DNA of 64,000 nucleotides from Mesorhizobium sp. M9A.F.Ca.ET.002.03.1.2 (GTDB taxonomy: Bacteria > Pseudomonadota > Alphaproteobacteria > Rhizobiales > Rhizobiaceae). The notes beneath the pieces were generated by a model. That model did no database searches, had not been told where the DNA came from, and was given only the letters and a program-made list of their open reading frames with translations. The DNA lies in contig NZ_CP034443.1 of assembly GCF_003952365.1 (NCBI RefSeq), positions 4,829,001-4,893,000 of the forward strand, read 5' to 3'. Position 1 is the stretch's first letter. Each line of letters starts with the position of its first letter. This document shows, piece by piece, positions 1-64,000 of this stretch. The position numbers and the translations under genes were made by a program.

Positions 1-431
1 TCCAGCACGGCCACACCTATATGTGCCATCCCATGGCCTGCGCGGCAGCGCTTGCCGTCCAGGAGGTCATCGAGCGGGACCACCTGCTCGACAACGTCAA
101 GGCGATGGGCGCCCATCTCGCCCGGCGCCTCGGTGAGCGCTTTTCCAACCACGCCCATGTCGGTGACATCCGCGGTCGTGGCCTCTTCATGGGGCTCGAG
201 CTGGTCGAAGACCGTTCGTCGAAGGAGCCGTTCGATCCGGGCCGCAAACTACATGCGCGCATCAAGCGCGAGGCGATGGCGCGAGGGCTGCTCGTCTATC
301 CCGCAGGGGGCACGATCGACGGCGCGCGCGGCGATCATGTGCTGCTTGCACCGCCCTTCATCATAGACGCCGCAGCAATCGACGCTGTTGTTGAACGGCT
401 CGGCGACGCGATAGACGCGGCGGTGGCATAG
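1..431 (+). CDS. Class III PLP-dependent aminotransferase (3' part)
   Basis: Only the last ~143 residues are inside the window and the reading frame is open at its left edge. The fragment starts with Gly-His-Thr-Tyr-Met-Cys-His-Pro followed by a CAAALA-like helix. In class III (ornithine/GABA/omega-amino acid) aminotransferases this segment follows the PLP-binding lysine, so the lysine itself lies outside. Further on, RGRGLFMGLELV matches the family's conserved 'GxGLMxGIEL' strand. Such enzymes move an amino group from an amine or amino acid to a keto acid in the cytosol; the substrate cannot be told from the C-terminus. It converges on the RpiR regulator gene and may be functionally tied to the TAXI transporter locus beyond it, which is inference from proximity only. 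Confidence 0.85.
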   Translation, partial: QHGHTYMCHPMACAAALAVQEVIERDHLLDNVKAMGAHLARRLGERFSNHAHVGDIRGRGLFMGLELVEDRSSKEPFDPGRKLHARIKREAMARGLLVYPAGGTIDGARGDHVLLAPPFIIDAAAIDAVVERLGDAIDAAVA

Positions 432-443
432 CGCCAGCGCTTC

Positions 444-1316
444 TCATTCCGGCAGATAGGCGCCGAACGCCTGTAGCTCCAGTTCCGTCTCCCTGACACG
501 GGCCGCGGCTGCCGGCCCGCTGCGCGCCAGCATCGTTGCAGCCAGCGCTTCCACGATGGCCATCGCTGCGGCCACCGACGGGAAGAAGGACGGGCTGTCG
601 GTAGAGAAACGCAAGGTAACGTTCGCATGTCGCGCGATCGGAGCAGCCATGCTGTCGGCGACCGCGACAATCGGGACGTTGCGTCGCAGCGCGGCCTCCA
701 CCACTGGCCCGAGTTCACGCGAATAGGGCAAAAAGCCGATTGCGACGACCGCTTCCCTCTTTCCAAGCGCTGCGAGTTCCGCCTCGATCGCACCGCCGTC
801 GCCGCCGAGCAGCGTGATCTCGCGCCGAAACATCCGGCAGAGATAGACGAGCGCGTGCGCGGGTGCGCGGCAGCTTCGGAACCCGGCGACGCGTATGCGC
901 TGCGCCTTCTCCAGTATCGCGCAAGCCCTTGCAATTTCTTCGCTGCCGTTGACCGTTTCGGCCGCCGCCAGATTGGCCACCGTCGTCCTCAGCGATTCCG
1001 CGAAGATCGCCTCCGACCCGCGCCTGACAAGCGCATCGGCCTTTGCCGCGAAAGGCGCCTTGCCGGAGCGCAACCGGTCCTCGAACGGCTTGCGCAGCGC
1101 CGCCCAGTCGCCGAAGCCCAGCCGCCGCGCCAGTCGCACGAAGGTCGTCGGTGTCACCTCCGATCGCGAGGCCAGCACCCGCATGGAAACCAGCGCCACC
1201 TCGTCGGGATGATCGACCAGGAACCGTGCCGCTTTGCGCAGTTCCGAGCTCAGTTGGGGGAGTTCGGTCAGTATGCGTGCCAGAAGCGCGTCGAAGCCCA
1301 TCTCCCGCCTATCCAT
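444..1316 (-). CDS. MurR/RpiR family transcriptional regulator
   Basis: A protein of 290 residues with an N-terminal HTH_6 domain (roughly 1-78; the VTPTTFVRLARRLGF segment is the recognition-helix region) and a C-terminal SIS sugar-phosphate-binding domain (roughly 120-260). The ATG at 1316 is chosen because AAGGGAA lies about 11 bases upstream and the length is normal for the family. The open frame runs on to 1511, but that extension looks non-coding. RpiR proteins usually sense phosphosugars or related metabolites. It is divergent from the TAXI-TRAP genes that start at 1433, so it probably controls them; the ligand is unknown. Confidence 0.85.
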   Translation of the reverse strand: MDRREMGFDALLARILTELPQLSSELRKAARFLVDHPDEVALVSMRVLASRSEVTPTTFVRLARRLGFGDWAALRKPFEDRLRSGKAPFAAKADALVRRGSEAIFAESLRTTVANLAAAETVNGSEEIARACAILEKAQRIRVAGFRSCRAPAHALVYLCRMFRREITLLGGDGGAIEAELAALGKREAVVAIGFLPYSRELGPVVEAALRRNVPIVAVADSMAAPIARHANVTLRFSTDSPSFFPSVAAAMAIVEALAATMLARSGPAAAARVRETELELQAFGAYLPE

Positions 1317-1432
1317 GTAACAAGCATTTCCCTTGATTGATAAAGCGCAACAATCGTAGCATGCATCGACGTGCCTTGATACAAGAACACCGGACGGCCG
1401 CGACGGCACGCTAAGCACCAAGGGAGAATCGG

Positions 1433-2416
1433 ATGAAACATGCTCGGACTGCACGCCACGGAGCGCAGATCGCCGCCTTGTCGGCCGCGCTGCTGTTTTC
1501 GGCCAGCGCAATGGCGCAGCAGAATTTCGTGACCATCGGCACCGGTGGCGTCACCGGCGTCTACTATGCCGCTGGCGGTGCTATCTGCCGCCTGCTCAAC
1601 AAGGATCGAAAGACACACGGCATCCGCTGTTCGGTCGAATCGACCGGCGGATCGGCATTCAACGTGAACACGATCAAGGAAGGCGAACTCGACTTCGGCA
1701 TGGCGCAGTCCGATGTCCAATACAACGCCTTCAAGGGTGAGGAATCCTTCAAGGAAGGCGGCGCGCATACCGACCTCCGGGCCGTGTTCTCGATCCATCC
1801 GGAGCCGTTCACGGTCCTGGCCCATCCGAATGCCAAGGTGACGAAATTCGAGGACTTCAAGGGCAAACGCCTCAACGTCGGCAATCCCGGTTCCGGAACG
1901 CGCTCCTCCATGGAACGTCTGCTCGGTGCGATGGGCTGGACGCTGGCCGACTTTTCGCTCGCGTCGGAGTTGAAGGCTGACGAGCACGGCCCGGCACTCT
2001 GCGACGGCAAGATCGACGGATTCTTCTACGGGGTAGGCCATCCTTCCGCGAACATCCAGGATCCGACGACCACCTGCGGTGCCAAGCTGGTGCCGTTGAC
2101 CGGAGAGGTCGTGGATAAGCTTGTCGCCGAGAATCCTTATTACGCCAAGGCGATCATTCCCGGCGGGCTCTACGCCAACAATCCAGACGATACCGGGACT
2201 TTCGGGGTGCTCGCCACGCTGGTCACTTCGGCCAAGGTTCCCGATGAGAGCGTCTATCAATTGACCAGGGCGGTGTTTGAGAATTTCGACGAGTTCAAGT
2301 CGCTGCATCCGGCTTTCGCCAATCTCGATCCGGCCAAGATGGTGTCGGAGGGGAATTCCGCGCCGCTGCATCCGGGCGCTGAAAAATACTTCAAGGAGAA
2401 GGGCTGGCTGAAGTAG
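1433..2416 (+). CDS. TAXI family TRAP transporter solute-binding protein
   Basis: A 327-residue periplasmic protein with a clear Sec signal peptide (basic n-region, then [15 protein letters not shown] ending about residue 28). The mature N-terminus [25 protein letters not shown] is the typical TAXI ('TRAP-associated extracytoplasmic immunogenic') opening. An [10 protein letters not shown] segment follows, as in the family. GGGAGAA sits 6-8 bases before the ATG. The fused permease gene starts 67 bp downstream on the same strand, so the two form a complete TAXI-TRAP system driven by an ion gradient. TAXI substrates are mostly small organic acids or amino acids such as glutamate; this one is not identified. 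Confidence 0.92.
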
Positions 2417-2483
2417 GCTCGTGACCTGACGACAGTCCGGCGGGTTCAGCGGACCCCGCCGGCCATCCGCAACAGGAGGCGTC

Positions 2484-5075
2484 ATGAGCGAAGTGAAGGA
2501 ACAACCGGCCGGCGTCGATCTCGAAGAGCTCGAACAACTTGTCGCGGAGGCCGATACGGGTGGCCGGCATCCGGGCGGGACAGTCGCTCGAATCCTGCTT
2601 TGGGTTGCAGTTGCCTGGTCGCTTTTCCAGCTGTGGTACGCTTCGCCTTTACCGTTCGTCTTCGGCTTCGGCATCCTCAACGACACGGAAGCGCGCGCCA
2701 TCCATCTCGGCTTCGCGCTGTTTTTGACGTTCCTCGCCTATCCGGCGCTGAAATCCTCTCCCCGCGATCGCGTGCCGGTGCTCGACTGGGTGCTGGCCGT
2801 GGTCGGCGGGTTTGCCGGCGCTTACCTCTTTCTGTTCTACGCCGAGCTTTCCGGACGGCCGGGCCAGCCGACCGCTCTCGATCTCGCCACCGGCACCGTT
2901 GGCATCCTGTTGCTCCTCGAGGCGACGCGCCGCGCACTCGGCCTTCCGATGGTGGTGGTGGCATGTGTCTTCATCTTCTACACCTTTGCCGGCCAGTACA
3001 TGCCGGACGTGATTCAGCATCGCGGCGCGTCACTCAACAAGTTTCTCAACCATCAATGGCTGACCACCGAAGGCGTCTTCGGGATTGCACTTGGCGTATC
3101 GACGAGCTTCGTCTTTCTGTTCGTCCTGTTCGGCACGCTTCTGGAAAAGGCAGGCGCCGGCAACTGGATGATGCAGATCTCCATCGCGCTGCTCGGCCAT
3201 CTGCGCGGTGGCCCGGCGAAAGTCGCCGTGGTCTCATCGGCTCTCAACGGCGTCGTATCCGGCTCGTCCGTCTCCAACGTGGTTTCAGGCGGCATCTTCA
3301 CCATCCCGTTGATGAAGCGCACCGGCCTTTCCGGTGTCAAGGCAGGCGCCATCGAGGCTTCGGCCTCGATCAACGGCCAGATCATGCCGCCGGTCATGGG
3401 CGCGGCCGCCTTCCTGATGGTCGAATATGTTGGCATTCCCTATTCGGAGATCGTCAAGCATGCGCTGTTGCCGGCGGTCTTCTCCTATATCGCGCTGCTC
3501 TACATGGTTCATCTCGAAGCGATAAAGATGGGCCTGAAGACGATCCCGCAACGTCCGACGCCGGCAAGAGAACGGATGCTGCGGATGGGACTCGGAGTGT
3601 CCGGCAGCATTCTCGCCGTCTGCATCGTCTATTACGGCATCATTGCTATCCAGGCTGTCTTTGGTGGGGCCGCGCCGCCGGTGCTCGCAATCGCCGGCGT
3701 GGCTCTGTACGTCGCCTCCGTCTGGTACTCCTCCCGCTACCCGGACCTCGCACTCGACGATCCGACCGCGCCGATCCTGGAACTGCCGCGCGCCTGGGAC
3801 GTCACGCGGACCGGGCTCGATTTCCTCATCCCGATCGCGGTGCTTCTGTGGTGCCTGATGGTCGAGCAGATGTCGCCGGGCCTCTCGGCGTTCTGGGCGA
3901 CCATGTCGATCCTCGGTATCGTCGCCACCCGCAAGCCGCTGATGGCGGTATTCCGCAACGAAAACCTCGCGGCTTCAGTGCGTGCTGCCTGGGACGACCT
4001 GATCGACGGGCTGGCGCTCGGCGCCCGCAACATGATCGGCATCGGCATCGCCACGGCCACCGCCGGCATCGTCGTCGGCACGATCACGCTGACCGGTCTC
4101 GGCCTGATGATGACGGAACTCGTCGAGTTCATCTCCGGCGGCAACGTCATCCTGATGCTGATCCTGATCGCCGCGATCAGCCTCGTGCTCGGCATGGGTA
4201 TTCCGACCACAGCAAACTATATCCTGGTCGCGACGCTGATGGCGCCGGTAGTGGTCGATCTCGGCGCGCAGGCCGGATTGCCAATCCCGCTGATCGCGGT
4301 CCACCTCTTCGTCTTTTACTTCGGCATCATGGCCGATATCACCCCGCCTGTCGGATTGGCGGGCTTCGCGGCGGCGGCGATCTCCAAGGAGGATCCGATC
4401 GCCACCGGCTTCCAGGGCGCGTTTTATTCGCTGCGTACGGCGATCCTGCCATTCGTCTTCATCTTCAATCCGGTGATGCTGCTGATCGGAGTCGATACCT
4501 GGCTCGAAACGATCTGGGTGGCGACGGTCTCGTTGATCGCCATCCTGCTGTTTTCCGCCGCGACCATGAACTGGTTCGTGACGAAAAGCCGCCTGTGGGA
4601 AAGTGCGGCCCTGCTTCTCATCTGCTTCACGCTGTTTCGGCCGGACTGGTGGCTCAATCAGATGTCGCCGCCTTACGAGGAATTGCCGGCGAGCGAGTTC
4701 CTGTCGGCGGTCGGGCAAGCGCCGGCCGATGGCCGCATCAATTTCGTCGTCGAGGGTGTCGACCTCATGGGCGACGATGTACGCAAGACCGTCAACGTGC
4801 CGCTCGGCGAGCCGGGTGAACCGCTGAAGCGGCTGCGCGACATCGGTCTCACCATCACGCAAGCCGGCGACGCGCTGATGATCAGCAGTGTCGCCTTCGG
4901 ATCCTACGCCAAGCGCATCGGGCTGGACGTCGGATACGACGTGGTGGCTGTGCTCAAAAAGGCCGATCAGCCCTCGAACCTCATTCCGATCGGCCTGGCG
5001 CTTGCTGCGGCCGCCGGCGTCGCCGGACTGCAATTTGCGCGGGCGCGCAAGCAGGCGGACAGGAAGGAAGCCTGA
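2484..5075 (+). CDS. TRAP transporter fused permease subunit (DctQM-type, TAXI family)
   Basis: An 863-residue inner-membrane protein in which the small 4-TM and large 12-TM TRAP permease subunits are fused. The N-terminal ~200 residues carry the small-subunit-like helices (about 30-190). The DctM-like part follows, with the conserved region SGSSVSNVVSGGIFTIPLMKR at about residues 255-275 and the second pseudo-repeat LGMGIPTTANYILVATLMAPV near 570-590. After the last helices there is a soluble tail of roughly 150 residues ending in one more TM, matching the DUF3394 extension of some TAXI permeases. A perfect AGGAGG stands 7 bases before the ATG. It works with the TAXI binding protein just upstream. 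Confidence 0.93.
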   Translation: MSEVKEQPAGVDLEELEQLVAEADTGGRHPGGTVARILLWVAVAWSLFQLWYASPLPFVFGFGILNDTEARAIHLGFALFLTFLAYPALKSSPRDRVPVLDWVLAVVGGFAGAYLFLFYAELSGRPGQPTALDLATGTVGILLLLEATRRALGLPMVVVACVFIFYTFAGQYMPDVIQHRGASLNKFLNHQWLTTEGVFGIALGVSTSFVFLFVLFGTLLEKAGAGNWMMQISIALLGHLRGGPAKVAVVSSALNGVVSGSSVSNVVSGGIFTIPLMKRTGLSGVKAGAIEASASINGQIMPPVMGAAAFLMVEYVGIPYSEIVKHALLPAVFSYIALLYMVHLEAIKMGLKTIPQRPTPARERMLRMGLGVSGSILAVCIVYYGIIAIQAVFGGAAPPVLAIAGVALYVASVWYSSRYPDLALDDPTAPILELPRAWDVTRTGLDFLIPIAVLLWCLMVEQMSPGLSAFWATMSILGIVATRKPLMAVFRNENLAASVRAAWDDLIDGLALGARNMIGIGIATATAGIVVGTITLTGLGLMMTELVEFISGGNVILMLILIAAISLVLGMGIPTTANYILVATLMAPVVVDLGAQAGLPIPLIAVHLFVFYFGIMADITPPVGLAGFAAAAISKEDPIATGFQGAFYSLRTAILPFVFIFNPVMLLIGVDTWLETIWVATVSLIAILLFSAATMNWFVTKSRLWESAALLLICFTLFRPDWWLNQMSPPYEELPASEFLSAVGQAPADGRINFVVEGVDLMGDDVRKTVNVPLGEPGEPLKRLRDIGLTITQAGDALMISSVAFGSYAKRIGLDVGYDVVAVLKKADQPSNLIPIGLALAAAAGVAGLQFARARKQADRKEA

Positions 5076-5136
5076 GCCTGGAGCAGTCGGCCAGCACTTG
5101 TGAAACCAGGTCGCTGCAGGCGGTCGAAAAAACTCC

Positions 5137-6186
5137 TCAGTCGGCGGTCAGCACGACCTTGACGCTCTGCGAGCGGTCGGCGGCCAGCCGAAACGCATCG
5201 CGGGCCGAGGAGAGGGGGCGTTCGGCGGTCACCAGCCTCAGCACGTCTATATCCCCGCCGACGATGAGATCGACCGCCTGGTCGAATTCCGTGCCGAAAC
5301 GGAACGTGCCGTTCAGATTGATTTCCTTGGCCATCACCGCATTGGCCGCCACGGGGATCTGACCACCCGGAAGATTGCCGACCTGAACGACCGTGCCGCC
5401 GCGCCGGACGCTGGCGATCGCCAGCGCTAGGCCCGCTGCGGTGCCTGAAATCTCGAACGCGACATCGATCGCCCTGTCGGCCGCAAGCGCCTTTAGCTCG
5501 TCGTCGCCACCGGAAAGGTCGATCGTCCTGTCTGCTCCAAGTTTGCTGGCGAAGGCTAGCGGCGCCTCGGCTATGTCGGCGACGGTGAGCTCGCCACATC
5601 CCTTGAGCTTGGCGGCGAGCATGGTCAAAAGCCCGATCGGGCCGGCGCCGAACAGGATGACGTCGCGGCCGGCGATGTCGCCGGCCCGTGCCACAGCGTG
5701 CAGGCTGACGGCGAGGGGTTCGGCGAGAGCCGCCGCCTGGTAGGCGACATCAGGCGGAACCTTGACGCATTGCGCGGGCGTGGCGTCGAACACGCTGGCA
5801 AAACCACCTTGCATGTGCGGCGTTTTCGACGCCGAGCCCATGAAATAGATGTTTTCGCAGAGGTTGGCGCGGCCCTCCGCGCATCGCGCGCATCGTCCGC
5901 ACCAGCGCGACGGGTTGACCGCCACGCGATCGCCGACGGCAAGTCCGGGCGCGTCCGCGCTGATTTCGACGATCTCTCCGGCGACCTCGTGGCCAAGCAC
6001 GAGCGGCGATGTGACGACAAAGTCGCCGGTCCGCGCGTGGCGGAAATAGTGCAGGTCGGAACCGCAGATGCCGCCTGCGCCGAAGCGCACGCGCACCATT
6101 CCCGGCGCGAGCGGGGCGAGCGGGTGCTCGATCACGCGCAAGTCCTCGGGGCCGAACAGCGTCGCGGCGACTGCGTTGTCGATCAA
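5137..6186 (-). CDS. Zinc-dependent MDR alcohol dehydrogenase, L-idonate 5-dehydrogenase-like
   Basis: A 349-residue medium-chain dehydrogenase. Visible motifs are ICGSDLHYF (catalytic zinc Cys), GHEVAGEIVEI (GHE), a structural-zinc cluster C-G-R-C-A-R-C-A-E-G-R-A-N-L-C near residues 95-110, and the Rossmann fingerprint GAGPIGLL. These and the length match L-idonate/sorbitol-type NAD(P)-dependent dehydrogenases. The open frame extends far upstream inside the permease gene, but homology starts at ATLFGPEDLRV. The only suitable start there is a TTG at 6186, whose TTGA overlaps the dctM stop by 4 bp, indicating translational coupling. It is the last gene of the GntR-DctPQM operon, so it probably oxidises the imported sugar acid. 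Exact substrate is inference. Confidence 0.85.
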   Translation of the reverse strand: MIDNAVAATLFGPEDLRVIEHPLAPLAPGMVRVRFGAGGICGSDLHYFRHARTGDFVVTSPLVLGHEVAGEIVEISADAPGLAVGDRVAVNPSRWCGRCARCAEGRANLCENIYFMGSASKTPHMQGGFASVFDATPAQCVKVPPDVAYQAAALAEPLAVSLHAVARAGDIAGRDVILFGAGPIGLLTMLAAKLKGCGELTVADIAEAPLAFASKLGADRTIDLSGGDDELKALAADRAIDVAFEISGTAAGLALAIASVRRGGTVVQVGNLPGGQIPVAANAVMAKEINLNGTFRFGTEFDQAVDLIVGGDIDVLRLVTAERPLSSARDAFRLAADRSQSVKVVLTAD

Positions 6187-7589
6187 CGGACCAGCCCCAG
6201 CTGCGTCGGCAGCCACAGCGTGATGGCGGGGATGAAGGTGATCAGGATCAGCGCGACGACCAATGGGACGAGCCAGGGCAGGATTGCCATGGTCGTACGC
6301 TCGACCGATAGCTTGGCAACCCGCGAGAGGACGAAAAGCACCATGCCGAGCGGCGGATGGAGGAGACCGATCATCAGATTGAGCGTCATGATCAGGCCGA
6401 AATGCACCGGGTCGATGCCGTAGAGGACCACGATCGGCAGGAGGATCGGCACAAGGATGGTGATCGCGGCGATCGTGTCGAGGAAACAGCCGACTAGCAG
6501 CATCAGGATGTTCACCAGGATCAGGAACACCCATTTGTTTTCGGTCAGCGATGTGATGAAGACCGAGAAGAGCTGCGCCGCCTGACTGACCGTGAGCAAC
6601 CAGGCGAAGATCGACGCCGCGGTGACGATGAAGAGAACCGACGCGGTCGTCTCGATCGTGTCGAAACTGGCCTTGGCGAGGGTTGCGAACGTCATCGTGC
6701 GGTAGCGCACCAGCCCTAGGAACAACGACCAGATGACGGCGGCCATGGCCGCTTCGGTCGGCGTGAACCAGCCCATCGTCATGCCGCCGATCAGAATGAT
6801 CGGTGTCATGAGCGCCATGACGGCGGAGAAGTCGAAATACCAGTCGCAGGCGATCAGGATAACAAGCGCGATGCCAACGGCAATATTGAGCGACAGTCCC
6901 ATCTCGACGAGGACATAAACAGCCAGCGGAAAGCAGCACACGACGGCCACCTCGATCGAGGCGGCGGCGAGCCGGTTCAATTTGAACGGCGTATCCGAAC
7001 CCCAGCCCCGGCGGTGGGCGAAGATCGCGACCGTCACCATCATCAGCACGGTCATGACCACGCCGGGAAGGATGCCGGCCATGAACAGCGCGCCGATCGA
7101 GACGTTGGCCATCATGCCGTAGATGACGAAGGGCAGCGACGGCGGGAAGATCGGGCCGAGCGTCGAGGAGGCGGCGGTGACGCCAACGGCCGCCTCGACG
7201 GGATAGCCGTGGTCGCGCATGGCCTTGATCTCGATGGTGCCGATACCGGCGGCGTCGGCAAGGGCTGCGCCCGACATGCCCGCGAAGACCACGGATCCGA
7301 TAATGTTCACCTGCGCGAGGCCACCCTTCATCCAGCCGACAAGTGCCAGCGCAAAGGAATAGATCCGCCCGGTGACGCCGGCGATGTTCATGAGATTGCC
7401 GGCGAAGATGAAAAACGGCACGGCCAGCAGCGGAAAGCTTTCGACACCGGCGATCATGCGCTGCGCGGCGATGATGTCGGGCGCCACGCCGTAGAAGACG
7501 AGATAGAGCAGCGACGCCACCGCCATCGACACAGCGACGGGCACGCCGACCAGCATCAGGACGAGAAAGGCTCCGATCAGAAGCAGCAT
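6183..7589 (-). CDS. dctM: TRAP transporter large permease subunit (DctM)
   Basis: A 468-residue integral membrane protein of the DctM family with about 12 hydrophobic segments. Family landmarks are SFPLLAVPFFIFAGNLMNIAGVTGRIYSFA near the N-terminus, GMSGAALADAAGIGTIEIKAM (residues ~105-125), SSTLGPIFPPSLPFVIYG and the later LLVGCFLDTIAAITILVPILLPI. It sits 3 bp after dctQ and its stop overlaps the dehydrogenase start. Together with DctP and DctQ it forms a secondary TRAP importer for a C4- or sugar-acid-like carboxylate. It is slightly longer than the usual ~425-440 residues. Confidence 0.95.
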   Translation of the reverse strand: MLLLIGAFLVLMLVGVPVAVSMAVASLLYLVFYGVAPDIIAAQRMIAGVESFPLLAVPFFIFAGNLMNIAGVTGRIYSFALALVGWMKGGLAQVNIIGSVVFAGMSGAALADAAGIGTIEIKAMRDHGYPVEAAVGVTAASSTLGPIFPPSLPFVIYGMMANVSIGALFMAGILPGVVMTVLMMVTVAIFAHRRGWGSDTPFKLNRLAAASIEVAVVCCFPLAVYVLVEMGLSLNIAVGIALVILIACDWYFDFSAVMALMTPIILIGGMTMGWFTPTEAAMAAVIWSLFLGLVRYRTMTFATLAKASFDTIETTASVLFIVTAASIFAWLLTVSQAAQLFSVFITSLTENKWVFLILVNILMLLVGCFLDTIAAITILVPILLPIVVLYGIDPVHFGLIMTLNLMIGLLHPPLGMVLFVLSRVAKLSVERTTMAILPWLVPLVVALILITFIPAITLWLPTQLGLVR

Positions 7590-7592
7590 GGC

Positions 7593-8165
7593 CTATTCCC
7601 CCAGCCCGTCGAACGCGGCGGGGCGCTCCAGCGCCGAATAGCCACGGCGGATGTTGCCGACGAATACCTGGATAGCGCGCAGCATCATCAGCACGAAACC
7701 GGCGAAGACGGCGTAGAAGACGACGTTGCGCGGCAGGTCGATCGTGACCATGCGCTCGCGGTGGACGATCCCGACATAGCGCCATAGGAGCCAGGACATA
7801 TAGGCAAAGAAGCAAATGGTGATCAGATTGACCGCGAGCGCCAGGTAGCGCCCCGCCCCAGGGGGGAGATAATGATAGAGCACGTCGACATGGATGTGGC
7901 GCGTGGTGCGCGTGCACATGACCGAGCCCAGGAAGACCACGACGACGAGGCAGTTGATCGCGATCTCCTCGGTCCAGGCAAGACTGTTGTTCATGACGTA
8001 GCGCGTGAAGAACTGCAGAAAGACGCAGAGCGACATGCCCCAGAACACGGCGAGCGTGACCCAGTCCTCCACCGCGTATCGCGACAGATCGACGGGCAGC
8101 GTTTCTTCCTCGAATGCATGCGCCAGTTCTTCGGGGGTAACCTGGGTGTGGACCTCTTGGGTCAT
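7593..8165 (-). CDS. dctQ: TRAP transporter small permease subunit (DctQ)
   Basis: A 190-residue protein with four predicted TM helices. The motif NNSLAWTEEIAINCLVVVVFLGS, followed by an Arg/His-rich turn (TRTTRHIHVDVL), is characteristic of the DctQ family. The ATG at 8165 is preferred over an in-frame TTG six bases further upstream because GGAG lies 9 bases ahead of it. A cytoplasmic N-terminal extension of ~40 residues before TM1 is somewhat long for the family. It lies between dctP and dctM in the same operon. Confidence 0.9.
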   Translation of the reverse strand: MTQEVHTQVTPEELAHAFEEETLPVDLSRYAVEDWVTLAVFWGMSLCVFLQFFTRYVMNNSLAWTEEIAINCLVVVVFLGSVMCTRTTRHIHVDVLYHYLPPGAGRYLALAVNLITICFFAYMSWLLWRYVGIVHRERMVTIDLPRNVVFYAVFAGFVLMMLRAIQVFVGNIRRGYSALERPAAFDGLGE

Positions 8166-8246
8166 CGGCAAGCTCCGGACACTGTTGGGGGCGGCGGGCT
8201 CAACAGACCCGACGCGCTTGGCGCGCCGGGCCCGGATTGATGCAGT

Positions 8247-9224
8247 TTACTTGACGGCGCGGATCGCCTCCCAGTCTTCCTTGCGGTAGCCGAACTCCTC
8301 GAACGTTACCTTCTCCATCACGTTCTTTTCGAAATCGGCGCGATCGACTTCGGTGACGGTGAGGCCGCGCTCCTTGAAGGTCTCAACCAGGGCCTTCTCG
8401 CGATCGACGATGATCTTTGTCGCGCGTGCGGCGGCTTCCTGCATCACCTCGGTGAAGATCGCCTTGTCCTCGTCCGACAATTGCGACCAGCGCGATTGCG
8501 ACACGATCGTGTTGAGATGATCGACGATATGCCCGGTCAGGATGATGTGCTTTTGCACTTCGTAGAACTTCTTGGCGTCGATCGTCGTCAGCGGGTTTTC
8601 CTGCGCTTCCACCGTGCCCTGCTGCAAGGCGAGATAGACCTCGGCGAAGGCGATCGGCGCGGTGTTGGCGCCGCAGGCGCGCGGCATTGCGAGATAGGCC
8701 GGCACATCAGGCACGCGGATCTTCAGGCCCTGCATGTCGGCGCATTTCTCGATCGGCCGGTTGGAGGTCGTGTGACGCGTGCCGTAGTAGGTGGTCGCCG
8801 TGATGTGATGCCCCGACGCCTCTTCGTAGCCGCCGGTCAATTCCTTGTATTTGTCGGTCTTGGTGTAAGCGAGCAGATGATCCGCGTCACGGAAGGTGAA
8901 CGGGAAGTAGGTCACGCCGATCGGCGGGAATTCGCGGGCGGCGAAGCTCGATCCGGAGATAATGATGTCGACCGTGCCGAGGGTCAGCCCCTGGTTGATG
9001 TCGGATTCCTTGCCGAGTTGCGAGGCCGGGAAGACGTCGATCGTATAGCGGCCGTCGGTGCGCTTCTTGATCTCTTCCGCCGCCCACACGGACTCCGTGT
9101 GGAAGGGTTCGGACGTTTCATAGACGTGAGCCCATTTCAACGCGGTTTGTGCAGAGGCCGAAGCCATGGGCAGAGCGATCGCGGCGATCGTGCCGAGCAG
9201 AACGGCGTATTTTCTCAGCATCAT
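8247..9224 (-). CDS. dctP: TRAP transporter solute-binding protein, DctP family
   Basis: A 325-residue periplasmic binding protein with a signal peptide (LRKYAVLLGTIAAIALPMASASAQ). The mature part shows the DctP layout: LKWAHVYETSEPFHTESVWAAEE, then the ligand-binding region GLKIRVPDVPAYLAMPRACGANTAPIAFAEVYLALQQGTVEAQENP, where the Arg of KIRVP binds the substrate carboxylate in the family. Two adjacent ATGs (9224 and 9221) follow GGGAGGAAT, and the second has the more normal spacing. It is the receptor of the DctPQM importer. The neighbouring idonate-type dehydrogenase and FCD-GntR regulator suggest a hexonate or uronate ligand, which is inference. Confidence 0.94.
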   Translation of the reverse strand: MMLRKYAVLLGTIAAIALPMASASAQTALKWAHVYETSEPFHTESVWAAEEIKKRTDGRYTIDVFPASQLGKESDINQGLTLGTVDIIISGSSFAAREFPPIGVTYFPFTFRDADHLLAYTKTDKYKELTGGYEEASGHHITATTYYGTRHTTSNRPIEKCADMQGLKIRVPDVPAYLAMPRACGANTAPIAFAEVYLALQQGTVEAQENPLTTIDAKKFYEVQKHIILTGHIVDHLNTIVSQSRWSQLSDEDKAIFTEVMQEAAARATKIIVDREKALVETFKERGLTVTEVDRADFEKNVMEKVTFEEFGYRKEDWEAIRAVK

Positions 9225-9283
9225 ATTCCTCCCTGTGATTGGATTTCGACTGTGCCGACAGGATCCTCCCGGTCGGCCGCCTC

Positions 9284-10003
9284 CTATTCCGCGACCTCCC
9301 TGGCCACGGATTTCTCACCGAAATTGCGTGAGAATCTCAGTTGCGACTGGCGCAGATGCTCCTGCATGGCGGCCTTCGCCCTTTCGGGCTCGCGCGACGC
9401 GATCGCGTCGCGCACCGCGCGGTGCTCCTTAGCGGCGGCTTGCCAGGAATCCCTGTTCTCGAAATAGCTCGACAGCAGCTCGAAATATGGGTTCATGCGC
9501 TGGTCGAAAAGCTCGCCGATGCAGCGCACCAGGACAGCGTTTCCCAGAATTCCCGCCACCGTCGTATGGAACTCGCGGTCAAGCGCGATCGTCATCTTGG
9601 TTGGATGAGGGATGTCTTCCATGCGGCGCAGTACATCGTCCAAATGTTCGAGATCGACCGGCCGAACATGGAGGGCGGCTTCGGCGGCGATCGCTCCTTC
9701 GATGAACTCACGTGCCCGCAACAGTTCGAATGGGCCTTCATCCATCTCTGCCGCCAAAACGTCGGCGCGTGGCGGATCGGTGACGTAGATACCGGAGCCG
9801 ACGCGAATGCGTATCCGCCCCTCGACCTCAAGCGCGATCAGCGCTTCACGGACGGTCGGGCGGGAGATGCCCAGTTGATCGGCCAGTTCGCGTTCGGTCG
9901 GCAGGCGATCGCCGACGGCGAACTCGCCCGCGTCGATCAACTGCCGGAGCTGATCGGCGATCTGCCGGTAAAGTCGACGCGGCTCAACGGCATGGATCGG
10001 CAT
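9284..10003 (-). CDS. GntR family regulator, FadR/FCD subfamily
   Basis: A protein of 239 residues with an N-terminal winged helix (about 10-75; PTERELADQLGISRPTVREALIALEVEGRIRIRVGSGIYV is a textbook GntR domain) and a C-terminal all-helical FCD ligand-binding domain (about 90-225) carrying Asp/His residues that bind a metal in many members. The ATG at 10003 is used; an in-frame GTG at 10009 is possible. It is the first gene of the operon leading into dctP and is probably an autoregulated repressor released by the sugar acid. A GntR-type palindrome lies about 50 bp upstream. Confidence 0.92.
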   Translation of the reverse strand: MPIHAVEPRRLYRQIADQLRQLIDAGEFAVGDRLPTERELADQLGISRPTVREALIALEVEGRIRIRVGSGIYVTDPPRADVLAAEMDEGPFELLRAREFIEGAIAAEAALHVRPVDLEHLDDVLRRMEDIPHPTKMTIALDREFHTTVAGILGNAVLVRCIGELFDQRMNPYFELLSSYFENRDSWQAAAKEHRAVRDAIASREPERAKAAMQEHLRQSQLRFSRNFGEKSVAREVAE

Positions 10004-10054
10004 TGTCACCCAGTTCCACTTCAGCAGAATCGTCGGGCCGATCTAAGATCGGTA

Positions 10055-10071
10055 AATTGGTCTGACCTATT
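10055..10071. promoter_or_regulatory. GntR/FadR-type operator
   Basis: A 17-bp imperfect palindrome reading AATTGGTC-T-GACCTATT, with one mismatched pair in the arms. The core TGGTCTGACC matches the TNGT-N3-ACNA pattern typical of FadR-subfamily GntR operators. It lies 52-68 bp ahead of the GntR start codon, where a promoter for the minus-strand operon is expected. Autoregulation is inference. Confidence 0.65.
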
Positions 10072-10187
10072 GTTCGAAAACTGCCGCGAAAATAGCGGAG
10101 TGTCAAGGAGCGGAGAACGCCCATGGAACTCATTCTCCGTGATTTTCTTTGAAACCAAGGATCGGCGATTTGGCTGAGCGGCAACTC

Positions 10188-10218
10188 TTGACCTTCCAGC
10201 AACTGGAAGGTCCTGTCT
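10188..10218 (+). promoter_or_regulatory. CueR/HmrR (MerR-family) copper promoter-operator
   Basis: A perfect 10-bp inverted repeat GACCTTCCAG-N3-CTGGAAGGTC at 10190-10212 overlaps a -35 box TTGACC (10188-10193). Counting the 19-bp spacer typical of MerR-controlled promoters places a weak -10 at about 10213-10218. The ACCTTCC...GGAAGGT core is the signature of CueR/HmrR operators at copA and cueO promoters. It points toward the DUF4396-multicopper oxidase gene. No merR-family gene is present in the window, so the regulator would act from elsewhere. Confidence 0.85.
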
Positions 10219-10392
10219 CTCCGCAGCTTCGATGCGGTGGCGAAAGCCGCCAGGACAATCTCCGGGATTTTCGACGGGAAGCCGGCCTGTGACGCGGCAG
10301 CGTCCGTGGCGGCGGCCGAAACCGTCCACAGACGACCCGGGCAGGCGGTGCCTGGCTGGGTCAGTGGAGGGCAAACCGACAGGAGTTCCGCA

Positions 10393-12429
10393 ATGTTCGT
10401 ACAGCCCGTCGACTATTTCCTTGCAGTCTGGTTCATTCTTGCGGGTCTTAGCACGGCTTATGTGGCGTGGGACCAGTTCCGCAACAATCCCGAACCGGTG
10501 GTGATGAAATGGGGTTTCATCCTGGTCACCCTCTACATGGGACCGCTTGGGCTGTTGATCTATGTGCTGGCCGACAAGGAGCCGCGGCCAGGCGAGCACG
10601 AAGCATTCACCAAGCCACTCTGGAAGCAAGGCGTCGGCTCGACGATCCATTGCGTGGCCGGAGACGCCACCGGCATCATTCTCGCGGCAGCGATCACCGC
10701 CGCGCTCGGGTTGCCGATGTGGATCGATCTCATCGTCGAGTATGTTGCCGGGTTCGCTTTCGGCCTGTTCATCTTCCAATCGCTGTTCATGAAATCGATG
10801 ATGGGAGGCACCTATTGGGAGAATGTCCGCAAGAGCTTCATGCCGGAATTCATCAGCATGAATTTCATGATGGCGGGCATGGCCCTGGTCATGAGCTTCC
10901 TGATGATGGGCAGCGACATGCGGGCCATGGACCCGGCCGAACTCCTGTTCTGGGGCGTCATGTCGTTCGGCGTGGTCGTTGGCTTCATCATCGCATATCC
11001 GTCCAACGTATGGATGGTGGCGGGTGGCCTCAAACACGGGCTGATGACCGAACGCGAACCGCAATCCGACAAGGCGAAGGAGCGCGAGCGCGCGCATGGC
11101 GGTGCAGTAGCGGCGGTAGCGAGGCGCCGTCACCCTCATACGCGCCTCGACGAACACGCCAACCCCGGGCACGCCAACCCCGGGCACGCCAACCCCGGGC
11201 ACGCCAACCCCGGACATGGCAACCCGGGCGGCAACCCAGAGACCGGCCATCCCCGATCCGGCCACGGCTCCTCTCACGGCAATGGCGGGTCGCGTGGTCC
11301 GCATGGCGGTCACGGAATGGAACCGGATGCAACTGTGCCGCAACTCGCGGCCTTTGGCGGAGTATCAGTGCTTGCGCTGGCACTCGGTATGATCGCTCCG
11401 GCCAATTGGGTGAATCTCACCCTCAGCGCGCGCGATGTCGGCGGCGCCATCATGCCGCCCGGCATGATCATGGACCGCGACACACCGGCTGCAGCGATGC
11501 TGGACATGGCCGCCGTGCATCCTCGCCTGATCACGGCCAGTCATGGCTTGGAGGTTCGCGGCGACCGGGAACTGGAAGCCAGGATGGAGAACGGGGTGAA
11601 GGTGTTCGACCTCGAAACGTCGGTCATCCGCTGGGCGATCCTGCCGGACGTGAAAGTCGACGCCTATGCGATCAACAACCAGGTTCCAGGCCCACGGCTG
11701 CATATCCGGCAAGGCGATCGGGTGCGCATCAACGTTACGAACCGCCTGCCGGAGAGCACGACCATCCACTGGCACGGGTTGATCCTGCCGAATGAAATGG
11801 ATGGTCCGGCTAAGATCACGCAGGAGCCAATCGCGCCCGGCGGCAGCTACCGATATGAATTCACGGCGGGCCAATCGGGGACTTACTTCTATCACTCACA
11901 TGACCATGTCGATCGCCAGCAGGCGCTCGGACTCTACGGCGCACTCATCATCGATCCCGCCAATCCCCAGGACGAGATTGCGGCCGACCATGATTATGTT
12001 ATCCAGCTTCAGGAATGGCTGATGCGGGAGGGTCTGACTTTCCCGGCGATGCCGATGGACGGCGGGCAGCCGAATTATTTCACCATCAACGGCCGCGCCT
12101 ATCCGTCAACGGACACGATCAGGATGAAGGTCGGCGAAACTCTGAAAGTGCGCTTCATCGGCACCAACAATGGGTTTATCCACCCGATGCACATCCACGG
12201 CGGTCCATTCGAGATTGTCGCCCGCGACGGCGAGACTATCCCGGAGTCGGCACGATTCCTTGCCGACACAGTCAACGTCGGACCAGGGCAGCGCTACGAT
12301 GTCGTCTGGCAGGCGCGCCGGCCCGGAAAATGGCTGATCCACTGCCATATCGGGCATCATACGACCAACAACAATGTCGAAGAGAAGGGCGGTGGCGGAC
12401 TGATGGTCGTGATCGATGTGCAACCCTGA
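10393..12429 (+). CDS. DUF4396 membrane domain-multicopper oxidase fusion protein
   Basis: A 678-residue fusion. Residues ~1-215 form a polytopic membrane region of the DUF4396 type (several helices, Met-rich 'MKSMMGG', GMALVMSFLMMGSDMRAMDP). Residues ~220-310 are a His/Gly/Pro-rich linker with HANPG repeats, and residues ~317-340 are another TM. The rest is a two-domain-like multicopper oxidase with copper motifs HWHG (459-462), HSHDH (501-505), HPMHIHG (597-603) and HCH (650-652). The HCHxxxH motif ends in H656, and the type-1 axial position (661) reads Asn, where the CopA-like neighbour has Met. The ATG at 10393 follows AGGAG with 7-bp spacing; the frame is open from 10237 but that part looks like leader. 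The expected role is periplasmic Cu(I) oxidation or copper tolerance under the CueR-type promoter. Confidence 0.88.
   Translation: MFVQPVDYFLAVWFILAGLSTAYVAWDQFRNNPEPVVMKWGFILVTLYMGPLGLLIYVLADKEPRPGEHEAFTKPLWKQGVGSTIHCVAGDATGIILAAAITAALGLPMWIDLIVEYVAGFAFGLFIFQSLFMKSMMGGTYWENVRKSFMPEFISMNFMMAGMALVMSFLMMGSDMRAMDPAELLFWGVMSFGVVVGFIIAYPSNVWMVAGGLKHGLMTEREPQSDKAKERERAHGGAVAAVARRRHPHTRLDEHANPGHANPGHANPGHANPGHGNPGGNPETGHPRSGHGSSHGNGGSRGPHGGHGMEPDATVPQLAAFGGVSVLALALGMIAPANWVNLTLSARDVGGAIMPPGMIMDRDTPAAAMLDMAAVHPRLITASHGLEVRGDRELEARMENGVKVFDLETSVIRWAILPDVKVDAYAINNQVPGPRLHIRQGDRVRINVTNRLPESTTIHWHGLILPNEMDGPAKITQEPIAPGGSYRYEFTAGQSGTYFYHSHDHVDRQQALGLYGALIIDPANPQDEIAADHDYVIQLQEWLMREGLTFPAMPMDGGQPNYFTINGRAYPSTDTIRMKVGETLKVRFIGTNNGFIHPMHIHGGPFEIVARDGETIPESARFLADTVNVGPGQRYDVVWQARRPGKWLIHCHIGHHTTNNNVEEKGGGGLMVVIDVQP
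11155..11229 (+). repeat. 15-bp tandem repeat encoding HANPG units
   Basis: Four near-identical consecutive 15-mers (CACGCCAACCCCGGG; the fourth ends in A), followed by a degenerate fifth unit (CATGGCAACCCGGGC). They are in frame and encode His-Ala-Asn-Pro-Gly repeats in the linker between the membrane and oxidase domains. The near-perfect nucleotide identity indicates recent expansion or slippage. Confidence 0.95.
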
Positions 12430-12455
12430 AGCCCTTCCGCAAAGCGAAAAGGTAA

Positions 12456-12893
12456 ATGGAGATGTTTGCCGCATACGGCGGCTTGTTTCTCATTGCCTTC
12501 GCCGCGGCAACCATCCTTCCGGCGCAGTCGGAGGCGGCCCTTGCAGGGCTCCTCGCGACCGGTTCCTTCTCGCCCGCAATGCTGGTTCTTGTCGCCAGCA
12601 TAGGCAACGTCCTTGGCTCGGCGGTGAACTGGGGACTCGGTCGAGGCGTCGAACGCTTCCGGGACAGCCCCTGGTTTCCGCTGCGCCCCGCAACACTCAA
12701 CCGTGCCACGACCTGGTATCGCCGTTATGGAAGATGGTCGCTCCTGTTGAGCTGGATGCCGATCGTCGGCGATCCGCTGACGGTGGTCGCCGGGATTTTA
12801 CGCGAGCCGCTATGGAGCTTTGTCGCAATCGTCGCCCTCGCGAAGGTTTCGCGATATCTGGTCGTCGCCGGAGCAGTGCTGGGCCTGACCTAA
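12456..12893 (+). CDS. YqaA-type small membrane protein (VTT/SNARE-associated fold)
   Basis: A 145-residue polytopic membrane protein with about four hydrophobic segments. FLIAFAAATILPAQSEAALAGLLATG, the VLVASIGNVLGSAVNWGLGRG stretch and the WMPIVGDPLTVVAGILRE loop match the YqaA branch of the DedA/VTT superfamily. AAAAGG lies 5 bases before the ATG, and the gene begins 26 bp after the oxidase fusion on the same strand, so co-transcription is likely. DedA-like proteins help membrane lipid flipping or ion homeostasis; a direct copper role is not established. Confidence 0.82.
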   Translation: MEMFAAYGGLFLIAFAAATILPAQSEAALAGLLATGSFSPAMLVLVASIGNVLGSAVNWGLGRGVERFRDSPWFPLRPATLNRATTWYRRYGRWSLLLSWMPIVGDPLTVVAGILREPLWSFVAIVALAKVSRYLVVAGAVLGLT

Positions 12894-12934
12894 ATCGCGG
12901 ACATCACAGCGCACGATTGCATTCATTTGCACAT

Positions 12935-13020
12935 GAGCCGTAAGCAAGCCTTACAAAAATGTATGAAAAATGTTGTAGCGCATGGCGGCTTCGAGCAATA
13001 CCGTTCCTGCAACGGCCTTC
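12935..13020 (+). repeat. 86-bp duplicated promoter segment, copy 1
   Basis: This segment is about 92% identical by eye (7 mismatches counted) to 20849-20934. It contains a copper-type operator box and the upstream leader of the next gene. The second copy stands ahead of the rearranged duplicate of the copper operon's 3' part. Confidence 0.9.
12951..12964 (+). promoter_or_regulatory. Cop-box-like operator 1
   Basis: TTACAAAAATGTAT, inverted arms TACA/TGTA around AAAA. From memory, this resembles sites bound by CopR/PcoR/CusR-type copper response regulators. It lies 120 bp before the ATG at 13084 and recurs at 20865-20878 and, in reverse orientation, at 20584-20597. Confidence 0.65.
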
Positions 13021-13083
13021 ACTTTTGGTTGCACTGCAGCAGGCGGCCTTGACAAATCAGCCGAACAATTGTCGGAAGGGCCG

Positions 13084-13485
13084 ATGAAGACTGTTGGTCG
13101 AATCACGATCCCAGGAAACACGCCGCTCAGAGCATTGCTGGCGGTCGTATTCCTCGTCATGTCGGCTCTCCAGCCTGGTCTGTTCGCCACAGCCAATGCC
13201 AAGGGTTCCCAGGTCAGGATGGATATCCAAGCCGAGATGCCCGCACACGACATGGGCGATCACGGCGCCACGGCGGACGACACGGACAGGCCGGAGCATC
13301 ATCACGGCGCCAAGCAATCCGCCGATAAAAGCTGCGAAGTCCATTGCGCGCCGGCGAATGCGATGCCGGTCGACTGCCCTGACATGGAGCATGTTGTCTC
13401 CCGCTGCTTTGCGCCCGTCATTGCCGTCACCTTGCCGCTCGGCGAATACACCGCGCTCATAAGGCCTCCCAGACATCTGAACTGA
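13084..13485 (+). CDS. Secreted His/Cys-rich small protein at the head of the copper operon
   Basis: A 133-residue protein. The ATG at 13084 is chosen because GGAAGGG precedes it by 3-9 bases and a signal-like hydrophobic segment (LLAVVFLVMSALQPGLFATANA) follows. The open frame starts earlier, at 12982, within the duplicated leader. The mature part is rich in His, Asp and Met (DMGDHGATADD, EHHHGAK) and then carries CEVHCAP...CPD...RCFAPV, which are possible metal ligands. It is not a family I can name with certainty; its layout recalls small DUF2946/CopL-like proteins at the front of copper operons. The role is probably periplasmic metal binding (inference). Confidence 0.7.
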   Translation: MKTVGRITIPGNTPLRALLAVVFLVMSALQPGLFATANAKGSQVRMDIQAEMPAHDMGDHGATADDTDRPEHHHGAKQSADKSCEVHCAPANAMPVDCPDMEHVVSRCFAPVIAVTLPLGEYTALIRPPRHLN

Positions 13486-13570
13486 CGCGTCCCTTTCGGG
13501 GCGTTCGCGCGCAGCGTCGGGAATCCGTTCCCGCGCGGCCAAACGCACACGTCAAGCTTCAGGGTCTATA

Positions 13571-13804
13571 ATGAAAATCGCAAGCTTCGCGATGCTCGCA
13601 TCGCTGTTCGTTGCCGGATGTGCGGCAACCACGCCGCCGGACATCCTTCCCGCCTTCAATCCGGCCGATCCCGTAATGGGCGTCCGTGATGCGCACTACC
13701 ACCCAGTCATCGCCGACTATCGCCACCGGGAGCCTGTCGATCCGCAGAATTGGCGGCGTCGCAATACGGAACGCTCCCCTGCGAACCCGGGAGCCGGATC
13801 ATGA
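13571..13804 (+). CDS. Small lipoprotein preceding the TolC-type gene
   Basis: A 77-residue protein with a lipoprotein signal MKIASFAMLASLFVAGC, so the mature protein starts at Cys17. The rest is a short Pro/His/Arg-containing chain (PADPVMGVRDAHYHPVIADY). Its TGA overlaps the ATG of the TolC-type gene (ATGA), a sign of coupling. It is probably an outer-membrane-anchored accessory of that efflux protein or a metal-binding lipoprotein; I cannot assign a named family. Confidence 0.75.
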   Translation: MKIASFAMLASLFVAGCAATTPPDILPAFNPADPVMGVRDAHYHPVIADYRHREPVDPQNWRRRNTERSPANPGAGS

Positions 13805-15258
13805 AGCGCCGGCCCCTGACCATAGCTGTGGTCGTAACCATCCCGCTGATCGCCGCCGGATGCGCGACCGGCGGGGCCCTTGATGGCATTTCAGAACCCA
13901 TGGCCGGCTTCACGACAGTCTCGGCGCGCGCCGAATCCGCGACCGGCAAGAAAACAGTGTGGGTGCAGTCCAGCGAGGAAGCACGAACGGTCTCGGAGCG
14001 CGTGAAGAGCCTCGTCCAGAAGAAGACGATCGGTCCAGATACGGCGGTGCAGGTTGCCTTGCTCAACAACAAGGGCCTGCAGGCCGCCTACGCCGAGATC
14101 GGCCTGTCGGCGGCCGACATGTGGCAGGAATCGATGCTCGTCAATCCGACGATCTCGGTCGGCATGATCGGCGTCGATCCTGTGCGGACGATTGAAGGAG
14201 CGGTGGTCGGCAACATCCTTGCGCTGGCGACCCATAAGCGGCGCGTCGCGGTCGCGGATGCGCGTTTCCGTCAGGCCCAGCTCCGCGCCGCCGAAGAAAC
14301 GCTACGGCTGGCCGCGGACACGCGGAGAGCCTGGATCAATGCGGTATCGGCCTGGGAAAGCGTTTCCTATCTGAACAAGGCGCAAGCCGCCGCCGACGCA
14401 GCCTCCGAACTCGCTCAAAAACTTGGCGAGACCGGCGCCTTCACAAAGACCGGCCAAGCCCGCGAACATGTCTTTTATGCCGAGATCACCGGTCAGGCGG
14501 CGGAGGCGCGGCTCGCCGCACGGACCGCCAAGGAGGAACTCACCCGGCTGATGGGTCTATGGGGACCGGATGTCAGTTACTCCGTCCCAAACATGCTTCC
14601 TGCCTTACCGAAGGGCGCCAAGGCCAAACGCGCGATCGAGGCGGAGGCGCTAAAAAATCGCGTCGACCTCGAGATCGCGAAGCTTGAGTTGGAAGCGCTG
14701 GCGAAATCCTACGGTCTGACCGAGGCGACGCGCTACGTCACCGATCTGGAACTGCTTTCCGGCGTGGAGGTGGAACGCGAGGAGTCTGAGGAGGGCGGAA
14801 CCGAGAAGACTGTCTCACCCACTCTGGAGCTCGAGTTCGTCATTCCGATTTTCGATACCGGCAAGGCACGCATGCGCAAGGCCGAGCTTGCCTATATGCA
14901 AGCTGCAAATCGGATGGCGGAAAAGGCAGTCAATATCCGGTCGGAGGCCAGATCCTCCTATGATGCCTACCGTTCGACCTACGACATTGCCCGGCACTAT
15001 CGGAACAATGTTGTGCCGCTGCGAACAAAGATCGAGGCGGAATCGGTCCTCACCTACAACGGCATGATCACCAACACGTTCGAGCTGCTGGCGGACACAC
15101 GCGCGAAAATCAGCTCGATCATGCTTTCCCTCAACGCCAAGCGCAATTTCTGGCTGGCCGACGTCAATCTCGGAACCGCGATCCACGGCGGCGGCGCAAG
15201 CTCGGCCGCGGGCGGCGACGCACCGGCCGCGGCCGAAGCGGGCGCTGAAGGCCACTGA
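13801..15258 (+). CDS. TolC-family outer membrane efflux lipoprotein
   Basis: A 485-residue protein with a lipobox (LIAAGC, Cys at about 21) and two long alpha-helical coiled-coil blocks typical of the outer-membrane factor repeats. Landmarks are AVQVALLNNKGLQAAYAEIGLSAADMWQ (first repeat), RIEAEALKNRVDLEIAKLELEALAKSYGLTEA and the second-repeat FDTGKARMRKAELAYMQAANRMAEKAVNIRSEAR. The C-terminus is Ala/Gly/Glu rich. CusC/NodT-type OMFs normally join an RND pump and a membrane fusion protein, but neither is encoded nearby. It lies between the small lipoprotein and the copper oxidase gene. Confidence is high for the family, low for the partner. Confidence 0.93.
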   Translation: MKRRPLTIAVVVTIPLIAAGCATGGALDGISEPMAGFTTVSARAESATGKKTVWVQSSEEARTVSERVKSLVQKKTIGPDTAVQVALLNNKGLQAAYAEIGLSAADMWQESMLVNPTISVGMIGVDPVRTIEGAVVGNILALATHKRRVAVADARFRQAQLRAAEETLRLAADTRRAWINAVSAWESVSYLNKAQAAADAASELAQKLGETGAFTKTGQAREHVFYAEITGQAAEARLAARTAKEELTRLMGLWGPDVSYSVPNMLPALPKGAKAKRAIEAEALKNRVDLEIAKLELEALAKSYGLTEATRYVTDLELLSGVEVEREESEEGGTEKTVSPTLELEFVIPIFDTGKARMRKAELAYMQAANRMAEKAVNIRSEARSSYDAYRSTYDIARHYRNNVVPLRTKIEAESVLTYNGMITNTFELLADTRAKISSIMLSLNAKRNFWLADVNLGTAIHGGGASSAAGGDAPAAAEAGAEGH

Positions 15259-15274
15259 ACGCAAGGAGAAGAAA

Positions 15275-16633
15275 ATGCTTTCAAGACGTCAGTTGCTAGG
15301 CGCGGGAGCCCTGCTCGCCGGCGCCACTGCATGGACCAAAACGTCTGCGATGGGGCTCCCCGACGCTCCAATCATGGAGTCCGCCGACATGCAGCCGCCG
15401 ATCTTCCCGACGAGCGGGCCGGACTACCAGCCGGTCGTGACGCTCAACGGCTGGACCCTTCCGCATCGCATGAACAACGGCGTGAAGGAGTTCCACCTCG
15501 TGGCCGAGCCGGTCGAGCGCGAGTTGTCGCCCGGCACGACTGCCTATCTCTGGGGCTACAACGGTCAGTCTCCCGGCCCGACCATAGAGGCGGTCGAGGG
15601 CGATCGGGTCCGCATCTTCGTGACAAACAAGTTGCTGGAGCACACGACGATCCATTGGCACGGCATGATCCTGCCCAACGGCATGGACGGCGTGACCGGT
15701 CTGACCCAGCCCGGAATCCCGCCCGGCAAGACCTTCGTCTACGAGTTCGACCTCGTGAAGAGCGGCACATTCATGTACCACCCGCACGCCGATGAAATGG
15801 TCCAGATGGCCATGGGCATGATGGGCTTCTTCGTCATTCATCCCAAGGACCCGAAATTCATGCGGGTGGACCGCGATTTCGTGTTCCTGCTGAATGCCTT
15901 CGACATCGAGCCGGGGTCGTACGTCCCGCGCATCATGGAGATGACGGATTTCAATCTCTGGGGCTGGAACAGCCGCGTCTTTCCGGGGATCAGTCATCTT
16001 CCGGTGGCGAAAAACGACCGGGTCAGGGTCCGTGTAGGCAACTTGACCATGACCAATCACCCGATCCACATGCATGGCTACGACTTCGAGGTGACTTGCA
16101 CCGATGGCGGCTGGGTCCGGCCGGAGGCGCGGTGGCCGGAGGTGTCGATCGACATCCCCGTCGGCGCCATGCGGGCATATGAATTCGAAGCCAAATACGA
16201 GGGCGACTGGGCGATCCACTGCCATAAGTCGCACCACACAATGAACGCCATGGGCCACGATGTGCCCACGCTCATCGGCGTCGACAACTCGAAGGTCACC
16301 GACAAGATCCGCCGGGTCCAGCCCGAATATATGGCCATGGGTGACCGTGGCATGGCCGACATGGGCGAGATGGAGATGCCGCTTCCCGACAACACCATCC
16401 CGATGATGAGCGGCTGGGGCCAATTCGGCGCCATCGAGATGGGCGGGATGTTCTCGGTCGTGAAGGTGCGCGAAGGGCTGGCCTCGAACGATTACGCCGA
16501 TCCGGGCTGGTACCAGCACCCGGAGGGAACCGTAGCTTACGAGTGGAAGGGAGATGTCCCCGCTCCGACGAAATCAGGCGACGCAAAAACGATGGCTCCG
16601 GCAGCGCACGGCGGTCACGGCAAACAGGGATGA
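15275..16633 (+). CDS. copA: CopA-like periplasmic multicopper oxidase
   Basis: A 452-residue protein with a Tat-like signal (SRRQLLGAGALLAGATAW). All four copper motifs are present: HWHG (127-130), YHPHADE, HPIHMHG and HCHKSHHTMNAM beginning at residue 315, where the last Met is the type-1 axial ligand. Family members oxidise Cu(I) to Cu(II) in the periplasm and confer copper tolerance. It follows the TolC gene by 16 bp and its TGA overlaps an ATG ahead of the cupredoxin gene. A deleted copy of its 3' part lies at 20985-21199. The name copA is by analogy; strict orthology was not tested. Confidence 0.9.
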   Translation: MLSRRQLLGAGALLAGATAWTKTSAMGLPDAPIMESADMQPPIFPTSGPDYQPVVTLNGWTLPHRMNNGVKEFHLVAEPVERELSPGTTAYLWGYNGQSPGPTIEAVEGDRVRIFVTNKLLEHTTIHWHGMILPNGMDGVTGLTQPGIPPGKTFVYEFDLVKSGTFMYHPHADEMVQMAMGMMGFFVIHPKDPKFMRVDRDFVFLLNAFDIEPGSYVPRIMEMTDFNLWGWNSRVFPGISHLPVAKNDRVRVRVGNLTMTNHPIHMHGYDFEVTCTDGGWVRPEARWPEVSIDIPVGAMRAYEFEAKYEGDWAIHCHKSHHTMNAMGHDVPTLIGVDNSKVTDKIRRVQPEYMAMGDRGMADMGEMEMPLPDNTIPMMSGWGQFGAIEMGGMFSVVKVREGLASNDYADPGWYQHPEGTVAYEWKGDVPAPTKSGDAKTMAPAAHGGHGKQG

Positions 16634-16674
16634 GACCCGAAACCCTCAACCTCAACAATGAGAGAAAGTGCAGC

Positions 16675-17163
16675 ATGAAACGTATCATCGCAGCGGCCGT
16701 TTTGATGGCCGCCAGTTCCGGAACAGCTGTTGCCGGCGGAACCCACGCTGGAGGCCATGGCGACAAAGCCGCCGCAATGCCGATCGGCAACCCTGGCGAT
16801 GCCGGCAAGGCAAAGCGGACCGTCAACATCTCGATGTCGGAGAAGGACGACGGGACGATGTTGTTCCAACCAGCCGTGCTCAAGGTGAAGAAGGGTGAGA
16901 CCGTTCGCCTGAAGTTCGTCAACAAGGGCCAGACCGACCACGAATTCGTCATGGACGTCCATGACGGGATCATGGAGCACAAGGCGCTGATGGAGAAGTT
17001 CCCCGAAATGGAGCATGCCGATCCCAACGCGATCCGGCTGGCGCCCGGCGCCAGAGGCGAGATCATCTGGACCTTCGCCAATGCCGGCGAATTCGGCTTC
17101 GCCTGCCTGGTCCCGGGTCATTACGATTCCGGCATGAAGGGCGACATCAGCGTCGCCAACTGA
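16675..17163 (+). CDS. Periplasmic cupredoxin (plastocyanin/azurin-like), copy 1
   Basis: A 162-residue protein with a signal peptide ending in AVAGG. The Met at 16675 is preferred because the hydrophobic segment starts there; an in-frame ATG at 16630 overlaps the copA stop. The cupredoxin copper site is readable: His in TDHEFVMD, then Cys, His and Met in FACLVPGHYDSGM (Cys-x4-His-x4-Met). Such proteins accept or carry copper in the periplasm and often accompany CopA-like oxidases. The second copy at 21235-21720 differs by about nine substitutions and one missing Ala. Confidence 0.92.
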   Translation: MKRIIAAAVLMAASSGTAVAGGTHAGGHGDKAAAMPIGNPGDAGKAKRTVNISMSEKDDGTMLFQPAVLKVKKGETVRLKFVNKGQTDHEFVMDVHDGIMEHKALMEKFPEMEHADPNAIRLAPGARGEIIWTFANAGEFGFACLVPGHYDSGMKGDISVAN

Positions 17164-17190
17164 CTGACAAAAATCGCAAAGGAGACAATC

Positions 17191-17475
17191 ATGACGCTAT
17201 TGATAAAGGCACTCTCGACACTCGCGCTCATGCTCGCCATCGGCAGCAGCGCGCTTGCGCAGGAATACGTGAAGGGCGAAGTCGTCAAGGTCGACGCCAA
17301 ACAGCAGAAGCTGACGATCAAGCATGAGCCGCTGACCAATCTCGACATGCCCGCGATGACGATGGTGTTCGTCGTCGCGGAGGACGGCATGATCGAGAAG
17401 GTCAAAACGGGTCAAGCGATCGAGTTCACAGCCGACCGCGTCAACGGACGCATCACGGTCACTGACATCAAGTGA
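17191..17475 (+). CDS. CusF-like periplasmic copper-binding protein, copy 1
   Basis: A 94-residue protein with a signal peptide (ALMLAIGSSALAQ) and one OB-fold CusF domain. The metal-binding stretch reads IKHEPLTNLDMPAMTMVF: the His and the two Met of MTM match CusF ligands, while the CusF Trp position is Met here. CusF hands Cu(I) to CusCBA; here no CusA or CusB is nearby. It is the last gene of the first copper operon, followed by a hairpin. Copy 2 at 21746-22030 differs at six residues by eye. Confidence 0.92.
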   Translation: MTLLIKALSTLALMLAIGSSALAQEYVKGEVVKVDAKQQKLTIKHEPLTNLDMPAMTMVFVVAEDGMIEKVKTGQAIEFTADRVNGRITVTDIK

Positions 17476-17488
17476 TCCGGGAACAGCA

Positions 17489-17511
17489 CCGCGGGTTGAA
17501 AAAACCCGCGG
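17489..17511 (+). terminator. Hairpin after copper operon 1
   Basis: A 9-bp perfect stem, CCGCGGGTT/AACCCGCGG, with an A-rich 5-base loop, located 14 bp after the cusF-like stop and between convergent genes. There is no clear T-tract, so termination strength is uncertain. Confidence 0.6.
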
Positions 17512-17559
17512 CAGTCCCACGCGCTTGATCTCCGTGGACGGACATTTCTTCAAATCCAT

Positions 17560-18918
17560 TCATCGTGTACGTGGGAATTCTGCGCTGACGATTAAGCCGG
17601 GGCTATTGTCGTCCAGGGAAATTGTCGCACCATGGATGTCGGATATGGCCTTGACCAGGCTGAGGCCGAGCCCTGTCCCTTCGGTCGTCCTGCTCTTTTC
17701 CACGCGATAGAAGCGCTTGAGCACTTTCTGCCGCTCCTCCGCCGGGATGCCCGGTCCGTTGTCGCTGACGACGATGGAGCAGCGCTTCGCCTTCGTCGTG
17801 ACACCGATCGCAATCCGGGCCCCTCGTTGTGTGTGGCGCATTGCATTGACGACAAGGTTCACGCACATCTGCTTCAGCAGATCGGCATCGCCCCATATGA
17901 ATGAGGCCGTGTTTCGGCTGTCACTGGACAGAACCAGAGAACGCTCGGCGTCTTCCACGATGTGACTATAGATATCGTGGATTTCGGTGACCAATTCTGA
18001 AAGGTTCACCTTTGCAAATCGCGTCCGGCGCGCGCCGGACTCGATCTGCGAGATGCGCAGCAGACCATCGAATGTGCCGGCTATGTGCGAGACTTCGCCC
18101 ATCGCCTTTTCGATGAGCGATCTCGTGACGGTTTGGTCCTTGCTTTCGGAAGCGGCCTCAAGTGTCAGAAACAGCCGCCCGATCGGCGTCTTGAGGTCAT
18201 GCGCGATGTCGGTCGTTACCTGCGTCATCGCCGCAACGCTAGCCTGCAGCTGTGCCAGCGCGACATTGACCTCAGCTGCCAGCATGTCGATGTCATCGCC
18301 GCGCAAGGAGATCGGCAGGCGGGTGGCGAGCTCGCCGGCGCCGACGGCCTTCATGGCACCCGAGAGTCCAGCGATGCGCCGCCGTGTGCGGAACGCCAAC
18401 ACCGCACCCGCGCCGAGGCCTCCGGCAAGTACGATCGCCGTTCCCCAGCCGAAGCTGACAAGCGCGATGCCGCGCAAGCGATTGGTGTCGTCATAGCTTA
18501 CGCCGACGGTCAGGTCGTAGCCATCCAGGTTCTTCCGGTAGAGCCGGTAGTTGGTGAGCGCCGTGTTGTGGCTTGTCGGTGCGCGCGTGGAAAATCCCGG
18601 CGGCGACGCCGAAATATCAATGTTGCCAGCCAGGAAGTCGCCGTTGGGATCCTTCAGTGTGTAAAGCGTCTCCTGTCCCCTGATTGCCGGACCATGGCTT
18701 CGGATCATGGCGGCAGCGCCATCGACACCGTTCGCCTCATAGGCGAATGCAATCTCCCGGAACCGCTCCATCACATTTGAATCCAGCCGCTCGTAAAGAT
18801 AGGCGGCGACCATGTTGTAAGCGACGAAATTGGCTCCCAGGAACGAAAGCAGAAACAGGGAGATGTAGAACGCGGCAAGTCGGATCGACGTACTTCTGGC
18901 GATACTAGCGTTGGCCAT
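17560..18918 (-). CDS. Sensor histidine kinase, heavy-metal (CusS/CopS-like) type
   Basis: A 452-residue membrane kinase. TM1 is at ~12-35 (LAAFYISLFLLSFLGANFVAYNMV), followed by a periplasmic domain to about residue 150, TM2 (IALVSFGWGTAIVLAGGLGAGAVLAF) and HAMP. The DHp domain has the phospho-acceptor His in TDIAHDLKTPIGRLF. The ATPase N-box is NLVVNAMRHTQ, with G-boxes DNGPGIP and GTGLGLSL. The ATG at 18918 overlaps the response regulator's 3' end by 14 bp; an upstream in-frame start at 18963 is less likely. Located inside the copper cluster, it most likely senses periplasmic copper (inference from context). Confidence 0.9.
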   Translation of the reverse strand: MANASIARSTSIRLAAFYISLFLLSFLGANFVAYNMVAAYLYERLDSNVMERFREIAFAYEANGVDGAAAMIRSHGPAIRGQETLYTLKDPNGDFLAGNIDISASPPGFSTRAPTSHNTALTNYRLYRKNLDGYDLTVGVSYDDTNRLRGIALVSFGWGTAIVLAGGLGAGAVLAFRTRRRIAGLSGAMKAVGAGELATRLPISLRGDDIDMLAAEVNVALAQLQASVAAMTQVTTDIAHDLKTPIGRLFLTLEAASESKDQTVTRSLIEKAMGEVSHIAGTFDGLLRISQIESGARRTRFAKVNLSELVTEIHDIYSHIVEDAERSLVLSSDSRNTASFIWGDADLLKQMCVNLVVNAMRHTQRGARIAIGVTTKAKRCSIVVSDNGPGIPAEERQKVLKRFYRVEKSRTTEGTGLGLSLVKAISDIHGATISLDDNSPGLIVSAEFPRTR

Positions 18919-19582
18919 GAATGGTGTAGCCGGTATTGCGTGTATTATGCAGGAGCGGAACATCGAACGGTTTGTCGATCTTCGCCCGCAGTCGGCTGAT
19001 ATGGGTTTCCACCACGGTGCTTTGTGGGTCGAAGTTGAAGTTCCAGATCCGCTCCAGAAGCATGGTCTTCGTCAGTATGCGGCCCTCGTTACGCATCAGG
19101 AGTTCAAGCAACGCGAATTCCCGAGGGAGCAATTCGATCGTCGTTCCGCCGCGGGTGGCGAGGCGGCTGAGGAGATCCAGTTCCAGATCAGCCACTTTCA
19201 GCTTTGCCTTTTCGGCGGCGATCGGAGGGCGCCTTCGCAGAGCATTGACACGAGCCAGGAGTTCGGAGAAGGCAAAGGGCTTGATCAGGTAATCGTCGGC
19301 ACCGGCCTCCAGTCCCTCGACTCGATCGTTGACACCGCCCACCGCCGTCAGGAAGATCACTGGCACCTTTCCGCCGGCGCCTCGAAGACCCCGCACGAGC
19401 GACAAGCCATCGAGGCCTGGCAGCATCCGATCCACAATTGCGACATCATAAGGTTCGCGCAGTCCGACAAGCAGAGCATCGCGCCCGTCTGTCATGACAT
19501 CGACCACATGGCCGGAAGAGTTCAGTCCATTTTCGATGTAGCGGCTGATTTGTTCGTCGTCTTCGACCAAGAGAATTTTCAT
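18905..19582 (-). CDS. OmpR-family response regulator, CusR/CopR-like
   Basis: A 225-residue protein with a receiver domain (1-~118; acidic pocket EDDEQ, phospho-Asp in VAIVDRMLPGLDGL, Lys in YLIKPFAFSEL) and a C-terminal OmpR winged helix (~130-222; LLPREFALLELLMRNEGRILTKTMLLERIWNF). It is the first gene of the kinase pair. It is the natural candidate to bind the three TTACA-N4-TGTA-type boxes in this region (inference). Confidence 0.93.
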   Translation of the reverse strand: MKILLVEDDEQISRYIENGLNSSGHVVDVMTDGRDALLVGLREPYDVAIVDRMLPGLDGLSLVRGLRGAGGKVPVIFLTAVGGVNDRVEGLEAGADDYLIKPFAFSELLARVNALRRRPPIAAEKAKLKVADLELDLLSRLATRGGTTIELLPREFALLELLMRNEGRILTKTMLLERIWNFNFDPQSTVVETHISRLRAKIDKPFDVPLLHNTRNTGYTIHGQR

Positions 19583-20010
19583 AATGGCAGTCTCTCATCT
19601 GGCTTGGCGCGCCAAGCGTTGATGACCTTTTATCCAGCTTGCTTCTGCCGGCGATGGCGCGGACGAAGCGATGTTTCAGGGAGACTTTGCTCGGCGGGTT
19701 TTTCGGCTCGGCGCCATCAGTCGGTGACGCGGCCTTTCCACCAGCCAGATCCTGGGTTTTGATACCTCAACATCCATGGACTGGATCGACAACACGGTTT
19801 GGAAGCAAAAGCACCTTGCAACTTTCGAGGTAATTGACCACTCGTATCGTCATCCTTTCATTGTACCGCAAGTCCAACATAAGGCTCACCTTTTTCCATT
19901 CCCGGGCAATGGCCGGGTGATTCCGACGATGACTACGGATTCTCTCACAACTGTGTCCAATATAGGCCAATAGCTTGGCGGATCGTGGCCGGCGATCACA
20001 GCATCGTGTC

Positions 20011-20032
20011 GCGCCGCTTGTATAAGCGGCGC
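20011..20032. terminator. 9-bp perfect stem-loop
   Basis: GCGCCGCTT-GTAT-AAGCGGCGC. It is GC-rich with a tetraloop, lies in a non-coding stretch and has no T-tract on either strand. It could be a terminator or part of a small structured RNA. Confidence 0.4.
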
Positions 20033-20121
20033 CCCTCCCTGAGGTGCGTGGAGAGCATGTCGGCTGCAATGAGCTGCGCACTGGAGCAAGATTTGGTCAG
20101 GTTCGTTAGCGAGCGGTGAAG

Positions 20122-20159
20122 GGGCAAACCAGCCGGCGGTGCTGCCGGCTGGTTTGCCC
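20122..20159. terminator. 16-bp perfect stem-loop downstream of the small secreted protein gene
   Basis: Left arm 20122-20137 (GGGCAAACCAGCCGGC), a 6-base loop, and a perfectly complementary right arm 20144-20159. It starts 47 bp after the end of the minus-strand gene at 20206. It is very stable but lacks a T-run. Confidence 0.55.
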
Positions 20160-20205
20160 TGCATTGGCCCCGTGGGAGGATGCGGAGCCTGCTGTGTTGG
20201 TCCTG

Positions 20206-20496
20206 CTATCGGCCCGCCCAGCTGTCGCGCTGGCGGGGGGAGATACCCTGCCACCATGACGGGCTCACGACTTCGACTCGATCGTAGCGGGAATTGGTCT
20301 TCTGGATGTCGCCATTGTCGAGCACTTGGTAAGATATGTCGGGGTTGGATGCCGATTTCGCGGTTTCGCCCGCCGATCCATGGCCCTGCAAGACCTTGTC
20401 GATGCCGGAGCTTGTCGGGTTCGTGCCGCTGCTGGCGACACTGGCCGAGGTCATCGCCGCGAAGACTATCAATGCATATCCGATGGTGTGTTTCAT
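20206..20496 (-). CDS. Small secreted protein of unknown function, candidate copper-responsive
   Basis: A 96-residue protein with a typical signal peptide (HTIGYALIVFAAMTSASVASS). The short mature chain is polar (SGIDKVLQGHGSAGE) and ends in an aromatic patch (VEVVSPSWWQGISPRQ). It has no cysteines and only one mature-region His, so it is not an obvious metal binder. I do not recognise a family. It is a monocistronic unit between the two copper blocks. A cop-type box lies about 88 bp ahead of its start, and a 16-bp palindrome (GAGCGTTCGAACGCTC, 20520-20535) lies in its leader. Confidence 0.7.
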   Translation of the reverse strand: MKHTIGYALIVFAAMTSASVASSGTNPTSSGIDKVLQGHGSAGETAKSASNPDISYQVLDNGDIQKTNSRYDRVEVVSPSWWQGISPRQRDSWAGR

Positions 20497-20519
20497 GGTT
20501 CAGTCCTTTTGTCTAAAGC

Positions 20520-20535
20520 GAGCGTTCGAACGCTC
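20520..20535. promoter_or_regulatory. 16-bp perfect palindrome in a leader
   Basis: GAGCGTTCGAACGCTC lies 24-39 bp upstream of the ATG at 20496. It may be a protein-binding site; having no loop, it is unlikely to act as an RNA hairpin. The function is unknown. Confidence 0.45.
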
Positions 20536-20583
20536 AGCAACAACAGGCTACGGGGTCGAATTCACGGGCACCTTCCGTCGGAC

Positions 20584-20597
20584 TTACATTTTTGTGA
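20584..20597 (-). promoter_or_regulatory. Cop-box-like operator 3 (reverse orientation)
   Basis: Read on the minus strand it is TCACAAAAATGTAA, which matches the boxes at 12951 and 20865 in 12 of 14 positions. It lies 88-101 bp upstream of the small secreted protein gene that ends at 20206. Confidence 0.6.
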
Positions 20598-20848
20598 TTC
20601 TCATGCGTGGTCGCGACTGAAGCCGAAATCGGGAAGTTCAGCTTTGAAATGCCACATGTTGAACGGCTGTCGCAGTTTCTCTTGCGCCGATGCATGGCCA
20701 TCCAATGCGACTTCCGTCATGAAGAACATCTGATTGTCGCGTCTGCTTGAGGCGCTGAGAGACTGCCGCACAGGAGTTGTGTCGGTCGTCCGCTATTCCT
20801 GATTCAGGAGTTCCGCAGCGAGGTTGACGACCACCCGCAAGTGGCCAC

Positions 20849-20934
20849 GAGCCATACACAAGCCTTACAAAAATGTATGAAAAATGTTGTGGCGCATGGC
20901 GGCCGCGAGCAATACCGTTCTTGCAACGGCCTTC
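20849..20934 (+). repeat. 86-bp duplicated promoter segment, copy 2
   Basis: The counterpart of 12935-13020 with seven mismatches by eye. The shared identity stops abruptly after GGCCTTC, about 50 bp before the copA fragment begins, so the duplicate operon is a composite of two non-adjacent source pieces. Confidence 0.9.
20865..20878 (+). promoter_or_regulatory. Cop-box-like operator 2
   Basis: Identical 14-mer TTACAAAAATGTAT to the box at 12951-12964, now ahead of the copA remnant and the second cupredoxin and cusF-like genes. Retention of an intact box suggests the duplicate unit is still regulated. Confidence 0.65.
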
Positions 20935-20984
20935 GTTCGCCCGTGCTCGAACCTCGGTATTGAAGCAGTATCCTGGGATCGTCC

Positions 20985-21199
20985 GAGGTGTCGCTCGACA
21001 CCCCGACGGCGCCATGCGGGCATACGCGTTCGAAGCCAAATACGAGGGCGACCGGGCGATCCACTGCCATAAGTCGCACCACACAACGAACGCCATGGGC
21101 GTACTCACGGTCATCGGCGTCGACAACTCGAAGTCACCAGCAAGATCCGCCGGGTCCAGCCCGAATACAGCGCACGGCGGTCACGGCAAACAGGGATGA
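20985..21199 (+). pseudogene. Remnant of a second copA-like oxidase gene (3' part, internally deleted)
   Basis: Residues GAMRAY...EAKYEGD...IHCHKSHHTTNAM match the C-terminal copper-binding region of the oxidase at 15275-16633. At nucleotide level 20985-21167 matches 16139-16329. Then 272 bp (16330-16601) are missing and the match resumes at 16602. Small deletions also shift the frame after VDNSK. The N-terminal three quarters, including three copper motifs, are absent, so it cannot encode an oxidase. Confidence 0.88.
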
Positions 21200-21234
21200 G
21201 AACCCTCAACCTCAACAATGAGAGAAAGTGCAGC

Positions 21235-21720
21235 ATGAAACGTATCATTGCAGCGGCCATTTTGATGGCCGCCAGTTCCGGAGCAGCTCTTGCCGGCGGA
21301 ACCCACGCTGGAGGGCATGGCGACGAAGCCGCAATGCCGATCGGCAATCCTGGTGAAGCTGGCCAGGCAAAGCGGACGGTCAACATCTCGATGTCGGAGA
21401 AGGACGACGGGACGATGCTGTTCCAACCGGCCGTGCTCAAGGTGAAGAAGGGCGAGACCGTTCGCCTGAAGTTCGTCAACAAGGGCCAGATCGACCACGA
21501 ATTCGTCATGGACGTCCATGACGGGATCATGGAGCACAAGGCGCTGATGGAGAAGTTCCCCGAAATGGAGCATGCCGATCCCAACTCGATCCGGCTGGCT
21601 CCCGGCGCCAGAGGCGAGATCATCTGGACGTTCGCCAATGCCGGCGAGTTCGGCTTCGCCTGCCTGGTCCCGGGTCATTACGATTCCGGCATGAAGGGCG
21701 ACATCACCGTCGCCAACTGA
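21235..21720 (+). CDS. Periplasmic cupredoxin, copy 2
   Basis: A 161-residue near-duplicate of the protein at 16675-17163. The signal peptide and N-terminus hold most of the differences. The copper site (IDHEFVMD and FACLVPGHYDSGM) and the core are unchanged, so selection appears to maintain function. The leader between copA remnant and start, including its GAGAAAG ribosome-binding region, is conserved. It probably forms a two-gene unit with the following cusF-like gene under the copied promoter. Confidence 0.92.
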   Translation: MKRIIAAAILMAASSGAALAGGTHAGGHGDEAAMPIGNPGEAGQAKRTVNISMSEKDDGTMLFQPAVLKVKKGETVRLKFVNKGQIDHEFVMDVHDGIMEHKALMEKFPEMEHADPNSIRLAPGARGEIIWTFANAGEFGFACLVPGHYDSGMKGDITVAN

Positions 21721-21745
21721 CCGCCAAAACCGCAAAGGAAGAATC

Positions 21746-22030
21746 ATGACATTGTTGGAAAAAACACTCTCGACACTCGCGCTCGCGCTCGCCATCGGCG
21801 GGAGCGCGCTTGCGCAGGAATACGTGAAGGGCGAAGTCGTCAAGGTCGACGCCAAACAGCAGAAGCTGACGATCAAGCATGGGCCGCTGACCAATCTCGA
21901 CATGCCCGCGATGACGATGGTGTTCGTCGTCGCGGAGGACGGTATGATCGAGAAGGTCAAGGCGGGTCAGGCGATCGAGTTCACAGCCGACCGCGTCAAC
22001 GGACGCATCACGGTCACCGACATCAAGTGA
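21746..22030 (+). CDS. CusF-like periplasmic copper-binding protein, copy 2
   Basis: A 94-residue protein differing from copy 1 (17191-17475) at six positions by eye, four of them in the signal peptide (Ile5Glu, Ala7Thr, Met14Ala, Ser19Gly). One change, Glu to Gly, is directly after the ligand His (KHGPLTN). The MTM metal-binding motif is intact. An AAAGGAA ribosome-binding site precedes the ATG. It is the last gene of the duplicated unit. Confidence 0.92.
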   Translation: MTLLEKTLSTLALALAIGGSALAQEYVKGEVVKVDAKQQKLTIKHGPLTNLDMPAMTMVFVVAEDGMIEKVKAGQAIEFTADRVNGRITVTDIK

Positions 22031-22043
22031 TCCGAGACCAGCA

Positions 22044-22069
22044 CCGCGGGTTGAAAAGTCAACCCGCGG
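22044..22069 (+). terminator. Hairpin after copper unit 2
   Basis: An 11-bp perfect stem CCGCGGGTTGA/TCAACCCGCGG with loop AAAG. It is the counterpart of the hairpin at 17489-17511 with a longer perfect stem, located 13 bp after the cusF-like stop. Confidence 0.6.
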
Positions 22070-22096
22070 CCGCTGGCCCGATCGGGCAAAACGGTA

Positions 22097-22459
22097 TCAC
22101 GATGACGGGGACGCGCAGAACGTTATCCAGAGATTTTCTTTCCAATCATGTGCGGAACTGCTCAGAGGCATCTCCACTGGATATCGGCGCGAACCCACGC
22201 CTACATACGCCGGGTAGGCACAGCGAACGCGCGCATGGTGCCTGCCGGTATCTTCATACCTGATGACGCCGTTCGCATCCGTCTCGAGGAGGCCAATAGC
22301 GACGTCAAAATCATAGTCCCCGCTTTGCGAGACGCTATTGCTCCGCACACTAAGCTGGACCGACGTCGCATCGGGAAAATTGGCAGTGTAGAAGATCAGT
22401 TGCTCCGCCATCGAGGGCGTAGCCACCAACACGCCGGCAAAAAATGCAATGGCGCGCAT
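22097..22459 (-). CDS. Small secreted protein of unknown function
   Basis: A 120-residue protein starting at the ATG at 22459, which has an excellent GGGAGGAGGAG immediately upstream. The signal peptide RAIAFFAGVLVATPSMA is followed by a beta-rich chain (EQLIFYTANFPDATSVQLSVRSNS) with one Cys-containing stretch (RVRCAYPAYVGVGSRRYPVEMP). I do not recognise a family. It converges on the second cusF-like gene. Confidence 0.7.
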   Translation of the reverse strand: MRAIAFFAGVLVATPSMAEQLIFYTANFPDATSVQLSVRSNSVSQSGDYDFDVAIGLLETDANGVIRYEDTGRHHARVRCAYPAYVGVGSRRYPVEMPLSSSAHDWKENLWITFCASPSS

Positions 22460-22604
22460 CTCCTCCTCCCGAAGATCCAAGGACGAGAGACTACCATGTC
22501 TTGCGTCAATATTCGAATCACTGTTCCCGGCAGTGTGCCGAGGCATTGGGATGCGCATTGCGTTGGATGTCTCCTCCGATTCGTATCTCCAGTCAGGACC
22601 AGCA

Positions 22605-22868
22605 ATGGCAAATCCTCCACGCCGACCGACAAATCCAATGGCCGCTGCCGAAGCCGCCTTCAAGCCAATCAAGAAGCCGGCCGCACCGGTTCGCGAAACC
22701 GCAGCTCCAAATGTCAGAGAGCTTGTTTCAATCAGGATTGATCGGGCTGTCTTGGATTATTTCCAGGCGGACGGATCGGGCTGGCAGGACCGTATCAACG
22801 ACGCCTTGCGGGCCACGGTCCAGAAGCGGATCGCCGCCGAGAACGACCGTCCAGACGACATCACCTGA
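22605..22868 (+). CDS. BrnA-like antitoxin family protein (orphan)
   Basis: An 87-residue protein with a Pro/Lys/Ala-rich N-terminus (PPRRPTNPMAAAEAAFKPIKKP) and a C-terminal ribbon-helix-helix-like segment (VSIRIDRAVLDYFQADGSGWQDRINDALRATVQKR) typical of BrnA antitoxins. The usual partner, a BrnT RNase-like toxin gene just upstream, is absent: the preceding gene is a divergent secreted protein. Rhizobia often carry such solitary BrnA proteins. The start at 22605 follows AGGA; an upstream extension in the same frame is probably non-coding. Confidence 0.8.
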   Translation: MANPPRRPTNPMAAAEAAFKPIKKPAAPVRETAAPNVRELVSIRIDRAVLDYFQADGSGWQDRINDALRATVQKRIAAENDRPDDIT

Positions 22869-22935
22869 CGGAAACGTGCGCGCTTAGTGATCTTTTTCTT
22901 GGCGGCATGTGGGAATGCATCATGCTGGTGGCACA

Positions 22936-23466
22936 TCATCGCCGGCGGGCAAGCTCCCGATAAAGCGCCTCCGGCGTAACGGCGATTTCCGATGCAACAT
23001 GATGCCAGCGTCCCTTGGGCGGCAAGACGCCGCCGTTGCATGCCTTCCAGGCGCTAACTCTCGCCGCGACGGATTTCAGGGATAATATCTCGGCCCGCGT
23101 CCGCGTCCGATGGACCTCGCCTGCCAGGTGTCGCAGCAGTGCGGAGGCCAGCGCGCGATCGCTTTCGAGCACGGCCCTGGCCCTGGTGATCGGCACAGCG
23201 CGCACCATGGATTCCTCAGGTGCCAAGGCATCGCAATGGTATCGATCCGCAAACAGCGAAGCCTCGGCCAGGATCGAAACCGAGCTGGCACGCTGCAATG
23301 TCAGCTGGAAGCCGTCAGGAAGTACCCGGACAAGGTGCAGTTCTCCCGCGGTGACCAGGAAGAGCGACAGAACCGGGTCGTCCCTACGAAACAGGACACT
23401 GCCGGCAGAGAGAGACTGCTCGCGTTCCGCGAGCTCAAGGAGTTGCTCGAAGAGGAGTTCCGACAT
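22936..23466 (-). CDS. Compact Crp/Fnr-family regulator
   Basis: A 176-residue protein with a cyclic-nucleotide-binding-like beta-roll (GSVLFRRDDPVLSLFLVTAGELHLVRVLPDGFQLTLQRA), the dimerisation helix and a short C-terminal helix-turn-helix (HHVASEIAVTPEALYRELARRR) at the very end. It is shorter than the usual 220-240 residues at both ends: there is no N-terminal cysteine cluster and no wing after the recognition helix. The ATG at 23466 is used; another in-frame ATG at 23478 lies in the same palindrome. It is divergent from the Spy-like gene. Confidence 0.82.
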   Translation of the reverse strand: MSELLFEQLLELAEREQSLSAGSVLFRRDDPVLSLFLVTAGELHLVRVLPDGFQLTLQRASSVSILAEASLFADRYHCDALAPEESMVRAVPITRARAVLESDRALASALLRHLAGEVHRTRTRAEILSLKSVAARVSAWKACNGGVLPPKGRWHHVASEIAVTPEALYRELARRR

Positions 23467-23479
23467 GATCGCGATCATG
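23464..23479. promoter_or_regulatory. FNR/CRP-type palindrome over the regulator start codon
   Basis: CATGATCGCGATCATG is a perfect 16-bp palindrome whose core TGAT-N4-ATCA fits the FNR-type TTGAT-N4-ATCAA pattern. It covers both candidate start codons of the Crp/Fnr gene and lies 57 bp before the divergent Spy-like ATG. Confidence 0.5.
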
Positions 23480-23535
23480 TTTCAGATCCCGCAGCCATGT
23501 CAAACGTCGCGAACACGAAACGCTGAGATCGCTCG

Positions 23536-24111
23536 ATGAACCGCAACCCAATTGCCGCGCTGTCCCTCATGCTGACTTTTCTTGCCGTCCCTCACGGGCT
23601 GGCGCAACAGCATGATGGCATCAACCATCACAAGGCCGCTAAAGGAAAGGACCAAATCACTTCGTCTTATTCCGGGATGGAGACGCGCCGCGTGAAGGCG
23701 CTCTCGGGCGAGCAGATCGCCGACCTTATGGCGGGGCGAGGGATCGGCCTGGCGCTGGCGGCCGAACTCAATTCCTATCCGGGTCCGTCACACGTCCTCG
23801 AACTCCGGAATGCTCTTGACCTCACCGACGAACAGGCGTCGCGGACCAAGGCCCTTTTGGATCAGATGAAGGCAGAAACCATCCTGCTCGGAAGACGAAT
23901 AATCGAGAAAGAAACCGAACTGGACCGCTTGTTTTCCGAACGGAAGATAACGTCGGCGCGCCTCGCTGAGATGACAAAAGCCATCGCCGGCGTGCAAGGC
24001 GAGCTACGGGCAGCGCACCTGCGCTATCACCTCGATATGGCCGGGTTGCTTACCCCTGGGCAGATCAGCCGGTATTCACAACTTCGCGGATACTCTGGAC
24101 AGGCTGATTGA
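23536..24111 (+). CDS. Spy/CpxP-like periplasmic protein
   Basis: A 191-residue protein with a signal peptide (PIAALSLMLTFLAVPHGLAQQ) and a mostly helical mature chain. LDLTDEQASRTKALLDQMKAETILLGRRIIEKETELDRLFSERKIT, then LLTPGQISRYSQLRGYSG, resembles the LTxxQ repeats of Spy/CpxP and of zinc-resistance-associated proteins. It sits at the edge of the copper region, divergent from the Crp/Fnr gene. It is probably a metal-stress or envelope-stress chaperone (inference). Confidence 0.75.
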   Translation: MNRNPIAALSLMLTFLAVPHGLAQQHDGINHHKAAKGKDQITSSYSGMETRRVKALSGEQIADLMAGRGIGLALAAELNSYPGPSHVLELRNALDLTDEQASRTKALLDQMKAETILLGRRIIEKETELDRLFSERKITSARLAEMTKAIAGVQGELRAAHLRYHLDMAGLLTPGQISRYSQLRGYSGQAD

Positions 24112-24196
24112 ACAGGGCCTATTGAGGCGTCAATGCGGCCGGATCGTGTAGATTGCGACGGGCATTGGACGGGCTGAGGTAGAAAAAGATAATTAA

Positions 24197-25192
24197 ATGA
24201 AGCCGGTAGATCACAGACTTGCCGTCGCGCCGATGATGGACTGGACGGACCGGCATTGCCGGTTCTTCCATCGCCAGTTGACGCGCCAAGCGCTGCTCTA
24301 CACCGAAATGGTCGTGGCCGACGCGGTCATCCAGGGCGCGCGCGAGCGCTTGCTCGGCTTCGACGACACGGAACATCCGGTCGCGTTGCAGCTCGGCGGT
24401 TCCGATCCGCAGAAACTTGCCGAGGCGGCGCGCATCGGCGAGGCCTTCGGTTATGACGAGATCAATCTCAATGTCGGCTGCCCGTCCGACCGCGTCCAGT
24501 CGGGTACGTTCGGCGCCTGCTTGATGAAAGCACCGGTTCTGGTCGCCGATTGCGTTGCGGCGATGAAGGCTTCCGTCAGCATCCCCGTCACCGTCAAATG
24601 CCGCATCGGCGTCGACGAGCAGGATCCCGAGCCGGCGCTCGATGGGCTGGCGGACGGTGTGTTCGCGGCCGGCGCCGACGCGCTGTGGGTGCATGCCCGC
24701 AAGGCGTGGCTGGAAGGGCTGAGCCCGAAGGAAAACCGCGACATCCCGCCGCTCGACTATAGTCGCGTCTATCGGCTGAAAGCCAGAAAGCCAAACAAAT
24801 TCATTGGCATAAACGGCGGAATTCAGTCGGTTGAGGAAGCGCTTCACCATCTCGATCATGTCGACGGCGCCATGCTCGGCCGCGCCGCCTATCATACGCC
24901 GGGCATTCTGGCAGGCGTAGACGCCGCGTTTTACGGCGACAAACCCAACCCGTTTGATTTTGCCGCACTGATCGATGCCATGGCGGATTATGCGGCGTGC
25001 CATATCGAGCAGGGCGGGCGGCTTGGCCATGTCACCCGTCACATGGTCGGCTTGTTCCACGGCCTGCCCGGTGCGCGCCGCTATCGGCAGATCCTTTCGA
25101 CCGACGCGACAAGGTCCGGCGCCGGACCGGATGTGCTGAAGGCGGCTTTCGCCGCAGTCGATTTCGGCGGGACGGACGCCGAAGCAGCCTGA
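24197..25192 (+). CDS. dusA: tRNA-dihydrouridine(20/20a) synthase DusA
   Basis: A 331-residue flavoenzyme that reduces uridines 20 and 20a in the tRNA D-loop using NADPH and FMN. Diagnostic features are RLAVAPMMDWTDRHCRFFHRQL at the N-terminus (DusA type), NLNVGCPSDRVQSGTFGACLM with the catalytic Cys, VTVKCRIGVDEQD, and ARKAWLEGLSPKENR, followed by NGGIQSV near residue 210. Length matches DusA. The gene converges on the aspartic protease gene with only 4 bp between them. Confidence 0.97.
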   Translation: MKPVDHRLAVAPMMDWTDRHCRFFHRQLTRQALLYTEMVVADAVIQGARERLLGFDDTEHPVALQLGGSDPQKLAEAARIGEAFGYDEINLNVGCPSDRVQSGTFGACLMKAPVLVADCVAAMKASVSIPVTVKCRIGVDEQDPEPALDGLADGVFAAGADALWVHARKAWLEGLSPKENRDIPPLDYSRVYRLKARKPNKFIGINGGIQSVEEALHHLDHVDGAMLGRAAYHTPGILAGVDAAFYGDKPNPFDFAALIDAMADYAACHIEQGGRLGHVTRHMVGLFHGLPGARRYRQILSTDATRSGAGPDVLKAAFAAVDFGGTDAEAA

Positions 25193-25196
25193 CTGT

Positions 25197-25901
25197 TCAA
25201 TCGCGCAAGGTCATGCGATCGCCGCGCACGTCGAAACCGGACAGTGAGCCGATGAAATTCATGCCGAGCAGGCTCTGGCCGAGCATGCCGGGCGCTGCGA
25301 TCATCACCGGCATGTCCTTGCGCACGATCCCGCCGATCGCCAATTCGTCGGTTCTCACGGCGGCGGCGCGCGCCATGCCATTGGCGGTGGAAACCGGTAT
25401 GCTGAAATTGAGAACGGCTGGATTGAACCCGGCCGCTTGCGCGTCCTGCGCGGTCAGCACGGTGCTGGTTGCACCGGTATCGACCACGGCCCGGACCGGC
25501 GCTCCGTTGACCATGATGCGCGCTTCGAAATGGCCATTGCCGGCCTTGTCCAGGGTCACCGTGGCGTGGCCGTCTTCCAGCCCCAATGCCAGCGGACTGC
25601 CGGGAACAAGGCCAGCCGTTACCCGGCTGGCGAAATCCTGCAATTCATAACGGTACTGGTAGCCGGCGATCAGCGCGAGCACGATGACGCCCCAGATGCC
25701 GAGGTTTTGCGCCATGGCGCCTAAGGACCGGCCTGATCGAAGCAGGCCGGCGCCGATGAGCGCGACCAATGCGCCAAGCCAGACCAGCCGGCCGAAATCA
25801 TGGTTCTCGACACCAAACGTGCTGCCGGCGGAATCGTTGAGCATGAGCAGGACCACGCCTGCCCCGATCACGATCATCAAAGTCCAAAAAAACCGGTTCA
25901 T
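25197..25901 (-). CDS. TIGR02281 family clan AA aspartic protease
   Basis: A 234-residue membrane-anchored protein with three hydrophobic segments in the first ~90 residues and a retropepsin-like domain after about residue 115. The active-site triad is in AVVDTGATSTVLTAQDAQ, and a flap-like VRTDELAIGGIVRKDMPVMI segment leads to LLGMNFIGSL. The half-protease must dimerise. It is encoded beside DUF1289 and cobT, a neighbourhood I recall as conserved in rhizobia. The substrate is unknown. Confidence 0.9.
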   Translation of the reverse strand: MNRFFWTLMIVIGAGVVLLMLNDSAGSTFGVENHDFGRLVWLGALVALIGAGLLRSGRSLGAMAQNLGIWGVIVLALIAGYQYRYELQDFASRVTAGLVPGSPLALGLEDGHATVTLDKAGNGHFEARIMVNGAPVRAVVDTGATSTVLTAQDAQAAGFNPAVLNFSIPVSTANGMARAAAVRTDELAIGGIVRKDMPVMIAAPGMLGQSLLGMNFIGSLSGFDVRGDRMTLRD

Positions 25902-25908
25902 AGATGGC

Positions 25909-26142
25909 TCACGAGAGGGAGTCGCGTTCGCGCGCGAGGCGGGTGCGGCGCGTTTCCCGGCGCGGTCGCCGCTCGACCGTTTCCAACCGGGCCGGCAGCT
26001 CGGCCATCACACTTCGGCGGATTTCAGGGGTCATGTCGATCCAGGCGCCGATTTCCTCGCGCGTGCGGCCGCAACCGAAGCAGAAACCGGTTTTCATATC
26101 GATCGAACAGACCAGGATGCACGGGGATTCGATGGCCGTCAT
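25909..26142 (-). CDS. DUF1289 domain-containing protein
   Basis: A 77-residue protein with the DUF1289 Cys motif: SPCILVCSIDMKTGFCFGCGRT (C-x3-C-x7-C-x2-C), probably a small zinc- or Fe-S-binding unit. An Arg-rich tail follows. It lies 7 bp before the aspartic protease on the same strand, so they form a likely operon. The biochemical function is not known. Confidence 0.92.
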   Translation of the reverse strand: MTAIESPCILVCSIDMKTGFCFGCGRTREEIGAWIDMTPEIRRSVMAELPARLETVERRPRRETRRTRLARERDSLS

Positions 26143-26322
26143 GATGTTCTCTCAGGATTCCGTCAGGAATCCCTTGTCTCGCCTCCACATGGTGTAACGG
26201 TAAGGCCAATGCAAGCCCTCCGGAATGCGCCGCCGGCAACCGCTTTCACGCCAATTCAGGCAGTTGTGCCGAAAGGTTGTGAAGATCGAGCAAGGCGGCT
26301 ATGCCGCTCACCAACTCAGGGA

Positions 26323-27339
26323 ATGATCACCAACGACATGACCAGCGCGCTGCCCTTCGACGATTTTCGCAATCTTCTTGCGACCCTGCCGCCGGCCGAC
26401 ACGGCGGCCGAAGCCCGCGTCCGTTCGCTGTTTGCAAAGGCCGACAAGCCCAAAGGTTCACTCGGCCGCATCGAAGACATCGCCGCGTGGCTTGCCGCCT
26501 GGAGCGGTCGTGCGCCGCCGGCGGTGAACCGGCCCCTGGTGGGGATCTTCGCCGGCAATCATGGTGTCGCTCGGCACGGCATTTCGCCGCGGCCTGTCGC
26601 TGCCACGGCGAACGAGGTCGAGCTTTGCGCGGCGGGCGGTGCTGCGGTCAACCAGATCTGCATCGCCAACGATCTGGGGCTGAAAGTGTTCGATCTTGCG
26701 CTGCACATTCCGACCGCTGACATCACCGAGGATGCAGCACTTGACGAGCGCGGCTGCGCCGCCACCATGGCTTTCGGCATGGAAGCGGTCGCCGGCGGCA
26801 CCGATCTGCTTTGCCTTGGCGATGTCGGTGTCGGCAATTCCACCGTCGCCGCCGCCTTGTGTGCGGCGCTGTTCGGCGGCAGTGGCGCCGATTGGGTTGG
26901 ACCCGGATCGGGCGCGGATGCGGCGATGCAGGCACGGAAGGCCGAGGTGGTCGATGCCGCGCTGGCCTTCCACGGCACAAGCCTGAGGGATCCGCTCGAA
27001 GCGCTGCGCCGGGTTGGCGGCCGTGAATTGGCAGCGATCGCCGGCGCCATCCTCGCCGCCCGGATGCAGAAGATTCCGGTGCTGCTCGATGGATTGGTGG
27101 CGACCGCCGCCGCCGCGGTGCTCCAGGTAGCCAGTCCGGCTGCGCTCGACCATTGCCTGCTTGCCAGCCTGTCGCCGGAACCCGCGCATGGCCGGGCCGC
27201 CGAGCGGCTCGGCTTGCGCCCGCTGCTTGATCTCGGCGTGAGCCACGGTGAGGGGGCAGGGGCGGCCCTTGCCGCGGGCCTGGTCAAGGCGGCGGCGCTC
27301 ACCAGCTCGGGCATGGCGGCGGCGGTTCGCGACAGGTGA
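26323..27339 (+). CDS. cobT: Nicotinate-nucleotide-dimethylbenzimidazole phosphoribosyltransferase
   Basis: A 338-residue enzyme that makes alpha-ribazole phosphate for the lower ligand of cobalamin. Family landmarks are KPKGSLGRIEDIAAWLAAWSG near the N-terminus, VGIFAGNHGVARHGISPRP, GDVGVGNSTVAAALCAALFG and, at the C-terminus, LLDLGVSHGEGAGAALAAGLVKAA with the catalytic Glu. The ATG at 26323 gives the usual length; a second Met at 26338 is possible. The upstream 180 bp were read for a cobalamin riboswitch and none was seen. Confidence 0.96.
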   Translation: MITNDMTSALPFDDFRNLLATLPPADTAAEARVRSLFAKADKPKGSLGRIEDIAAWLAAWSGRAPPAVNRPLVGIFAGNHGVARHGISPRPVAATANEVELCAAGGAAVNQICIANDLGLKVFDLALHIPTADITEDAALDERGCAATMAFGMEAVAGGTDLLCLGDVGVGNSTVAAALCAALFGGSGADWVGPGSGADAAMQARKAEVVDAALAFHGTSLRDPLEALRRVGGRELAAIAGAILAARMQKIPVLLDGLVATAAAAVLQVASPAALDHCLLASLSPEPAHGRAAERLGLRPLLDLGVSHGEGAGAALAAGLVKAAALTSSGMAAAVRDR

Positions 27340-27403
27340 TGAGAGTCTAAGGCTGGCACTGCGCCGGAAGCCACAGGTTCGTCTCGGCCGTCACGCTCCA
27401 GTG

Positions 27404-29209
27404 TCAGGTCAATCTCGTGAACCCATCATCGCTCCAGCGCTCACTGCCCACTCCGTGGTGCACGAAGAAGAGGCCGTGCGGATCGTATCTGTCCTTCACC
27501 GCGAGAAGCTTGACGTAATTCGAACCCCAAAAGGCGTCTCGCCACCTTTCATCGAAGAAATCGCTTTCCGCCACATATGAGCCGACGTCCGGTATTAGCT
27601 TGCGCACTTCGTTCATAGCCTTGTCGATTGCACTCGCATCTCGACGGGCAGCCGCCAGGTTGGGTTCGCGACCGGCAATGCCGGGGTATGCCGGCGGTCC
27701 CTCGGCGCCGCTGATGGCCAGGGCGAAGGCATCCAGCACCACCGGATTGGTCGCCGTCTGGCGGGCGGCGTCAATCACCTCGGCAGGAGCGCCCGCAAGA
27801 CCCTTGTTGACATGCAGGGAGACAGTCCAGTGGCGGGTAGCCGCGAACAGGGCGTCGGCAAGGTTCTGCTGCCGGTCCGTCTGGAGAAGGGATGACGGAA
27901 TCCATGCAGACTGGTAGCCATGCAGAACCTGTCCCGTCTCCTCCAGATTGCTTGCCCAGAATATGTTGGCCTTGCCGGCATCGGGGCGGTCGTCAGCGAG
28001 CACCAGTCCGGGTATTTTCTTGAGAAATTCGGGATCCCAGAAATTTCGAGCCGGGGCGGCAATGATCACCGGCTCCGCCTCGAGGCTGAAATCCTGCGGC
28101 GAGCCGGCCACCCAGTCGAAGAATGGCCGCCAGAGCGTCTCAGCCTGCTGTTGGTCCAGACCTTGGAATACCATCGCGATCGCGAGAACGTTGCCCGGCC
28201 GGAAGGCAATCTGCTCGCCCCAGTGAGGATTGAGCAGCGCCTTGCTGTAGAATTCCACGATCTTTACGATCAGTCGGTGGAAGGCGGCGTCCGACGTCGC
28301 GCCGATCGTGGTGAACACGGCGCCGAAGAATTCCGGCAACTCGTGCGTCCGCAGCGTGAGCCGGGTCACGACCCCGAGGCTTCCGCCACCGCCACCCTTG
28401 ATCCCCCAGAACAGGTCCCGATTTGTGCATGCGTTGGCGATTGTAATGGCGCCATCGGCAGTGACGATCTCCGCTTCCAGCAGGCTCGCCGCCGCCATTC
28501 CATAGGCCTTCGAGAAACTTCCAAACCCGCCACTTTGGATCAGGCCCGCGACGCCGACCGTCAGGCAACCGCCGCCCTGGACATAGCGCCCCGCTTTCGT
28601 GGTGACAGCGTCATAGATCTGCCCCCAGATTGCGCCCGCTTCGATCGTGACTGCCGGCTGCGGCGGTTGTCGTCCGGCGCATCCAACACCGACGAATGAA
28701 TCGTGCACGGTGATGGCGTTCATCTTCCGGGTCCAGATCAACAAGGAGTCCGCGGCATTGGATGTGCCTTGGTAGCTATGGCCGCCGCCCTTCACCACGA
28801 GCCGCAGATTGTTGTCACGGGCGAAATTGACCGCCGCCACGACATCATCGTTCGTTCGGGCAACGACTGCATATTCGCTGGGTTGCGATGTCCAGCCGTC
28901 GACCCAGCCAAGCGTCTGTGTCAACCCGACCTCGTCGCCGAGGTAATAGGGGTTCTTCAGTTCCTTGAAGACATCCGTGCAGCGGGGATCTGACGGCGCC
29001 TTCATGCATGCGGCGAGCGGCGGCTGGATCTTTACGAGTTGCCCCCCGACTTGCCGGCCAAGCCGGTCCCAACTTACTTTCGCTGGCCATTCCAGGTCGG
29101 CCGGACGGACGCGCGACGTGGGACGGGCCGCGGCCTGTGCCGGCCCGAGCATCCACGACCGCAAGAACGGGATCGCTGCCGCTGTCTGCAATAGACGTCT
29201 TCTGTTCAT
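27404..29209 (-). CDS. FAD-linked oxidase with berberine-bridge C-terminus
   Basis: A 601-residue protein with a Tat-like N-terminus (NRRRLLQTAAAIPFLRSW, then AQAA). A PCMH-type FAD-binding domain follows (DNNLRLVVKGGGHSYQG, where the His is the typical covalent FAD site, and IQSGGFGSFSKAYG). The C-terminal BBE segment is NYVKLLAVKDRYDPHGLFFVHHGVG. Such enzymes oxidise sugars, alkaloids or polyphenols outside the cytoplasm; the substrate is unknown. It is monocistronic between cobT and a sensor kinase. Met at 29209 has AAGG upstream; the frame extends to 29284 without a better start. Confidence 0.88.
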   Translation of the reverse strand: MNRRRLLQTAAAIPFLRSWMLGPAQAAARPTSRVRPADLEWPAKVSWDRLGRQVGGQLVKIQPPLAACMKAPSDPRCTDVFKELKNPYYLGDEVGLTQTLGWVDGWTSQPSEYAVVARTNDDVVAAVNFARDNNLRLVVKGGGHSYQGTSNAADSLLIWTRKMNAITVHDSFVGVGCAGRQPPQPAVTIEAGAIWGQIYDAVTTKAGRYVQGGGCLTVGVAGLIQSGGFGSFSKAYGMAAASLLEAEIVTADGAITIANACTNRDLFWGIKGGGGGSLGVVTRLTLRTHELPEFFGAVFTTIGATSDAAFHRLIVKIVEFYSKALLNPHWGEQIAFRPGNVLAIAMVFQGLDQQQAETLWRPFFDWVAGSPQDFSLEAEPVIIAAPARNFWDPEFLKKIPGLVLADDRPDAGKANIFWASNLEETGQVLHGYQSAWIPSSLLQTDRQQNLADALFAATRHWTVSLHVNKGLAGAPAEVIDAARQTATNPVVLDAFALAISGAEGPPAYPGIAGREPNLAAARRDASAIDKAMNEVRKLIPDVGSYVAESDFFDERWRDAFWGSNYVKLLAVKDRYDPHGLFFVHHGVGSERWSDDGFTRLT

Positions 29210-29341
29210 CTGATTGCCTTGGCCCCTGATTGCCTTGGCTCGGAAGACACGTTGGATAGCCTGCCTGGGCAAGGCTATTGCCAAATCGCCCTATCCGCAA
29301 CGATTCAGGCGCCAGTGCCGGGTTTCGACGTGAGCCATTGC

Positions 29342-30862
29342 TCAGCGCCGGCGAGCGGCAACCGCCTTGGTCGGCAGTGCCGGCAATTCCTCCATCACCC
29401 GGCTCAACGGGAAGATGGCGATCGCCTCGGTGCCTTCGCGCAGTTTGGAATGGAGTTCGAACTCGCCGCCATGCATGGCGAGCAGGCCCTGGACGATCGG
29501 CAGGCCAAGCCCGGTGCCTTGTTCGGCGCTCTTGATGGCGATCGAGCCCTGGCCGAAGGCGGACAGCACGACCGGAATCTCGTCTTCCGGTATGCCCGGG
29601 CCATTGTCCTTGACGGAGAGATATTGGCCGCCGCCCGCAGTCCAGCCGACGCGCACGCGGATTTCACCGCCAGTCCCGGTGAATTTGATCGCATTCGATA
29701 GGAGGTTGAGCGCGATCTGCCGCACCGCGCGTTCGTCGGCGAACAGGCGCGGCAAGGCGCTTTCGAAATCCTGTACGATACGAATGTCCTTGTTGCGCGC
29801 CTTCAGCTCCATCATATGACAGCAATCCTCGACGACGGAGAGCAGCATCATCGGCTCTTCGTTGAGCTGATAGCGGCCCGCCTCGATGCGCGACAGGTCG
29901 AGGATTTCGTTGATCAGATCGAGCAGATGCTGACCGGACTCGTGGACATCACGAGCGTAGTCGCGATAAGTCGGGTTGCTCATCGGTCCGAGCACCTCGT
30001 TCGCCATCACCTCTGAGAAACCAAGAATGGCGTTGAGCGGCGTCCGCAGCTCGTGGCTCATCGAGGCCAAAAACCGCGACTTTGCCAGATTGGCGTCTTC
30101 CGCCCGTCGCCGCGCCTCATCCGACATCGATTTCGCCGTCTCCAATTCGGCGACCAGCGCATCTTTTTCGGACCGGAACGAGAGCACCATCAAGGACGCG
30201 CGATTGAGATGGCGCGCCACATAGGCGAAGAAGGGCAGTGAGACGATCAGCAACCCGGCCATGATCAGCTCGACCGGCATCCAGTGCCGCGCGCCAGCAT
30301 AGGCGTAGGCCGCCACCGGAACGGCGAAGGTCGACAGCAGCGCACCGCGCAGCGATGACGCTGTGATCGCGGTCGCCGCCATGGCAAGCAGCAGCACCAC
30401 CGCCTTGATGAGCTGGAACTGGTCGACCTGGCAAGCATCGCAACCGAGCCAGGCGAACCAAGCCCAGCCCAGGCCGCAAAGGAAATGGCCTATCAAGAAA
30501 TCACTGTGCGTTTGCAGCGGGTTGAGTTCGGCAGCTTCCGTCCGATCGACGCGCCTCGCCATGAACACGACGATGGCGTAGCAGATGAGTGTAAAGAGAA
30601 CCCAGACGCCAATTTCCCTACCCACCCCAGCAAACAGGCCCGTCGCCGCGGCTGCCAGGACGAGAAGCGGAACGACGATCGCGTTGCCTGTCATCGCATG
30701 GGCGTGGAGCTTCAAAAGCTCGCGGTCGAAATCGGGATTGCCTGCCTGCTGCGAAAGACGGTCGCGCGTCTTGCGCACCGCGCGCGCCACATCGCTGTTG
30801 CGATGGGGTTTCCTGCGGTCCACAATAAACTTGTCCGCTGTGGTCGAGCGTTGCAAGGGCAT
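29342..30862 (-). CDS. Membrane sensor histidine kinase, DivJ/PdhS-like HisKA type
   Basis: A 506-residue protein with five or six TM helices in residues ~57-215 (VVPLLVLAAAATGLFAGVG..., LIMAGLLIVSLPFFAYVARHL). A short coiled coil (ALVAELETAKSMSDEARRRAEDANLAKSRF) leads to HisKA with FLASMSHELRTPLNAILGFSEVM. The HATPase domain has the N-box LNLLSNAIKFT and G-boxes DNGPGIPEDEI and GTGLGLPIVQGLL. The MANEVLGPMSNPTYRDYARDVHESGQHLLDLINEILDLSRIEAG segment is typical of alphaproteobacterial PleC/DivJ/PdhS kinases. No cognate response regulator is adjacent. Confidence 0.92.
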   Translation of the reverse strand: MPLQRSTTADKFIVDRRKPHRNSDVARAVRKTRDRLSQQAGNPDFDRELLKLHAHAMTGNAIVVPLLVLAAAATGLFAGVGREIGVWVLFTLICYAIVVFMARRVDRTEAAELNPLQTHSDFLIGHFLCGLGWAWFAWLGCDACQVDQFQLIKAVVLLLAMAATAITASSLRGALLSTFAVPVAAYAYAGARHWMPVELIMAGLLIVSLPFFAYVARHLNRASLMVLSFRSEKDALVAELETAKSMSDEARRRAEDANLAKSRFLASMSHELRTPLNAILGFSEVMANEVLGPMSNPTYRDYARDVHESGQHLLDLINEILDLSRIEAGRYQLNEEPMMLLSVVEDCCHMMELKARNKDIRIVQDFESALPRLFADERAVRQIALNLLSNAIKFTGTGGEIRVRVGWTAGGGQYLSVKDNGPGIPEDEIPVVLSAFGQGSIAIKSAEQGTGLGLPIVQGLLAMHGGEFELHSKLREGTEAIAIFPLSRVMEELPALPTKAVAARRR

Positions 30863-30937
30863 GGAGACTTCAATTTATGCGCGCAGCGGTTTCAAAGTGT
30901 TAAGCTACGTTCGAATGATTAACCAACGGTTTGCCAT

Positions 30938-31558
30938 ATGAGCCGTTCGTGGTCGCGACGACCGCGACAGCGATACGTACCGCCGCGGCCGCGAAGCCTG
31001 TGGCGCCGGCTGATGGACTACGCACTGACCGTCATCGTTCTCGGTCTGCTGATCGTTCTGGCGGCGCGCCTTGACCGGATCGAGACGCGCCGGACGGAGG
31101 GGGCCGCCGTCGTCAATGACGGCGATACGATCACGCTCGGTACCGAGCGCATCCGCATGCGCGGCATCGACGCACCGGAGTATTCGCAAACCTGCCGCAA
31201 AGACGGCGCCGACTATCCCTGCGGCAAGCTGGCGCGGCAGTCGCTGGTGCGGCTGATATCAGGCAAACCCGTCTCCTGCACCGGCTGGCAGCGCGACCGA
31301 TACGGCCGGCTGCTTGGCGATTGCAAGGCCGGCGACAAGGATCTCAACCGCGCCCAGGTCGAGACCGGCTGGGCGGTTGCCTATGGCGATTTCGAAACCG
31401 AGGAAGCCGCCGCACGTTCCGGCAAAGCCGGCATCTGGGCCGGCACTTTCGACGAGCCACACGATTGGCGCGAGAGCCACGATCGTGAGGTGATCGAGAG
31501 AAAGCACGGCACTTTGGCTTCGATCGGCGATGCTTTGCGAGAAATTTTTCGCTTCTGA
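30938..31558 (+). CDS. Membrane-anchored thermonuclease-family (SNase) protein
   Basis: A 206-residue protein with an Arg-rich cytoplasmic N-terminus, one TM helix (DYALTVIVLGLLIVLAARL) and a staphylococcal-nuclease-like OB fold. The catalytic Arg-Glu-Arg set can be placed in RIRMRGIDAPEYSQTC and QRDRYGRLLGDC. The four Cys residues may form disulfides in the periplasm. It is followed directly by the GST gene (TGA/ATG overlap with an upstream in-frame ATG). Confidence 0.9.
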   Translation: MSRSWSRRPRQRYVPPRPRSLWRRLMDYALTVIVLGLLIVLAARLDRIETRRTEGAAVVNDGDTITLGTERIRMRGIDAPEYSQTCRKDGADYPCGKLARQSLVRLISGKPVSCTGWQRDRYGRLLGDCKAGDKDLNRAQVETGWAVAYGDFETEEAAARSGKAGIWAGTFDEPHDWRESHDREVIERKHGTLASIGDALREIFRF

Positions 31559-31599
31559 TGAGGAACGCTATAATTGTTGGAGCAAACCGGGAGAATGGA

Positions 31600-32211
31600 A
31601 TGAAGCTGTTCGATGGTGGCCGCGCACCCAATCCAAGGCGGGTTCGGGTTTTCCTCGCAGAGAAGGGGATCGAGGTTCCGCTGGTGCCCATCGATATGGG
31701 CGCGCTCGGACATAAGCAGGAGCCGGTCAGTTCGCGCAATCCGCTGCAGCGTCTGCCGGTGCTCGAGCTGGACGACGGCACCGTCATCACCGAATCCGTC
31801 GCCATCTGCCGCTATTTCGAGGAACTGCATCCGGAGCCGGCTTTGTTCGGGCGCGGCGCGCTCGGCAAGGCGCTGGTCGAGATGTGGCAAAGACGCATGG
31901 AACTCAACCTGCTCGGTTGCGTCGCCGCCGCGTTTCGGCACATCCACCCTGCGATGAGGGAGTGGGAGGTTCCGCAAATCCCCGAATGGGGCGAGGCCAA
32001 CAAACCGAAAGCTGTCGGATTCCTGAAACTTCTCGACGAGGAGTTGGCGGACCGGGAGTTCGTCGCCGGCGATGCCTATTCGATCGCCGATATCACCGGG
32101 TTGATTGCCATCGATTTCATGAAGCCGGCGCGCATCAAGGTGCCGGAAGACTGCGCCAATGTGCTGCGCTGGCACCAGGCGATCTCCAGCCGGCCGAGCG
32201 CCGCCGCCTGA
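31600..32211 (+). CDS. Glutathione S-transferase family protein
   Basis: A 203-residue cytosolic protein with a thioredoxin-like N-domain (MKLFDGGRAPNPRRVRVFLAEKGIEVPLVPIDM; RLPVLELDDGTVITESVAICRYFEEL contains the cis-Pro and the ESxAI glutathione-binding motif) and a helical C-domain with the GDAYSIADIT N-capping box. The ATG at 31600 is preferred over 31558 because GGGAG stands about 8 bases ahead and the protein then starts at the domain edge. The UDG gene starts 2 bp downstream. Confidence 0.93.
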   Translation: MKLFDGGRAPNPRRVRVFLAEKGIEVPLVPIDMGALGHKQEPVSSRNPLQRLPVLELDDGTVITESVAICRYFEELHPEPALFGRGALGKALVEMWQRRMELNLLGCVAAAFRHIHPAMREWEVPQIPEWGEANKPKAVGFLKLLDEELADREFVAGDAYSIADITGLIAIDFMKPARIKVPEDCANVLRWHQAISSRPSAAA

Positions 32212-32213
32212 GC

Positions 32214-32831
32214 ATGAGTGAAGAACTGGAAAACTTCGCGGCGACGGTACGCGCTTGCCGTATCTGCGTCGAAAACCCGGTCGGCCGGCCGTTGCCGCAC
32301 GAGCCGCGCCCGGTGCTGCGGCCCTCGTCGAGCGCCCGCATCCTGATTGCCAGCCAGGCGCCGGGCACCAAGGTGCATATGTCAGGCATGCCGTTCACCG
32401 ATGCATCGGGTGATCGGTTGCGAAGCTGGCTGGGCGTCACCGGCGAAGAATTCTACGACACGACAAAATTCGCCATTGTGCCGATGGGCTTTTGCTTTCC
32501 CGGCCAAGATGCCAAGGGCGGCGACCTGCCGCCGCGCCGCGAATGCGCACCAGCCTGGCGTGTGCCGCTGATGGCGCTGATGCCGCGCATCGATCTGGTG
32601 CTGACGATCGGCAGCTATGCGCAATCCTGGCACATGGGCGCCGCGCGCCGCGCCTCGCTGACGGAGACGGTGATGGATTGGCGCGCCATATGGGATGCGC
32701 CCAGCAACCCGAAAGTGCTGCCGCTGCCACATCCGTCGTGGCGCAACACCGGCTGGCTGAAGCGCAATCCGTGGTTTGAAATGGATTTGCTGCCGTTTCT
32801 GAGATCGGAAATCCGCTATCGCCTCGGGTAA
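32214..32831 (+). CDS. Uracil-DNA glycosylase family protein
   Basis: A 205-residue protein of the UDG superfamily with motif A-like ILIASQAPGTKVHMSGMPFTDASGDRLRSWLG and motif B-like LPLPHPSWRNTGW. An N-terminal CRIC segment is present, but a full four-Cys iron-sulfur cluster of family 4/5 enzymes is not obvious. It is probably a base-excision or related nucleotide hydrolase. It starts 2 bp after the GST stop, so the two are co-transcribed. Confidence 0.88.
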   Translation: MSEELENFAATVRACRICVENPVGRPLPHEPRPVLRPSSSARILIASQAPGTKVHMSGMPFTDASGDRLRSWLGVTGEEFYDTTKFAIVPMGFCFPGQDAKGGDLPPRRECAPAWRVPLMALMPRIDLVLTIGSYAQSWHMGAARRASLTETVMDWRAIWDAPSNPKVLPLPHPSWRNTGWLKRNPWFEMDLLPFLRSEIRYRLG

Positions 32832-32949
32832 GGCGTGAGCAAGAAATCACTCGCTTTTGCGGCATCTGGCAGAATTTCTTTCTTGTGAACGGCCCAAATA
32901 AGAGGGACTATAGCCAATCTATTCCTAGTCATCCCCATGGGAGCGCCCA

Positions 32950-33441
32950 ATGGACCGCCTTGACAGAAAAATCCTCCGCCTCTTGCAGGAGGACGCGACG
33001 CTCGCGGTCGCCGATGTCGCCAAGAAAGTCGGGCTGTCGACGACGCCCTGCTGGCGGCGCATCCAGAAGCTCGAGGAGGAAGGCGTCATCAAGCGGCGCG
33101 TTGCCATCCTCGATCATGAAAAGGTGAATGTGCGGGTCACCGTATTCGTGTCGATCCGCACGAATTCGCATAGCCATGAATGGCTGCGGCGCTTTTCGGA
33201 GGTTATCCAGGAATTTCCGGAGGTGGTCGAGTTCTACCGCATGAGCGGCGACGTAGACTATCTCTTGCGCGTGGTGGTGCCCGACATTGCTGCTTACGAC
33301 GCCTTCTACAAGCGGCTGATCGCCAAGATCGAGATTCGCGACGTGTCGTCTTCGTTCGCCATGGAGCAGATCAAGTACACGACCGAAATGCCGCTGGACT
33401 ACATGGTTCTTGACAAGGAATCGGGCGCCAACGCCGCCTGA
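32950..33441 (+). CDS. Lrp/AsnC family transcriptional regulator
   Basis: A 163-residue protein with an AsnC-type winged helix (MDRLDRKILRLLQEDATLAVADVAKKVGLSTTPCWRRIQKLEEEGVI) and an Lrp/AsnC ligand-binding RAM domain (VVEFYRMSGDVDYLLRVVVPDIAAYDAFYKRLI). GGGAG lies 7 bases upstream of the ATG. It is a single gene, with no divergently oriented neighbour to suggest a target. The effector is probably an amino acid. Confidence 0.95.
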   Translation: MDRLDRKILRLLQEDATLAVADVAKKVGLSTTPCWRRIQKLEEEGVIKRRVAILDHEKVNVRVTVFVSIRTNSHSHEWLRRFSEVIQEFPEVVEFYRMSGDVDYLLRVVVPDIAAYDAFYKRLIAKIEIRDVSSSFAMEQIKYTTEMPLDYMVLDKESGANAA

Positions 33442-33452
33442 GGTTTTTTTGC

Positions 33453-34022
33453 TTAGTTCTTCTTTTTGTTGAGAAAACGCCACGGCGAGTTTGCCGGCTG
33501 CGTGATGGTGTCGGGGACCGCATCGACGTCCACCACTTCCGCCTTGCGCACTGCGTAGCCCGACTGGATGACGCTGGCGCCGTCGAGGATGAACAGCTGA
33601 CTTTTCTCCATGCCCGGCCGCAAGGTGCCGGTCACGGAAACGGGCTGGTAGGCCTTAGACATCCTGTAGGGGCGGGAGGGCGTGACGAGCACGATCTGAT
33701 TGGGCGGGGGCGTCGGCATGTGGCTGCACGCACCCGTCCACGGCACCAGCAGGAACTGGTAGACGAGATCGCCCTCGCGATCGACCGGCAGCGCGTACCC
33801 CGCCAGTTGGACCGTCTTGTCCTGCAGATTGAGAGACAGCGTCTCGCCATGGTCGGGCATTTTTGCCGCGACCATCGGCAATCCGACACTCTCGGCGGCG
33901 GGCTGGGCCGCCGGACGCAAATCCCTCCAGAATATGCGTGCGGCTTCGGCGGAAGCGCTCGCTGTGTCGAAGCAAAGCAACAAGGCCGCGACGGCCGCGG
34001 GCAATCCCAACCACTTCGTCAT
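33453..34022 (-). CDS. DUF3299 domain-containing secreted protein
   Basis: A 189-residue protein from the Met at 34022, where a signal peptide starts (TKWLGLPAAVAALLLCFDTASASA). The mature part WRDLRP...LSLNLQDKTVQLAGYALPVDREGDLVYQFLLVPWTGACSHMPTPPPNQIVLV is the DUF3299 hallmark, with a single Cys followed by HMPTPPPNQ. Members are often found beside macrolide or lipoprotein export genes; none is adjacent here. The function is not known. The tail is Lys/Asn-rich. Confidence 0.87.
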   Translation of the reverse strand: MTKWLGLPAAVAALLLCFDTASASAEAARIFWRDLRPAAQPAAESVGLPMVAAKMPDHGETLSLNLQDKTVQLAGYALPVDREGDLVYQFLLVPWTGACSHMPTPPPNQIVLVTPSRPYRMSKAYQPVSVTGTLRPGMEKSQLFILDGASVIQSGYAVRKAEVVDVDAVPDTITQPANSPWRFLNKKKN

Positions 34023-34108
34023 CCGCTCGCCTTTTCGCCCAATAAAGCCGTCGCCGTCCACGGCGTCAACGTCCCAACTGCATCGCATGCCGATGCGGAT
34101 TTTGCCCG

Positions 34109-34810
34109 TCAGCCTTTCCTGGCGAGCCGATCGAGCGTTCTGGCATCGGAAAGTTCCTTCACGGCATCCTTGCCGATCCAGCGCGCCGTCTTGTCGGTCG
34201 AGGTCGCCAGCTTTTGCGCCAGGGCAAGGGCAGGGGCGTGCAAATTCATCGATCGCTTGCCGATCGAACGAAGCGCCCAGTTTACCGCCTTCTTCACAAA
34301 ATTTCGGCCGTCGGTGGCATGCGCTTCAATGATCGGCAGGAAATCGAGGAAAGTCGATTCTGGTTCCTTCTTCCGGTGGACGACCGACCAGGCCATCATG
34401 GCAAATGCCGTGCGTCGAACGAATTCCCGTTCGTCGGCCGCGAACTCGCCTATCAGTTCCCTCCAGGAATCCGTGTCGACAAAGAGATCGGAGACGCCGT
34501 CGACGATATCCCAAGAATCAAAAGTCGCCGCCCATTGCCTTGCATCCGCGGCAGAGAACCGCTTCGGATCGGCCGTGACGGAAGCGATGAATTGCGCTTC
34601 CATGATGCCTGTCCGCCATAGCTCGAAGGCACGCTCATGGTTGCGCTTGATTTTCTTGGCAATCTGCCGCTGCACACCATGCGGGATGCCGAGCGCACGT
34701 TCGATCTTGATGCCATAGCGCAGCATGCCGCGGCGATTCTCCTCCGAGCCGATCGAGCGCAGATGGGCGACAATCTCCTCGGCGCTGGATTGAGGCGAAA
34801 GCTCGACCAC
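34109..34810 (-). CDS. DNA alkylation repair enzyme, AlkD family
   Basis: A 233-residue all-helical HEAT-like repeat protein. SRxxDxVDGVSDLF-type and REFVRRTAFAMMAWSVVH segments, and AHATDGRNFVKKAVNWALRSIGKRS near the C-terminus, correspond to the AlkD/DUF1061-like fold that removes bulky N3/N7-alkyl purines without base flipping. The gene follows the beta-hydroxyacid dehydrogenase by 8 bp on the same strand. Confidence 0.9.
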   Translation of the reverse strand: MVELSPQSSAEEIVAHLRSIGSEENRRGMLRYGIKIERALGIPHGVQRQIAKKIKRNHERAFELWRTGIMEAQFIASVTADPKRFSAADARQWAATFDSWDIVDGVSDLFVDTDSWRELIGEFAADEREFVRRTAFAMMAWSVVHRKKEPESTFLDFLPIIEAHATDGRNFVKKAVNWALRSIGKRSMNLHAPALALAQKLATSTDKTARWIGKDAVKELSDARTLDRLARKG

Positions 34811-34818
34811 GGCGAACG

Positions 34819-35688
34819 CTATTTTTCCAATCGCGCCAGCAAAGAGGACGTATCCCAGCGCTTGCCGCCCATCGCCTGAACGTCCTTGTAGAACTGGTCA
34901 ATCAGTGCCGTCACCGGCAGCTTGGCGCCGTTGCGGTCGGCTTCCGCCAGGCAGATGCCGAGATCCTTGCGCATCCAGTCGACGGCGAAGCCAAAATCAT
35001 ATTTGTCGGCATTCATCGTCTTGTGGCGGTTCTCCATCTGCCACGAACCGGCCGCCCCCTTGGAAATCACCTCGATGACCTTTTCGATGTCGAGCCCGGC
35101 CTTCTTGCCGAAATGAATACCCTCAGCCAATCCCTGCACCAATCCGGCGATGCAGATCTGGTTGATCATCTTGGTGAGTTGGCCGGCACCGGCCGGGCCC
35201 ATCAGCCCGATCATGCGGGCATAGGCATCGATGACAGGCTTCGCCTCGTCGAAGGCTTTTTGCTCGCCGCCGACCATGACGGTCAGCACGCCATTTTCGG
35301 CGCCTGCCTGACCGCCGGAGACCGGTGCGTCGAGGAATGAAAACCCGCGCGCTTGCGCCTTCTCCGCCAGTTCGCGCGCGACTTCGGCCGAGGCCGTGGT
35401 GTTGTCGATGAAAATCGCTCCCTTCTTCATCGTCTGGAAAGCACCCTCGGCGCCGATCGTTACCGCACGCAGGTCGTCGTCATTGCCAACGCAGGAAAAG
35501 ACAAAGTCCTTGCCGTCGGCCGCCTCAGTCGGCGTCCTGGCGGCACTGCCGCCATGCTGGTCAACCCATTGCTCGGCCTTTGCCTTGGTGCGGTTATAGA
35601 CGGTGACGTCGTGGCCGCCCTTGTTCCTGAGATGTCCGGCCATTGGATAGCCCATGACGCCAAGACCGAGAAATGCCACCGATGCCAT
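34819..35688 (-). CDS. NAD(P)-dependent beta-hydroxyacid dehydrogenase (3-hydroxyisobutyrate/tartronate semialdehyde type)
   Basis: A 289-residue enzyme with an N-terminal Rossmann domain (FLGLGVMGYPMAGHLRNKGGHDVTVYNRT), the substrate motif DAPVSGGQAGAENGVLTVMVGG and the catalytic Lys in GAGQLTKMINQICIAGLVQGLAEG. This set defines the 3-hydroxyisobutyrate dehydrogenase family, which also includes tartronate semialdehyde and GLYR-type reductases. The exact substrate cannot be told. It is the upstream gene of a two-gene unit with AlkD. Confidence 0.92.
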   Translation of the reverse strand: MASVAFLGLGVMGYPMAGHLRNKGGHDVTVYNRTKAKAEQWVDQHGGSAARTPTEAADGKDFVFSCVGNDDDLRAVTIGAEGAFQTMKKGAIFIDNTTASAEVARELAEKAQARGFSFLDAPVSGGQAGAENGVLTVMVGGEQKAFDEAKPVIDAYARMIGLMGPAGAGQLTKMINQICIAGLVQGLAEGIHFGKKAGLDIEKVIEVISKGAAGSWQMENRHKTMNADKYDFGFAVDWMRKDLGICLAEADRNGAKLPVTALIDQFYKDVQAMGGKRWDTSSLLARLEK

Positions 35689-35752
35689 GTTTTCGAATCC
35701 TTTTAGAAGCCAGCTTTCCGGCTTTTTAGCGGATCAGGCAAGGCTATGGGAG

Positions 35753-36583
35753 TCAGCGTTGCAGATGGATCGTGATGCGCCGTTCGATCCATTCGACTGC
35801 GTGGCGCAGTGTTTCGACAATGATCAGATAGATGATCGCCGCCCAGACATAGGACTGGAAGTCGAAAGTGCGCGAATAGGTGAGCTTCGTGATGCCCATC
35901 AGATCATAGACGGTGATGATGGCGACGATTGCCGAGCCCTTGATCATCAGGATGATCTCGTTGCCGTAGGGTCGCAGCGCCACGATCAGTGCCTGCGGCA
36001 GGATGATCTTCCACATCGTCTGCAATTTGTGCAGGCCGAGCGAGGCGGCGCCCTCCCACTGGCCCCTGGGCACGCTCTGGATCGCGCCGCGCAGGATTTC
36101 GGCCTGATAGGCGGCAGTGTTGAGCGAGAAGGCGAAGATTGCACAGTTGAACGCCTCGCGGAAAAAACCCCAGAGGCCGACCATCTCGAGTTGCGGCCGG
36201 AAAGAACCGACGCCGTAATAGACAAGGAAGGTCTGGGCCAGCAACGGCGTGCCGCGGAAGAAATAGACATAGGCATAGGCCAGACCCGAGAGAATCCGGC
36301 TCCTCGACATGCGGGCATAAGCGATCGGCACCGACAGGATCGCACCAAGCACGATCGAGATGGCGACAAGCAGCAGAGTGATGCCAAGCCCCGATACATA
36401 ACCGGGCGCGTATTTCCTGAAAAGCTCGCCATTCCAGGCGAGAACGAGGTAGGCGGCGATCCCAGCGAGAAAAACGATCCACAGACAGACCAGCCCATAG
36501 CCGAGAACGCGTTGCCGAGGCCAGCCGCGGGGCAGAGCCGGCGGCCGGTCGACCTTGGTGGCGTCCGTGGCGGTAGCGCTCAT
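35753..36583 (-). CDS. Polar amino-acid ABC transporter permease (HisM/GlnP type), subunit 2
   Basis: A 276-residue membrane protein with a ~25-residue cytoplasmic N-terminus, five to six TM segments and the EAA loop EILRGAIQSVPRGQWEGAASLGLHKLQTMWKIILPQAL. The ATG at 36583 overlaps the stop of the upstream permease (ATGA). Family features FFRGTPLLAQTFLVYYG are present. It pairs with the 237-residue permease to make a heterodimeric channel. No ATPase gene is in the cluster. Confidence 0.94.
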   Translation of the reverse strand: MSATATDATKVDRPPALPRGWPRQRVLGYGLVCLWIVFLAGIAAYLVLAWNGELFRKYAPGYVSGLGITLLLVAISIVLGAILSVPIAYARMSRSRILSGLAYAYVYFFRGTPLLAQTFLVYYGVGSFRPQLEMVGLWGFFREAFNCAIFAFSLNTAAYQAEILRGAIQSVPRGQWEGAASLGLHKLQTMWKIILPQALIVALRPYGNEIILMIKGSAIVAIITVYDLMGITKLTYSRTFDFQSYVWAAIIYLIIVETLRHAVEWIERRITIHLQR

Positions 36584-37293
36584 CGCTGCACCTGCTGACG
36601 ACCTACCGCACGTTCGATCGCGTTGATGCCGAAGGATGATATGATGGCGAGGAGCAGATAGATAAGAGCGGCGACACCGAAGAACAGGAAGGCGTGCTTG
36701 GTCACGCGGGCGGCGACGCCCGCTTGCCGCAATATGTCGGTAAGACCGATAGCGGACACCAGGGCAGTGTCCTTGAGCAGGATGAGCCACAGGTTGGCAA
36801 GACCCGGTAGCGCGATACGGATAAGCTGCGGCAGCACCACAAGCCGCATCGTCTGCCAGCCCGACAGGCCAACCGAATAGCCGCCCTCATACTGTCCGTT
36901 CGGGATGGCGCGGAACGCGGAAAGGAAGACCTCACTGGCGTAGGACGAGAAGACGACGCCGAGCGCGATCATGCCGGAAACAAAAGCGTTCACTTCGACC
37001 GCGGCGGTCGGGTCATACAGGCGCATCACTTGCTGGATGCCGATTTGCGCGCCGTAAAAGATGATGAACAGGGTCAGCAACTCGGGCAATCCACGAAAGA
37101 TGGTGGTGTAGATATTGCCGGCCAGCCGCAGTGACGGCTCACTCGATTGCTTGGCCAGTGCGACCAGAAAGCCGATCACCAGACCGACAGGCAGGGTCGC
37201 GGCTGCAAGTGAAACTGTGATGAAAACGCCATAGGCGATGTCGTCGAGCCAGCCTTCGGGTCCCCAACTGAGCAGCGTCCAAACGCTTTGCAT
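36580..37293 (-). CDS. Polar amino-acid ABC transporter permease, subunit 1
   Basis: A 237-residue permease with TM helices and the motifs IFRGLPELLTLFIIFYGAQIG and EVFLSAFRAIPNGQYEGGYSVGLSGWQTMRLVVLPQLIRIALPG (EAA loop) of the HisQ/ArtQ type. It overlaps the second permease by 4 bp. It is separated from the binding-protein gene by 118 bp that hold a strong hairpin. Confidence 0.95.
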   Translation of the reverse strand: MQSVWTLLSWGPEGWLDDIAYGVFITVSLAAATLPVGLVIGFLVALAKQSSEPSLRLAGNIYTTIFRGLPELLTLFIIFYGAQIGIQQVMRLYDPTAAVEVNAFVSGMIALGVVFSSYASEVFLSAFRAIPNGQYEGGYSVGLSGWQTMRLVVLPQLIRIALPGLANLWLILLKDTALVSAIGLTDILRQAGVAARVTKHAFLFFGVAALIYLLLAIISSFGINAIERAVGRQQVQR

Positions 37294-37365
37294 CCGCCTG
37301 CCTGGTCTCCTTTATGGGGTCTTTTGAGAGCAACGCGGCGTCACCCCTCGTGCGCCGTTCCTTAT

Positions 37366-37394
37366 GCGAACGGCGGGAAAATCCCGCCGTTCGC
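37366..37394 (-). terminator. Intercistronic 13-bp perfect hairpin in the amino-acid ABC operon
   Basis: GCGAACGGCGGGA / TCCCGCCGTTCGC with a 3-base AAA loop, 18 bp after the binding-protein stop and 73 bp before the permease start. Such hairpins usually stabilise the binding-protein mRNA or partly terminate transcription so that the receptor is made in excess. Confidence 0.75.
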
Positions 37395-37411
37395 TATCAG
37401 ATCCATAAGGA

Positions 37412-38194
37412 TCAGGACTCGCCGCCGTAGACGTCGAACTTGAAGTACTTGTCGTTGATTTCCTTGTACTTTCCATTGGCGCGGATGGCATCGATCGCCG
37501 CATTGAACTGATTGACCAGCTCGGTTTCGCCCTTGCGCACGGCAATACCGGCGCCCGGACCATGTATCTTGATGTCAGGCGTAATCGCACCGATCAGCTT
37601 GCAGCAGGCGCCGTCCGGCGTAGCAAGCCAGCCTTCGAGAACAGTGATATCGTCGTTGACCGCATCGACGCGGCCATTGGCCAGATCGAGCTGGTATTCC
37701 TGCGCGGTCGGGTAAGGCTTGATCGTGCTGTCGGTGTAGGTTGCGGTCGAATAGTTGAAATGCGTGGTCGAACCCTGCACGCCGATCGTCTTGCCGGCCA
37801 GGTCCTCCTTGGTCACGCCCTTGATGTCGCTGTCCTTGGGCGCGACGATCGCCGGCGGCGTGTTGTAGTATTTGTTGGTGAAGTCGACCTTCTCGGCACG
37901 CTCCGGCGTGATCGACATCGAGGCGATGATGGCGTCGAACTTGCCGGCCTGAAGCGCCGGGATGATGCCATCCCAATCCTGCGCGACGAACGTGCACTTC
38001 ACCTTCATCTCATCGCAAAGCGCCTTGGCGATGTCGACGTCGAAGCCCTCGAGCTGGCCATCGGCGGTCAGGTTGTTGAATGGCGGATAGGCCCCCTCCG
38101 TGCCGATCCTGAGGGTTTTTTCCTGAGCCTGGGCAACGCCAAGCGTCAGCAGCGCGGCCGATGCGGCGAGCGCTATACGCAATGCAGTACGCAT
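37412..38194 (-). CDS. Polar amino-acid ABC transporter substrate-binding protein
   Basis: A 260-residue periplasmic receptor. The Met at 38194 begins the signal peptide RTALRIALAASAALLTLGVAQAQ. The mature protein has LRIGTEGAYPPFNNLTADGQLEGFDVDIAKALCDEM and GKFDAIIASMSITPERAEKVDFTNKYY, both hallmarks of family 3 binding proteins (Lys/Arg/Orn, His, octopine or nopaline type). The polyspecific LAO/octopine-like branch seems most similar, which is inference. It is the first gene of the operon with the two permeases; the ATPase may be encoded elsewhere. Confidence 0.94.
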   Translation of the reverse strand: MRTALRIALAASAALLTLGVAQAQEKTLRIGTEGAYPPFNNLTADGQLEGFDVDIAKALCDEMKVKCTFVAQDWDGIIPALQAGKFDAIIASMSITPERAEKVDFTNKYYNTPPAIVAPKDSDIKGVTKEDLAGKTIGVQGSTTHFNYSTATYTDSTIKPYPTAQEYQLDLANGRVDAVNDDITVLEGWLATPDGACCKLIGAITPDIKIHGPGAGIAVRKGETELVNQFNAAIDAIRANGKYKEINDKYFKFDVYGGES

Positions 38195-38405
38195 GATGGT
38201 CCTCTCTATGTGTCCCGGCCGTCGTTCCAAACGGCTCTGTGGGCGGTGCTTTTGACCGCCCGCTGGCTCGATACTCCCACTCTTTTCCAAGAAAAAGCAA
38301 CTGCAAAACCACTGCTTTCGGGATTTTGCATTCGCGGATAATGCTGACGCAGGGGCAGGCAAGGTAACGGAGAAAGAGGGTGGTCGAATGCTCCTTCGGC
38401 AACCC

Positions 38406-38915
38406 TCAGCGCGTCAAACCGGTCGTGCGCTCGATGAAGTCGGCTACCGATTTCGTATCGTCGAGATCGAAGACCGGCAGATTTTCGTCCGCTATGGCGA
38501 AGTCGGCTGCAATGGCGACGATATGCGGATCATTTGCCGAAAGCGGGGCCTGGTCCTTAGCCTCCAGCCGCCGCGTTTCGATCTTGCTGTGCGCCTCGCG
38601 CTTGTAACCCTCGACCAGCACGATGTCGCAGGTGCCGAGTCGCGACAGGATCGCTTCCAGCGTCGGCTCGTCCTCGTCACGCAATTCATGCATCAGCGCC
38701 CAGCGCCTGTCCGACACGATCGCGACTTCCGAGGCCCCCGCCTGCCTATGGCGAAAGCTGTCCGCCCCTGGTTTGTCGATGTCGAAATCATGATGGGCAT
38801 GTTTCACCGTCGAGACTTTCCAGCCGCGCTGGGCAAGTTCGGCGACCAGCTTTTCGGTCAGTGTCGTCTTGCCGGAATTCTTCCAGCCGGTGATGCCGAA
38901 GACGCGTCTCATCAT
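38406..38915 (-). CDS. mobB: Molybdopterin-guanine dinucleotide biosynthesis adaptor MobB
   Basis: A 169-residue P-loop protein (FGITGWKNSGKTTLTEKLVAEL is the Walker A; TVKHAHHDFDIDKPGADSFRHRQAGA follows as in MobB). The family binds GTP and assists MobA in attaching GMP to molybdopterin. The ATG at 38915 overlaps the mobA stop (ATGA), so the two are translationally coupled; a longer open frame upstream is the mobA shadow. Confidence 0.95.
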   Translation of the reverse strand: MMRRVFGITGWKNSGKTTLTEKLVAELAQRGWKVSTVKHAHHDFDIDKPGADSFRHRQAGASEVAIVSDRRWALMHELRDEDEPTLEAILSRLGTCDIVLVEGYKREAHSKIETRRLEAKDQAPLSANDPHIVAIAADFAIADENLPVFDLDDTKSVADFIERTTGLTR

Positions 38916-39538
38916 GGTTCCATGCTCTGCAACAGACGTTCTGCTTCGGCAAGATCGTCGGGCGTATTGATGTTGAAGAAAGGGTCGATCTCGTGCCCGC
39001 CGGTGTCCCACATCGGAAAATCGACATCGACAAAGCCGTGCCGCTCGATGAAGGCAGAGACCCGCCTATTGTCTTCATCGACCAGGAAACGGCGCAAGGC
39101 GTCGTGCAGACCAAGCGGCCAGAGCGCGAATGTCGGATGCCGCTTGCCACCCGAACTGGCGACAGCGATCGCGTCGGGACGTTCGTTGACCACCGCGGCC
39201 AGCCGCCCGACCACATCCTCGGGAAAGAACGGCGTGTCGCCGGCGACAGTGACGACTGCACTGCAAGCCATGGACGCCCACTCAAGGCCGGTCAGGATGC
39301 CGGCAAGCGGTCCCGCGTAGCCCTCAACCGTATCGGCAAGCACCGGCAGTCCGAACCCGGCAAAGCGTGTCAGATCGCCGTTGGCGCTCAGCGCCAGCGG
39401 TCCGACCTGTGGGGCAAGGCGCGCGACGACATGGTCGAGCACGCGGCGGCCTCCCAGCGCAAGCAGGCTTTTGTCGCCACCGCCCATTCGCCGCGACTGG
39501 CCACCGGCTAGAATGATCCCTGCAATGTCTCGGTTCAT
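38912..39538 (-). CDS. mobA: Molybdenum cofactor guanylyltransferase MobA
   Basis: A 208-residue nucleotidyltransferase that transfers GMP to Mo-molybdopterin. The N-terminal signature is IAGIILAGGQSRRMGGGDKSLLALGGRRVLDHVVARL (LAGGxSxRMGxDK), and the metal-binding VTVAGDTPFFPEDVVGRL strand lies near residue 100. It is upstream of and overlapping mobB. It serves MGD-requiring enzymes such as nitrate reductase or formate dehydrogenase, which are not in the window. Confidence 0.96.
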   Translation of the reverse strand: MNRDIAGIILAGGQSRRMGGGDKSLLALGGRRVLDHVVARLAPQVGPLALSANGDLTRFAGFGLPVLADTVEGYAGPLAGILTGLEWASMACSAVVTVAGDTPFFPEDVVGRLAAVVNERPDAIAVASSGGKRHPTFALWPLGLHDALRRFLVDEDNRRVSAFIERHGFVDVDFPMWDTGGHEIDPFFNINTPDDLAEAERLLQSMEP

Positions 39539-39567
39539 CGTCCGCCTCGCCGACCCGGGGGGCTCGT

Positions 39568-40488
39568 CTATATGCCGTCCGGCGCCATATCAGGTCCAGC
39601 GCTTTCGGCGGCAGTCTTTTGCCGGCCGACGATGCGTTCGCGGTAAAGTGCGTAGAGGCCGGAGCCGACGATGACGGTGGCGCCGAGTGTCATCGGCAGG
39701 TCGGGGACGTCGCCGAAGATGAACAGGCCAAGCAGGATCGAGCAGAGCAGGGCTGTGTAGCGGAACGGGGCGATGAACGAGATGTCGCCCACCCGCATCG
39801 CCATGATGATGAACTGGTAACCGGTGACCACGAGCACTGCCGCCAGTGCCAGCAGCGCCGTGCTTTTTCCCGCCATCGGTGTCCATCCCCCCATTGGCGA
39901 AAGCAGCGCCGCCCCCAGCACCGTCATGGCGAGTGCCGTGGCGGTCGACACCAGCAATGTCGGAATGGCTTGTGGTATCCGCTTGGTGGCAAGGTCACGC
40001 ACCGCGCAACAGACGACGCAGGCGAGCGCCAGCAGCGAATAGACACTGAATCCCTCGAAGCCGGGCCGCACGATGATCAGCACGCCGGCAAAACCGATGG
40101 CGATGGCCAACCAGCGCCGCCAGCCGACGGTTTCGTTGAATACAAGTGCCGCGCCCATAGTCACCGCCAGCGGCAGCGCCTGCAGCACGGCCGAGACATT
40201 GGCAATCGGCAGATGGGCAAGGGCGATGAGAAACGACACCGTAGCAGCGGCTTCGCTGGCGACGCGCACCGCAACCATCGGCTGCAGCATTGAGCCGGGA
40301 AGGGCAAGCGCACCGCGTTGCCAGGCAAGCAGGCCTACGAAAAGCGAAGCGAAGGCGCCGCGGATCAGCATGACCTGCGCCATGTTCATAGAGTCCGACT
40401 CGAATTTGGTGATCGCGTCGTTGAGGGTGAAGCCGACCATGGCCACCACCATGAACAGCGCGCCGCGCAGATTTGGCGAAAGAAGCAA
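39568..40488 (-). CDS. EamA/DMT family transporter
   Basis: A 306-residue protein with ten hydrophobic segments arranged as two EamA repeats. LRGALFMVVAMVGFTLNDAITKFESDSMNMAQVMLIRGAFASLF opens the first, and the second ends with FRYTALLCSILLGLFIFGDVPDLPMTLGATVIVGSGLYALYRERI. This is the usual RhaT/S-adenosylmethionine-transporter-like pattern. The substrate is unknown. It lies 29 bp upstream of mobA's start on the same strand, but a functional link is not expected. Confidence 0.93.
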   Translation of the reverse strand: MLLSPNLRGALFMVVAMVGFTLNDAITKFESDSMNMAQVMLIRGAFASLFVGLLAWQRGALALPGSMLQPMVAVRVASEAAATVSFLIALAHLPIANVSAVLQALPLAVTMGAALVFNETVGWRRWLAIAIGFAGVLIIVRPGFEGFSVYSLLALACVVCCAVRDLATKRIPQAIPTLLVSTATALAMTVLGAALLSPMGGWTPMAGKSTALLALAAVLVVTGYQFIIMAMRVGDISFIAPFRYTALLCSILLGLFIFGDVPDLPMTLGATVIVGSGLYALYRERIVGRQKTAAESAGPDMAPDGI

Positions 40489-40650
40489 AGGACGTTACCA
40501 GTTGTGCTTTGCATCAAGCCTGTAGCAGCCGATCACAAAACCGCAACGTCAAAGGGCTGGACCACAGCCTTTTGACCGCTAGGCTGGAACCTTCCGGTAA
40601 ATCCGGCAACCGCATGCGGACAGGACTTTTTCTGGGCGTGACCGAAATGT

Positions 40651-41124
40651 TCACGGACCCCTGAGGCTGTCAGCTATCACTCCAACCAATGGGTCGTATT
40701 TCGATTTCAGAGCCGGCGGGTAATTGATCCAGACGCTGCGGATGACGCCGTCCATTCCGAACAGACGACGCTCGTAAAAGATGGTCCCGTCCTTGAGTCC
40801 CGACAGCACCGCCCAGTCCTTGCCGGTCCTGCTGTAGGTGATCTTATAGCTCGGCCCTTCGCTGGATTTCTCAGCGGCAATAAAACCTTTCGGGGTGTCG
40901 TCATCGATGTTGAAGATGCCGGAGCAGATCAGGCTGGCACCGTCCGCGCTGAGCCATTGCTGCCCGTCGCCATTCTCCGGCTCTGGCAAGCGATCGGTGA
41001 AAATCTCGTCGGGAAAGGTGCAGACGGTGCCAAAGCGCGCATTGGTATAAGTGAACGGCGCGGCGACCGCGTCGGTCGTCGCGATCGCCACCAAAAACGC
41101 GGAGATCGAAAAGAAATGCTTCAT
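40651..41124 (-). CDS. Secreted protein of unknown function
   Basis: A 157-residue protein with a signal peptide (HFFSISAFLVAIATTDAVAA). The mature beta-rich chain has two cysteines (GTVCTFPDEIF and SLICSGIFNIDDD), probably a disulfide. It ends with a segment SVWINYPPALKSKYDPLVGVIADSLRG that resembles the C-terminus of small rhizobial exported proteins. I do not recognise a domain. It stands alone between the DMT transporter and moaA, all on the minus strand. Confidence 0.82.
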   Translation of the reverse strand: MKHFFSISAFLVAIATTDAVAAPFTYTNARFGTVCTFPDEIFTDRLPEPENGDGQQWLSADGASLICSGIFNIDDDTPKGFIAAEKSSEGPSYKITYSRTGKDWAVLSGLKDGTIFYERRLFGMDGVIRSVWINYPPALKSKYDPLVGVIADSLRGP

Positions 41125-41180
41125 ACCGTCACCTCTCAGCCGATGACCGGAGGCGATCTTGCACTAAATCGGCGAAGAAA

Positions 41181-42176
41181 TCAGCCGCCGGTGACGCTCA
41201 TGTGCCGCGACACCGATGGACGGTTGGTGCGGCGGTCGATGATGAAATCATGACCCTTTGGTTTGCGGCCAATGGCTTCGTCGATGGCGTCGGCGACCAG
41301 CTCGTTGCCTTCGGATGCACGCAACGGTGCACGCAGGTCGGCGGCATCCTCCTGGCCGAGGCACATGTAGAGCGTACCGGTGCAGGTCAGCCGGACGCGG
41401 TTGCAGCTCTCGCAGAAATTATGCGTCATCGGCGTGATGAAACCGAGCCTGCCACCGGTCTCGGCGACGTGGACGTAGCGGGCCGGGCCGCCGGTCTTGT
41501 AGGGGATGTCGGTCAGGGTGAACTGCCGCTCAAGTGCTGCGCGCAGCAGCGACAGCGGCAGATACTGGTCGGTACGGTCGGCATCGATCTCGCCCATCGG
41601 CATGGTTTCGATGACCGTCAACTCCATGCCGCGGCCGTGCGCCCAGCGCAGCATCTCCGGTAGCTCGGCGTCATTGAAATCCTTCAGCGCCACCGCATTG
41701 AGCTTCACCTTCAGCCCCGCTGCCTGCGCGGCGTCGATACCCTCCATGACCTTGTCGAGATTGCCCCAGCGGGTGATCTGGCGGAATTTTTCCGGGTCCA
41801 GCGTGTCCAGCGAGACGTTGATGCGCTTGACTCCGCAATCGGCAAGCTCAGCTGCAAAGCGCGAAAGCTGCGAACCGTTGGTGGTCAGCGTCAGTTCTTC
41901 CAGAGCGCCACTTTCGAGATGACGTGCAATCCGACGCACCAGATGCATGATGTTCTTGCGCACAAGCGGCTCGCCGCCGGTAAGACGCAGTTTCCTGACG
42001 CCTTTTTCGACGAAGACCGTGCACAGCCGGTCGAGCTCTTCCAGCGACAGCAGATCCTTTTTGGGAAGGAACGCCATGTCTTCGGCCATGCAATAGGTGC
42101 AGCGGAAATCGCAGCGGTCGGTGACCGACACCCTGAGATAGCTGATCGTGCGACCGAAAGGATCGATCATGTTCAT
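41181..42176 (-). CDS. moaA: GTP 3',8-cyclase MoaA
   Basis: A 331-residue radical SAM enzyme catalysing the first step of molybdenum cofactor synthesis with MoaC. The N-terminal [4Fe-4S]-SAM cluster is [13 protein letters not shown] (C-x3-C-x2-C). The C-terminal cluster is [13 protein letters not shown] plus one more Cys (YMCLGQ in the ORF gives a near match). The protein ends in Gly-Gly, which is required for catalysis. A ModE-type Mo-box candidate lies 32 bp before its start. Confidence 0.97.
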
Positions 42177-42207
42177 GCTTCAAGCGTTTCCCGTGGCTGC
42201 GAACGGC

Positions 42208-42235
42208 ATCGTTATATATGGCTATGTGATACGAT
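42208..42235. promoter_or_regulatory. Candidate ModE-type Mo-box ahead of moaA
   Basis: ATCGTTATATA-N6-TGTGATACGAT. The left half fits the ModE consensus (ATCGnTATATA) exactly and the right half matches in 7 of 11 positions. It lies 32-59 bp upstream of the moaA ATG and 141 bp before the divergent DUF971 gene. Confidence 0.6.
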
Positions 42236-42375
42236 CCAACCTGCCATTCAAGATAAGAGGTTTCGATCCTTGGTAACATCGCGCCGCCGACAGATTGTGT
42301 CGGAAGTTTCGACGCAGCCTTTCCCCGTTGCGCGAAGCGGCGTAGGGAAGGGCAGATGAAGCGGAACTTATCACC

Positions 42376-42729
42376 ATGACGGCGCCGAAGGAACTCAGGG
42401 TCTCGAAGGATCGCAGGCTGCTGACCGTGACGTTCCCCGACCATCAGCCGTTCGAACTGCCTGCGGAGTTTCTGCGCGTCGCCTCGCCATCGGCCGAAGT
42501 TCAGGGACATTCGCCCGAACAGCGCGTGACCGTTCCCGGCAAACGCAACGTTGTAATCCTGAAGATCGAACCGATCGGCAACTATGCCGTCCGCATCACC
42601 TTCGACGATTTCCACGATACCGGCATATTCACCTGGAATTACCTGCATACGCTGGGTCATGAGAAGGAGCAGCGCTGGAACGCCTATCTCGCCGAGCTGG
42701 ATGAGAAGGGGCTGACCCGCGATCGTTAG
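42376..42729 (+). CDS. DUF971 domain-containing protein
   Basis: A 117-residue protein with the DUF971/GBBH-like pattern: LRVSKDRRLLTVTFPDHQPFELPAEFLRVASPSAE and VRITFDDFHDTGIFTWNYLHTLG. The fold is shared with the N-terminal domain of gamma-butyrobetaine hydroxylase and with ApbC/Mrp-associated proteins linked to Fe-S cluster assembly. It is divergent from moaA. Confidence 0.92.
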   Translation: MTAPKELRVSKDRRLLTVTFPDHQPFELPAEFLRVASPSAEVQGHSPEQRVTVPGKRNVVILKIEPIGNYAVRITFDDFHDTGIFTWNYLHTLGHEKEQRWNAYLAELDEKGLTRDR

Positions 42730-42798
42730 CTCCGCCCAGGCTGTCGTCAAAACGTCACCGATCAGGAATAACGGCGGCCGACACTCGGAGACGAAAGC

Positions 42799-43410
42799 AT
42801 GTCCATCATCACCACGGTCGAACAGCTCGAAGCGCTCTATGGCCTGCCCGGCGAGACCTCGCTGGTCAAGGAACTCGACCATGTGATTCCCGAATACGCC
42901 GCCTTCATCGAGGCCTCGCCCTTTGCCGCGCTCGCGACGAGCGGGCCGGAAGGGTTGGATTGCTCGCCGCGCGGCGATCTCGCCGGCTTCGTCCGCATCC
43001 ATGATCCGAAAACGCTGATGATGCCGGACCGGCGCGGCAACAACCGTGCCGATTCGCTCCACAACATCCTTCGCGATCCGCGCGTCGGCCTTTTGTTTCT
43101 GGTGCCCGGCTCCGGCACGACGCTGCGCGTCAACGGCCGCGCCCATATCACCACGGACGCCGCGCTCTGCGCCTCGTTCAGCGTCGACAGCAAGCCGGCG
43201 CGCTCGGTCACAATCATCGACGTCGATTCGGTCTATTTCCAGTGTGCTCGCGCAGTCCACCGGTCGGAACTCTGGAACCCGGCAAGGCATGTCGACCTGA
43301 GGTCGCTGCCGACGCCTGGAAAAATCCTGGAAATCACCAGCCGGAACGGCATCGACGGCGAGGCCTATGACAAGGAATGGCCGGAGCGTGCGAAAAAGTC
43401 GATGTGGTGA
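42799..43410 (+). CDS. PPOX-class FMN-dependent flavoprotein, MSMEG_1061-like
   Basis: A 203-residue pyridoxamine-phosphate-oxidase-fold protein. FAALATSGPEGLDCSPRGDLAGFVRIHDPKTLMMPDRRGNNRADSLHNILRDPRVGLLFLVPG is the FMN-binding core and FQCARAVHRSELWNP the end of the barrel, as in the MSMEG_1061 subfamily. The reaction is not established. It is 69 bp downstream of DUF971 and converges on the MarR gene. Confidence 0.92.
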   Translation: MSIITTVEQLEALYGLPGETSLVKELDHVIPEYAAFIEASPFAALATSGPEGLDCSPRGDLAGFVRIHDPKTLMMPDRRGNNRADSLHNILRDPRVGLLFLVPGSGTTLRVNGRAHITTDAALCASFSVDSKPARSVTIIDVDSVYFQCARAVHRSELWNPARHVDLRSLPTPGKILEITSRNGIDGEAYDKEWPERAKKSMW

Positions 43411-43432
43411 GCGGATCGCTCTGCGAGCCCGG

Positions 43433-43885
43433 TTACGCTTCCTTGAGCACGTCGGCAATCTTGCGCATCTGCTCGCCGATCATGTCGCATTGCTCCGGCG
43501 TCGACTGGCTCATCGCCTTCTCGATCAGCGCCATATGGACCTTCAGCGCCTGCATCAGCAGTTCCGTGCCGGCTTCGGTCAAGGTCAGCCGCAGTACCCG
43601 CTTGTCCTTCTGATCGCCTTCGCGGCGCAGCAGGCCGCGTGTCTCGAGTTGCGGCAAAAGCATGGTGATGTTGGAGCGGCCGACCAGCAGCCGGCGGGCG
43701 AGATCGTGCTGCGACATGCCGGGATGGCGGTAAAGGTTCATCAGCACGTCGAGCTGCGCCGGCTTCAGGTCCAGCGGCGCGAGCTTCACCGCCAGCGTGC
43801 GTTCCAGCACGTGGCAGGCGCGCGCCACCGCGACCCAGTTGCGAAAACGCGGGTTGTCCCAGGGCAGCTCTTGTTTAATGTTCAT
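43433..43885 (-). CDS. MarR family transcriptional regulator
   Basis: A 150-residue winged-helix protein (LDLKPAQLDVLMNLYRHPGMSQHDLARRLLVGRSNITMLLPQLETRGLLRREGDQKDKRVLRLTLTEAGTELL is the MarR domain with the DxR wing). It is divergent from the alpha/beta hydrolase gene by 47 bp. Two 14-bp palindromes spaced 20 bp apart lie in that gap, the first over its own start codon, which suggests autorepression and control of the hydrolase. Confidence 0.94.
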   Translation of the reverse strand: MNIKQELPWDNPRFRNWVAVARACHVLERTLAVKLAPLDLKPAQLDVLMNLYRHPGMSQHDLARRLLVGRSNITMLLPQLETRGLLRREGDQKDKRVLRLTLTEAGTELLMQALKVHMALIEKAMSQSTPEQCDMIGEQMRKIADVLKEA

Positions 43886-43913
43886 GTTTGAACTATTATG
43901 TTCATGCTTGAAC
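43880..43913. promoter_or_regulatory. Tandem MarR-type operators
   Basis: Two palindromes, GTTCATGTTTGAAC (43880-43893) and GTTCATGCTTGAAC (43900-43913). Each has inverted arms GTTCA/TGAAC, and their centres are 20 bp apart, two helical turns. They sit between the divergent MarR and hydrolase start codons. Confidence 0.72.
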
Positions 43914-43932
43914 GAATGGATGGATCGCCACT

Positions 43933-44844
43933 ATGGCATCATTTGGGTTGAAGGTCATCCGGGGCGTGTTTGCTGCCGCCGAGCACGTAGCCCCCCGCCT
44001 TACCGGGCGCGCGGCCTTCGAACTGTTCTGCCGCACGCCGAACGCCAAGGTTCTCAGCGACGGCGAGCGACGCGCCGTCGACCGCGCCGCCGGCTTCATG
44101 GCCGAGGCCCGCCATCATCGGCTGAAGACCAAAAACGGCTGCGTCATGGTGCATGAATTCAGGCCAGAGCCGGGCAGGGTGGCCGCCGGCACGGTGCTCG
44201 TCATCCATGGTTGGCGTTCGCGCACCGAATATATGCGCACGCTGATCGAAGGTTATCGTGACGCCGGTTACAAGGTTGTTTCGCTCGACCTGCCGGGCCA
44301 CGGCCAATCGCAGGGCCGCCGGCTCACGCTGGTCAGCGCTGTCGAAGCCGCACGGCTCGCCGGCGAATGGTTCGGCCCGTTCGTGGCGACCGTCGGCCAT
44401 TCCTTCGGCGGTGCCGTTGCTGCCAATGCCGTCGTCGGTTCGGTCAAGAACATTCCGCCGCTGGCGGCCGGGCGGCTGGTGCTGATCGCGGCGCCGAGTT
44501 CCCTGCCGGCGATCTTCAACGATTTCAGCCGCATGCTCGGTGTCGGCCCGCGCTCGCAGGCCGCCATGGCCGACCGGGTCGAACGCATCGCCGGCCGGCC
44601 GCTGCACGAATTCACCGGAGACCGCCAGCTTGCCAGCACGCCGGTGCCAACGCTGGTCATCCATGCGCCGGACGACCGCGAAGTGTCCGCCGACCATGCA
44701 AGGCTCTATGCCGGCGCCGGCGACCATGTGCGGCTTTACTGGGCCGACGGGCTCGGCCATCGCCGCATTCTCGCCGACAAGGGCGTGGTTGAGCGTGCGG
44801 TCGGCTTCGTTGCCGAACGTCTGGAACCGTCGCTGCTGCATTGA
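43933..44844 (+). CDS. Alpha/beta hydrolase
   Basis: A 303-residue hydrolase with the nucleophile elbow TVGHSFGGAVAAN (GxSxG), the oxyanion strand VLVIHGWRS and the late catalytic residues in APDDREVSADHARLYAG (Asp) and WADGLGHRRILADKGV (His). An unusual N-terminal extension of ~80 residues precedes the fold. The substrate is unknown; control by the adjacent MarR protein is likely. Confidence 0.92.
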   Translation: MASFGLKVIRGVFAAAEHVAPRLTGRAAFELFCRTPNAKVLSDGERRAVDRAAGFMAEARHHRLKTKNGCVMVHEFRPEPGRVAAGTVLVIHGWRSRTEYMRTLIEGYRDAGYKVVSLDLPGHGQSQGRRLTLVSAVEAARLAGEWFGPFVATVGHSFGGAVAANAVVGSVKNIPPLAAGRLVLIAAPSSLPAIFNDFSRMLGVGPRSQAAMADRVERIAGRPLHEFTGDRQLASTPVPTLVIHAPDDREVSADHARLYAGAGDHVRLYWADGLGHRRILADKGVVERAVGFVAERLEPSLLH

Positions 44845-44876
44845 TTTGACCGAGAATCCGGCATGCGGCCAGTGTT

Positions 44877-45491
44877 TCACGCCGCGTCCGTGTCGGCCAT
44901 CGCTTTCCACGCCGCCATGGCCCCGGTCACCGTTGCCAGAAGCGCCGCGCGCGATGCGCCGTCGCGCGCCTGGATCGACATGCCGTGCTGCACGGTCGCG
45001 TAGAAAGTTGCAGCCGTGCGGCAGTCGAAGCCCCGGGCCAACTCGCCTTCAGCCACGCCACGTTCAAGCCGTCTCAGCAGGGCCTCGCGGTTCTCGGCGC
45101 GGCGTCGGCGCAGGTCATCGCAGATGGGACCGCGGCTTGAGTCTTGGTGCAGTGCGCCGAGCGCGATCAGGCAGCCTTGCGGACGATCGGCCTGCGAATA
45201 GTCCTTGGCCGTCTGACGCAAGAAACGCTCGATCGCCTGGCGCGCAGTCGGCGCCTTCTCCAGCGCCGACCGGATGTCGGTGCCTTCGACCTGCGTGTAA
45301 AACTCAGTCGCCTCGAGGAAGAGCGCCTGCTTGCTGCCGAAGGCGGCATAGAGGCTGGGCGAGTTGATGCCCATCGCCGCAGTCAGGTCGCTCATGGATG
45401 CGCCCTCGTAACCCTTGGCCCAAAACACCTCCATTGCGCGCCGCAGGGCAGCGGTTCGATCGAAAGTGCGGGGGCGGCCTCGTTTCGGCAT
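44877..45491 (-). CDS. TetR/AcrR family transcriptional regulator
   Basis: A 204-residue protein with an N-terminal TetR helix-turn-helix (RGRPRTFDRTAALRRAMEVFWAKGYEGASMSDLTAAMGINSPSLYAAFGSKQALF) and a C-terminal ligand domain of the TetR_C type found next to SDR or oxidoreductase genes. The ATG at 45491 is used because the Lys/Arg-rich start matches the family. It is divergent from the SDR gene with 99 bp between starts; palindromic operators lie in the gap. Confidence 0.94.
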   Translation of the reverse strand: MPKRGRPRTFDRTAALRRAMEVFWAKGYEGASMSDLTAAMGINSPSLYAAFGSKQALFLEATEFYTQVEGTDIRSALEKAPTARQAIERFLRQTAKDYSQADRPQGCLIALGALHQDSSRGPICDDLRRRRAENREALLRRLERGVAEGELARGFDCRTAATFYATVQHGMSIQARDGASRAALLATVTGAMAAWKAMADTDAA

Positions 45492-45556
45492 GGCATCCTT
45501 TTCTGTGTTGATTGATACATAAATCAGTTGACGTACCCGGGCAAGGCTGACAGACA

Positions 45557-45580
45557 TTTATGTATCGATCGTTACATAAA
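45557..45580. promoter_or_regulatory. TetR-type operator between regulator and SDR gene
   Basis: TTTATGTA-N8-TACATAAA, a 24-bp palindrome with only one mismatched central pair (core CGATCG). A further copy of the half-site, GATACATAAAT, lies at 45514-45524 in inverted relation to ATTTATGTATC at 45556-45566. The site overlaps the region just ahead of the SDR ribosome-binding site AAGGAGA. Confidence 0.72.
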
Positions 45581-45590
45581 GGAGAACCAA

Positions 45591-46337
45591 ATGCCATCCA
45601 AAAGCTTGAACGGCAAGGTCGCGCTCGTCACTGGCGGCAGCCGCGGCATCGGCGCGGCGATTGCGCGAAGGCTTGCGGCCGACGGTGCCGGCGTCGCGCT
45701 CACTTACGTGAATGGCGAGCAGCAGGCCCGCTCGGTCGTTAGGGAAATCGAGGCAGCCGGCAGTCGCGCCGTTGCCATCAAGGCCGACAACCGCGACGCC
45801 GCCGCAATCCAGGAGGCAGTCAGCGAGGCGGTGAGGACTTTCGGGCGGCTCGATATTCTCGTCAACAGCGCCGGCATCTGGCGCGCCGCGCCGATCGACA
45901 CATTGCCGCTCGCCGACTTCGATGAAACCATGGAGGTTAATGTCAGAGCCCCGTTCGTGGCCTCGAAGGCGGCGGCAGTGCATATGGGCGAGGGCGGCAG
46001 GATCATCTCGATCGGCAGCAATCTGGCGGATCGTGTCACCGACACCAGCCTCTGCGCCTATTCGGCGAGTAAGGCGGCATTGGTCGGTTTGACCAAGGCA
46101 TTGGCGCGCGATCTCGGTTCGCGCGGCATCACCGCCAACGTCGTTCATCCGGGCTCGACCGATACCGATATGAACCCGGCAAGCGGCCCGCATGCCGAGC
46201 ACCAGCGACAGAAGATGGCGACGCCGCGTTTCGGCAAGGCTGAAGAGATCGCCGGCATGGTCGCTTGGCTGGCAGGTTCCGAAGGGCGCTTCGTGACAGG
46301 CGCCGCACTGACCATCGACGGCGGCGCCAACGCCTGA
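45591..46337 (+). CDS. SDR family NAD(P)-dependent oxidoreductase
   Basis: A 248-residue classical short-chain dehydrogenase: NAD-binding VALVTGGSRGIGAAIARRL, NNAG-equivalent LVNSAGIWRAAPID, and the catalytic Ser-Tyr-Lys in ISIGSNLADRV...LCAYSASKAALVGL. The C-terminal GAALTIDGGANA is typical. AAGGAGA stands 8 bases before the ATG. The gene is likely controlled by the divergent TetR protein; the substrate is unknown. A hairpin follows 20 bp downstream. Confidence 0.95.
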   Translation: MPSKSLNGKVALVTGGSRGIGAAIARRLAADGAGVALTYVNGEQQARSVVREIEAAGSRAVAIKADNRDAAAIQEAVSEAVRTFGRLDILVNSAGIWRAAPIDTLPLADFDETMEVNVRAPFVASKAAAVHMGEGGRIISIGSNLADRVTDTSLCAYSASKAALVGLTKALARDLGSRGITANVVHPGSTDTDMNPASGPHAEHQRQKMATPRFGKAEEIAGMVAWLAGSEGRFVTGAALTIDGGANA

Positions 46338-46358
46338 TCCTTGCGCTGTTCCCCGGAA

Positions 46359-46385
46359 ACCGGAGCGAACCCAATTCGCTCCGGT
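46359..46385 (+). terminator. Hairpin after the SDR gene
   Basis: An 11-bp perfect stem ACCGGAGCGAA/TTCGCTCCGGT with loop CCCAA, 22 bp after the stop codon. It has no long T-tract; termination is probable. Confidence 0.65.
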
Positions 46386-46549
46386 ATCACTGTGTTGTGA
46401 AACTGTTCTGCAACAGACCCTCCGAAATTTATGGAAGCTTAACGAAATCAGTATGAATCGGTATAGTCGCGCCTTACATCCGTCATGCGTTGGGCGAGAC
46501 CGTCAAGCGATGCGCAACGGGAACCGGTTGCAGCCGGAGCGGGTGATCC

Positions 46550-48460
46550 ATGAAATTCCTCGGAAACAAAGCAACCGTGATGCCGCTTGCGGTGGTCACG
46601 GCAATGCTGGCCTTCGGCGTGCCGCAGGCGAACGCGCAAGGGTTTTTCGAGAGGCTTTTCGGCGGCGGCATCAGGCACACACCGCAAGGTGATTTCCCCC
46701 CGCCGCCCTCAAGGCAGCCGAGATACAAGCCAAATGCAAACGCGCCGGCCGTTTCTCGCAGCGGCGGTGGTGGCGCCCAAATCAGCAGCCCGTCCTATTA
46801 CACCTACAAGAGCGACCCGCTCGTGCGCGTCGACTTCTCGACACTGGCGGCAACGCCGGAGCCGGCGGTGCCACAGGATGCCGCCTTCCAGCCATCTTCC
46901 GCCACGGGCGCTGCCTTCCGCGAAGCGATCGCCGGGCTCGGTGATTACGAACTCTATGCCGAAAAAGATATCGCCAAGGCGATCATTGGCTATTACTCGG
47001 CCAATCCGAATTTCATCTGGGTAACGGAAACCAGTGCCAACAGCCGTGCGCAGGATGCGGTGCGGGTGCTTGGCGAGGCGGCGAGCTATGGCCTCACACC
47101 TGGCGACTACACGGTAGAAGTGCCCGCCACCAGCGCATTGACGAGCAACACCGATGCGCGGATGAAGGAGCTCGTCCGCTTCGAGATGGCACTGTCGGCG
47201 CGCGTCCTGCGCTACGTTCATGACGCGCAAGGCGGCCGCGTCGATCCCAATCGCATCACCGGCTATTATGATTTCCCGGCCAAGCCGCTCGATATGGAAG
47301 GCGTGCTGAACACGCTGGCACGCACCCAGCAAGCGCGCACCTATCTCGAATCACGGCATCCGCAGAACGTGGAGTATCAGGCGCTGCGCGTCGAACTGGA
47401 ATCGCTTCAGGCCAGCGCCGAAGACGAGATCGTCGTCGACCCCAAGCTGTTGCTGAAGCCGGGGCAGACCAGCCCCGAACTGCCGAAGCTTCTGGCGAAG
47501 ATCGCGCGCAACCTCGACGACGAGATGGGCGGCGCCTATGGCGAGATATTGGCCAGGCTCGCCACCAGCGAGGTCTATGATCCGGAGCTGGTGCCGGTCA
47601 TCAGGGCGGTTCAGAAGAGGGCTGGCATGAAGGACGATGGCGTCATCGGCCCGCGCACTGTCGCCGCGCTGGTCGGAACGTCCAAGGTCGACAAGATCCA
47701 GAAAGTAAAGGTCGCATTGGAGCAGTTGCGCTGGCTGCCATCCGATCTCGGCAGTCCGCGTGTCTTCATCAACCAGCCGGCCTTCACGGCGAGCTACATC
47801 GAAAATGGCGAGGAGAAGCTGAAGACCCGCGCCGTCATCGGCAAAACCACGAACCAGACTTCATTCTTCTACGATCAGGTCGAGCAGGTCGACTTCCATC
47901 CCTATTGGGGCGTGCCGCAGTCGATCCTCGTCAATGAGATGCTGCCCCGGCTGCGCAGGGATCCCGGCTATCTCGACCGCGCCGGCTACGAAGTGGTCAA
48001 CGCGCGCGGCAAGCGCATTCCCTCTTCCTCGGTCAACTGGGGCGCCTATGGCGCGAAGGTACCTTATGGCGTGCGCCAGCTGCCGAGCGAGGCCAACGCG
48101 CTGGGCGAACTGAAGATACTCTTCCCCAACAAGCACGCAATCTACATGCATGACACGCCGCAGAAGTCGTTCTTCGAACGTGACATGCGGGCGCTCAGCC
48201 ATGGCTGCGTTCGCCTGCAGGATCCGCGCGGCATGGCGGCCGCCGTGCTCGGCACCTCGGTCGATTACATCGCGGAGAAGCTGAAGCACGGACATTCAAC
48301 CGAAAAGGTCGCGCGCACGATCCCGGTCTATGTCGCCTATTTCACCGCCTGGCCGGACATGTCCGGCAATGTCGAATACTTCCATGACGTCTACGACCGC
48401 GACACGCGCCTGCAGCAGGCGCTGGACAGCACGGAAGCGGTGCGCTCGCCGGCAAGCTGA
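46550..48460 (+). CDS. L,D-transpeptidase family protein (YcbB/LdtD-like)
   Basis: A 636-residue periplasmic enzyme that cross-links or remodels peptidoglycan by 3-3 linkages. It has a signal peptide (PLAVVTAMLAFGVPQANA), a Pro-rich stretch and a scaffold domain (~110-330). A peptidoglycan-binding segment lies near residues 345-385 (PVIRAVQKRAGMKDDGVIGPRTVAAL). The YkuD catalytic domain has IYMHDTPQKSFF...SHGCVRLQDPRGM, with the nucleophile Cys at about residue 551. It is monocistronic. Confidence 0.93.
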   Translation: MKFLGNKATVMPLAVVTAMLAFGVPQANAQGFFERLFGGGIRHTPQGDFPPPPSRQPRYKPNANAPAVSRSGGGGAQISSPSYYTYKSDPLVRVDFSTLAATPEPAVPQDAAFQPSSATGAAFREAIAGLGDYELYAEKDIAKAIIGYYSANPNFIWVTETSANSRAQDAVRVLGEAASYGLTPGDYTVEVPATSALTSNTDARMKELVRFEMALSARVLRYVHDAQGGRVDPNRITGYYDFPAKPLDMEGVLNTLARTQQARTYLESRHPQNVEYQALRVELESLQASAEDEIVVDPKLLLKPGQTSPELPKLLAKIARNLDDEMGGAYGEILARLATSEVYDPELVPVIRAVQKRAGMKDDGVIGPRTVAALVGTSKVDKIQKVKVALEQLRWLPSDLGSPRVFINQPAFTASYIENGEEKLKTRAVIGKTTNQTSFFYDQVEQVDFHPYWGVPQSILVNEMLPRLRRDPGYLDRAGYEVVNARGKRIPSSSVNWGAYGAKVPYGVRQLPSEANALGELKILFPNKHAIYMHDTPQKSFFERDMRALSHGCVRLQDPRGMAAAVLGTSVDYIAEKLKHGHSTEKVARTIPVYVAYFTAWPDMSGNVEYFHDVYDRDTRLQQALDSTEAVRSPAS

Positions 48461-48669
48461 GAACTGGGTCTCATCGATCGGTCCTAACGCTGGGAGAGCG
48501 GGCGACGGAAACCGGCCTCAGGTCCGGCGATCAGCCAATAAACCAGTTCGGCGACAAGGCCGGCGGCGGCGATGGTGACGACATCGCGCCGCCCTGGCTA
48601 CGGCGCTGCTAGTTTCCGAGGAATCGTCGCCAAGCTGCGCGCGTATTGCCTAGAGGAAAGTGCGGCGAT

Positions 48670-48927
48670 CTATTTCGGCTCGGCTGTCACCGGATCATAG
48701 GTGATCTCGACTTTCGCCTTGTCGGTCGTGTAATAGGTGACGGTGTAGGCGCCGCTGTCCCAGTCGACCTCGTCGATGTAGCGAAAGTCGCTGCGCTGCT
48801 CGACCTTGGCGATGATTTCCGACAGTTTCTTGGCATTCTGGGGTGGCAGCGGCCTGTCATCTGCGGCAGATGCCGGTCCACCGAAAAGAAGAACTACGAC
48901 AGCTGTCGCCAAAACAAGTCTGGACAT
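48670..48927 (-). CDS. PepSY-domain small periplasmic protein
   Basis: An 85-residue protein with a signal peptide (RLVLATAVVVLLFGGPASAA) and one PepSY-like unit (KKLSEIIAKVEQRSDFRYIDEVDWDSGAYTVTYYTTDKAKVEITYDPVTAE). Such proteins are thought to be peptidase inhibitors or to modulate envelope proteins. It is a single gene between the transpeptidase and the ABC operon. Confidence 0.85.
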   Translation of the reverse strand: MSRLVLATAVVVLLFGGPASAADDRPLPPQNAKKLSEIIAKVEQRSDFRYIDEVDWDSGAYTVTYYTTDKAKVEITYDPVTAEPK

Positions 48928-49023
48928 GGCTTTCCCTCACACTTCGACAAGTAGAAACTCGCGGCTATGCAGGTTTGTTCCGGGTTCTGGAATGCACACG
49001 GTTACGGCGCACCCATCTGCAGC

Positions 49024-50094
49024 TCACCCGTCCTCGGGGAAGAGATGGGCCAAGGCCGTGTCGAACATGAGTTCCAGAGCATCACCCGGTTCAAATATCT
49101 TGTCCTCATCGAAGGCCGCAATGAGCTCGCGATCGTCGCGAAGCGTCAGGTCCACGACCGTTTCGCTGCCCAACCGCTCGGCAAGTGCTACAGTGCCGTG
49201 CAGCATGCCTTTTCCAGACGGCGCCTCCCGCAGGTACTGCGGACGGACACCCAGGATGGCCTTGCCGCCTTTCCGGAAGGGGCGTCTTCTGGTCGCTACC
49301 CTGATCGGCTCCAGGGATTGGTTGCCAACCGTCGCTGCTTCGCCATCAAGGTCGAGGACGTCGACATTCAGGAAATTCATCGACGGAGCTCCTAGAAAGC
49401 CGGCTACGAACCTGTTGGCCGGCTCGTGATAGAGCTCCATCGGCGCTCCGATCTGCATGACTTCACCGTCCTTCAGGACCACGATCCTGTCAGCCAGCGT
49501 CATCGCCTCGACCTGGTCGTGGGTGACATAGATCATTGTTGTGCCCAGTTGCCTGCGCAGCCGGCCGATTTCCATACGCATGTCCATGCGCAGCGCTGCG
49601 TCGAGATTGGAGAGCGGCTCGTCGAACAGGAATACGGCCGGTTTCCGCGTGATTGCGCGCCCGATAGCGACTCGCTGGCGCTGGCCGCCCGAAAGCTGGC
49701 TTGGGCGGCGGTCGAGCAAATGCTCCATTTGCAGGATTCGTGCGGCCTCGGCGACCTTCTGCTCCTTTTCCTGCTTGGAAGCGCCTGCAATCGTAAGACC
49801 GAACGCCATATTCTCGCGCACGGTCATGTGCGGAAAGATGGCATAGCTCTGGAACACCATCGCCACACCGCGTTCCTTGGGTTGGAGCTCGTTGACCACC
49901 CGGCCTCCGATCTCGAGGATGCCTTCAGTTATGTCCTCGAGCCCGGCGATCATGCGAAGCAAGGTGGACTTCCCGCAGCCTGACGGCCCGATAAAGACGA
50001 CGAACTCGCCATCGTTGATGTGGATGTCGACTCCTTTGACGACGTCGACGCGACCATAGAATTTCTTGACGCCCTTGAACGAGACCTCAGCCAT
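49024..50094 (-). CDS. Carbohydrate ABC transporter ATP-binding protein (UgpC/MalK type)
   Basis: A 356-residue ATPase with Walker A GPSGCGKSTLLRMIAG, signature LSGGQRQRVAIGRAI, Walker B VFLFDEPLSNLDAALR and the switch His in YVTHDQVEA. A C-terminal TOBE/MalK regulatory domain begins about residue 235. It energises the importer encoded by the two permeases and the binding protein upstream. Its start overlaps the tail of a glycoside-hydrolase remnant. Confidence 0.96.
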   Translation of the reverse strand: MAEVSFKGVKKFYGRVDVVKGVDIHINDGEFVVFIGPSGCGKSTLLRMIAGLEDITEGILEIGGRVVNELQPKERGVAMVFQSYAIFPHMTVRENMAFGLTIAGASKQEKEQKVAEAARILQMEHLLDRRPSQLSGGQRQRVAIGRAITRKPAVFLFDEPLSNLDAALRMDMRMEIGRLRRQLGTTMIYVTHDQVEAMTLADRIVVLKDGEVMQIGAPMELYHEPANRFVAGFLGAPSMNFLNVDVLDLDGEAATVGNQSLEPIRVATRRRPFRKGGKAILGVRPQYLREAPSGKGMLHGTVALAERLGSETVVDLTLRDDRELIAAFDEDKIFEPGDALELMFDTALAHLFPEDG

Positions 50095-50242
50095 AAGCGA
50101 TGGCTCCGGTTCCCTGGCTCATGTGCCGCAATTCAGGATCGCCGATCGATTTACCGGCCTTGAGGAAATGGCCGTGCCGGCGCTTGCCGTCATGAACATG
50201 CCAGCTGTCCCAGATCCACTCGTCTTTGAGTACGGGAACCAT
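50087..50242 (-). pseudogene. 5' remnant of a glycoside hydrolase gene (GH32/68-like N-terminus)
   Basis: A 51-codon open frame located exactly between the second permease and the ATPase. The segment DEWIWDSWHVHDGKRRHGHFLKAG, followed by KSIGDPELRH, resembles the N-terminal beta-propeller blade of GH32/GH68/GH43-like enzymes (WxWDxW...DG...FLKA...SLGDPxxRH). A functional enzyme would need several hundred residues more. The frame stops by reading out of phase through the ATPase start. I infer an internal deletion that fused the gene's first codons to the ATPase leader. Confidence 0.62.
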
Positions 50243-50258
50243 TTTGCCTTCCTTGTAT

Positions 50259-51134
50259 TCAGCCCTTCACACCGGTCGAGGCGATCGATGCGATGAAGGC
50301 GCGCTGCAGGAAGAGATAGAAGATCAGCACCGGGACGGTGATAAGGGTGAGATAAGCCATGACCTCGCCCCAAGCGACGTTGAGTTGAAAGAAGTAGCCG
50401 AGGCCGACCATGACCGGTCGATAGTTTTCCTGTTGCACCACGATGAGGGGCCAGAGATATTGATTGTACATGACGAGGAACTTCAGGATGGCGGCGGTCG
50501 CCAGAACCGGCCCTGAGAGCGGCATGACGACGCGATAGTAAACCTGCCACCAGCTCGCGCCCTCCACCCGGCTCGCCTCGATCAGCTCGCCCGGCAGCCC
50601 TTTGAAATACTGGACGAACAGGAAGACCGTCAGCCCGTCGGCGATCCAGGGGATGATCTGCACCCGGTAGGTGTTGAGCCAGCCCCATTCCAGCCCGTCG
50701 AGCCCGATCCAGGGCAGTTTCGAGACCAGGAGCAGGAGCGGGATAGCGATGGTCTCGAAAGGAATGATCAGCGTGGCGATGACGATAGAGAGCATCACAT
50801 CGCGTCCCTTCCACCGCAGGAAAGTGAAGGAGAATGCGGCCAGCGAACAGATCAGCAGCGAGAGAAGGACGGTCACCCCGGTGACCAGAACCGAGTTGAA
50901 GACGAACAGGCCGACCGGCGCCCGCTGGAACGCCCCGAAATAATTGTCGAGGCTGATATCCCCCACGGGCAGGAAGGCACGCAGGCTGGAAGTGTCCGCG
51001 AGGAGCTGACTGTCGGGCTTGAAGCTCGAGTTGATCATGAACACGAGCGGAAAGATGAAGATCAGCGCGATCAGGCACAGCACCAGATAGCGGACGAAAA
51101 GCCTCAGGCCGTAATTGTCGGGATTAATGACCAT
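50259..51134 (-). CDS. Carbohydrate ABC transporter permease (MalG type)
   Basis: A 291-residue inner-membrane protein with six TM helices and the EAA loop GLPGELIEASRVEGASWWQVYYRVVMPLSGPVLATAAI. It forms the transmembrane channel together with the MalF-type permease whose stop lies 2 bp upstream. The first extracytoplasmic loop is normal in length. Confidence 0.95.
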   Translation of the reverse strand: MVINPDNYGLRLFVRYLVLCLIALIFIFPLVFMINSSFKPDSQLLADTSSLRAFLPVGDISLDNYFGAFQRAPVGLFVFNSVLVTGVTVLLSLLICSLAAFSFTFLRWKGRDVMLSIVIATLIIPFETIAIPLLLLVSKLPWIGLDGLEWGWLNTYRVQIIPWIADGLTVFLFVQYFKGLPGELIEASRVEGASWWQVYYRVVMPLSGPVLATAAILKFLVMYNQYLWPLIVVQQENYRPVMVGLGYFFQLNVAWGEVMAYLTLITVPVLIFYLFLQRAFIASIASTGVKG

Positions 51135-51135
51135 C

Positions 51136-52203
51136 TTAACGCTCCCGTGTCAGCCAGCGCTGGATGAGTGAGATCGTCAGCACGATCGCGAACAGGATGA
51201 CCGAGATGGTCGAGCCGCCCGAGATGTCCTGCTTTCCGTAGCCGCGCTCGACCGCCTGGAAGACGAGGGTCTGGGTGCTGTCGCGCGGACCGCCATTGGT
51301 CATCACGTCGATCTGGGCGAAGAGCGCGAAGCCCTGCATGGTGATCACGATAAGGACAAGCACGGCGGTGTTGCGCAGGCCGGGCCAGGTGACATAGCGG
51401 AAGGTCTGCCATTTCGAAGCCCCTTCGATCGCGGCGGCCTCGTAGAGCGTGGGGCTGATCGTCTGCAACCCGGCCAGCCAGATGACCATGTGGAAGCCGA
51501 CGGCCTGCCAGATCGACATGGCCATGATCGCGGGCAGCGCGGTCGAGGGGTTGCCCAGCCAGTCGACGGGCTGGAAGAGGCCGAAGGTGAGGCCCTGGAG
51601 GATGCTGTTCAACAGCCCGTTCTGGCCGTCATAGATGAACCGCCAGAGGAGCGAGACCACGACGATGGAGACCACCACCGGCATGAAGTAGATGGCCCGG
51701 AATACGTTGATGCCCCTGAGCTTCTGGTTGATGAGCAAAGCGAGCACCAGCGCGAGGCCGGCCTGCACCGGCGCCACGGCCAGGACGAAAAGGAAGGTGT
51801 TCACCAGCGCCTTCATGAACACAACGTCGCTGGCGATGACGACCATGACGTTGTCGCCGGACTGCCAGCGGAACCACTCGCGCATGCCGCGATACTGGGG
51901 ATAGTCGTCGCTGCGGGTGATCTTACGCAGGCGCGGATACTGGATTTCGCCGGCCTTGTTTCGAACCACTTCGCCAGCATCGTCGCGCTCTGGCTCGAGG
52001 GTCACCGCCGCGAGGCCCAGGAGCTGCTGGTAGTTCTCCAACCCGACGAACTGGGTGGGGTTCGGCGACAGCAGCCGCTGATTTGTCAAGGAGAGACCGA
52101 TCGCGAAGAAAAACGGCAGGATGACGAATATGACGATGAGTGCGAAGCCTGGCAGGGCGAATGTCCAGCCCGTCCGGTTCGACAGGGTTAGTTTCGACGC
52201 CAT
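51136..52203 (-). CDS. Carbohydrate ABC transporter permease (MalF type)
   Basis: A 355-residue permease with the EAA loop TISPTLYEAAAIEGASKWQTFRYVTWPGLRNTAVLVLIV. After TM1 there is a polar periplasmic insertion of about 60 residues (roughly 60-120, rich in Arg, Asp and Gln, including DDAGEVVRNKAGEIQYPRLR). MalF itself also has a large periplasmic loop at this region that contacts the binding protein. It follows the binding-protein gene by about 70 bp. Confidence 0.94.
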   Translation of the reverse strand: MASKLTLSNRTGWTFALPGFALIVIFVILPFFFAIGLSLTNQRLLSPNPTQFVGLENYQQLLGLAAVTLEPERDDAGEVVRNKAGEIQYPRLRKITRSDDYPQYRGMREWFRWQSGDNVMVVIASDVVFMKALVNTFLFVLAVAPVQAGLALVLALLINQKLRGINVFRAIYFMPVVVSIVVVSLLWRFIYDGQNGLLNSILQGLTFGLFQPVDWLGNPSTALPAIMAMSIWQAVGFHMVIWLAGLQTISPTLYEAAAIEGASKWQTFRYVTWPGLRNTAVLVLIVITMQGFALFAQIDVMTNGGPRDSTQTLVFQAVERGYGKQDISGGSTISVILFAIVLTISLIQRWLTRER

Positions 52204-52272
52204 TTGCGATATCCGCCCAGGAAGCCGGAAAGCGTGGAGTCCGCGGTTGGCGCGTACCCCGGTGCGATAGAA

Positions 52273-53535
52273 CTAGCGGTGGCCGTAGCCGTCGTTGTTT
52301 TCGATGTCGGCGTCGATCTCGTCGACCGCCGCATCGAGCGTATCGGCCACGTCGGCACCGTTGGCGATGTCGGCCACTGCCTTGGTGAAGACCTTGGACT
52401 GGACCACGTAGCCCGGAGTGACCGGGCGCACCAGAGCTTGCGCTTTGGAGAGGTCGAAGAACATTGCGAGCGTGCCGCCATCCTTGTAGTTCTTTGTCAT
52501 CTGTGCCGCCGAGGGCGTGGGCGGGATCAGGCCGATGCCGTCGGAGAAGGCAGCCAGGTATTTGTCCTGCGTGGCGAACTTGATGAACTCAGCGGCACCT
52601 TCCGGATGCTTGGACTTGGCCGAGACGCCGAACTGCCAGGAGCCCGCACCGATCTTGCTGCCCGCGCCGAAGTCGGGGGCTGGAAGGAAGACAACGTCGT
52701 CCACGGCTTCCATCGTCTCCACCGCGCGCCAGTTGCCATTCCACTGGAATGCGAACTTACCGTCGATGAAGCCGGTTTGCTGATCGGCGGGGTCCTCACT
52801 GGTGTCAGGCGCATAGCCGCCGGTGAACAGCGATTGCCACCACTTGCCAAAAGCCTGCGCAGCCTCGCCGTTCAGCGCGCCTTCCGCGGTGCGGTAGGTC
52901 GAACGGTCGACAATGTCCCCGCCAAAACTCTGCAGGAACGGCGAGAAGGCATAGGAGTACCACTCGGCTTGGTCGTTCATACCGAGATCGAGGGCATATT
53001 CATACTTGCCCGAGGTCTTGGCGGCATCAAGCGCGGCCATGAATTCCTCGCTCGACCAGGGCTTGTCGAGGGTCGGAGTGCGCAGACCCAGTTCCTTCAG
53101 CGTCGACTGGCGCGCAAAAAGCGCCACCGCCGCGTCCCACAGACCGATCGAATAGAGCTTGCCGTCCCACACACCTTTGGTGCCGGGCAGGAAGTCGGCG
53201 AACTCGCTCTCGTCGATCGGCAGCGGCTGCAGATAGCCGGCCCAGGCCCAGTTGGGCATGATGGGCCCGTCCACATCCAAAATGTCGGGCAGGTTGCCCG
53301 CCAGGGCCGCTGCCGCGATGGAATCGTTGTAGGTCTTCTCTGGGAAACTCTCGATGCTCACCGTCCAGTCGGACTGGCTGGTGTTGAAGTCGGAGATGAT
53401 CTGGTTGAGGATTTGCGACTCCACCTCATTGCCGGCGCCGTGATACCACATGGTCAACTTCGGCTGCGCCAGCGCGGGCACACACAGGCAGGTCAACGCG
53501 ATCATCGCACCGGCGAGGTGGGTTGTCAGTTTCAT
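52273..53535 (-). CDS. Carbohydrate ABC transporter substrate-binding protein (family 1)
   Basis: A 420-residue periplasmic receptor. The signal peptide is LTTHLAGAMIALTCLCVPALAQ, followed by PKLTMWYHGAGNEVESQILNQIISDFNTSQSDWTVSIE, the opening of family 1 sugar-binding proteins. WxxxPFLQSFGGDIVD and the later GKFAFQWNGNWRAVE match the ligand-binding lobes. It is the first gene of the operon, and the likely ligand is an oligo- or disaccharide. The GH remnant in the operon points to fructans or sucrose-like sugars, which is inference. Confidence 0.94.
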   Translation of the reverse strand: MKLTTHLAGAMIALTCLCVPALAQPKLTMWYHGAGNEVESQILNQIISDFNTSQSDWTVSIESFPEKTYNDSIAAAALAGNLPDILDVDGPIMPNWAWAGYLQPLPIDESEFADFLPGTKGVWDGKLYSIGLWDAAVALFARQSTLKELGLRTPTLDKPWSSEEFMAALDAAKTSGKYEYALDLGMNDQAEWYSYAFSPFLQSFGGDIVDRSTYRTAEGALNGEAAQAFGKWWQSLFTGGYAPDTSEDPADQQTGFIDGKFAFQWNGNWRAVETMEAVDDVVFLPAPDFGAGSKIGAGSWQFGVSAKSKHPEGAAEFIKFATQDKYLAAFSDGIGLIPPTPSAAQMTKNYKDGGTLAMFFDLSKAQALVRPVTPGYVVQSKVFTKAVADIANGADVADTLDAAVDEIDADIENNDGYGHR

Positions 53536-53986
53536 TGGTTGTTCCTCCCTTTTGACGTAAGGACGCTGACGAATTCAAGATCAGCCCTGAGTGCCGCCAT
53601 GACACCGGCGTCCTGGTTCCGGGCCGGCCGCTGCGGCCCTTGATGAGGTCCAGCAATGTTTGCGGAAGCCGGAAGCATTTGCAACCGCGCTGTCTCATCT
53701 GGCGTTTCGGAGCAGAAGGTCGGTGGCGATTTCCTCTCGTCAATTCCCGGGCACCACTACGGAGATAGAAGCTCACCTAGGACGATTTCATCGCCCGTCA
53801 ACTTTCTCCCCAGGCCGCGCTCAATGCGGCCTGAGTGGCTTCGGGGCTAGACAGTGCTTTGTGATGTGTACCCCGCCGCTTGACACATCGCATGAACCGG
53901 ATCGTGGGCGAACCTGGCGATGAGGCGGAAGTTCGAAGCGTCGGCGACTGCGACGCGGATTGTAGCTTTGTTCCGGGAACGGATAT
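53536..53986. other. 451-bp stretch without a convincing gene
   Basis: This lies upstream of the sugar ABC operon and downstream of the tRNA-Val 3' end (minus strand). It should hold the operon promoter, but no clear operator, hairpin or repeat of the tRNA 3' end was found. The open frames inside have no start signals or family resemblance. Confidence 0.55.
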
Positions 53987-54061
53987 TGGTGGGCGATGCA
54001 GGGATTGAACCTGCGACCCCACCCGTGTGAAGGGTGTGCTCTCCCGCTGAGCTAATCGCCC
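53987..54061 (-). tRNA. tRNA-Val (anticodon CAC)
   Basis: Read on the minus strand the cloverleaf is complete. The acceptor GGGCGAT pairs with ATCGCCC, the D-arm contains TTAGCTCAGCGGGAGAGC, the anticodon stem CACCC/GGGTG encloses the loop TTCACAC with anticodon CAC, the T-arm has GGTTCAATCC, and CCA is encoded at 53987-53989. The length is 75 nt including CCA. Confidence 0.96.
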
Positions 54062-54198
54062 GCTCGTTGCCCGAAGGCCAAGCGCGCCGCGATATAAGGG
54101 AGGCCGGCAGGGGAAGTCAAGGCGATGTCCGGGCGATGTCCGGGCGTTCCGACGAAGACCGGATGCAACCTGGCGGATGCAACCCCGGTCGCCGTCAC

Positions 54199-54882
54199 TC
54201 AGCGCCCCGCAGCGGCAATCAGGCGTTCGGCCAGACCAAGCGTCAGCGCATCGAAATGCGAGATCACCGCCGACGGTTCGAATTCGCGCACATGGCGGTC
54301 GGTGTAGCCGAAATCGACCGCCACCACGGGAATGCCGGCGGCCTTGGCCGTATCGATGTCGGTCTGCGAATCACCCACCATCAGCGCGCGGCGCGGATCG
54401 CCGCCCGCAAGCGCGATGGTTTCGGTCAGATGGCGCGGGTCGGGTTTGCGGAACGCAAACGTGTCCTGACCGCAAATCGCCGCGAAATGCTTCGCCAGGC
54501 CGAGCGCCTCGATCAGCGCCACCGAGTTGGCTTCGTACTTGTTCGTGCAGACGGCCAAGAGATAACCGGCTGCCTCGAATCGAGCGATGGTCTCGACGAC
54601 GCCGGGGTAGGGGCGCGATTTGCCCGGGATGTTGTCGGTGTAGTGATCGAGAAACAGTCTCAGCAACCGGTCGTGTTCCTCGACGGCCAGCGATCTCTGC
54701 TGCGCGGCATGCGCGCGCTCGATCATCACCCGCCCGCCATGGCCGACGAAGCGCTTGAAGCCGACCTCGTCGACGGCTGCAAGTTCGCTGGCGGCAAGGC
54801 TGTGGTTAAGGCTGTCGAGCAGGTCCGGCGCCGTGTCGATCAGCGTCCCGTCGAGGTCGAACACGATGATCGGTCGGGTCAT
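54199..54882 (-). CDS. gph: Phosphoglycolate phosphatase, HAD family
   Basis: A 227-residue HAD hydrolase: motif I IIVFDLDGTLIDTAPDLL, motif II VCTNKY (Thr), motif III Lys in FAFRKPDPRHL and motif IV MVGDSQTDIDTAKAAG. The cap domain (~15-80) is of the C1 type. It dephosphorylates 2-phosphoglycolate formed by DNA repair or oxygenase side reactions. The open frame continues upstream through the divergent rpiA region but homology starts at 54882. Confidence 0.92.
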   Translation of the reverse strand: MTRPIIVFDLDGTLIDTAPDLLDSLNHSLAASELAAVDEVGFKRFVGHGGRVMIERAHAAQQRSLAVEEHDRLLRLFLDHYTDNIPGKSRPYPGVVETIARFEAAGYLLAVCTNKYEANSVALIEALGLAKHFAAICGQDTFAFRKPDPRHLTETIALAGGDPRRALMVGDSQTDIDTAKAAGIPVVAVDFGYTDRHVREFEPSAVISHFDALTLGLAERLIAAAGR

Positions 54883-55035
54883 GGCCTGTCCTGTGGCGAT
54901 TGCGTCGTTGGCAGGCGATAGCCGCTGCGATCCTTTCAGGCAAGCAATGGTTGGTCGGTCCACAGCCAAGGTCTTTGACCGGACTGGCAAAAATGCTAGG
55001 AGCGCCGAAACAAATTTGGGGGCGCGACACAAAGC

Positions 55036-55764
55036 ATGGATGCGAGGCAACTGAAGGCCGAGGCGGCACGGGCAGCGCTTACCCATGTGAGCGATGGCAT
55101 GCGGCTTGGCATCGGCACCGGCTCGACGGCCGAGGAGTTCGTGCGGCTGCTCGCCGAAAAGGTCGCCACCGGCCTCACCATTGTCGGCGTGCCGACCTCG
55201 GAGCGCACCGCCATCCTTTGCGGCGAGCTCGGTGTGCCGCTGTCGACGCTGGAGGAAACACCCGAACTCGATCTTACCATCGACGGCGCCGACGAGATCG
55301 ATCCGGCCCTGACATTGATCAAGGGCGGCGGCGGCGCGCTGCTGCGCGAAAAGATCGTGGCGGCGGCTTCCGCCCGCATGATCGTCATTGCCGACCATTC
55401 GAAGATGGTCGAGACGCTCGGCCGTTTTCCGCTGCCCATAGAGGTCAACCAGTTCGGCCTGCGAGCCACGGAAATCGCGGTCGCCGCGGCGGCCGGAAGG
55501 CTCGGCCTTGCCGGTCCCGTCACATTGAGGATGACGGGGAGCCAGCCTTTTGTTACAGACGGCGGCCATTTTATCCTCGATGCATCTTTTGGCCGCATTC
55601 CGGATACAAGAGCGCTGTCGAATGCTCTCCATGCCATTCCAGGCGTGGTCGAGCATGGTCTTTTCATCGGGCTGGCATCAGCGGCCATCATCGCCGGCGA
55701 CGGCATCCAAACCGTCCATGCCGCCCGAAAACCAGGGAGTTTTACCGATCATGACGTTGCATAA
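55036..55764 (+). CDS. rpiA: Ribose-5-phosphate isomerase A
   Basis: A 242-residue enzyme interconverting ribose-5-phosphate and ribulose-5-phosphate. Motifs are [54 protein letters not shown] (catalytic Asp/Lys/Glu) and [30 protein letters not shown]. The last 14 bp overlap the DUF2059 gene. The tail after AAIIAGDG is slightly longer than usual. Confidence 0.96.
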
Positions 55765-56314
55765 CCGGGTTCGCCGTCTTTCTGCCATTCTGGCAGCCTC
55801 AGCCGTCTTTGCGTTCTCATCGCCGGCGTTCTCGCAGGACGTCACCGACGGGCATCTGAAGGCGGCCCGCGCCGCGGTCGCAGCGATCCATGCGACGGAC
55901 CCGTTCGACAACATCCTGCCGCAGGCCGCCGCCGCCCTTCAGCAGCAGCTTATCCAAAAGAACCCTGACATGCAGGAACTGATCGGCAGGACCATCAGCG
56001 AAAAGGCCATGGCGCTGGCCTCGCGCCGCGCCGATCTCGAAAAGGAAGCAGCCATGGCCTATGCCAAGGTATTTTCCGAGAAAGAGCTTACCGAAATCGC
56101 CGCTTTCTACAATTCCGATTCCGGCAAGAAGCTGCTCGACAGCGGCCCGGCCGTGACGCGGGAACTGCTCAAGGCCGCCGACATCTGGCAGAACGGCGTC
56201 GCTCGCGATCTCGCTCAGCAGGTCGGCGAAACGCTGGCTGCGGCAGCGAAGGCCGCAGCGCCGGCGGCACCGGCGGATGCCGCTGGCACGCAGCCGGAAG
56301 CACCGAAGAACTGA
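55751..56314 (+). CDS. DUF2059 domain-containing secreted protein
   Basis: A 187-residue protein. The ATG at 55751 overlaps the end of rpiA and starts a signal peptide ([22 protein letters not shown]). The mature part is helical, with [82 protein letters not shown], the DUF2059 hallmark. The C-terminal 25 residues are Ala/Pro repeats. Its function is unknown; it lies between rpiA and gor, an arrangement I recall as common in rhizobia. Confidence 0.9.
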
Positions 56315-56468
56315 GCATATTTTCCAGGCGGCGTTGCCGCTGCTGGACCGGAAAGCCCGGCCTCCGTTGCGCGTCTGACAGCATGCGCGGCGTCGTAGTC
56401 CGGGCTTTTCTTTTGGTGGTTTGCAGCCTACCTGTCTCAGACGCTTGAAGGGCAAGGAGAGCCGCACC

Positions 56469-57857
56469 ATGGCCGGTTACGACTACGATCTTTTCGTCAT
56501 CGGCGGCGGCTCCGGCGGGGTGAGGGCGGCGCGCGTGGCGGCGGCGCTCGGCAAGCGCGTCGGCATTGCCGAGGAATACCGCTATGGCGGCACCTGTGTC
56601 ATTCGCGGTTGCGTGCCGAAGAAACTGTATGTCTATGCCTCGCAGTTTCCCGAACACTTTGCCGACGCCGCCGGTTATGGCTGGACCGTGCCGCAGGCGA
56701 GCTTCGATTGGCAGACGTTGGTTGCCAACAAAGATCGCGAGATAAGCCGGCTGGAAGCCATCTACAAGAAGAATGTCCAAGGCGCCGGCGGCGAGACGTT
56801 TCAGTCACGCGCCATGCTGGTCGATCCACATGTTGTGCATCTTCTCGGCGAGGACCGCACTGTCACGGCCGATCAGATTCTCATCGCTACCGGCGGCCGC
56901 CCAGCGCCGCACCCGGCTCTGCCCGGCCACGAATATTGCATCTTTTCCAACGAAGCCTTCGACCTCCAGGAATTGCCGAAGGCGATCATGATCGAGGGCG
57001 GCGGCTATATCGCCGTCGAATTCGCCAACATCTTTCACGGCCTCGGCGTCGACACCACGCTGGTCTATCGCGGCAAGGAGATACTTTCCCGCTTCGATAT
57101 GGACCTGCGGCGCATGCTGCACGAGACGATGGAAAAAAAGGGGATAAGAATTCTCTGTCATGCCGTATCCGAATGGATCAGGAAGCGGCCGGACGGACGG
57201 CTCGACGCGCTCGTCACCGGCGGCAAGGTGCTGACGGTCGATCAGGTCATGCTCGCGATCGGCCGCCTCCCCAATACCGAAAACATGGGTCTTGAGGGCG
57301 TGGGCATCGAGATGACCAAGACCGGCGCCATCAATGTGGATCAATATTCGCGCACCAACATCGACAACATTTGGGCGATCGGCGACGTCACCAACCGCGT
57401 ACAGTTGACGCCGGTGGCGATCCACGAGGCGATGTGTTTCGTCGAGACCGCCTTCAAGGGCAACCCGACCGCGCCCGACCATGATATGATCGCCACCGCT
57501 GTCTTTTCGCAGCCCGAAATCGGTACCGTCGGCCTGTCGGAAGACGAGGCCGTAAAGCGTTTTTCCGACCTTGAGATCTACCGCGCCACCTTCCGGCCGA
57601 TGCGGCACACACTGTCCGGCCGCGACGAAAGGATGCTGATGAAGCTGGTGGTCGACGGCGCCTCGAAAAAAGTGCTCGGCGCCCATATCCTCGGGCCGGA
57701 TGCCGGCGAGATGGCACAGCTTCTCGGCATTCCGCTGAAGGCCGGGCTGACCAAGGGTGATTTCGACCGTACGATGGCCGTGCATCCGACCGCCGCGGAA
57801 GAACTCGTCACCATGTACAAGCCGACCTACCGGGTGAAGGACGGCGAGCGCGTCTGA
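56469..57857 (+). CDS. gor: Glutathione-disulfide reductase
   Basis: A 462-residue flavoprotein disulfide reductase. The FAD-binding start is DYDLFVIGGGSGGVRAARVAAALG, the redox-active disulfide is in GGTCVIRGCVPKKLYVYAS, NAD(P)H binding is at IEGGGYIAVEFANIFHGLGVDTTLVYRGK, and the C-terminal active-site His is in MAVHPTAAEELVTMY. It keeps glutathione reduced using NADPH. GGAGAG lies upstream of the ATG at 56469. Confidence 0.96.
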   Translation: MAGYDYDLFVIGGGSGGVRAARVAAALGKRVGIAEEYRYGGTCVIRGCVPKKLYVYASQFPEHFADAAGYGWTVPQASFDWQTLVANKDREISRLEAIYKKNVQGAGGETFQSRAMLVDPHVVHLLGEDRTVTADQILIATGGRPAPHPALPGHEYCIFSNEAFDLQELPKAIMIEGGGYIAVEFANIFHGLGVDTTLVYRGKEILSRFDMDLRRMLHETMEKKGIRILCHAVSEWIRKRPDGRLDALVTGGKVLTVDQVMLAIGRLPNTENMGLEGVGIEMTKTGAINVDQYSRTNIDNIWAIGDVTNRVQLTPVAIHEAMCFVETAFKGNPTAPDHDMIATAVFSQPEIGTVGLSEDEAVKRFSDLEIYRATFRPMRHTLSGRDERMLMKLVVDGASKKVLGAHILGPDAGEMAQLLGIPLKAGLTKGDFDRTMAVHPTAAEELVTMYKPTYRVKDGERV

Positions 57858-57859
57858 CG

Positions 57860-57991
57860 CCGCAGACGGCGGGCGCCTGGCGCTGGGGCGGCGTCTACGG
57901 ACATTCCTGGTTCGTGGACCCGGCGCTCGATCTGACGGTGGTGGCGCTGACCAACACGGCGATCGCCGGCATGACGGGCGCCTTCCCAGAT
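57860..57991 (+). pseudogene. 3' remnant of a serine beta-lactamase-family hydrolase gene
   Basis: The 44 codons directly after the gor stop read PQTAGAWRWGGVYGHSWFVDPALDLTVVALTNTAIAGMTGAFPD. This matches the C-terminal region of class C beta-lactamase-like (Beta-lactamase family) hydrolases, where GG-VYGHSWFVDP is the KTG-box strand region. No N-terminal part with the SxxK serine is present and the reading frame has no start, so it is a fragment left by a deletion or recombination. Confidence 0.72.
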
Positions 57992-58004
57992 TGTTGTGTT
58001 GCCG

Positions 58005-59996
58005 CTATTTCTGCCTCATCCGGCGTGGGAAACGCAGCCATCTTTCCTCGACCGGCCTGGGGTGCGCGAGGATGGTGGTGAGCTCGACCGGCAGGCTCGG
58101 CGCCAGCGGCTTTTTGGTCGCGATGCCATCCGCGATCGTAACGATGCTATGGTAGAATTCGGCGCCTGAAAGCGATCTTGGCGGCACGGCCTCGTGCATG
58201 ATTGAGATCACCGTGACGTCTGGACAATTGTCCTTGATCGCCTGGTGGAAGGCGATCTTCCCTTCGGGATCGAGCGCGCCGGTCGCTTCGTCGAGGAACA
58301 GCAGCCCCGGTTGCTGCAGCACGATGCGGGCGACAACCAGCTTCTGTTTCTGGCCGCCCGAAAGCACCTGGTCCCAGTTCATTCCCTCGCGGCTTTCATC
58401 GGCCATGTGTTCGATGAAATCGCCAAGGCCGGCTCTGTGCAGGGCCGATGCAACCTGCGTGTCGGTGTGATCGCGCTCTGAGCCGGGGAGGCAGACCAGT
58501 TGCTTCAGCGAAACCTGCTGCAGCTTGACCTCCTGGGCGGCATAGAAACTTTCGACCCCTTCCGGGAAGACGATGGTGCCGCGGCCATAGGGCCACAAGC
58601 CGTTGATCGCCTTGATCAGCGATGTCTTGCCGCAGCCTGATTCACCCTTCAGGAACGTCCACTCGCCGCGTCGGAAGCGCAAGTTCGCGGCGCTCAGGAA
58701 GGGGGCTGTGTCCTGGCCCTGATGCGTCAGCTCCAGCTTCTGGATGGTCAGGCCGAATACCGGGTTCTGGCGATCGTAGCGGAAATCGGAGCACCCGGTG
58801 AGGCTGTAGAATTCCTGCGGGCGCTGGACGTTTTCGATCGCATTGGCAAGTTCGGTCACGCGCTGGCTGTTGGCCCGCAGCGCCGCGATGGAGGGCATGA
58901 CATGGATGAACCATGAACATTGATTGATCAGGGAGTTGACCATCTCGGAGCCGGTTATGTAGCCCTTGAGATCGAATCCATTGTGGATGTAGGGCACAAG
59001 CCCTGGCCCGTAGGCGACAATGCGGGCGCCGATGAAATTGTAGACCAGTTCGAATGAACGGTAGCCGGTGTTGACGATGTTCAGCCGCGCCCAGGTGCGG
59101 TCGATATCGACATAAAGCCGGCCGTGCATCGTCTTTTGCACATTCTCGCCCTGTGAGGCGGCGACGTGGAAACTGCGGCGCAGGAACGTGGTCAGCTCTC
59201 CGCGATAACTGCCTTCGGACTGCTGCATCTTGATGTTAAGCCGTTCCAGCATTCCGCCGAGCTTCACCGCGATCCAGGTGTTCAGCGGAACGTATGTGGC
59301 GACCGCCAGGAACGCCAGGACCGCGCTGCCATAGCTGCCGAGGAACCCCAGACCTTTCACTTCCGCCGAGCTTTCAAGCAGTTTCTGGCCCACGAAATAG
59401 ATCGACGTGGCGACAGCCATGACCCCCATGGCGAGGCCGATGGCTCCGCCAGTCATGTCCTTGATCGATTCCTGGACGCGCTGGTCGATGTTGTCGGGAG
59501 CGGCGGTGCCGGACGAACCATGCTGGGCATGGAAATGCGTGTGATTGGTGTCGAGCAGCGCTTCGTTGAAACGGCTGTCCAGCCAGCCGCGCCATTTGCG
59601 ATGCAGCGTCGCGGAAACAAAGGTGCGGATGCCGGTAAAGCCTGCGTCCTTGAGCACGACCAGAAGGACGAGCGTGCCGGCGTTGGTGAGCAGCGATGCA
59701 AGCGGCGTGGTGTTCGCGGCATCGTGGTAAAAGGCGATCGAGTTGACCAGCTCTCCGGATGCCTCGGCGAACCAGACGCCGGCTTTACTTGAGAGCGCGG
59801 TAAACAGTGCGATGACCAGCGTCAGCGTCCAGGCCTCAACCCATTGGTCCGAGAACCAGTAGGCCCGCATCAGTCCCCAGAAGCTGCGCATCGGGGAAAC
59901 CGGTGTCAGGAGCGGAGGCCTTGCGGCACCGCGGAGCCATTTTTCCGATATTGAATGTCGCTCTGGTCTACCGACCCGAATCACTATCCCGCCCAA
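58005..59996 (-). CDS. ABC transporter ATP-binding/permease protein, YddA/BacA-like (SbmA family)
   Basis: A protein of up to 663 residues. The N-terminal membrane domain (ABC_membrane_2/SbmA-BacA type) has FWGLMRAYWFSDQWVEAWTLTLVIALFTALSSKAGVWF as TM1. The C-terminal ATPase has Walker A LKGESGCGKTSLIKAING, signature VLSGGQKQKLVVARIV and Walker B GLLFLDEATGALDPEG. Such proteins export or import peptides or cobalamin-like molecules in rhizobia. The start is uncertain: TTG at 59996, GTG at 59984, or ATG at 59891 (which gives ~628 residues); the last two lack a strong ribosome-binding site. Confidence 0.88.
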   Translation of the reverse strand: MGGIVIRVGRPERHSISEKWLRGAARPPLLTPVSPMRSFWGLMRAYWFSDQWVEAWTLTLVIALFTALSSKAGVWFAEASGELVNSIAFYHDAANTTPLASLLTNAGTLVLLVVLKDAGFTGIRTFVSATLHRKWRGWLDSRFNEALLDTNHTHFHAQHGSSGTAAPDNIDQRVQESIKDMTGGAIGLAMGVMAVATSIYFVGQKLLESSAEVKGLGFLGSYGSAVLAFLAVATYVPLNTWIAVKLGGMLERLNIKMQQSEGSYRGELTTFLRRSFHVAASQGENVQKTMHGRLYVDIDRTWARLNIVNTGYRSFELVYNFIGARIVAYGPGLVPYIHNGFDLKGYITGSEMVNSLINQCSWFIHVMPSIAALRANSQRVTELANAIENVQRPQEFYSLTGCSDFRYDRQNPVFGLTIQKLELTHQGQDTAPFLSAANLRFRRGEWTFLKGESGCGKTSLIKAINGLWPYGRGTIVFPEGVESFYAAQEVKLQQVSLKQLVCLPGSERDHTDTQVASALHRAGLGDFIEHMADESREGMNWDQVLSGGQKQKLVVARIVLQQPGLLFLDEATGALDPEGKIAFHQAIKDNCPDVTVISIMHEAVPPRSLSGAEFYHSIVTIADGIATKKPLAPSLPVELTTILAHPRPVEERWLRFPRRMRQK

Positions 59997-60379
59997 ACCT
60001 CTTTTAGTTTTGTTACAGAGAGTAACACCAATTGATCATTTTCCATTATCTTTTCTTGGGCCGCGAGGGATTGGCTCGCTCGCCGTTGCCGTCAAGCAAC
60101 AGAATTTAGTGACCGCAATGTCATGCGGCGCCATTCCAAAATGGATATTATCTAATAATTTCAGTTATTTGCCAGTTTACATATGTGAGAACCGACACCT
60201 TCCCCAAGGGAAGCTCTTCACACGGTTTTGTGAAGGCAAGAGCGTGGTCGATCGACCAACTTTGTGCTGCGGAAGATGGATGCGCGCAAAAACGTGCCGT
60301 CTTCGGCGCATCCTTGTTGCCATGTCGACCTGGTGGCGGCGGGAAAAGTGATCGAAAATGGCGTCAGCCGAGCCGCTAT
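59997..60379. other. 383-bp intergenic region with two adjacent hairpins
   Basis: AT-richer than its neighbours, between the divergent YddA-like gene (minus) and the DsbA-family gene (also minus, its 3' end at 60380). It holds hairpins CTTCCC-CAA-GGGAAG (60199-60213) and CTTCACA-N6-TGTGAAG (60216-60235), two bases apart. Short open frames inside show no family resemblance. Confidence 0.55.
60199..60235. ncRNA. Double hairpin, candidate small structured RNA or terminator
   Basis: Two perfect stems of 6 and 7 bp in tandem, 145 bp downstream of the DsbA-family gene's 3' end, read on either strand. No promoter or T-tract was identified, so an RNA gene is only a possibility. Confidence 0.25.
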
Positions 60380-61060
60380 TCAGTTCGCCTTCTCCAGCTC
60401 ACCGCGCGCCTTGGCCGCCGCAACCTGGCGAATGGCGTCGGTGAGCGTATCGGCGTCCTGCGCGCCCATCACGGCATACTTGCCTTCAAGCAGGAAGCAC
60501 GGCACGCCTGTGATACCCATGCGCGAAGCGGTGGCGATTTCGGTGCGCACCGCCTCGACGTCGGCGTCTGTCGGCAAAAGCGTCTCGACCACGGATGCAT
60601 CCATGCCGGCCTCGCGGGCAGCTTTGACCAACACGACATGATCGCCAAGATTGGCGCCTTCCTCGAAATTCAACTGGAACAGACGCCGCACCAGCCGGTT
60701 CTGCACGACCTCGCCAGCAGCACCAGCCCAGCGGATGACGCGGTGCGCGTCCAGCGTGTTGGGCGCGACCTTGATGGCAGCAAACGCGAAGTCGATCCCC
60801 TCGGCTTCACCCAGGGGCTCGATGCGGGCGTGGATCTCGCGGATGCGTTCGTCACTGCCGAACTTGGCCACCATGTACTCGCGACGATCCTTGCCTTCGG
60901 GCGGGATGGTCGGGTCAAGCTGGAACGGCCGCCAGCGTACGTGCACGTCGACACCGCTTGCCGCGGCAATCGCCTTGTCGAGCCGCTTCTGGCCGATGAA
61001 GCACCACGGGCAGACGACATCGGACACGACATCGACGGTGATGGAGTTCAATGCGCTCAT
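60380..61060 (-). CDS. DsbA-family oxidoreductase (FrnE-like)
   Basis: A 226-residue thioredoxin-fold protein with the active site CPWC in VVSDVVCPWCFIGQKRLDKAI and a helical insertion. The cis-Pro region ITGVPCFLLEGKYAVMGAQDADTL near residue 190 is typical of FrnE/DsbA-like cytosolic disulfide isomerases (no signal peptide). The ATG at 61060 has GGAG 8 bases upstream; a TTG at 61072 is a weaker alternative. Confidence 0.93.
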   Translation of the reverse strand: MSALNSITVDVVSDVVCPWCFIGQKRLDKAIAAASGVDVHVRWRPFQLDPTIPPEGKDRREYMVAKFGSDERIREIHARIEPLGEAEGIDFAFAAIKVAPNTLDAHRVIRWAGAAGEVVQNRLVRRLFQLNFEEGANLGDHVVLVKAAREAGMDASVVETLLPTDADVEAVRTEIATASRMGITGVPCFLLEGKYAVMGAQDADTLTDAIRQVAAAKARGELEKAN

Positions 61061-61102
61061 CTTCGTCTCCAATGCTGACGCGGACCTCGGTTCGGGTCAT
61101 TC

Positions 61103-62923
61103 TTAGTCCGCCTTGCGCCACCATGTCGGCAGTCGATAGCCTGATATGGGCGTCTTTTGCGGATGTTCCAGATAGTTCCAGTAGGCAAGCCATTGCTGCG
61201 TGTTGTGCTGCATCGGAACCATGTAGTTGCCGGAGATCAGCAACCTGTCGAGAACCCGGACGGCGGCAACATAGTCTTCGCGGCTGCGGGCGTCGAGCAT
61301 CGCCTCAAGCGCGGCATCCACCGCCGGATCGGCGACGCCGGCGAGGTTGAATGACCCTTCGGCATTGGCGGCAGCGGATCCCCAACGCCCGAGCTGCTCG
61401 ATGCCGGGCGACAGCGAGTTCTCGAAACCGCTGGCGCCGATCAGCACCTCGAAATCGAAACGTTGCTTGCGCGACTGGATCTGATCGCCGTCAAGGCTGC
61501 GGATGGTGACGTCGATGCCGATCTTTCCCAGCGTGCGCTGGTAGATGGCGGCAAGGCGCTCCTCGTTCTGCGAGGCGATCAGGATCTCGAAACCGAAGGG
61601 CTTCCCCCCGGGATCGAGCATCGCTCCATCCTGCAAGGTATAGCCCGCTCCCTTCAATATATCGAAGGCGGCCTTCAGCACCTTGCGGTCCTGGCCCGAA
61701 CCGTCGGCAACGGGTGGCCGCCAGGTGCCGTCCATGACATCGGTCGGCACACGGCCGGGGTAAGGTGCCAGAAGCGCCTTTTCCCTGTCGTCGGCCGGAT
61801 GGCCGAGCGCGGAAAGCTCGGAATTCTGCCAATAGCTCATGGTGCGCATGTACTTGCCGCCAAACAGGTTCTTGTTAGCCCATTCGAAGTCGTAGAGCAT
61901 GCCGAGCGCGCGTCGAACGACCGGATCGGAGAACTTCTGCAGCCGTGTGTTGAACAGGAACCCCGTCACCACCGGCGGGATGCCGGTCTCGAACGTTTCG
62001 GCGATCACATCGCCCTTGTGGAAGGCCGGGAAGTCGAGATCGCGCTCGCGCTTGACCGGATCGCTGTCGTCGTCGATGGCGCAGATGCCTTTCTTGAAAG
62101 CTTCCAGCTTGGCGTTGGCATTGAGGAAATATTCGATGGTGATCTGGTCATAATTGTCGAAGCCGCGCTTGGCGGGGACGTCCTTGCCCCAATAATCCGG
62201 GTTGCGCTTGAACACGATGCGCTGGCCGGGCGCCACTTGCGCCACGGTGTAAGGCCCACTGCCGATCACGGGTTTCAGCGTGGTCCTGTCGAAAGTCTCC
62301 TTGTCGAAAGCGTGCTTCGGCACAATTGGCGTCAGCGCGATAATCAACGGAGTCTCGCGGTTGGCGTTCTCATTGAATGTGAAGCGAACGCTGCGGTCGC
62401 CGGTTTTTTCGAGTTTGGCGACCATGCTCATACGAGCGCTGTAAGGTGGCCGGCCTTTCTCGGTAAAGACGTCGTAAGTGAACAGCACGTCTTCCGCAGT
62501 CACCGGTTGGCCATCCGACCATTTGGCCCTCGGATCGAGGTGGAATTCGATGCTCCTGCGCTCCAGGTCCATGTCGGCAGTGTCGGCAAGCAGGCCGTAG
62601 AGACTGAAGGCTTCATCGTCATTGCGCTGCATCAACGGCTCGAAGACGAGATTGCCGAAAATCTTGTCGATCACGCCGCGCGCCGTCGTGCGCAGGCTTT
62701 TCAGGATGAACGGGTTGAGATTGTCGAAGCTGCCGACCACGCAATAGGTGATGCTGCCACCCTTGGGCGCATCGGGATTAACGTAGCTGAAATGCGTATA
62801 GTCGGCCGGCAGCGCTGGCTCACCTTGCATAGCGATCGCGTGTTTCGGCTCCGACAGAGCTGACTGGGGCAGAAGGGTAACAAACGAGATCGCGGTGATC
62901 AGCCAAACAAGAACGCGGCCCAT
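61103..62923 (-). CDS. YejA-like extracellular solute-binding protein (peptide ABC family 5)
   Basis: A 606-residue periplasmic receptor. The Met at 62923 starts the signal peptide GRVLVWLITAISFVTLLPQSALSE. MQGEPALPADYTHFSYVNPDAPKGGSITY and FDNLNPFILKS, then LEPLM-like LVFEPLMQRNDDEAFSLYGLLA, are hallmarks of the YejA/OppA-type receptors. YejA takes up peptides such as microcin C-like compounds. The usual yejBEF permease/ATPase genes are not adjacent here, and the next gene is a DsbA-family protein. Confidence 0.91.
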   Translation of the reverse strand: MGRVLVWLITAISFVTLLPQSALSEPKHAIAMQGEPALPADYTHFSYVNPDAPKGGSITYCVVGSFDNLNPFILKSLRTTARGVIDKIFGNLVFEPLMQRNDDEAFSLYGLLADTADMDLERRSIEFHLDPRAKWSDGQPVTAEDVLFTYDVFTEKGRPPYSARMSMVAKLEKTGDRSVRFTFNENANRETPLIIALTPIVPKHAFDKETFDRTTLKPVIGSGPYTVAQVAPGQRIVFKRNPDYWGKDVPAKRGFDNYDQITIEYFLNANAKLEAFKKGICAIDDDSDPVKRERDLDFPAFHKGDVIAETFETGIPPVVTGFLFNTRLQKFSDPVVRRALGMLYDFEWANKNLFGGKYMRTMSYWQNSELSALGHPADDREKALLAPYPGRVPTDVMDGTWRPPVADGSGQDRKVLKAAFDILKGAGYTLQDGAMLDPGGKPFGFEILIASQNEERLAAIYQRTLGKIGIDVTIRSLDGDQIQSRKQRFDFEVLIGASGFENSLSPGIEQLGRWGSAAANAEGSFNLAGVADPAVDAALEAMLDARSREDYVAAVRVLDRLLISGNYMVPMQHNTQQWLAYWNYLEHPQKTPISGYRLPTWWRKAD

Positions 62924-63154
62924 GACCGTCTCCTTACTGGGTCGGCTTGATGATTCGGAGCGCACCCTAACACGAGCCGGCTGCCTGCCGGCCAATCGTG
63001 AATTCATGAATTGCGAGTATCGGGCTGGATTCGGCACCGCTTGCAGTGTAACACGCCGTCCGAGTCATTCTGTTGCCTCATTTTGGCAACAGGTAGCAGG
63101 ACCACACGGCGCGAAGAAGCCGGTTCCGGGATCATTTGAGAGGAAGTGCACGAC

Positions 63155-63784
63155 ATGACGAGCCTGAACAGCAACGCGTACCGCCTTTCGGTCATGGCCG
63201 CTGGCGTGGTCGGCTTTCTGGGTGCACAATTTCCCGCTGCTCTTGCGCAGCAGCAACAGCAGATTCCGCAGGGCTGGTTCAAGGCCTGCACCAAGCAGGA
63301 AGATGTCGACATCTGCAATGTCCAGAACATCACCACCGCCGGCAACGGCCAGCTCGTCACCGGCGTCAGCCTGATCGAATTGAAGGGCAAGGTGAACCGC
63401 AAGGTGTTCCAGGTGACGGTTCCGACCGGTCGTCTGGTTCCTCCCGGCATCGGCCTTCAGATCGACGGCGGCAAGGCGCAGAAGCTCGATTATGTGATCT
63501 GCTTTCCAGACCGCTGCGTGGCGGAAGTGCCGCTGACCGACCAGCTCGTCAATTCCTTCAAGAAGGGTTCGAACCTGACGCTGACCTCGGTCAATTTCCA
63601 GAACCAGCCGAACCCGATCAAGATCGCGCTGACCGGCTTCAGCGGTGCCTTCGACGGACCTCCGCTGCAGCAGTCCGACATCGAGGATCGGCAGAAGAAG
63701 CTTCAGGATTTCGTTGCCAAGAACAATCAGGACTTCGCCAAGAAGCTCAAGGAAGAGCAGGACAAGGCGAAGACCGCCAACTGA
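63155..63784 (+). CDS. Invasion-associated locus B (IalB) family protein
   Basis: A 209-residue secreted protein. The signal peptide (LSVMAAGVVGFLGAQFPAALA) is followed by a Gln-rich linker and the IalB domain: GWFKACTKQEDVDICNVQNITTAGNGQLVTGVSLIELKGKVNRKVFQVTVPTGRLVPPGIGLQIDGGKAQKLDYVICFPDRCVAEVPLTDQ. The two Cys pairs fit IalB. A Lys/Glu/Gln-rich coiled tail ends it. GAGAGGAAG precedes the ATG by 8 bases. A strong terminator follows. Confidence 0.94.
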   Translation: MTSLNSNAYRLSVMAAGVVGFLGAQFPAALAQQQQQIPQGWFKACTKQEDVDICNVQNITTAGNGQLVTGVSLIELKGKVNRKVFQVTVPTGRLVPPGIGLQIDGGKAQKLDYVICFPDRCVAEVPLTDQLVNSFKKGSNLTLTSVNFQNQPNPIKIALTGFSGAFDGPPLQQSDIEDRQKKLQDFVAKNNQDFAKKLKEEQDKAKTAN

Positions 63785-63822
63785 TCGCCCCACGGGGCAA
63801 ACAAGACATTTCTCAAGCCAAG

Positions 63823-63851
63823 AAAAAAGCGGGGTCCTGCCCCGCTTTTTT
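63823..63851 (+). terminator. Strong Rho-independent terminator after the IalB gene
   Basis: A 12-bp perfect stem AAAAAAGCGGGG/CCCCGCTTTTTT around a 5-base loop, 39 bp after the stop codon. It is bidirectional by design, with T-runs on both strands, and also fits the convergent gene at the window's end. Confidence 0.93.
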
Positions 63852-63875
63852 CGTTCCGGCCGCCGTCGCGTCAGG

Positions 63876-64000
63876 TCAGTGTCTCGTTTGGCGCTTCGGT
63901 TCGTAGCGCCCGTCCGGTCTCTTGTCGAACATCTCGCCAATCTGCGGATGCCGCACCGGTTCGCCAGACCGATCCTCGAGCAGGTTCTGCTCCGACACGT
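63876..64000 (-). CDS. Unidentified protein (3' end only)
   Basis: The last 40 codons of a minus-strand gene whose start is outside the window: VSEQNLLEDRSGEPVRHPQI, then GEMFDKRPDGRYEPKRQTRH and a stop. The tail is highly charged and Arg-rich, with no recognisable domain. It converges on the IalB gene and shares its terminator. The frame is supported by codon style and by the position of the terminator. Confidence 0.55.
   Translation of the reverse strand, partial: VSEQNLLEDRSGEPVRHPQIGEMFDKRPDGRYEPKRQTRH

Follow-up and report, generated by a model that had tools for sequence, protein, structure and literature searches.

Three TTACA-N4-TGTAA-type sites as probable operators of a local copper regulon beside a CusR-like two-component system in Mesorhizobium

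The window analysed here is a stretch of 64,000 nucleotides from Mesorhizobium sp. M9A.F.Ca.ET.002.03.1.2 (contig NZ_CP034443.1, positions 4,829,001 to 4,893,000), and it contains a copper locus whose main operon, on the forward strand, is headed by a small, secreted, His-rich and weakly CopL-like protein (13084..13485; 19.9 bits against the CopL family NF033807, under its cut-off of 40). In Xanthomonas copLAB, CopL is the small His-rich secreted protein that heads the copper operon, and the window protein resembles it in size, His-richness and position, while the match to the model is weak. The open reading frame of a small lipoprotein follows (13571..13804; matched in 49 of 80 oxidase loci, a set that includes short ones), and then a TolC-family outer membrane protein (13801..15258; PF02321, NCBIfam), a multicopper oxidase (15275..16633; PF07732, PF07731), a cupredoxin that is CopI-like in Pfam and NCBIfam searches but under the NCBIfam cut-off (16675..17163) and a CusF-like periplasmic copper-binding protein (17191..17475; PF11604). 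Genes for a CusBA pump were not recognised in this operon. Further along, the reverse strand carries the predicted gene of a 96-residue secreted protein (sec96, 20206..20496), for which a protein search returned 24 homologues, and which has no Pfam or NCBIfam match. On the forward strand beyond it lie a remnant of the oxidase C-terminus (20985..21167, 89.5% identical to 16139-16329) and a second cupredoxin gene with a second CusF-like gene, both intact (21235..22030, 94% identical to 16602-17512).

Between these units, on the reverse strand, are a membrane sensor histidine kinase (17560..18918; Pfam, NCBIfam, alignments and a model) and an OmpR-family response regulator with Pfam Response_reg and Trans_reg_C domains (18905..19582), CusR/CopR-like and the presumed reader of the sites described below. 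A receiver joined to Trans_reg_C, with a membrane kinase adjoining, is what a CusR/CopR-type system should have. The heavy-metal family models are matched below their cut-offs, which counts against assigning the pair to a copper regulon: the regulator scores best against TIGR01387 (240.5 bits, cut-off 279.2) and reaches 207.5 bits of the 420 set for the E. coli CusR model NF007346, and the kinase reaches 158 of 292.55 bits for the heavy-metal sensor TIGR01386. The periplasmic domain of the kinase holds two residues, Met71 and His75, that are invariant in 70 of 70 aligned relatives (among 17 paralogues Met is found in none and His in two), and judging from the alignment they are plausible Cu(I) ligands.

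The sequence-only reading of this DNA had proposed three copies of one site, each ahead of a different transcription unit, with a CusS/CusR-like pair encoded between them, and all of this was borne out. Box A, TTACAAAAATGTAT (12951..12964, forward strand), precedes the main copper operon from the CopL-like gene to the CusF-like gene; box C (20865..20878, forward strand) is the identical 14-mer ahead of the partial second copper unit; and box B (20584..20597, reverse strand), which reads TCACAAAAATGTAA toward sec96 and matches TTACAAAAATGTAT at 12 of 14 positions, stands 87 bp before the sec96 start codon. With one mismatch allowed, TTACANNNNTGTA gives seven strand-hits in the window, compared with a mean of 1.0 and a maximum of five in 100 shuffles. 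No box with up to two mismatches lies between sec96 and the regulator gene, which counts against the regulon.

Boxes A and C are copies made by duplication, as had been claimed: the promoter segment around box A (12932..13020) and its second copy around box C (20846..20934), both on the forward strand, are 91% identical. Box B lies outside the duplicated block, and the independence claimed for it is supported by a box upstream of sec96 in nine of nine same-genus relatives, at 86-87 bp in eight of the nine; one relative (L160) has the same pair of boxes and likewise a box upstream of sec96, and another (L211) has the same box as C in the same place. Behind box A, a weak -35-like TAGCGC (12976-12981), starting 11 bp past the box, and a -10-like TACCGT (12999-13004) may form the core promoter (12976..13004, forward strand); both are poor matches, which again counts against the regulon, but the -10-like part is preserved in three relatives (L213, L214 and L216), and TTGAC stands 11-12 bp past the box in six of 15 occurrences. 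The same three relatives carry ATACA-N4-TGTAT at the position of box A within a segment of about 118 bp that is missing from L039, and the promoter segment of box A was found in neither L039 nor L040; the main-operon site is missing in two relatives without the regulator nearby. A search of 394 family genomes with 20560-20960 returned only the own genome and 22 bases in one other (G261), and no plasmid record contained most of 12400-20960. An OmpR-type direct repeat, AAAAATGT...AAAAATGT, was also considered in the segments of boxes A and C, and was rejected, since neither the DNA behind box B nor L160 preserves it.

The sequence-only reading had named, beforehand, a motif at random frequency genome-wide as evidence against itself, and this is what the genome shows. 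The loose 14-mer (one mismatch or fewer) occurs at 15 places in 6.4 Mb and its reversed control at 34, which puts the class as a whole at background level. Three of the 15 places fall within 8 kb, and no copper context was recognised at the other 12, where reading frames only were viewed. The longer 15-mer TTACAAAAATGTATG has exact matches in the genome at two copper places only, and at up to two mismatches it has six places, three of them copper. No box with one mismatch or fewer was found in the stretches fetched around the own-genome matches to DUF411 (two) and Porin_2 (four). Genome-wide frequency is a poor test when the regulator acts locally and its box is short and, the loose pattern being below its control, the case rests on the comparison of loci.

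For this comparison, a search with the regulator matched 192 of 394 genomes, and long stretches were fetched around 20 of the best places. Genome loci were sorted by kinase identity (copper branch at least 51%, paralogues about 37-43%) and plasmid loci by their neighbouring copper genes, as regulator identity does not split the branches (paralogues 59.6-70.2%). Duplicates and near-duplicates (L158, L167, L180, L182) were left out of the 16 regulator-bearing loci, which include the window. With one mismatch allowed, TTACA-N4-TGTAA is present in all 16 (34 hits, control 1), compared with eight of 78 loci that have the same oxidase and no regulator in the fetched stretch, which spans at most 10 kb on each side and often less (8 hits, control 20); some of these loci contain distant regulator relatives of 28-38% identity. 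Two of the 16 (L080, L084) were first spotted via the motif, and they are also the only regulator matches near 70% among the 80 oxidase loci. Nine of nine further same-genus loci have the box (20 hits, control 1). These counts are not independent events, because the loci are related by descent. Exact hits in the 16 loci number 13 at a spacing of 4 and none at spacings 0-3 and 5-11, and exact TGACA-N4-TGTCA occurs once versus 13 times for TTACA-N4-TGTAA. Ten chosen genomes together have 33 exact sites, and for 18 of these a regulator gene is no more than 20 kb away. Upstream of regulator-less operons, a different repeat, GTGAT-N6-ATCAC, ranks top (9 of 46). Against the association stand two loci (L215, L218) in which the regulator is present and yet one operon copy each has no box, and an operon without a box (L041) on a chromosome that encodes the regulator at a distance of about 240 kb (L161).

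The sequence-only reading had also likened the sites to CopR/PcoR-type copper boxes, and the likeness is real: a CusR/CopR-type operator is expected to be an inverted repeat ahead of copper genes, with half-sites of 5 bp separated by 4 bp, and the window sites have this form. The 5-4-5 geometry is that of the E. coli cusR-cusC site, TGACA-N4-TGTCA about 80 bp before the start codon, and in both cases an OmpR-family regulator and a membrane kinase are encoded beside copper genes. The half-site differs, however, as do the recognition helices (TNAIDVAVKRLR in E. coli CusR versus STVVETHISRLR in the window regulator), and in the alignment the window kinase lacks the His/Met-rich loop of CusS. The cop box of CopY-type regulators, TACA-N2-TGTA, has a spacing of 2 bp and not 4 as in the window. 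The letters are most likely those of the CusR palindrome of Pseudomonas paraeruginosa IHMA87, located between cusR and pcoA2, bound by CusR and required for copper induction (PMC11195947). In the accessible part of that paper it is printed as ATTCATnnATGTAAT and termed perfect, and the mutant is printed with the left half ATTACAT; from these two printings, the palindrome is most likely ATTACATnnATGTAAT, i.e. TTACA-N4-TGTAA, with the half-site and spacing of the window boxes. According to the same part, this CusRS is likewise a copper-responsive system with an OmpR-family regulator beside copper genes, but CusR shares 70.7% identity with its E. coli counterpart, whereas the window regulator is under the NCBIfam cut-offs, and the operon pcoA2B2GOFCDK has a gene set unlike that of the window. 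For Pseudomonas CopR, the accessible portions of two papers give the consensus as TGACA-N4-TGTCA (PMC12428095) and as CTGACAn5GTAAT (PMC11195947); the spacing is that of the window, and in the second of these the right half already agrees with the window form, although here T is usually second in both half-sites. A rule linking the TTACA half-site to a VVETH helix was considered and dropped, as Pseudomonas CusR, on the part of the paper available, seems to be of the TTACA type too.

Several other readings of the sites have to be weighed. AT-rich palindromes that arose by chance, with one duplication accounting for a pair of them, would fit the below-control genome-wide count and the single event that gave two of the three sites, but such an origin is highly improbable when sequence and position are kept in nine same-genus loci and in more distant genera, and when, of 3,034 perfect inverted repeats, the box takes first place (present in 9 of 16 loci, where 0.07 would be expected). 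It is also conceivable that the neighbouring regulator binds the box in response primarily to another metal or to envelope stress, the copper genes being incidental. Members of the paralogue branch adjoin lipid A transferase, PAP2 and MprF genes, and the window sensor is unlike the His/Met-rich loop of CusS; however, in 14 of the 16 copper-branch loci (not L161 and L166) the fetched stretch includes genes for an oxidase, a cupredoxin or CusF, and the invariant Met71 and His75 are plausible Cu(I) ligands, which makes a non-copper signal unlikely.

A different regulator, such as an envelope-stress OmpR-family paralogue or an unlinked repressor, might instead read the box with the copper pair merely nearby or, in a milder form, several regulators might share it. 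The paralogues have an identical recognition helix, in six of 17 a box lies no more than 300 bp ahead of the gene of the paralogue itself (control 0), and in the accessible part of one report a single palindrome is bound by three Pseudomonas regulators, CusR, CopR and CzcR (PMC11195947). The paralogous system, with this helix and similar boxes, had no copper genes noticed alongside; therefore a box cannot by itself be taken to mean copper, and this is counted against the regulon. Yet across loci the box tracks the copper-branch regulator gene and, in the own genome, a single member was found at E of at most 1e-70 among the seven of 50 candidates scored, so another reader is quite improbable.

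The three sites are thus very probably docking sites through which the neighbouring copper-sensing switch reaches the copper-detoxification genes. We have high confidence that they serve as operators for a local copper regulon under the regulator at 18905-19582, a reading strongly supported by the locus counts with and without the regulator; the sites, their conservation, their link to the regulator and the fixed 4-bp spacing are established at the level of sequence. In the proposed mechanism, the membrane kinase (17560-18918) would detect excess periplasmic copper and phosphorylate the regulator, which would bind TTACA-N4-TGTAA, upstream of the core promoter, as a head-to-head dimer. The bound regulator would then raise transcription of the main detoxification operon, the second cupredoxin-cusF unit and sec96. 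From this arrangement we infer that the regulator physically contacts the boxes, that it activates and does not repress, that copper is the signal, and where the promoters lie.

Given the Pseudomonas CusR palindrome, as far as the accessible text of PMC11195947 gives it, the form of the box itself is not new, and a literature search, mostly without subscription journals, found no paper defining such a box in rhizobia. New are the proposed rhizobial regulon, its promoter segment, present in some relatives and missing in others, a family of kinases in which Met-x3-His is invariant and, as predicted targets in relatives, porin and DUF411 genes with boxes in front of them. A wider picture, which we offer tentatively and consider doubtful as a whole, is a rhizobial copper subfamily that shares its helix with an envelope-stress sister branch, gained copper sensing via the periplasmic Met-x3-His and spread its control by a promoter segment of about 90 bp carried to new operons, with Porin_2 genes as direct targets in several relatives, which would tie copper excess to outer-membrane permeability. 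For rhizobial copper resistance, a testable operator and its likely regulator are now supplied. As some copies of the operon have the box and regulator and others lack them, the group may serve as a natural experiment in the capture of a copper operon by a two-component system, and as the sister branch combines the same DNA-reading helix with a different sensor, cross-talk and change of signal become directly testable.

The three TTACA-N4-TGTA-type sites that the sequence-only reading had proposed as a candidate copper regulon are indeed present: the 14-mer TTACAAAAATGTAT lies at 12951-12964 (box A) and again, identically, at 20865-20878 (box C), and TCACAAAAATGTAA, with two mismatches to TTACAAAAATGTAT, lies on the minus strand at 20584-20597 (box B). 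Very probably, as far as sequence comparison can tell, these sites serve as operators for the CusRS-like copper switch of a rhizobial lineage, binding the regulator encoded beside them. The left unit starts with a CopL-like secreted protein (13084), followed by a lipoprotein (13571), a TolC-family protein (13801), a multicopper oxidase (15275), a cupredoxin (16675) and a CusF-like protein (17191). Next come the genes for a sensor histidine kinase (17560-18918) and an OmpR-family regulator (18905-19582), both on the minus strand, then sec96 (20206-20496), which encodes a 96-residue secreted protein, and to its right a second box, an oxidase remnant and intact second cupredoxin and CusF genes. 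The copper locus looks accessory within the genus, because sec96 occurs in 10 of 146 genus genomes (the window's own included). A single frame at 10237-12426 encodes a DUF4396 domain and a multicopper oxidase, linked by a repeat of N-P-G-H-A residues.

Within the window, TTACANNNNTGTA at ≤1 mismatch gives 7 strand-hits (shuffle mean 1.0), a number reached in 0 of 100 shuffles. The genome-wide scan that the sequence-only reading had named as a check turned out otherwise: in the 6,415,165 bases of the source genome, where the window occupies C1:4829001-4893000, the loose 14-mer is rarer than its reversed control (15 vs 34 places), and frequency alone therefore proves nothing. Three of the 15 places fall within one 8-kb stretch, two of them being copies, and the 15-mer TTACAAAAATGTATG matches exactly only at the two copper places.

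Judged by comparison across loci, the sites are real and functional. Loci were fetched with oxidase relatives (80), around regulator relatives (30), as longer regions (20), as plasmid stretches (14) and as same-genus regions located via sec96 (9). TTACA-N4-TGTAA (≤1 mismatch) was found in all 16 copper-branch loci, which carry the orthologous regulator (34 hits, control 1), in 10 of 17 paralogue-branch loci (12 hits, control 5) and in 8 of the 78 oxidase loci whose fetched stretch lacks an orthologous regulator (8 hits, against 20 for the control, spread over 18 loci), where the one exact hit precedes the operon of a Shinella sp. (L072). There were 13 exact hits at spacing 4 and none at any other spacing from 0 to 11, and when perfect 5-mer inverted repeats with spacings 0-10 were ranked without a preset motif, this one came first of 3,034. 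The nine same-genus regions, selected via sec96, together hold 20 hits (control 1), with a box before sec96 in each, 86-87 bp from its start codon in eight and 95 bp from the first matched residue in L219. Across ten chosen genomes, 18 of 33 exact sites have a regulator gene no more than 20 kb away; in one of these genomes, G261, this holds for 0 of 3, its copper boxes being one-mismatch forms.

TTGAC stands 11-12 bp behind the box in L159 (two promoters), L163, L164, L218 and L219. These are 6 of the 15 cases in which TTGAC occurs in the 60 bp following one of 110 oriented boxes, and two of the loci, L163 and L164, are close copies; in L163, L164 and one L159 promoter TTGAC is followed after 17 bp by CATAGC or CATAGG. 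Because of this distance, the box would lie just upstream of the -35 element, where the site of an OmpR-family activator is expected. At the corresponding -35 and -10 places, the window promoter has no more than weak matches.

The promoter segment itself comes and goes. In Mesorhizobium camelthorni (L039) the match to the window runs to 12896 and resumes at 13015, so that the roughly 118 bp carrying box A are missing, and in Mesorhizobium sp. YC-39 (L040) the match starts at 13017, with no box ahead of the operon; neither fetched stretch has a regulator match. The regulator-bearing L213, L214 and L216 retain the segment, with the box as ATACA-N4-TGTAT. A simple rule that the regulator implies the box is contradicted by L215 and L218, where the regulator is present yet one operon copy has no box, and by L041, whose operon has no box and whose regulator lies ~240 kb away on the same chromosome. 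The window segment with box A is 91% identical to 20846-20934, which upholds the earlier view that two sites are copies and narrows the copied part to some 90 bp of promoter sequence; in the 19.9 kb of L211, only the right-hand arrangement is present. Directly ahead of the CopL-like start codon, 13028-13073 holds a second conserved element (GTTGCACTGCAGC and CTTGACAAATCAGCCGAACAATTGTC); relatives keep it whether or not they carry the regulator close by, so an older, second layer of control may act on the operon. An inverted repeat, GTGAT-N6-ATCAC, lies upstream of the lipoprotein gene in 9 of 46 operon loci without the regulator (L048, L052, L053, L064-L066, L068, L075 and one more), and is possibly another regulator's site.

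Genes fronted by the box in relatives include the operon's His-rich head gene, sec96, the divergently arranged regulator gene (L080, L084, L165-L168, L178, L179, L185), DUF411 genes (L157, L159) and Porin_2 genes (L157 twice, L161, L163, and L160 at 341 bp). The position of the latter near the copper regulator suggests copper-controlled porins; Porin_2 and DUF411 genes also occur in the window's genome, none with a box at ≤1 mismatch in the DNA fetched around them. A sister two-component branch (L181, L183, L184, L186-L191) shares the DNA-recognition helix and has a different sensor. Its regulators are about 60-70% identical, with other kinases, and their neighbours at several loci include genes for envelope modification, namely lipid A phosphoethanolamine transferase (L181, L183), PAP2 phosphatase (L181, L183, L184) and MprF (L191). 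In the sister branch, 6 of 17 loci carry a box at ≤1 mismatch no more than 300 bp ahead of the regulator gene (control 0), and 11 do so at ≤2 (control 1). As the DNA-reading helix is common to both branches, the box specificity may predate the copper role, and cross-talk between them at the box is possible.

In the part of PMC11195947 available, DAP-seq, gel shift and reporter fusions show that the CusR of P. paraeruginosa works via a palindrome lying between cusR and pcoA2, printed as ATTCATnnATGTAAT and termed perfect, with the mutant's left half printed as ATTACAT; on these two grounds the true site is most likely ATTACATnnATGTAAT, the box found in the window. According to the same excerpt, this palindrome also serves CopR and CzcR, a zinc regulator, so a single box can be shared by several regulators. 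The portion of PMC12428095 seen gives the CopR and CusR box as TGACA-N4-TGTCA, which E. coli cusR-cusC carries, and the accessible text on UzcR (PMC12864828) does not spell out its motif letters. A literature search by box spellings returned no paper, which is weak evidence, as PMC11195947 spells its box differently. The recognition helix is VVETH[IVM]SRLR in all 33 aligned family members, whereas that of E. coli CusR is AIDVAVKRLR; this difference cannot be taken to explain TTACA versus TGACA, because Pseudomonas CusR resembles the E. coli protein.

On the sensor side, all 70 kinase sequences compared (the window's and 69 chosen from 120 listed) have Met71 and His75; at the corresponding positions, none of the 17 paralogues has Met and 2 have His. 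In an AlphaFold2 model (mean pLDDT 78, pTM 0.46) the long N-terminal helix stops at residue 74, placing the pair at the helix end, where it may form a putative copper site. The type of operator and switch is already known in kind, and what these loci would add is CusRS-like copper control in a rhizobial lineage.
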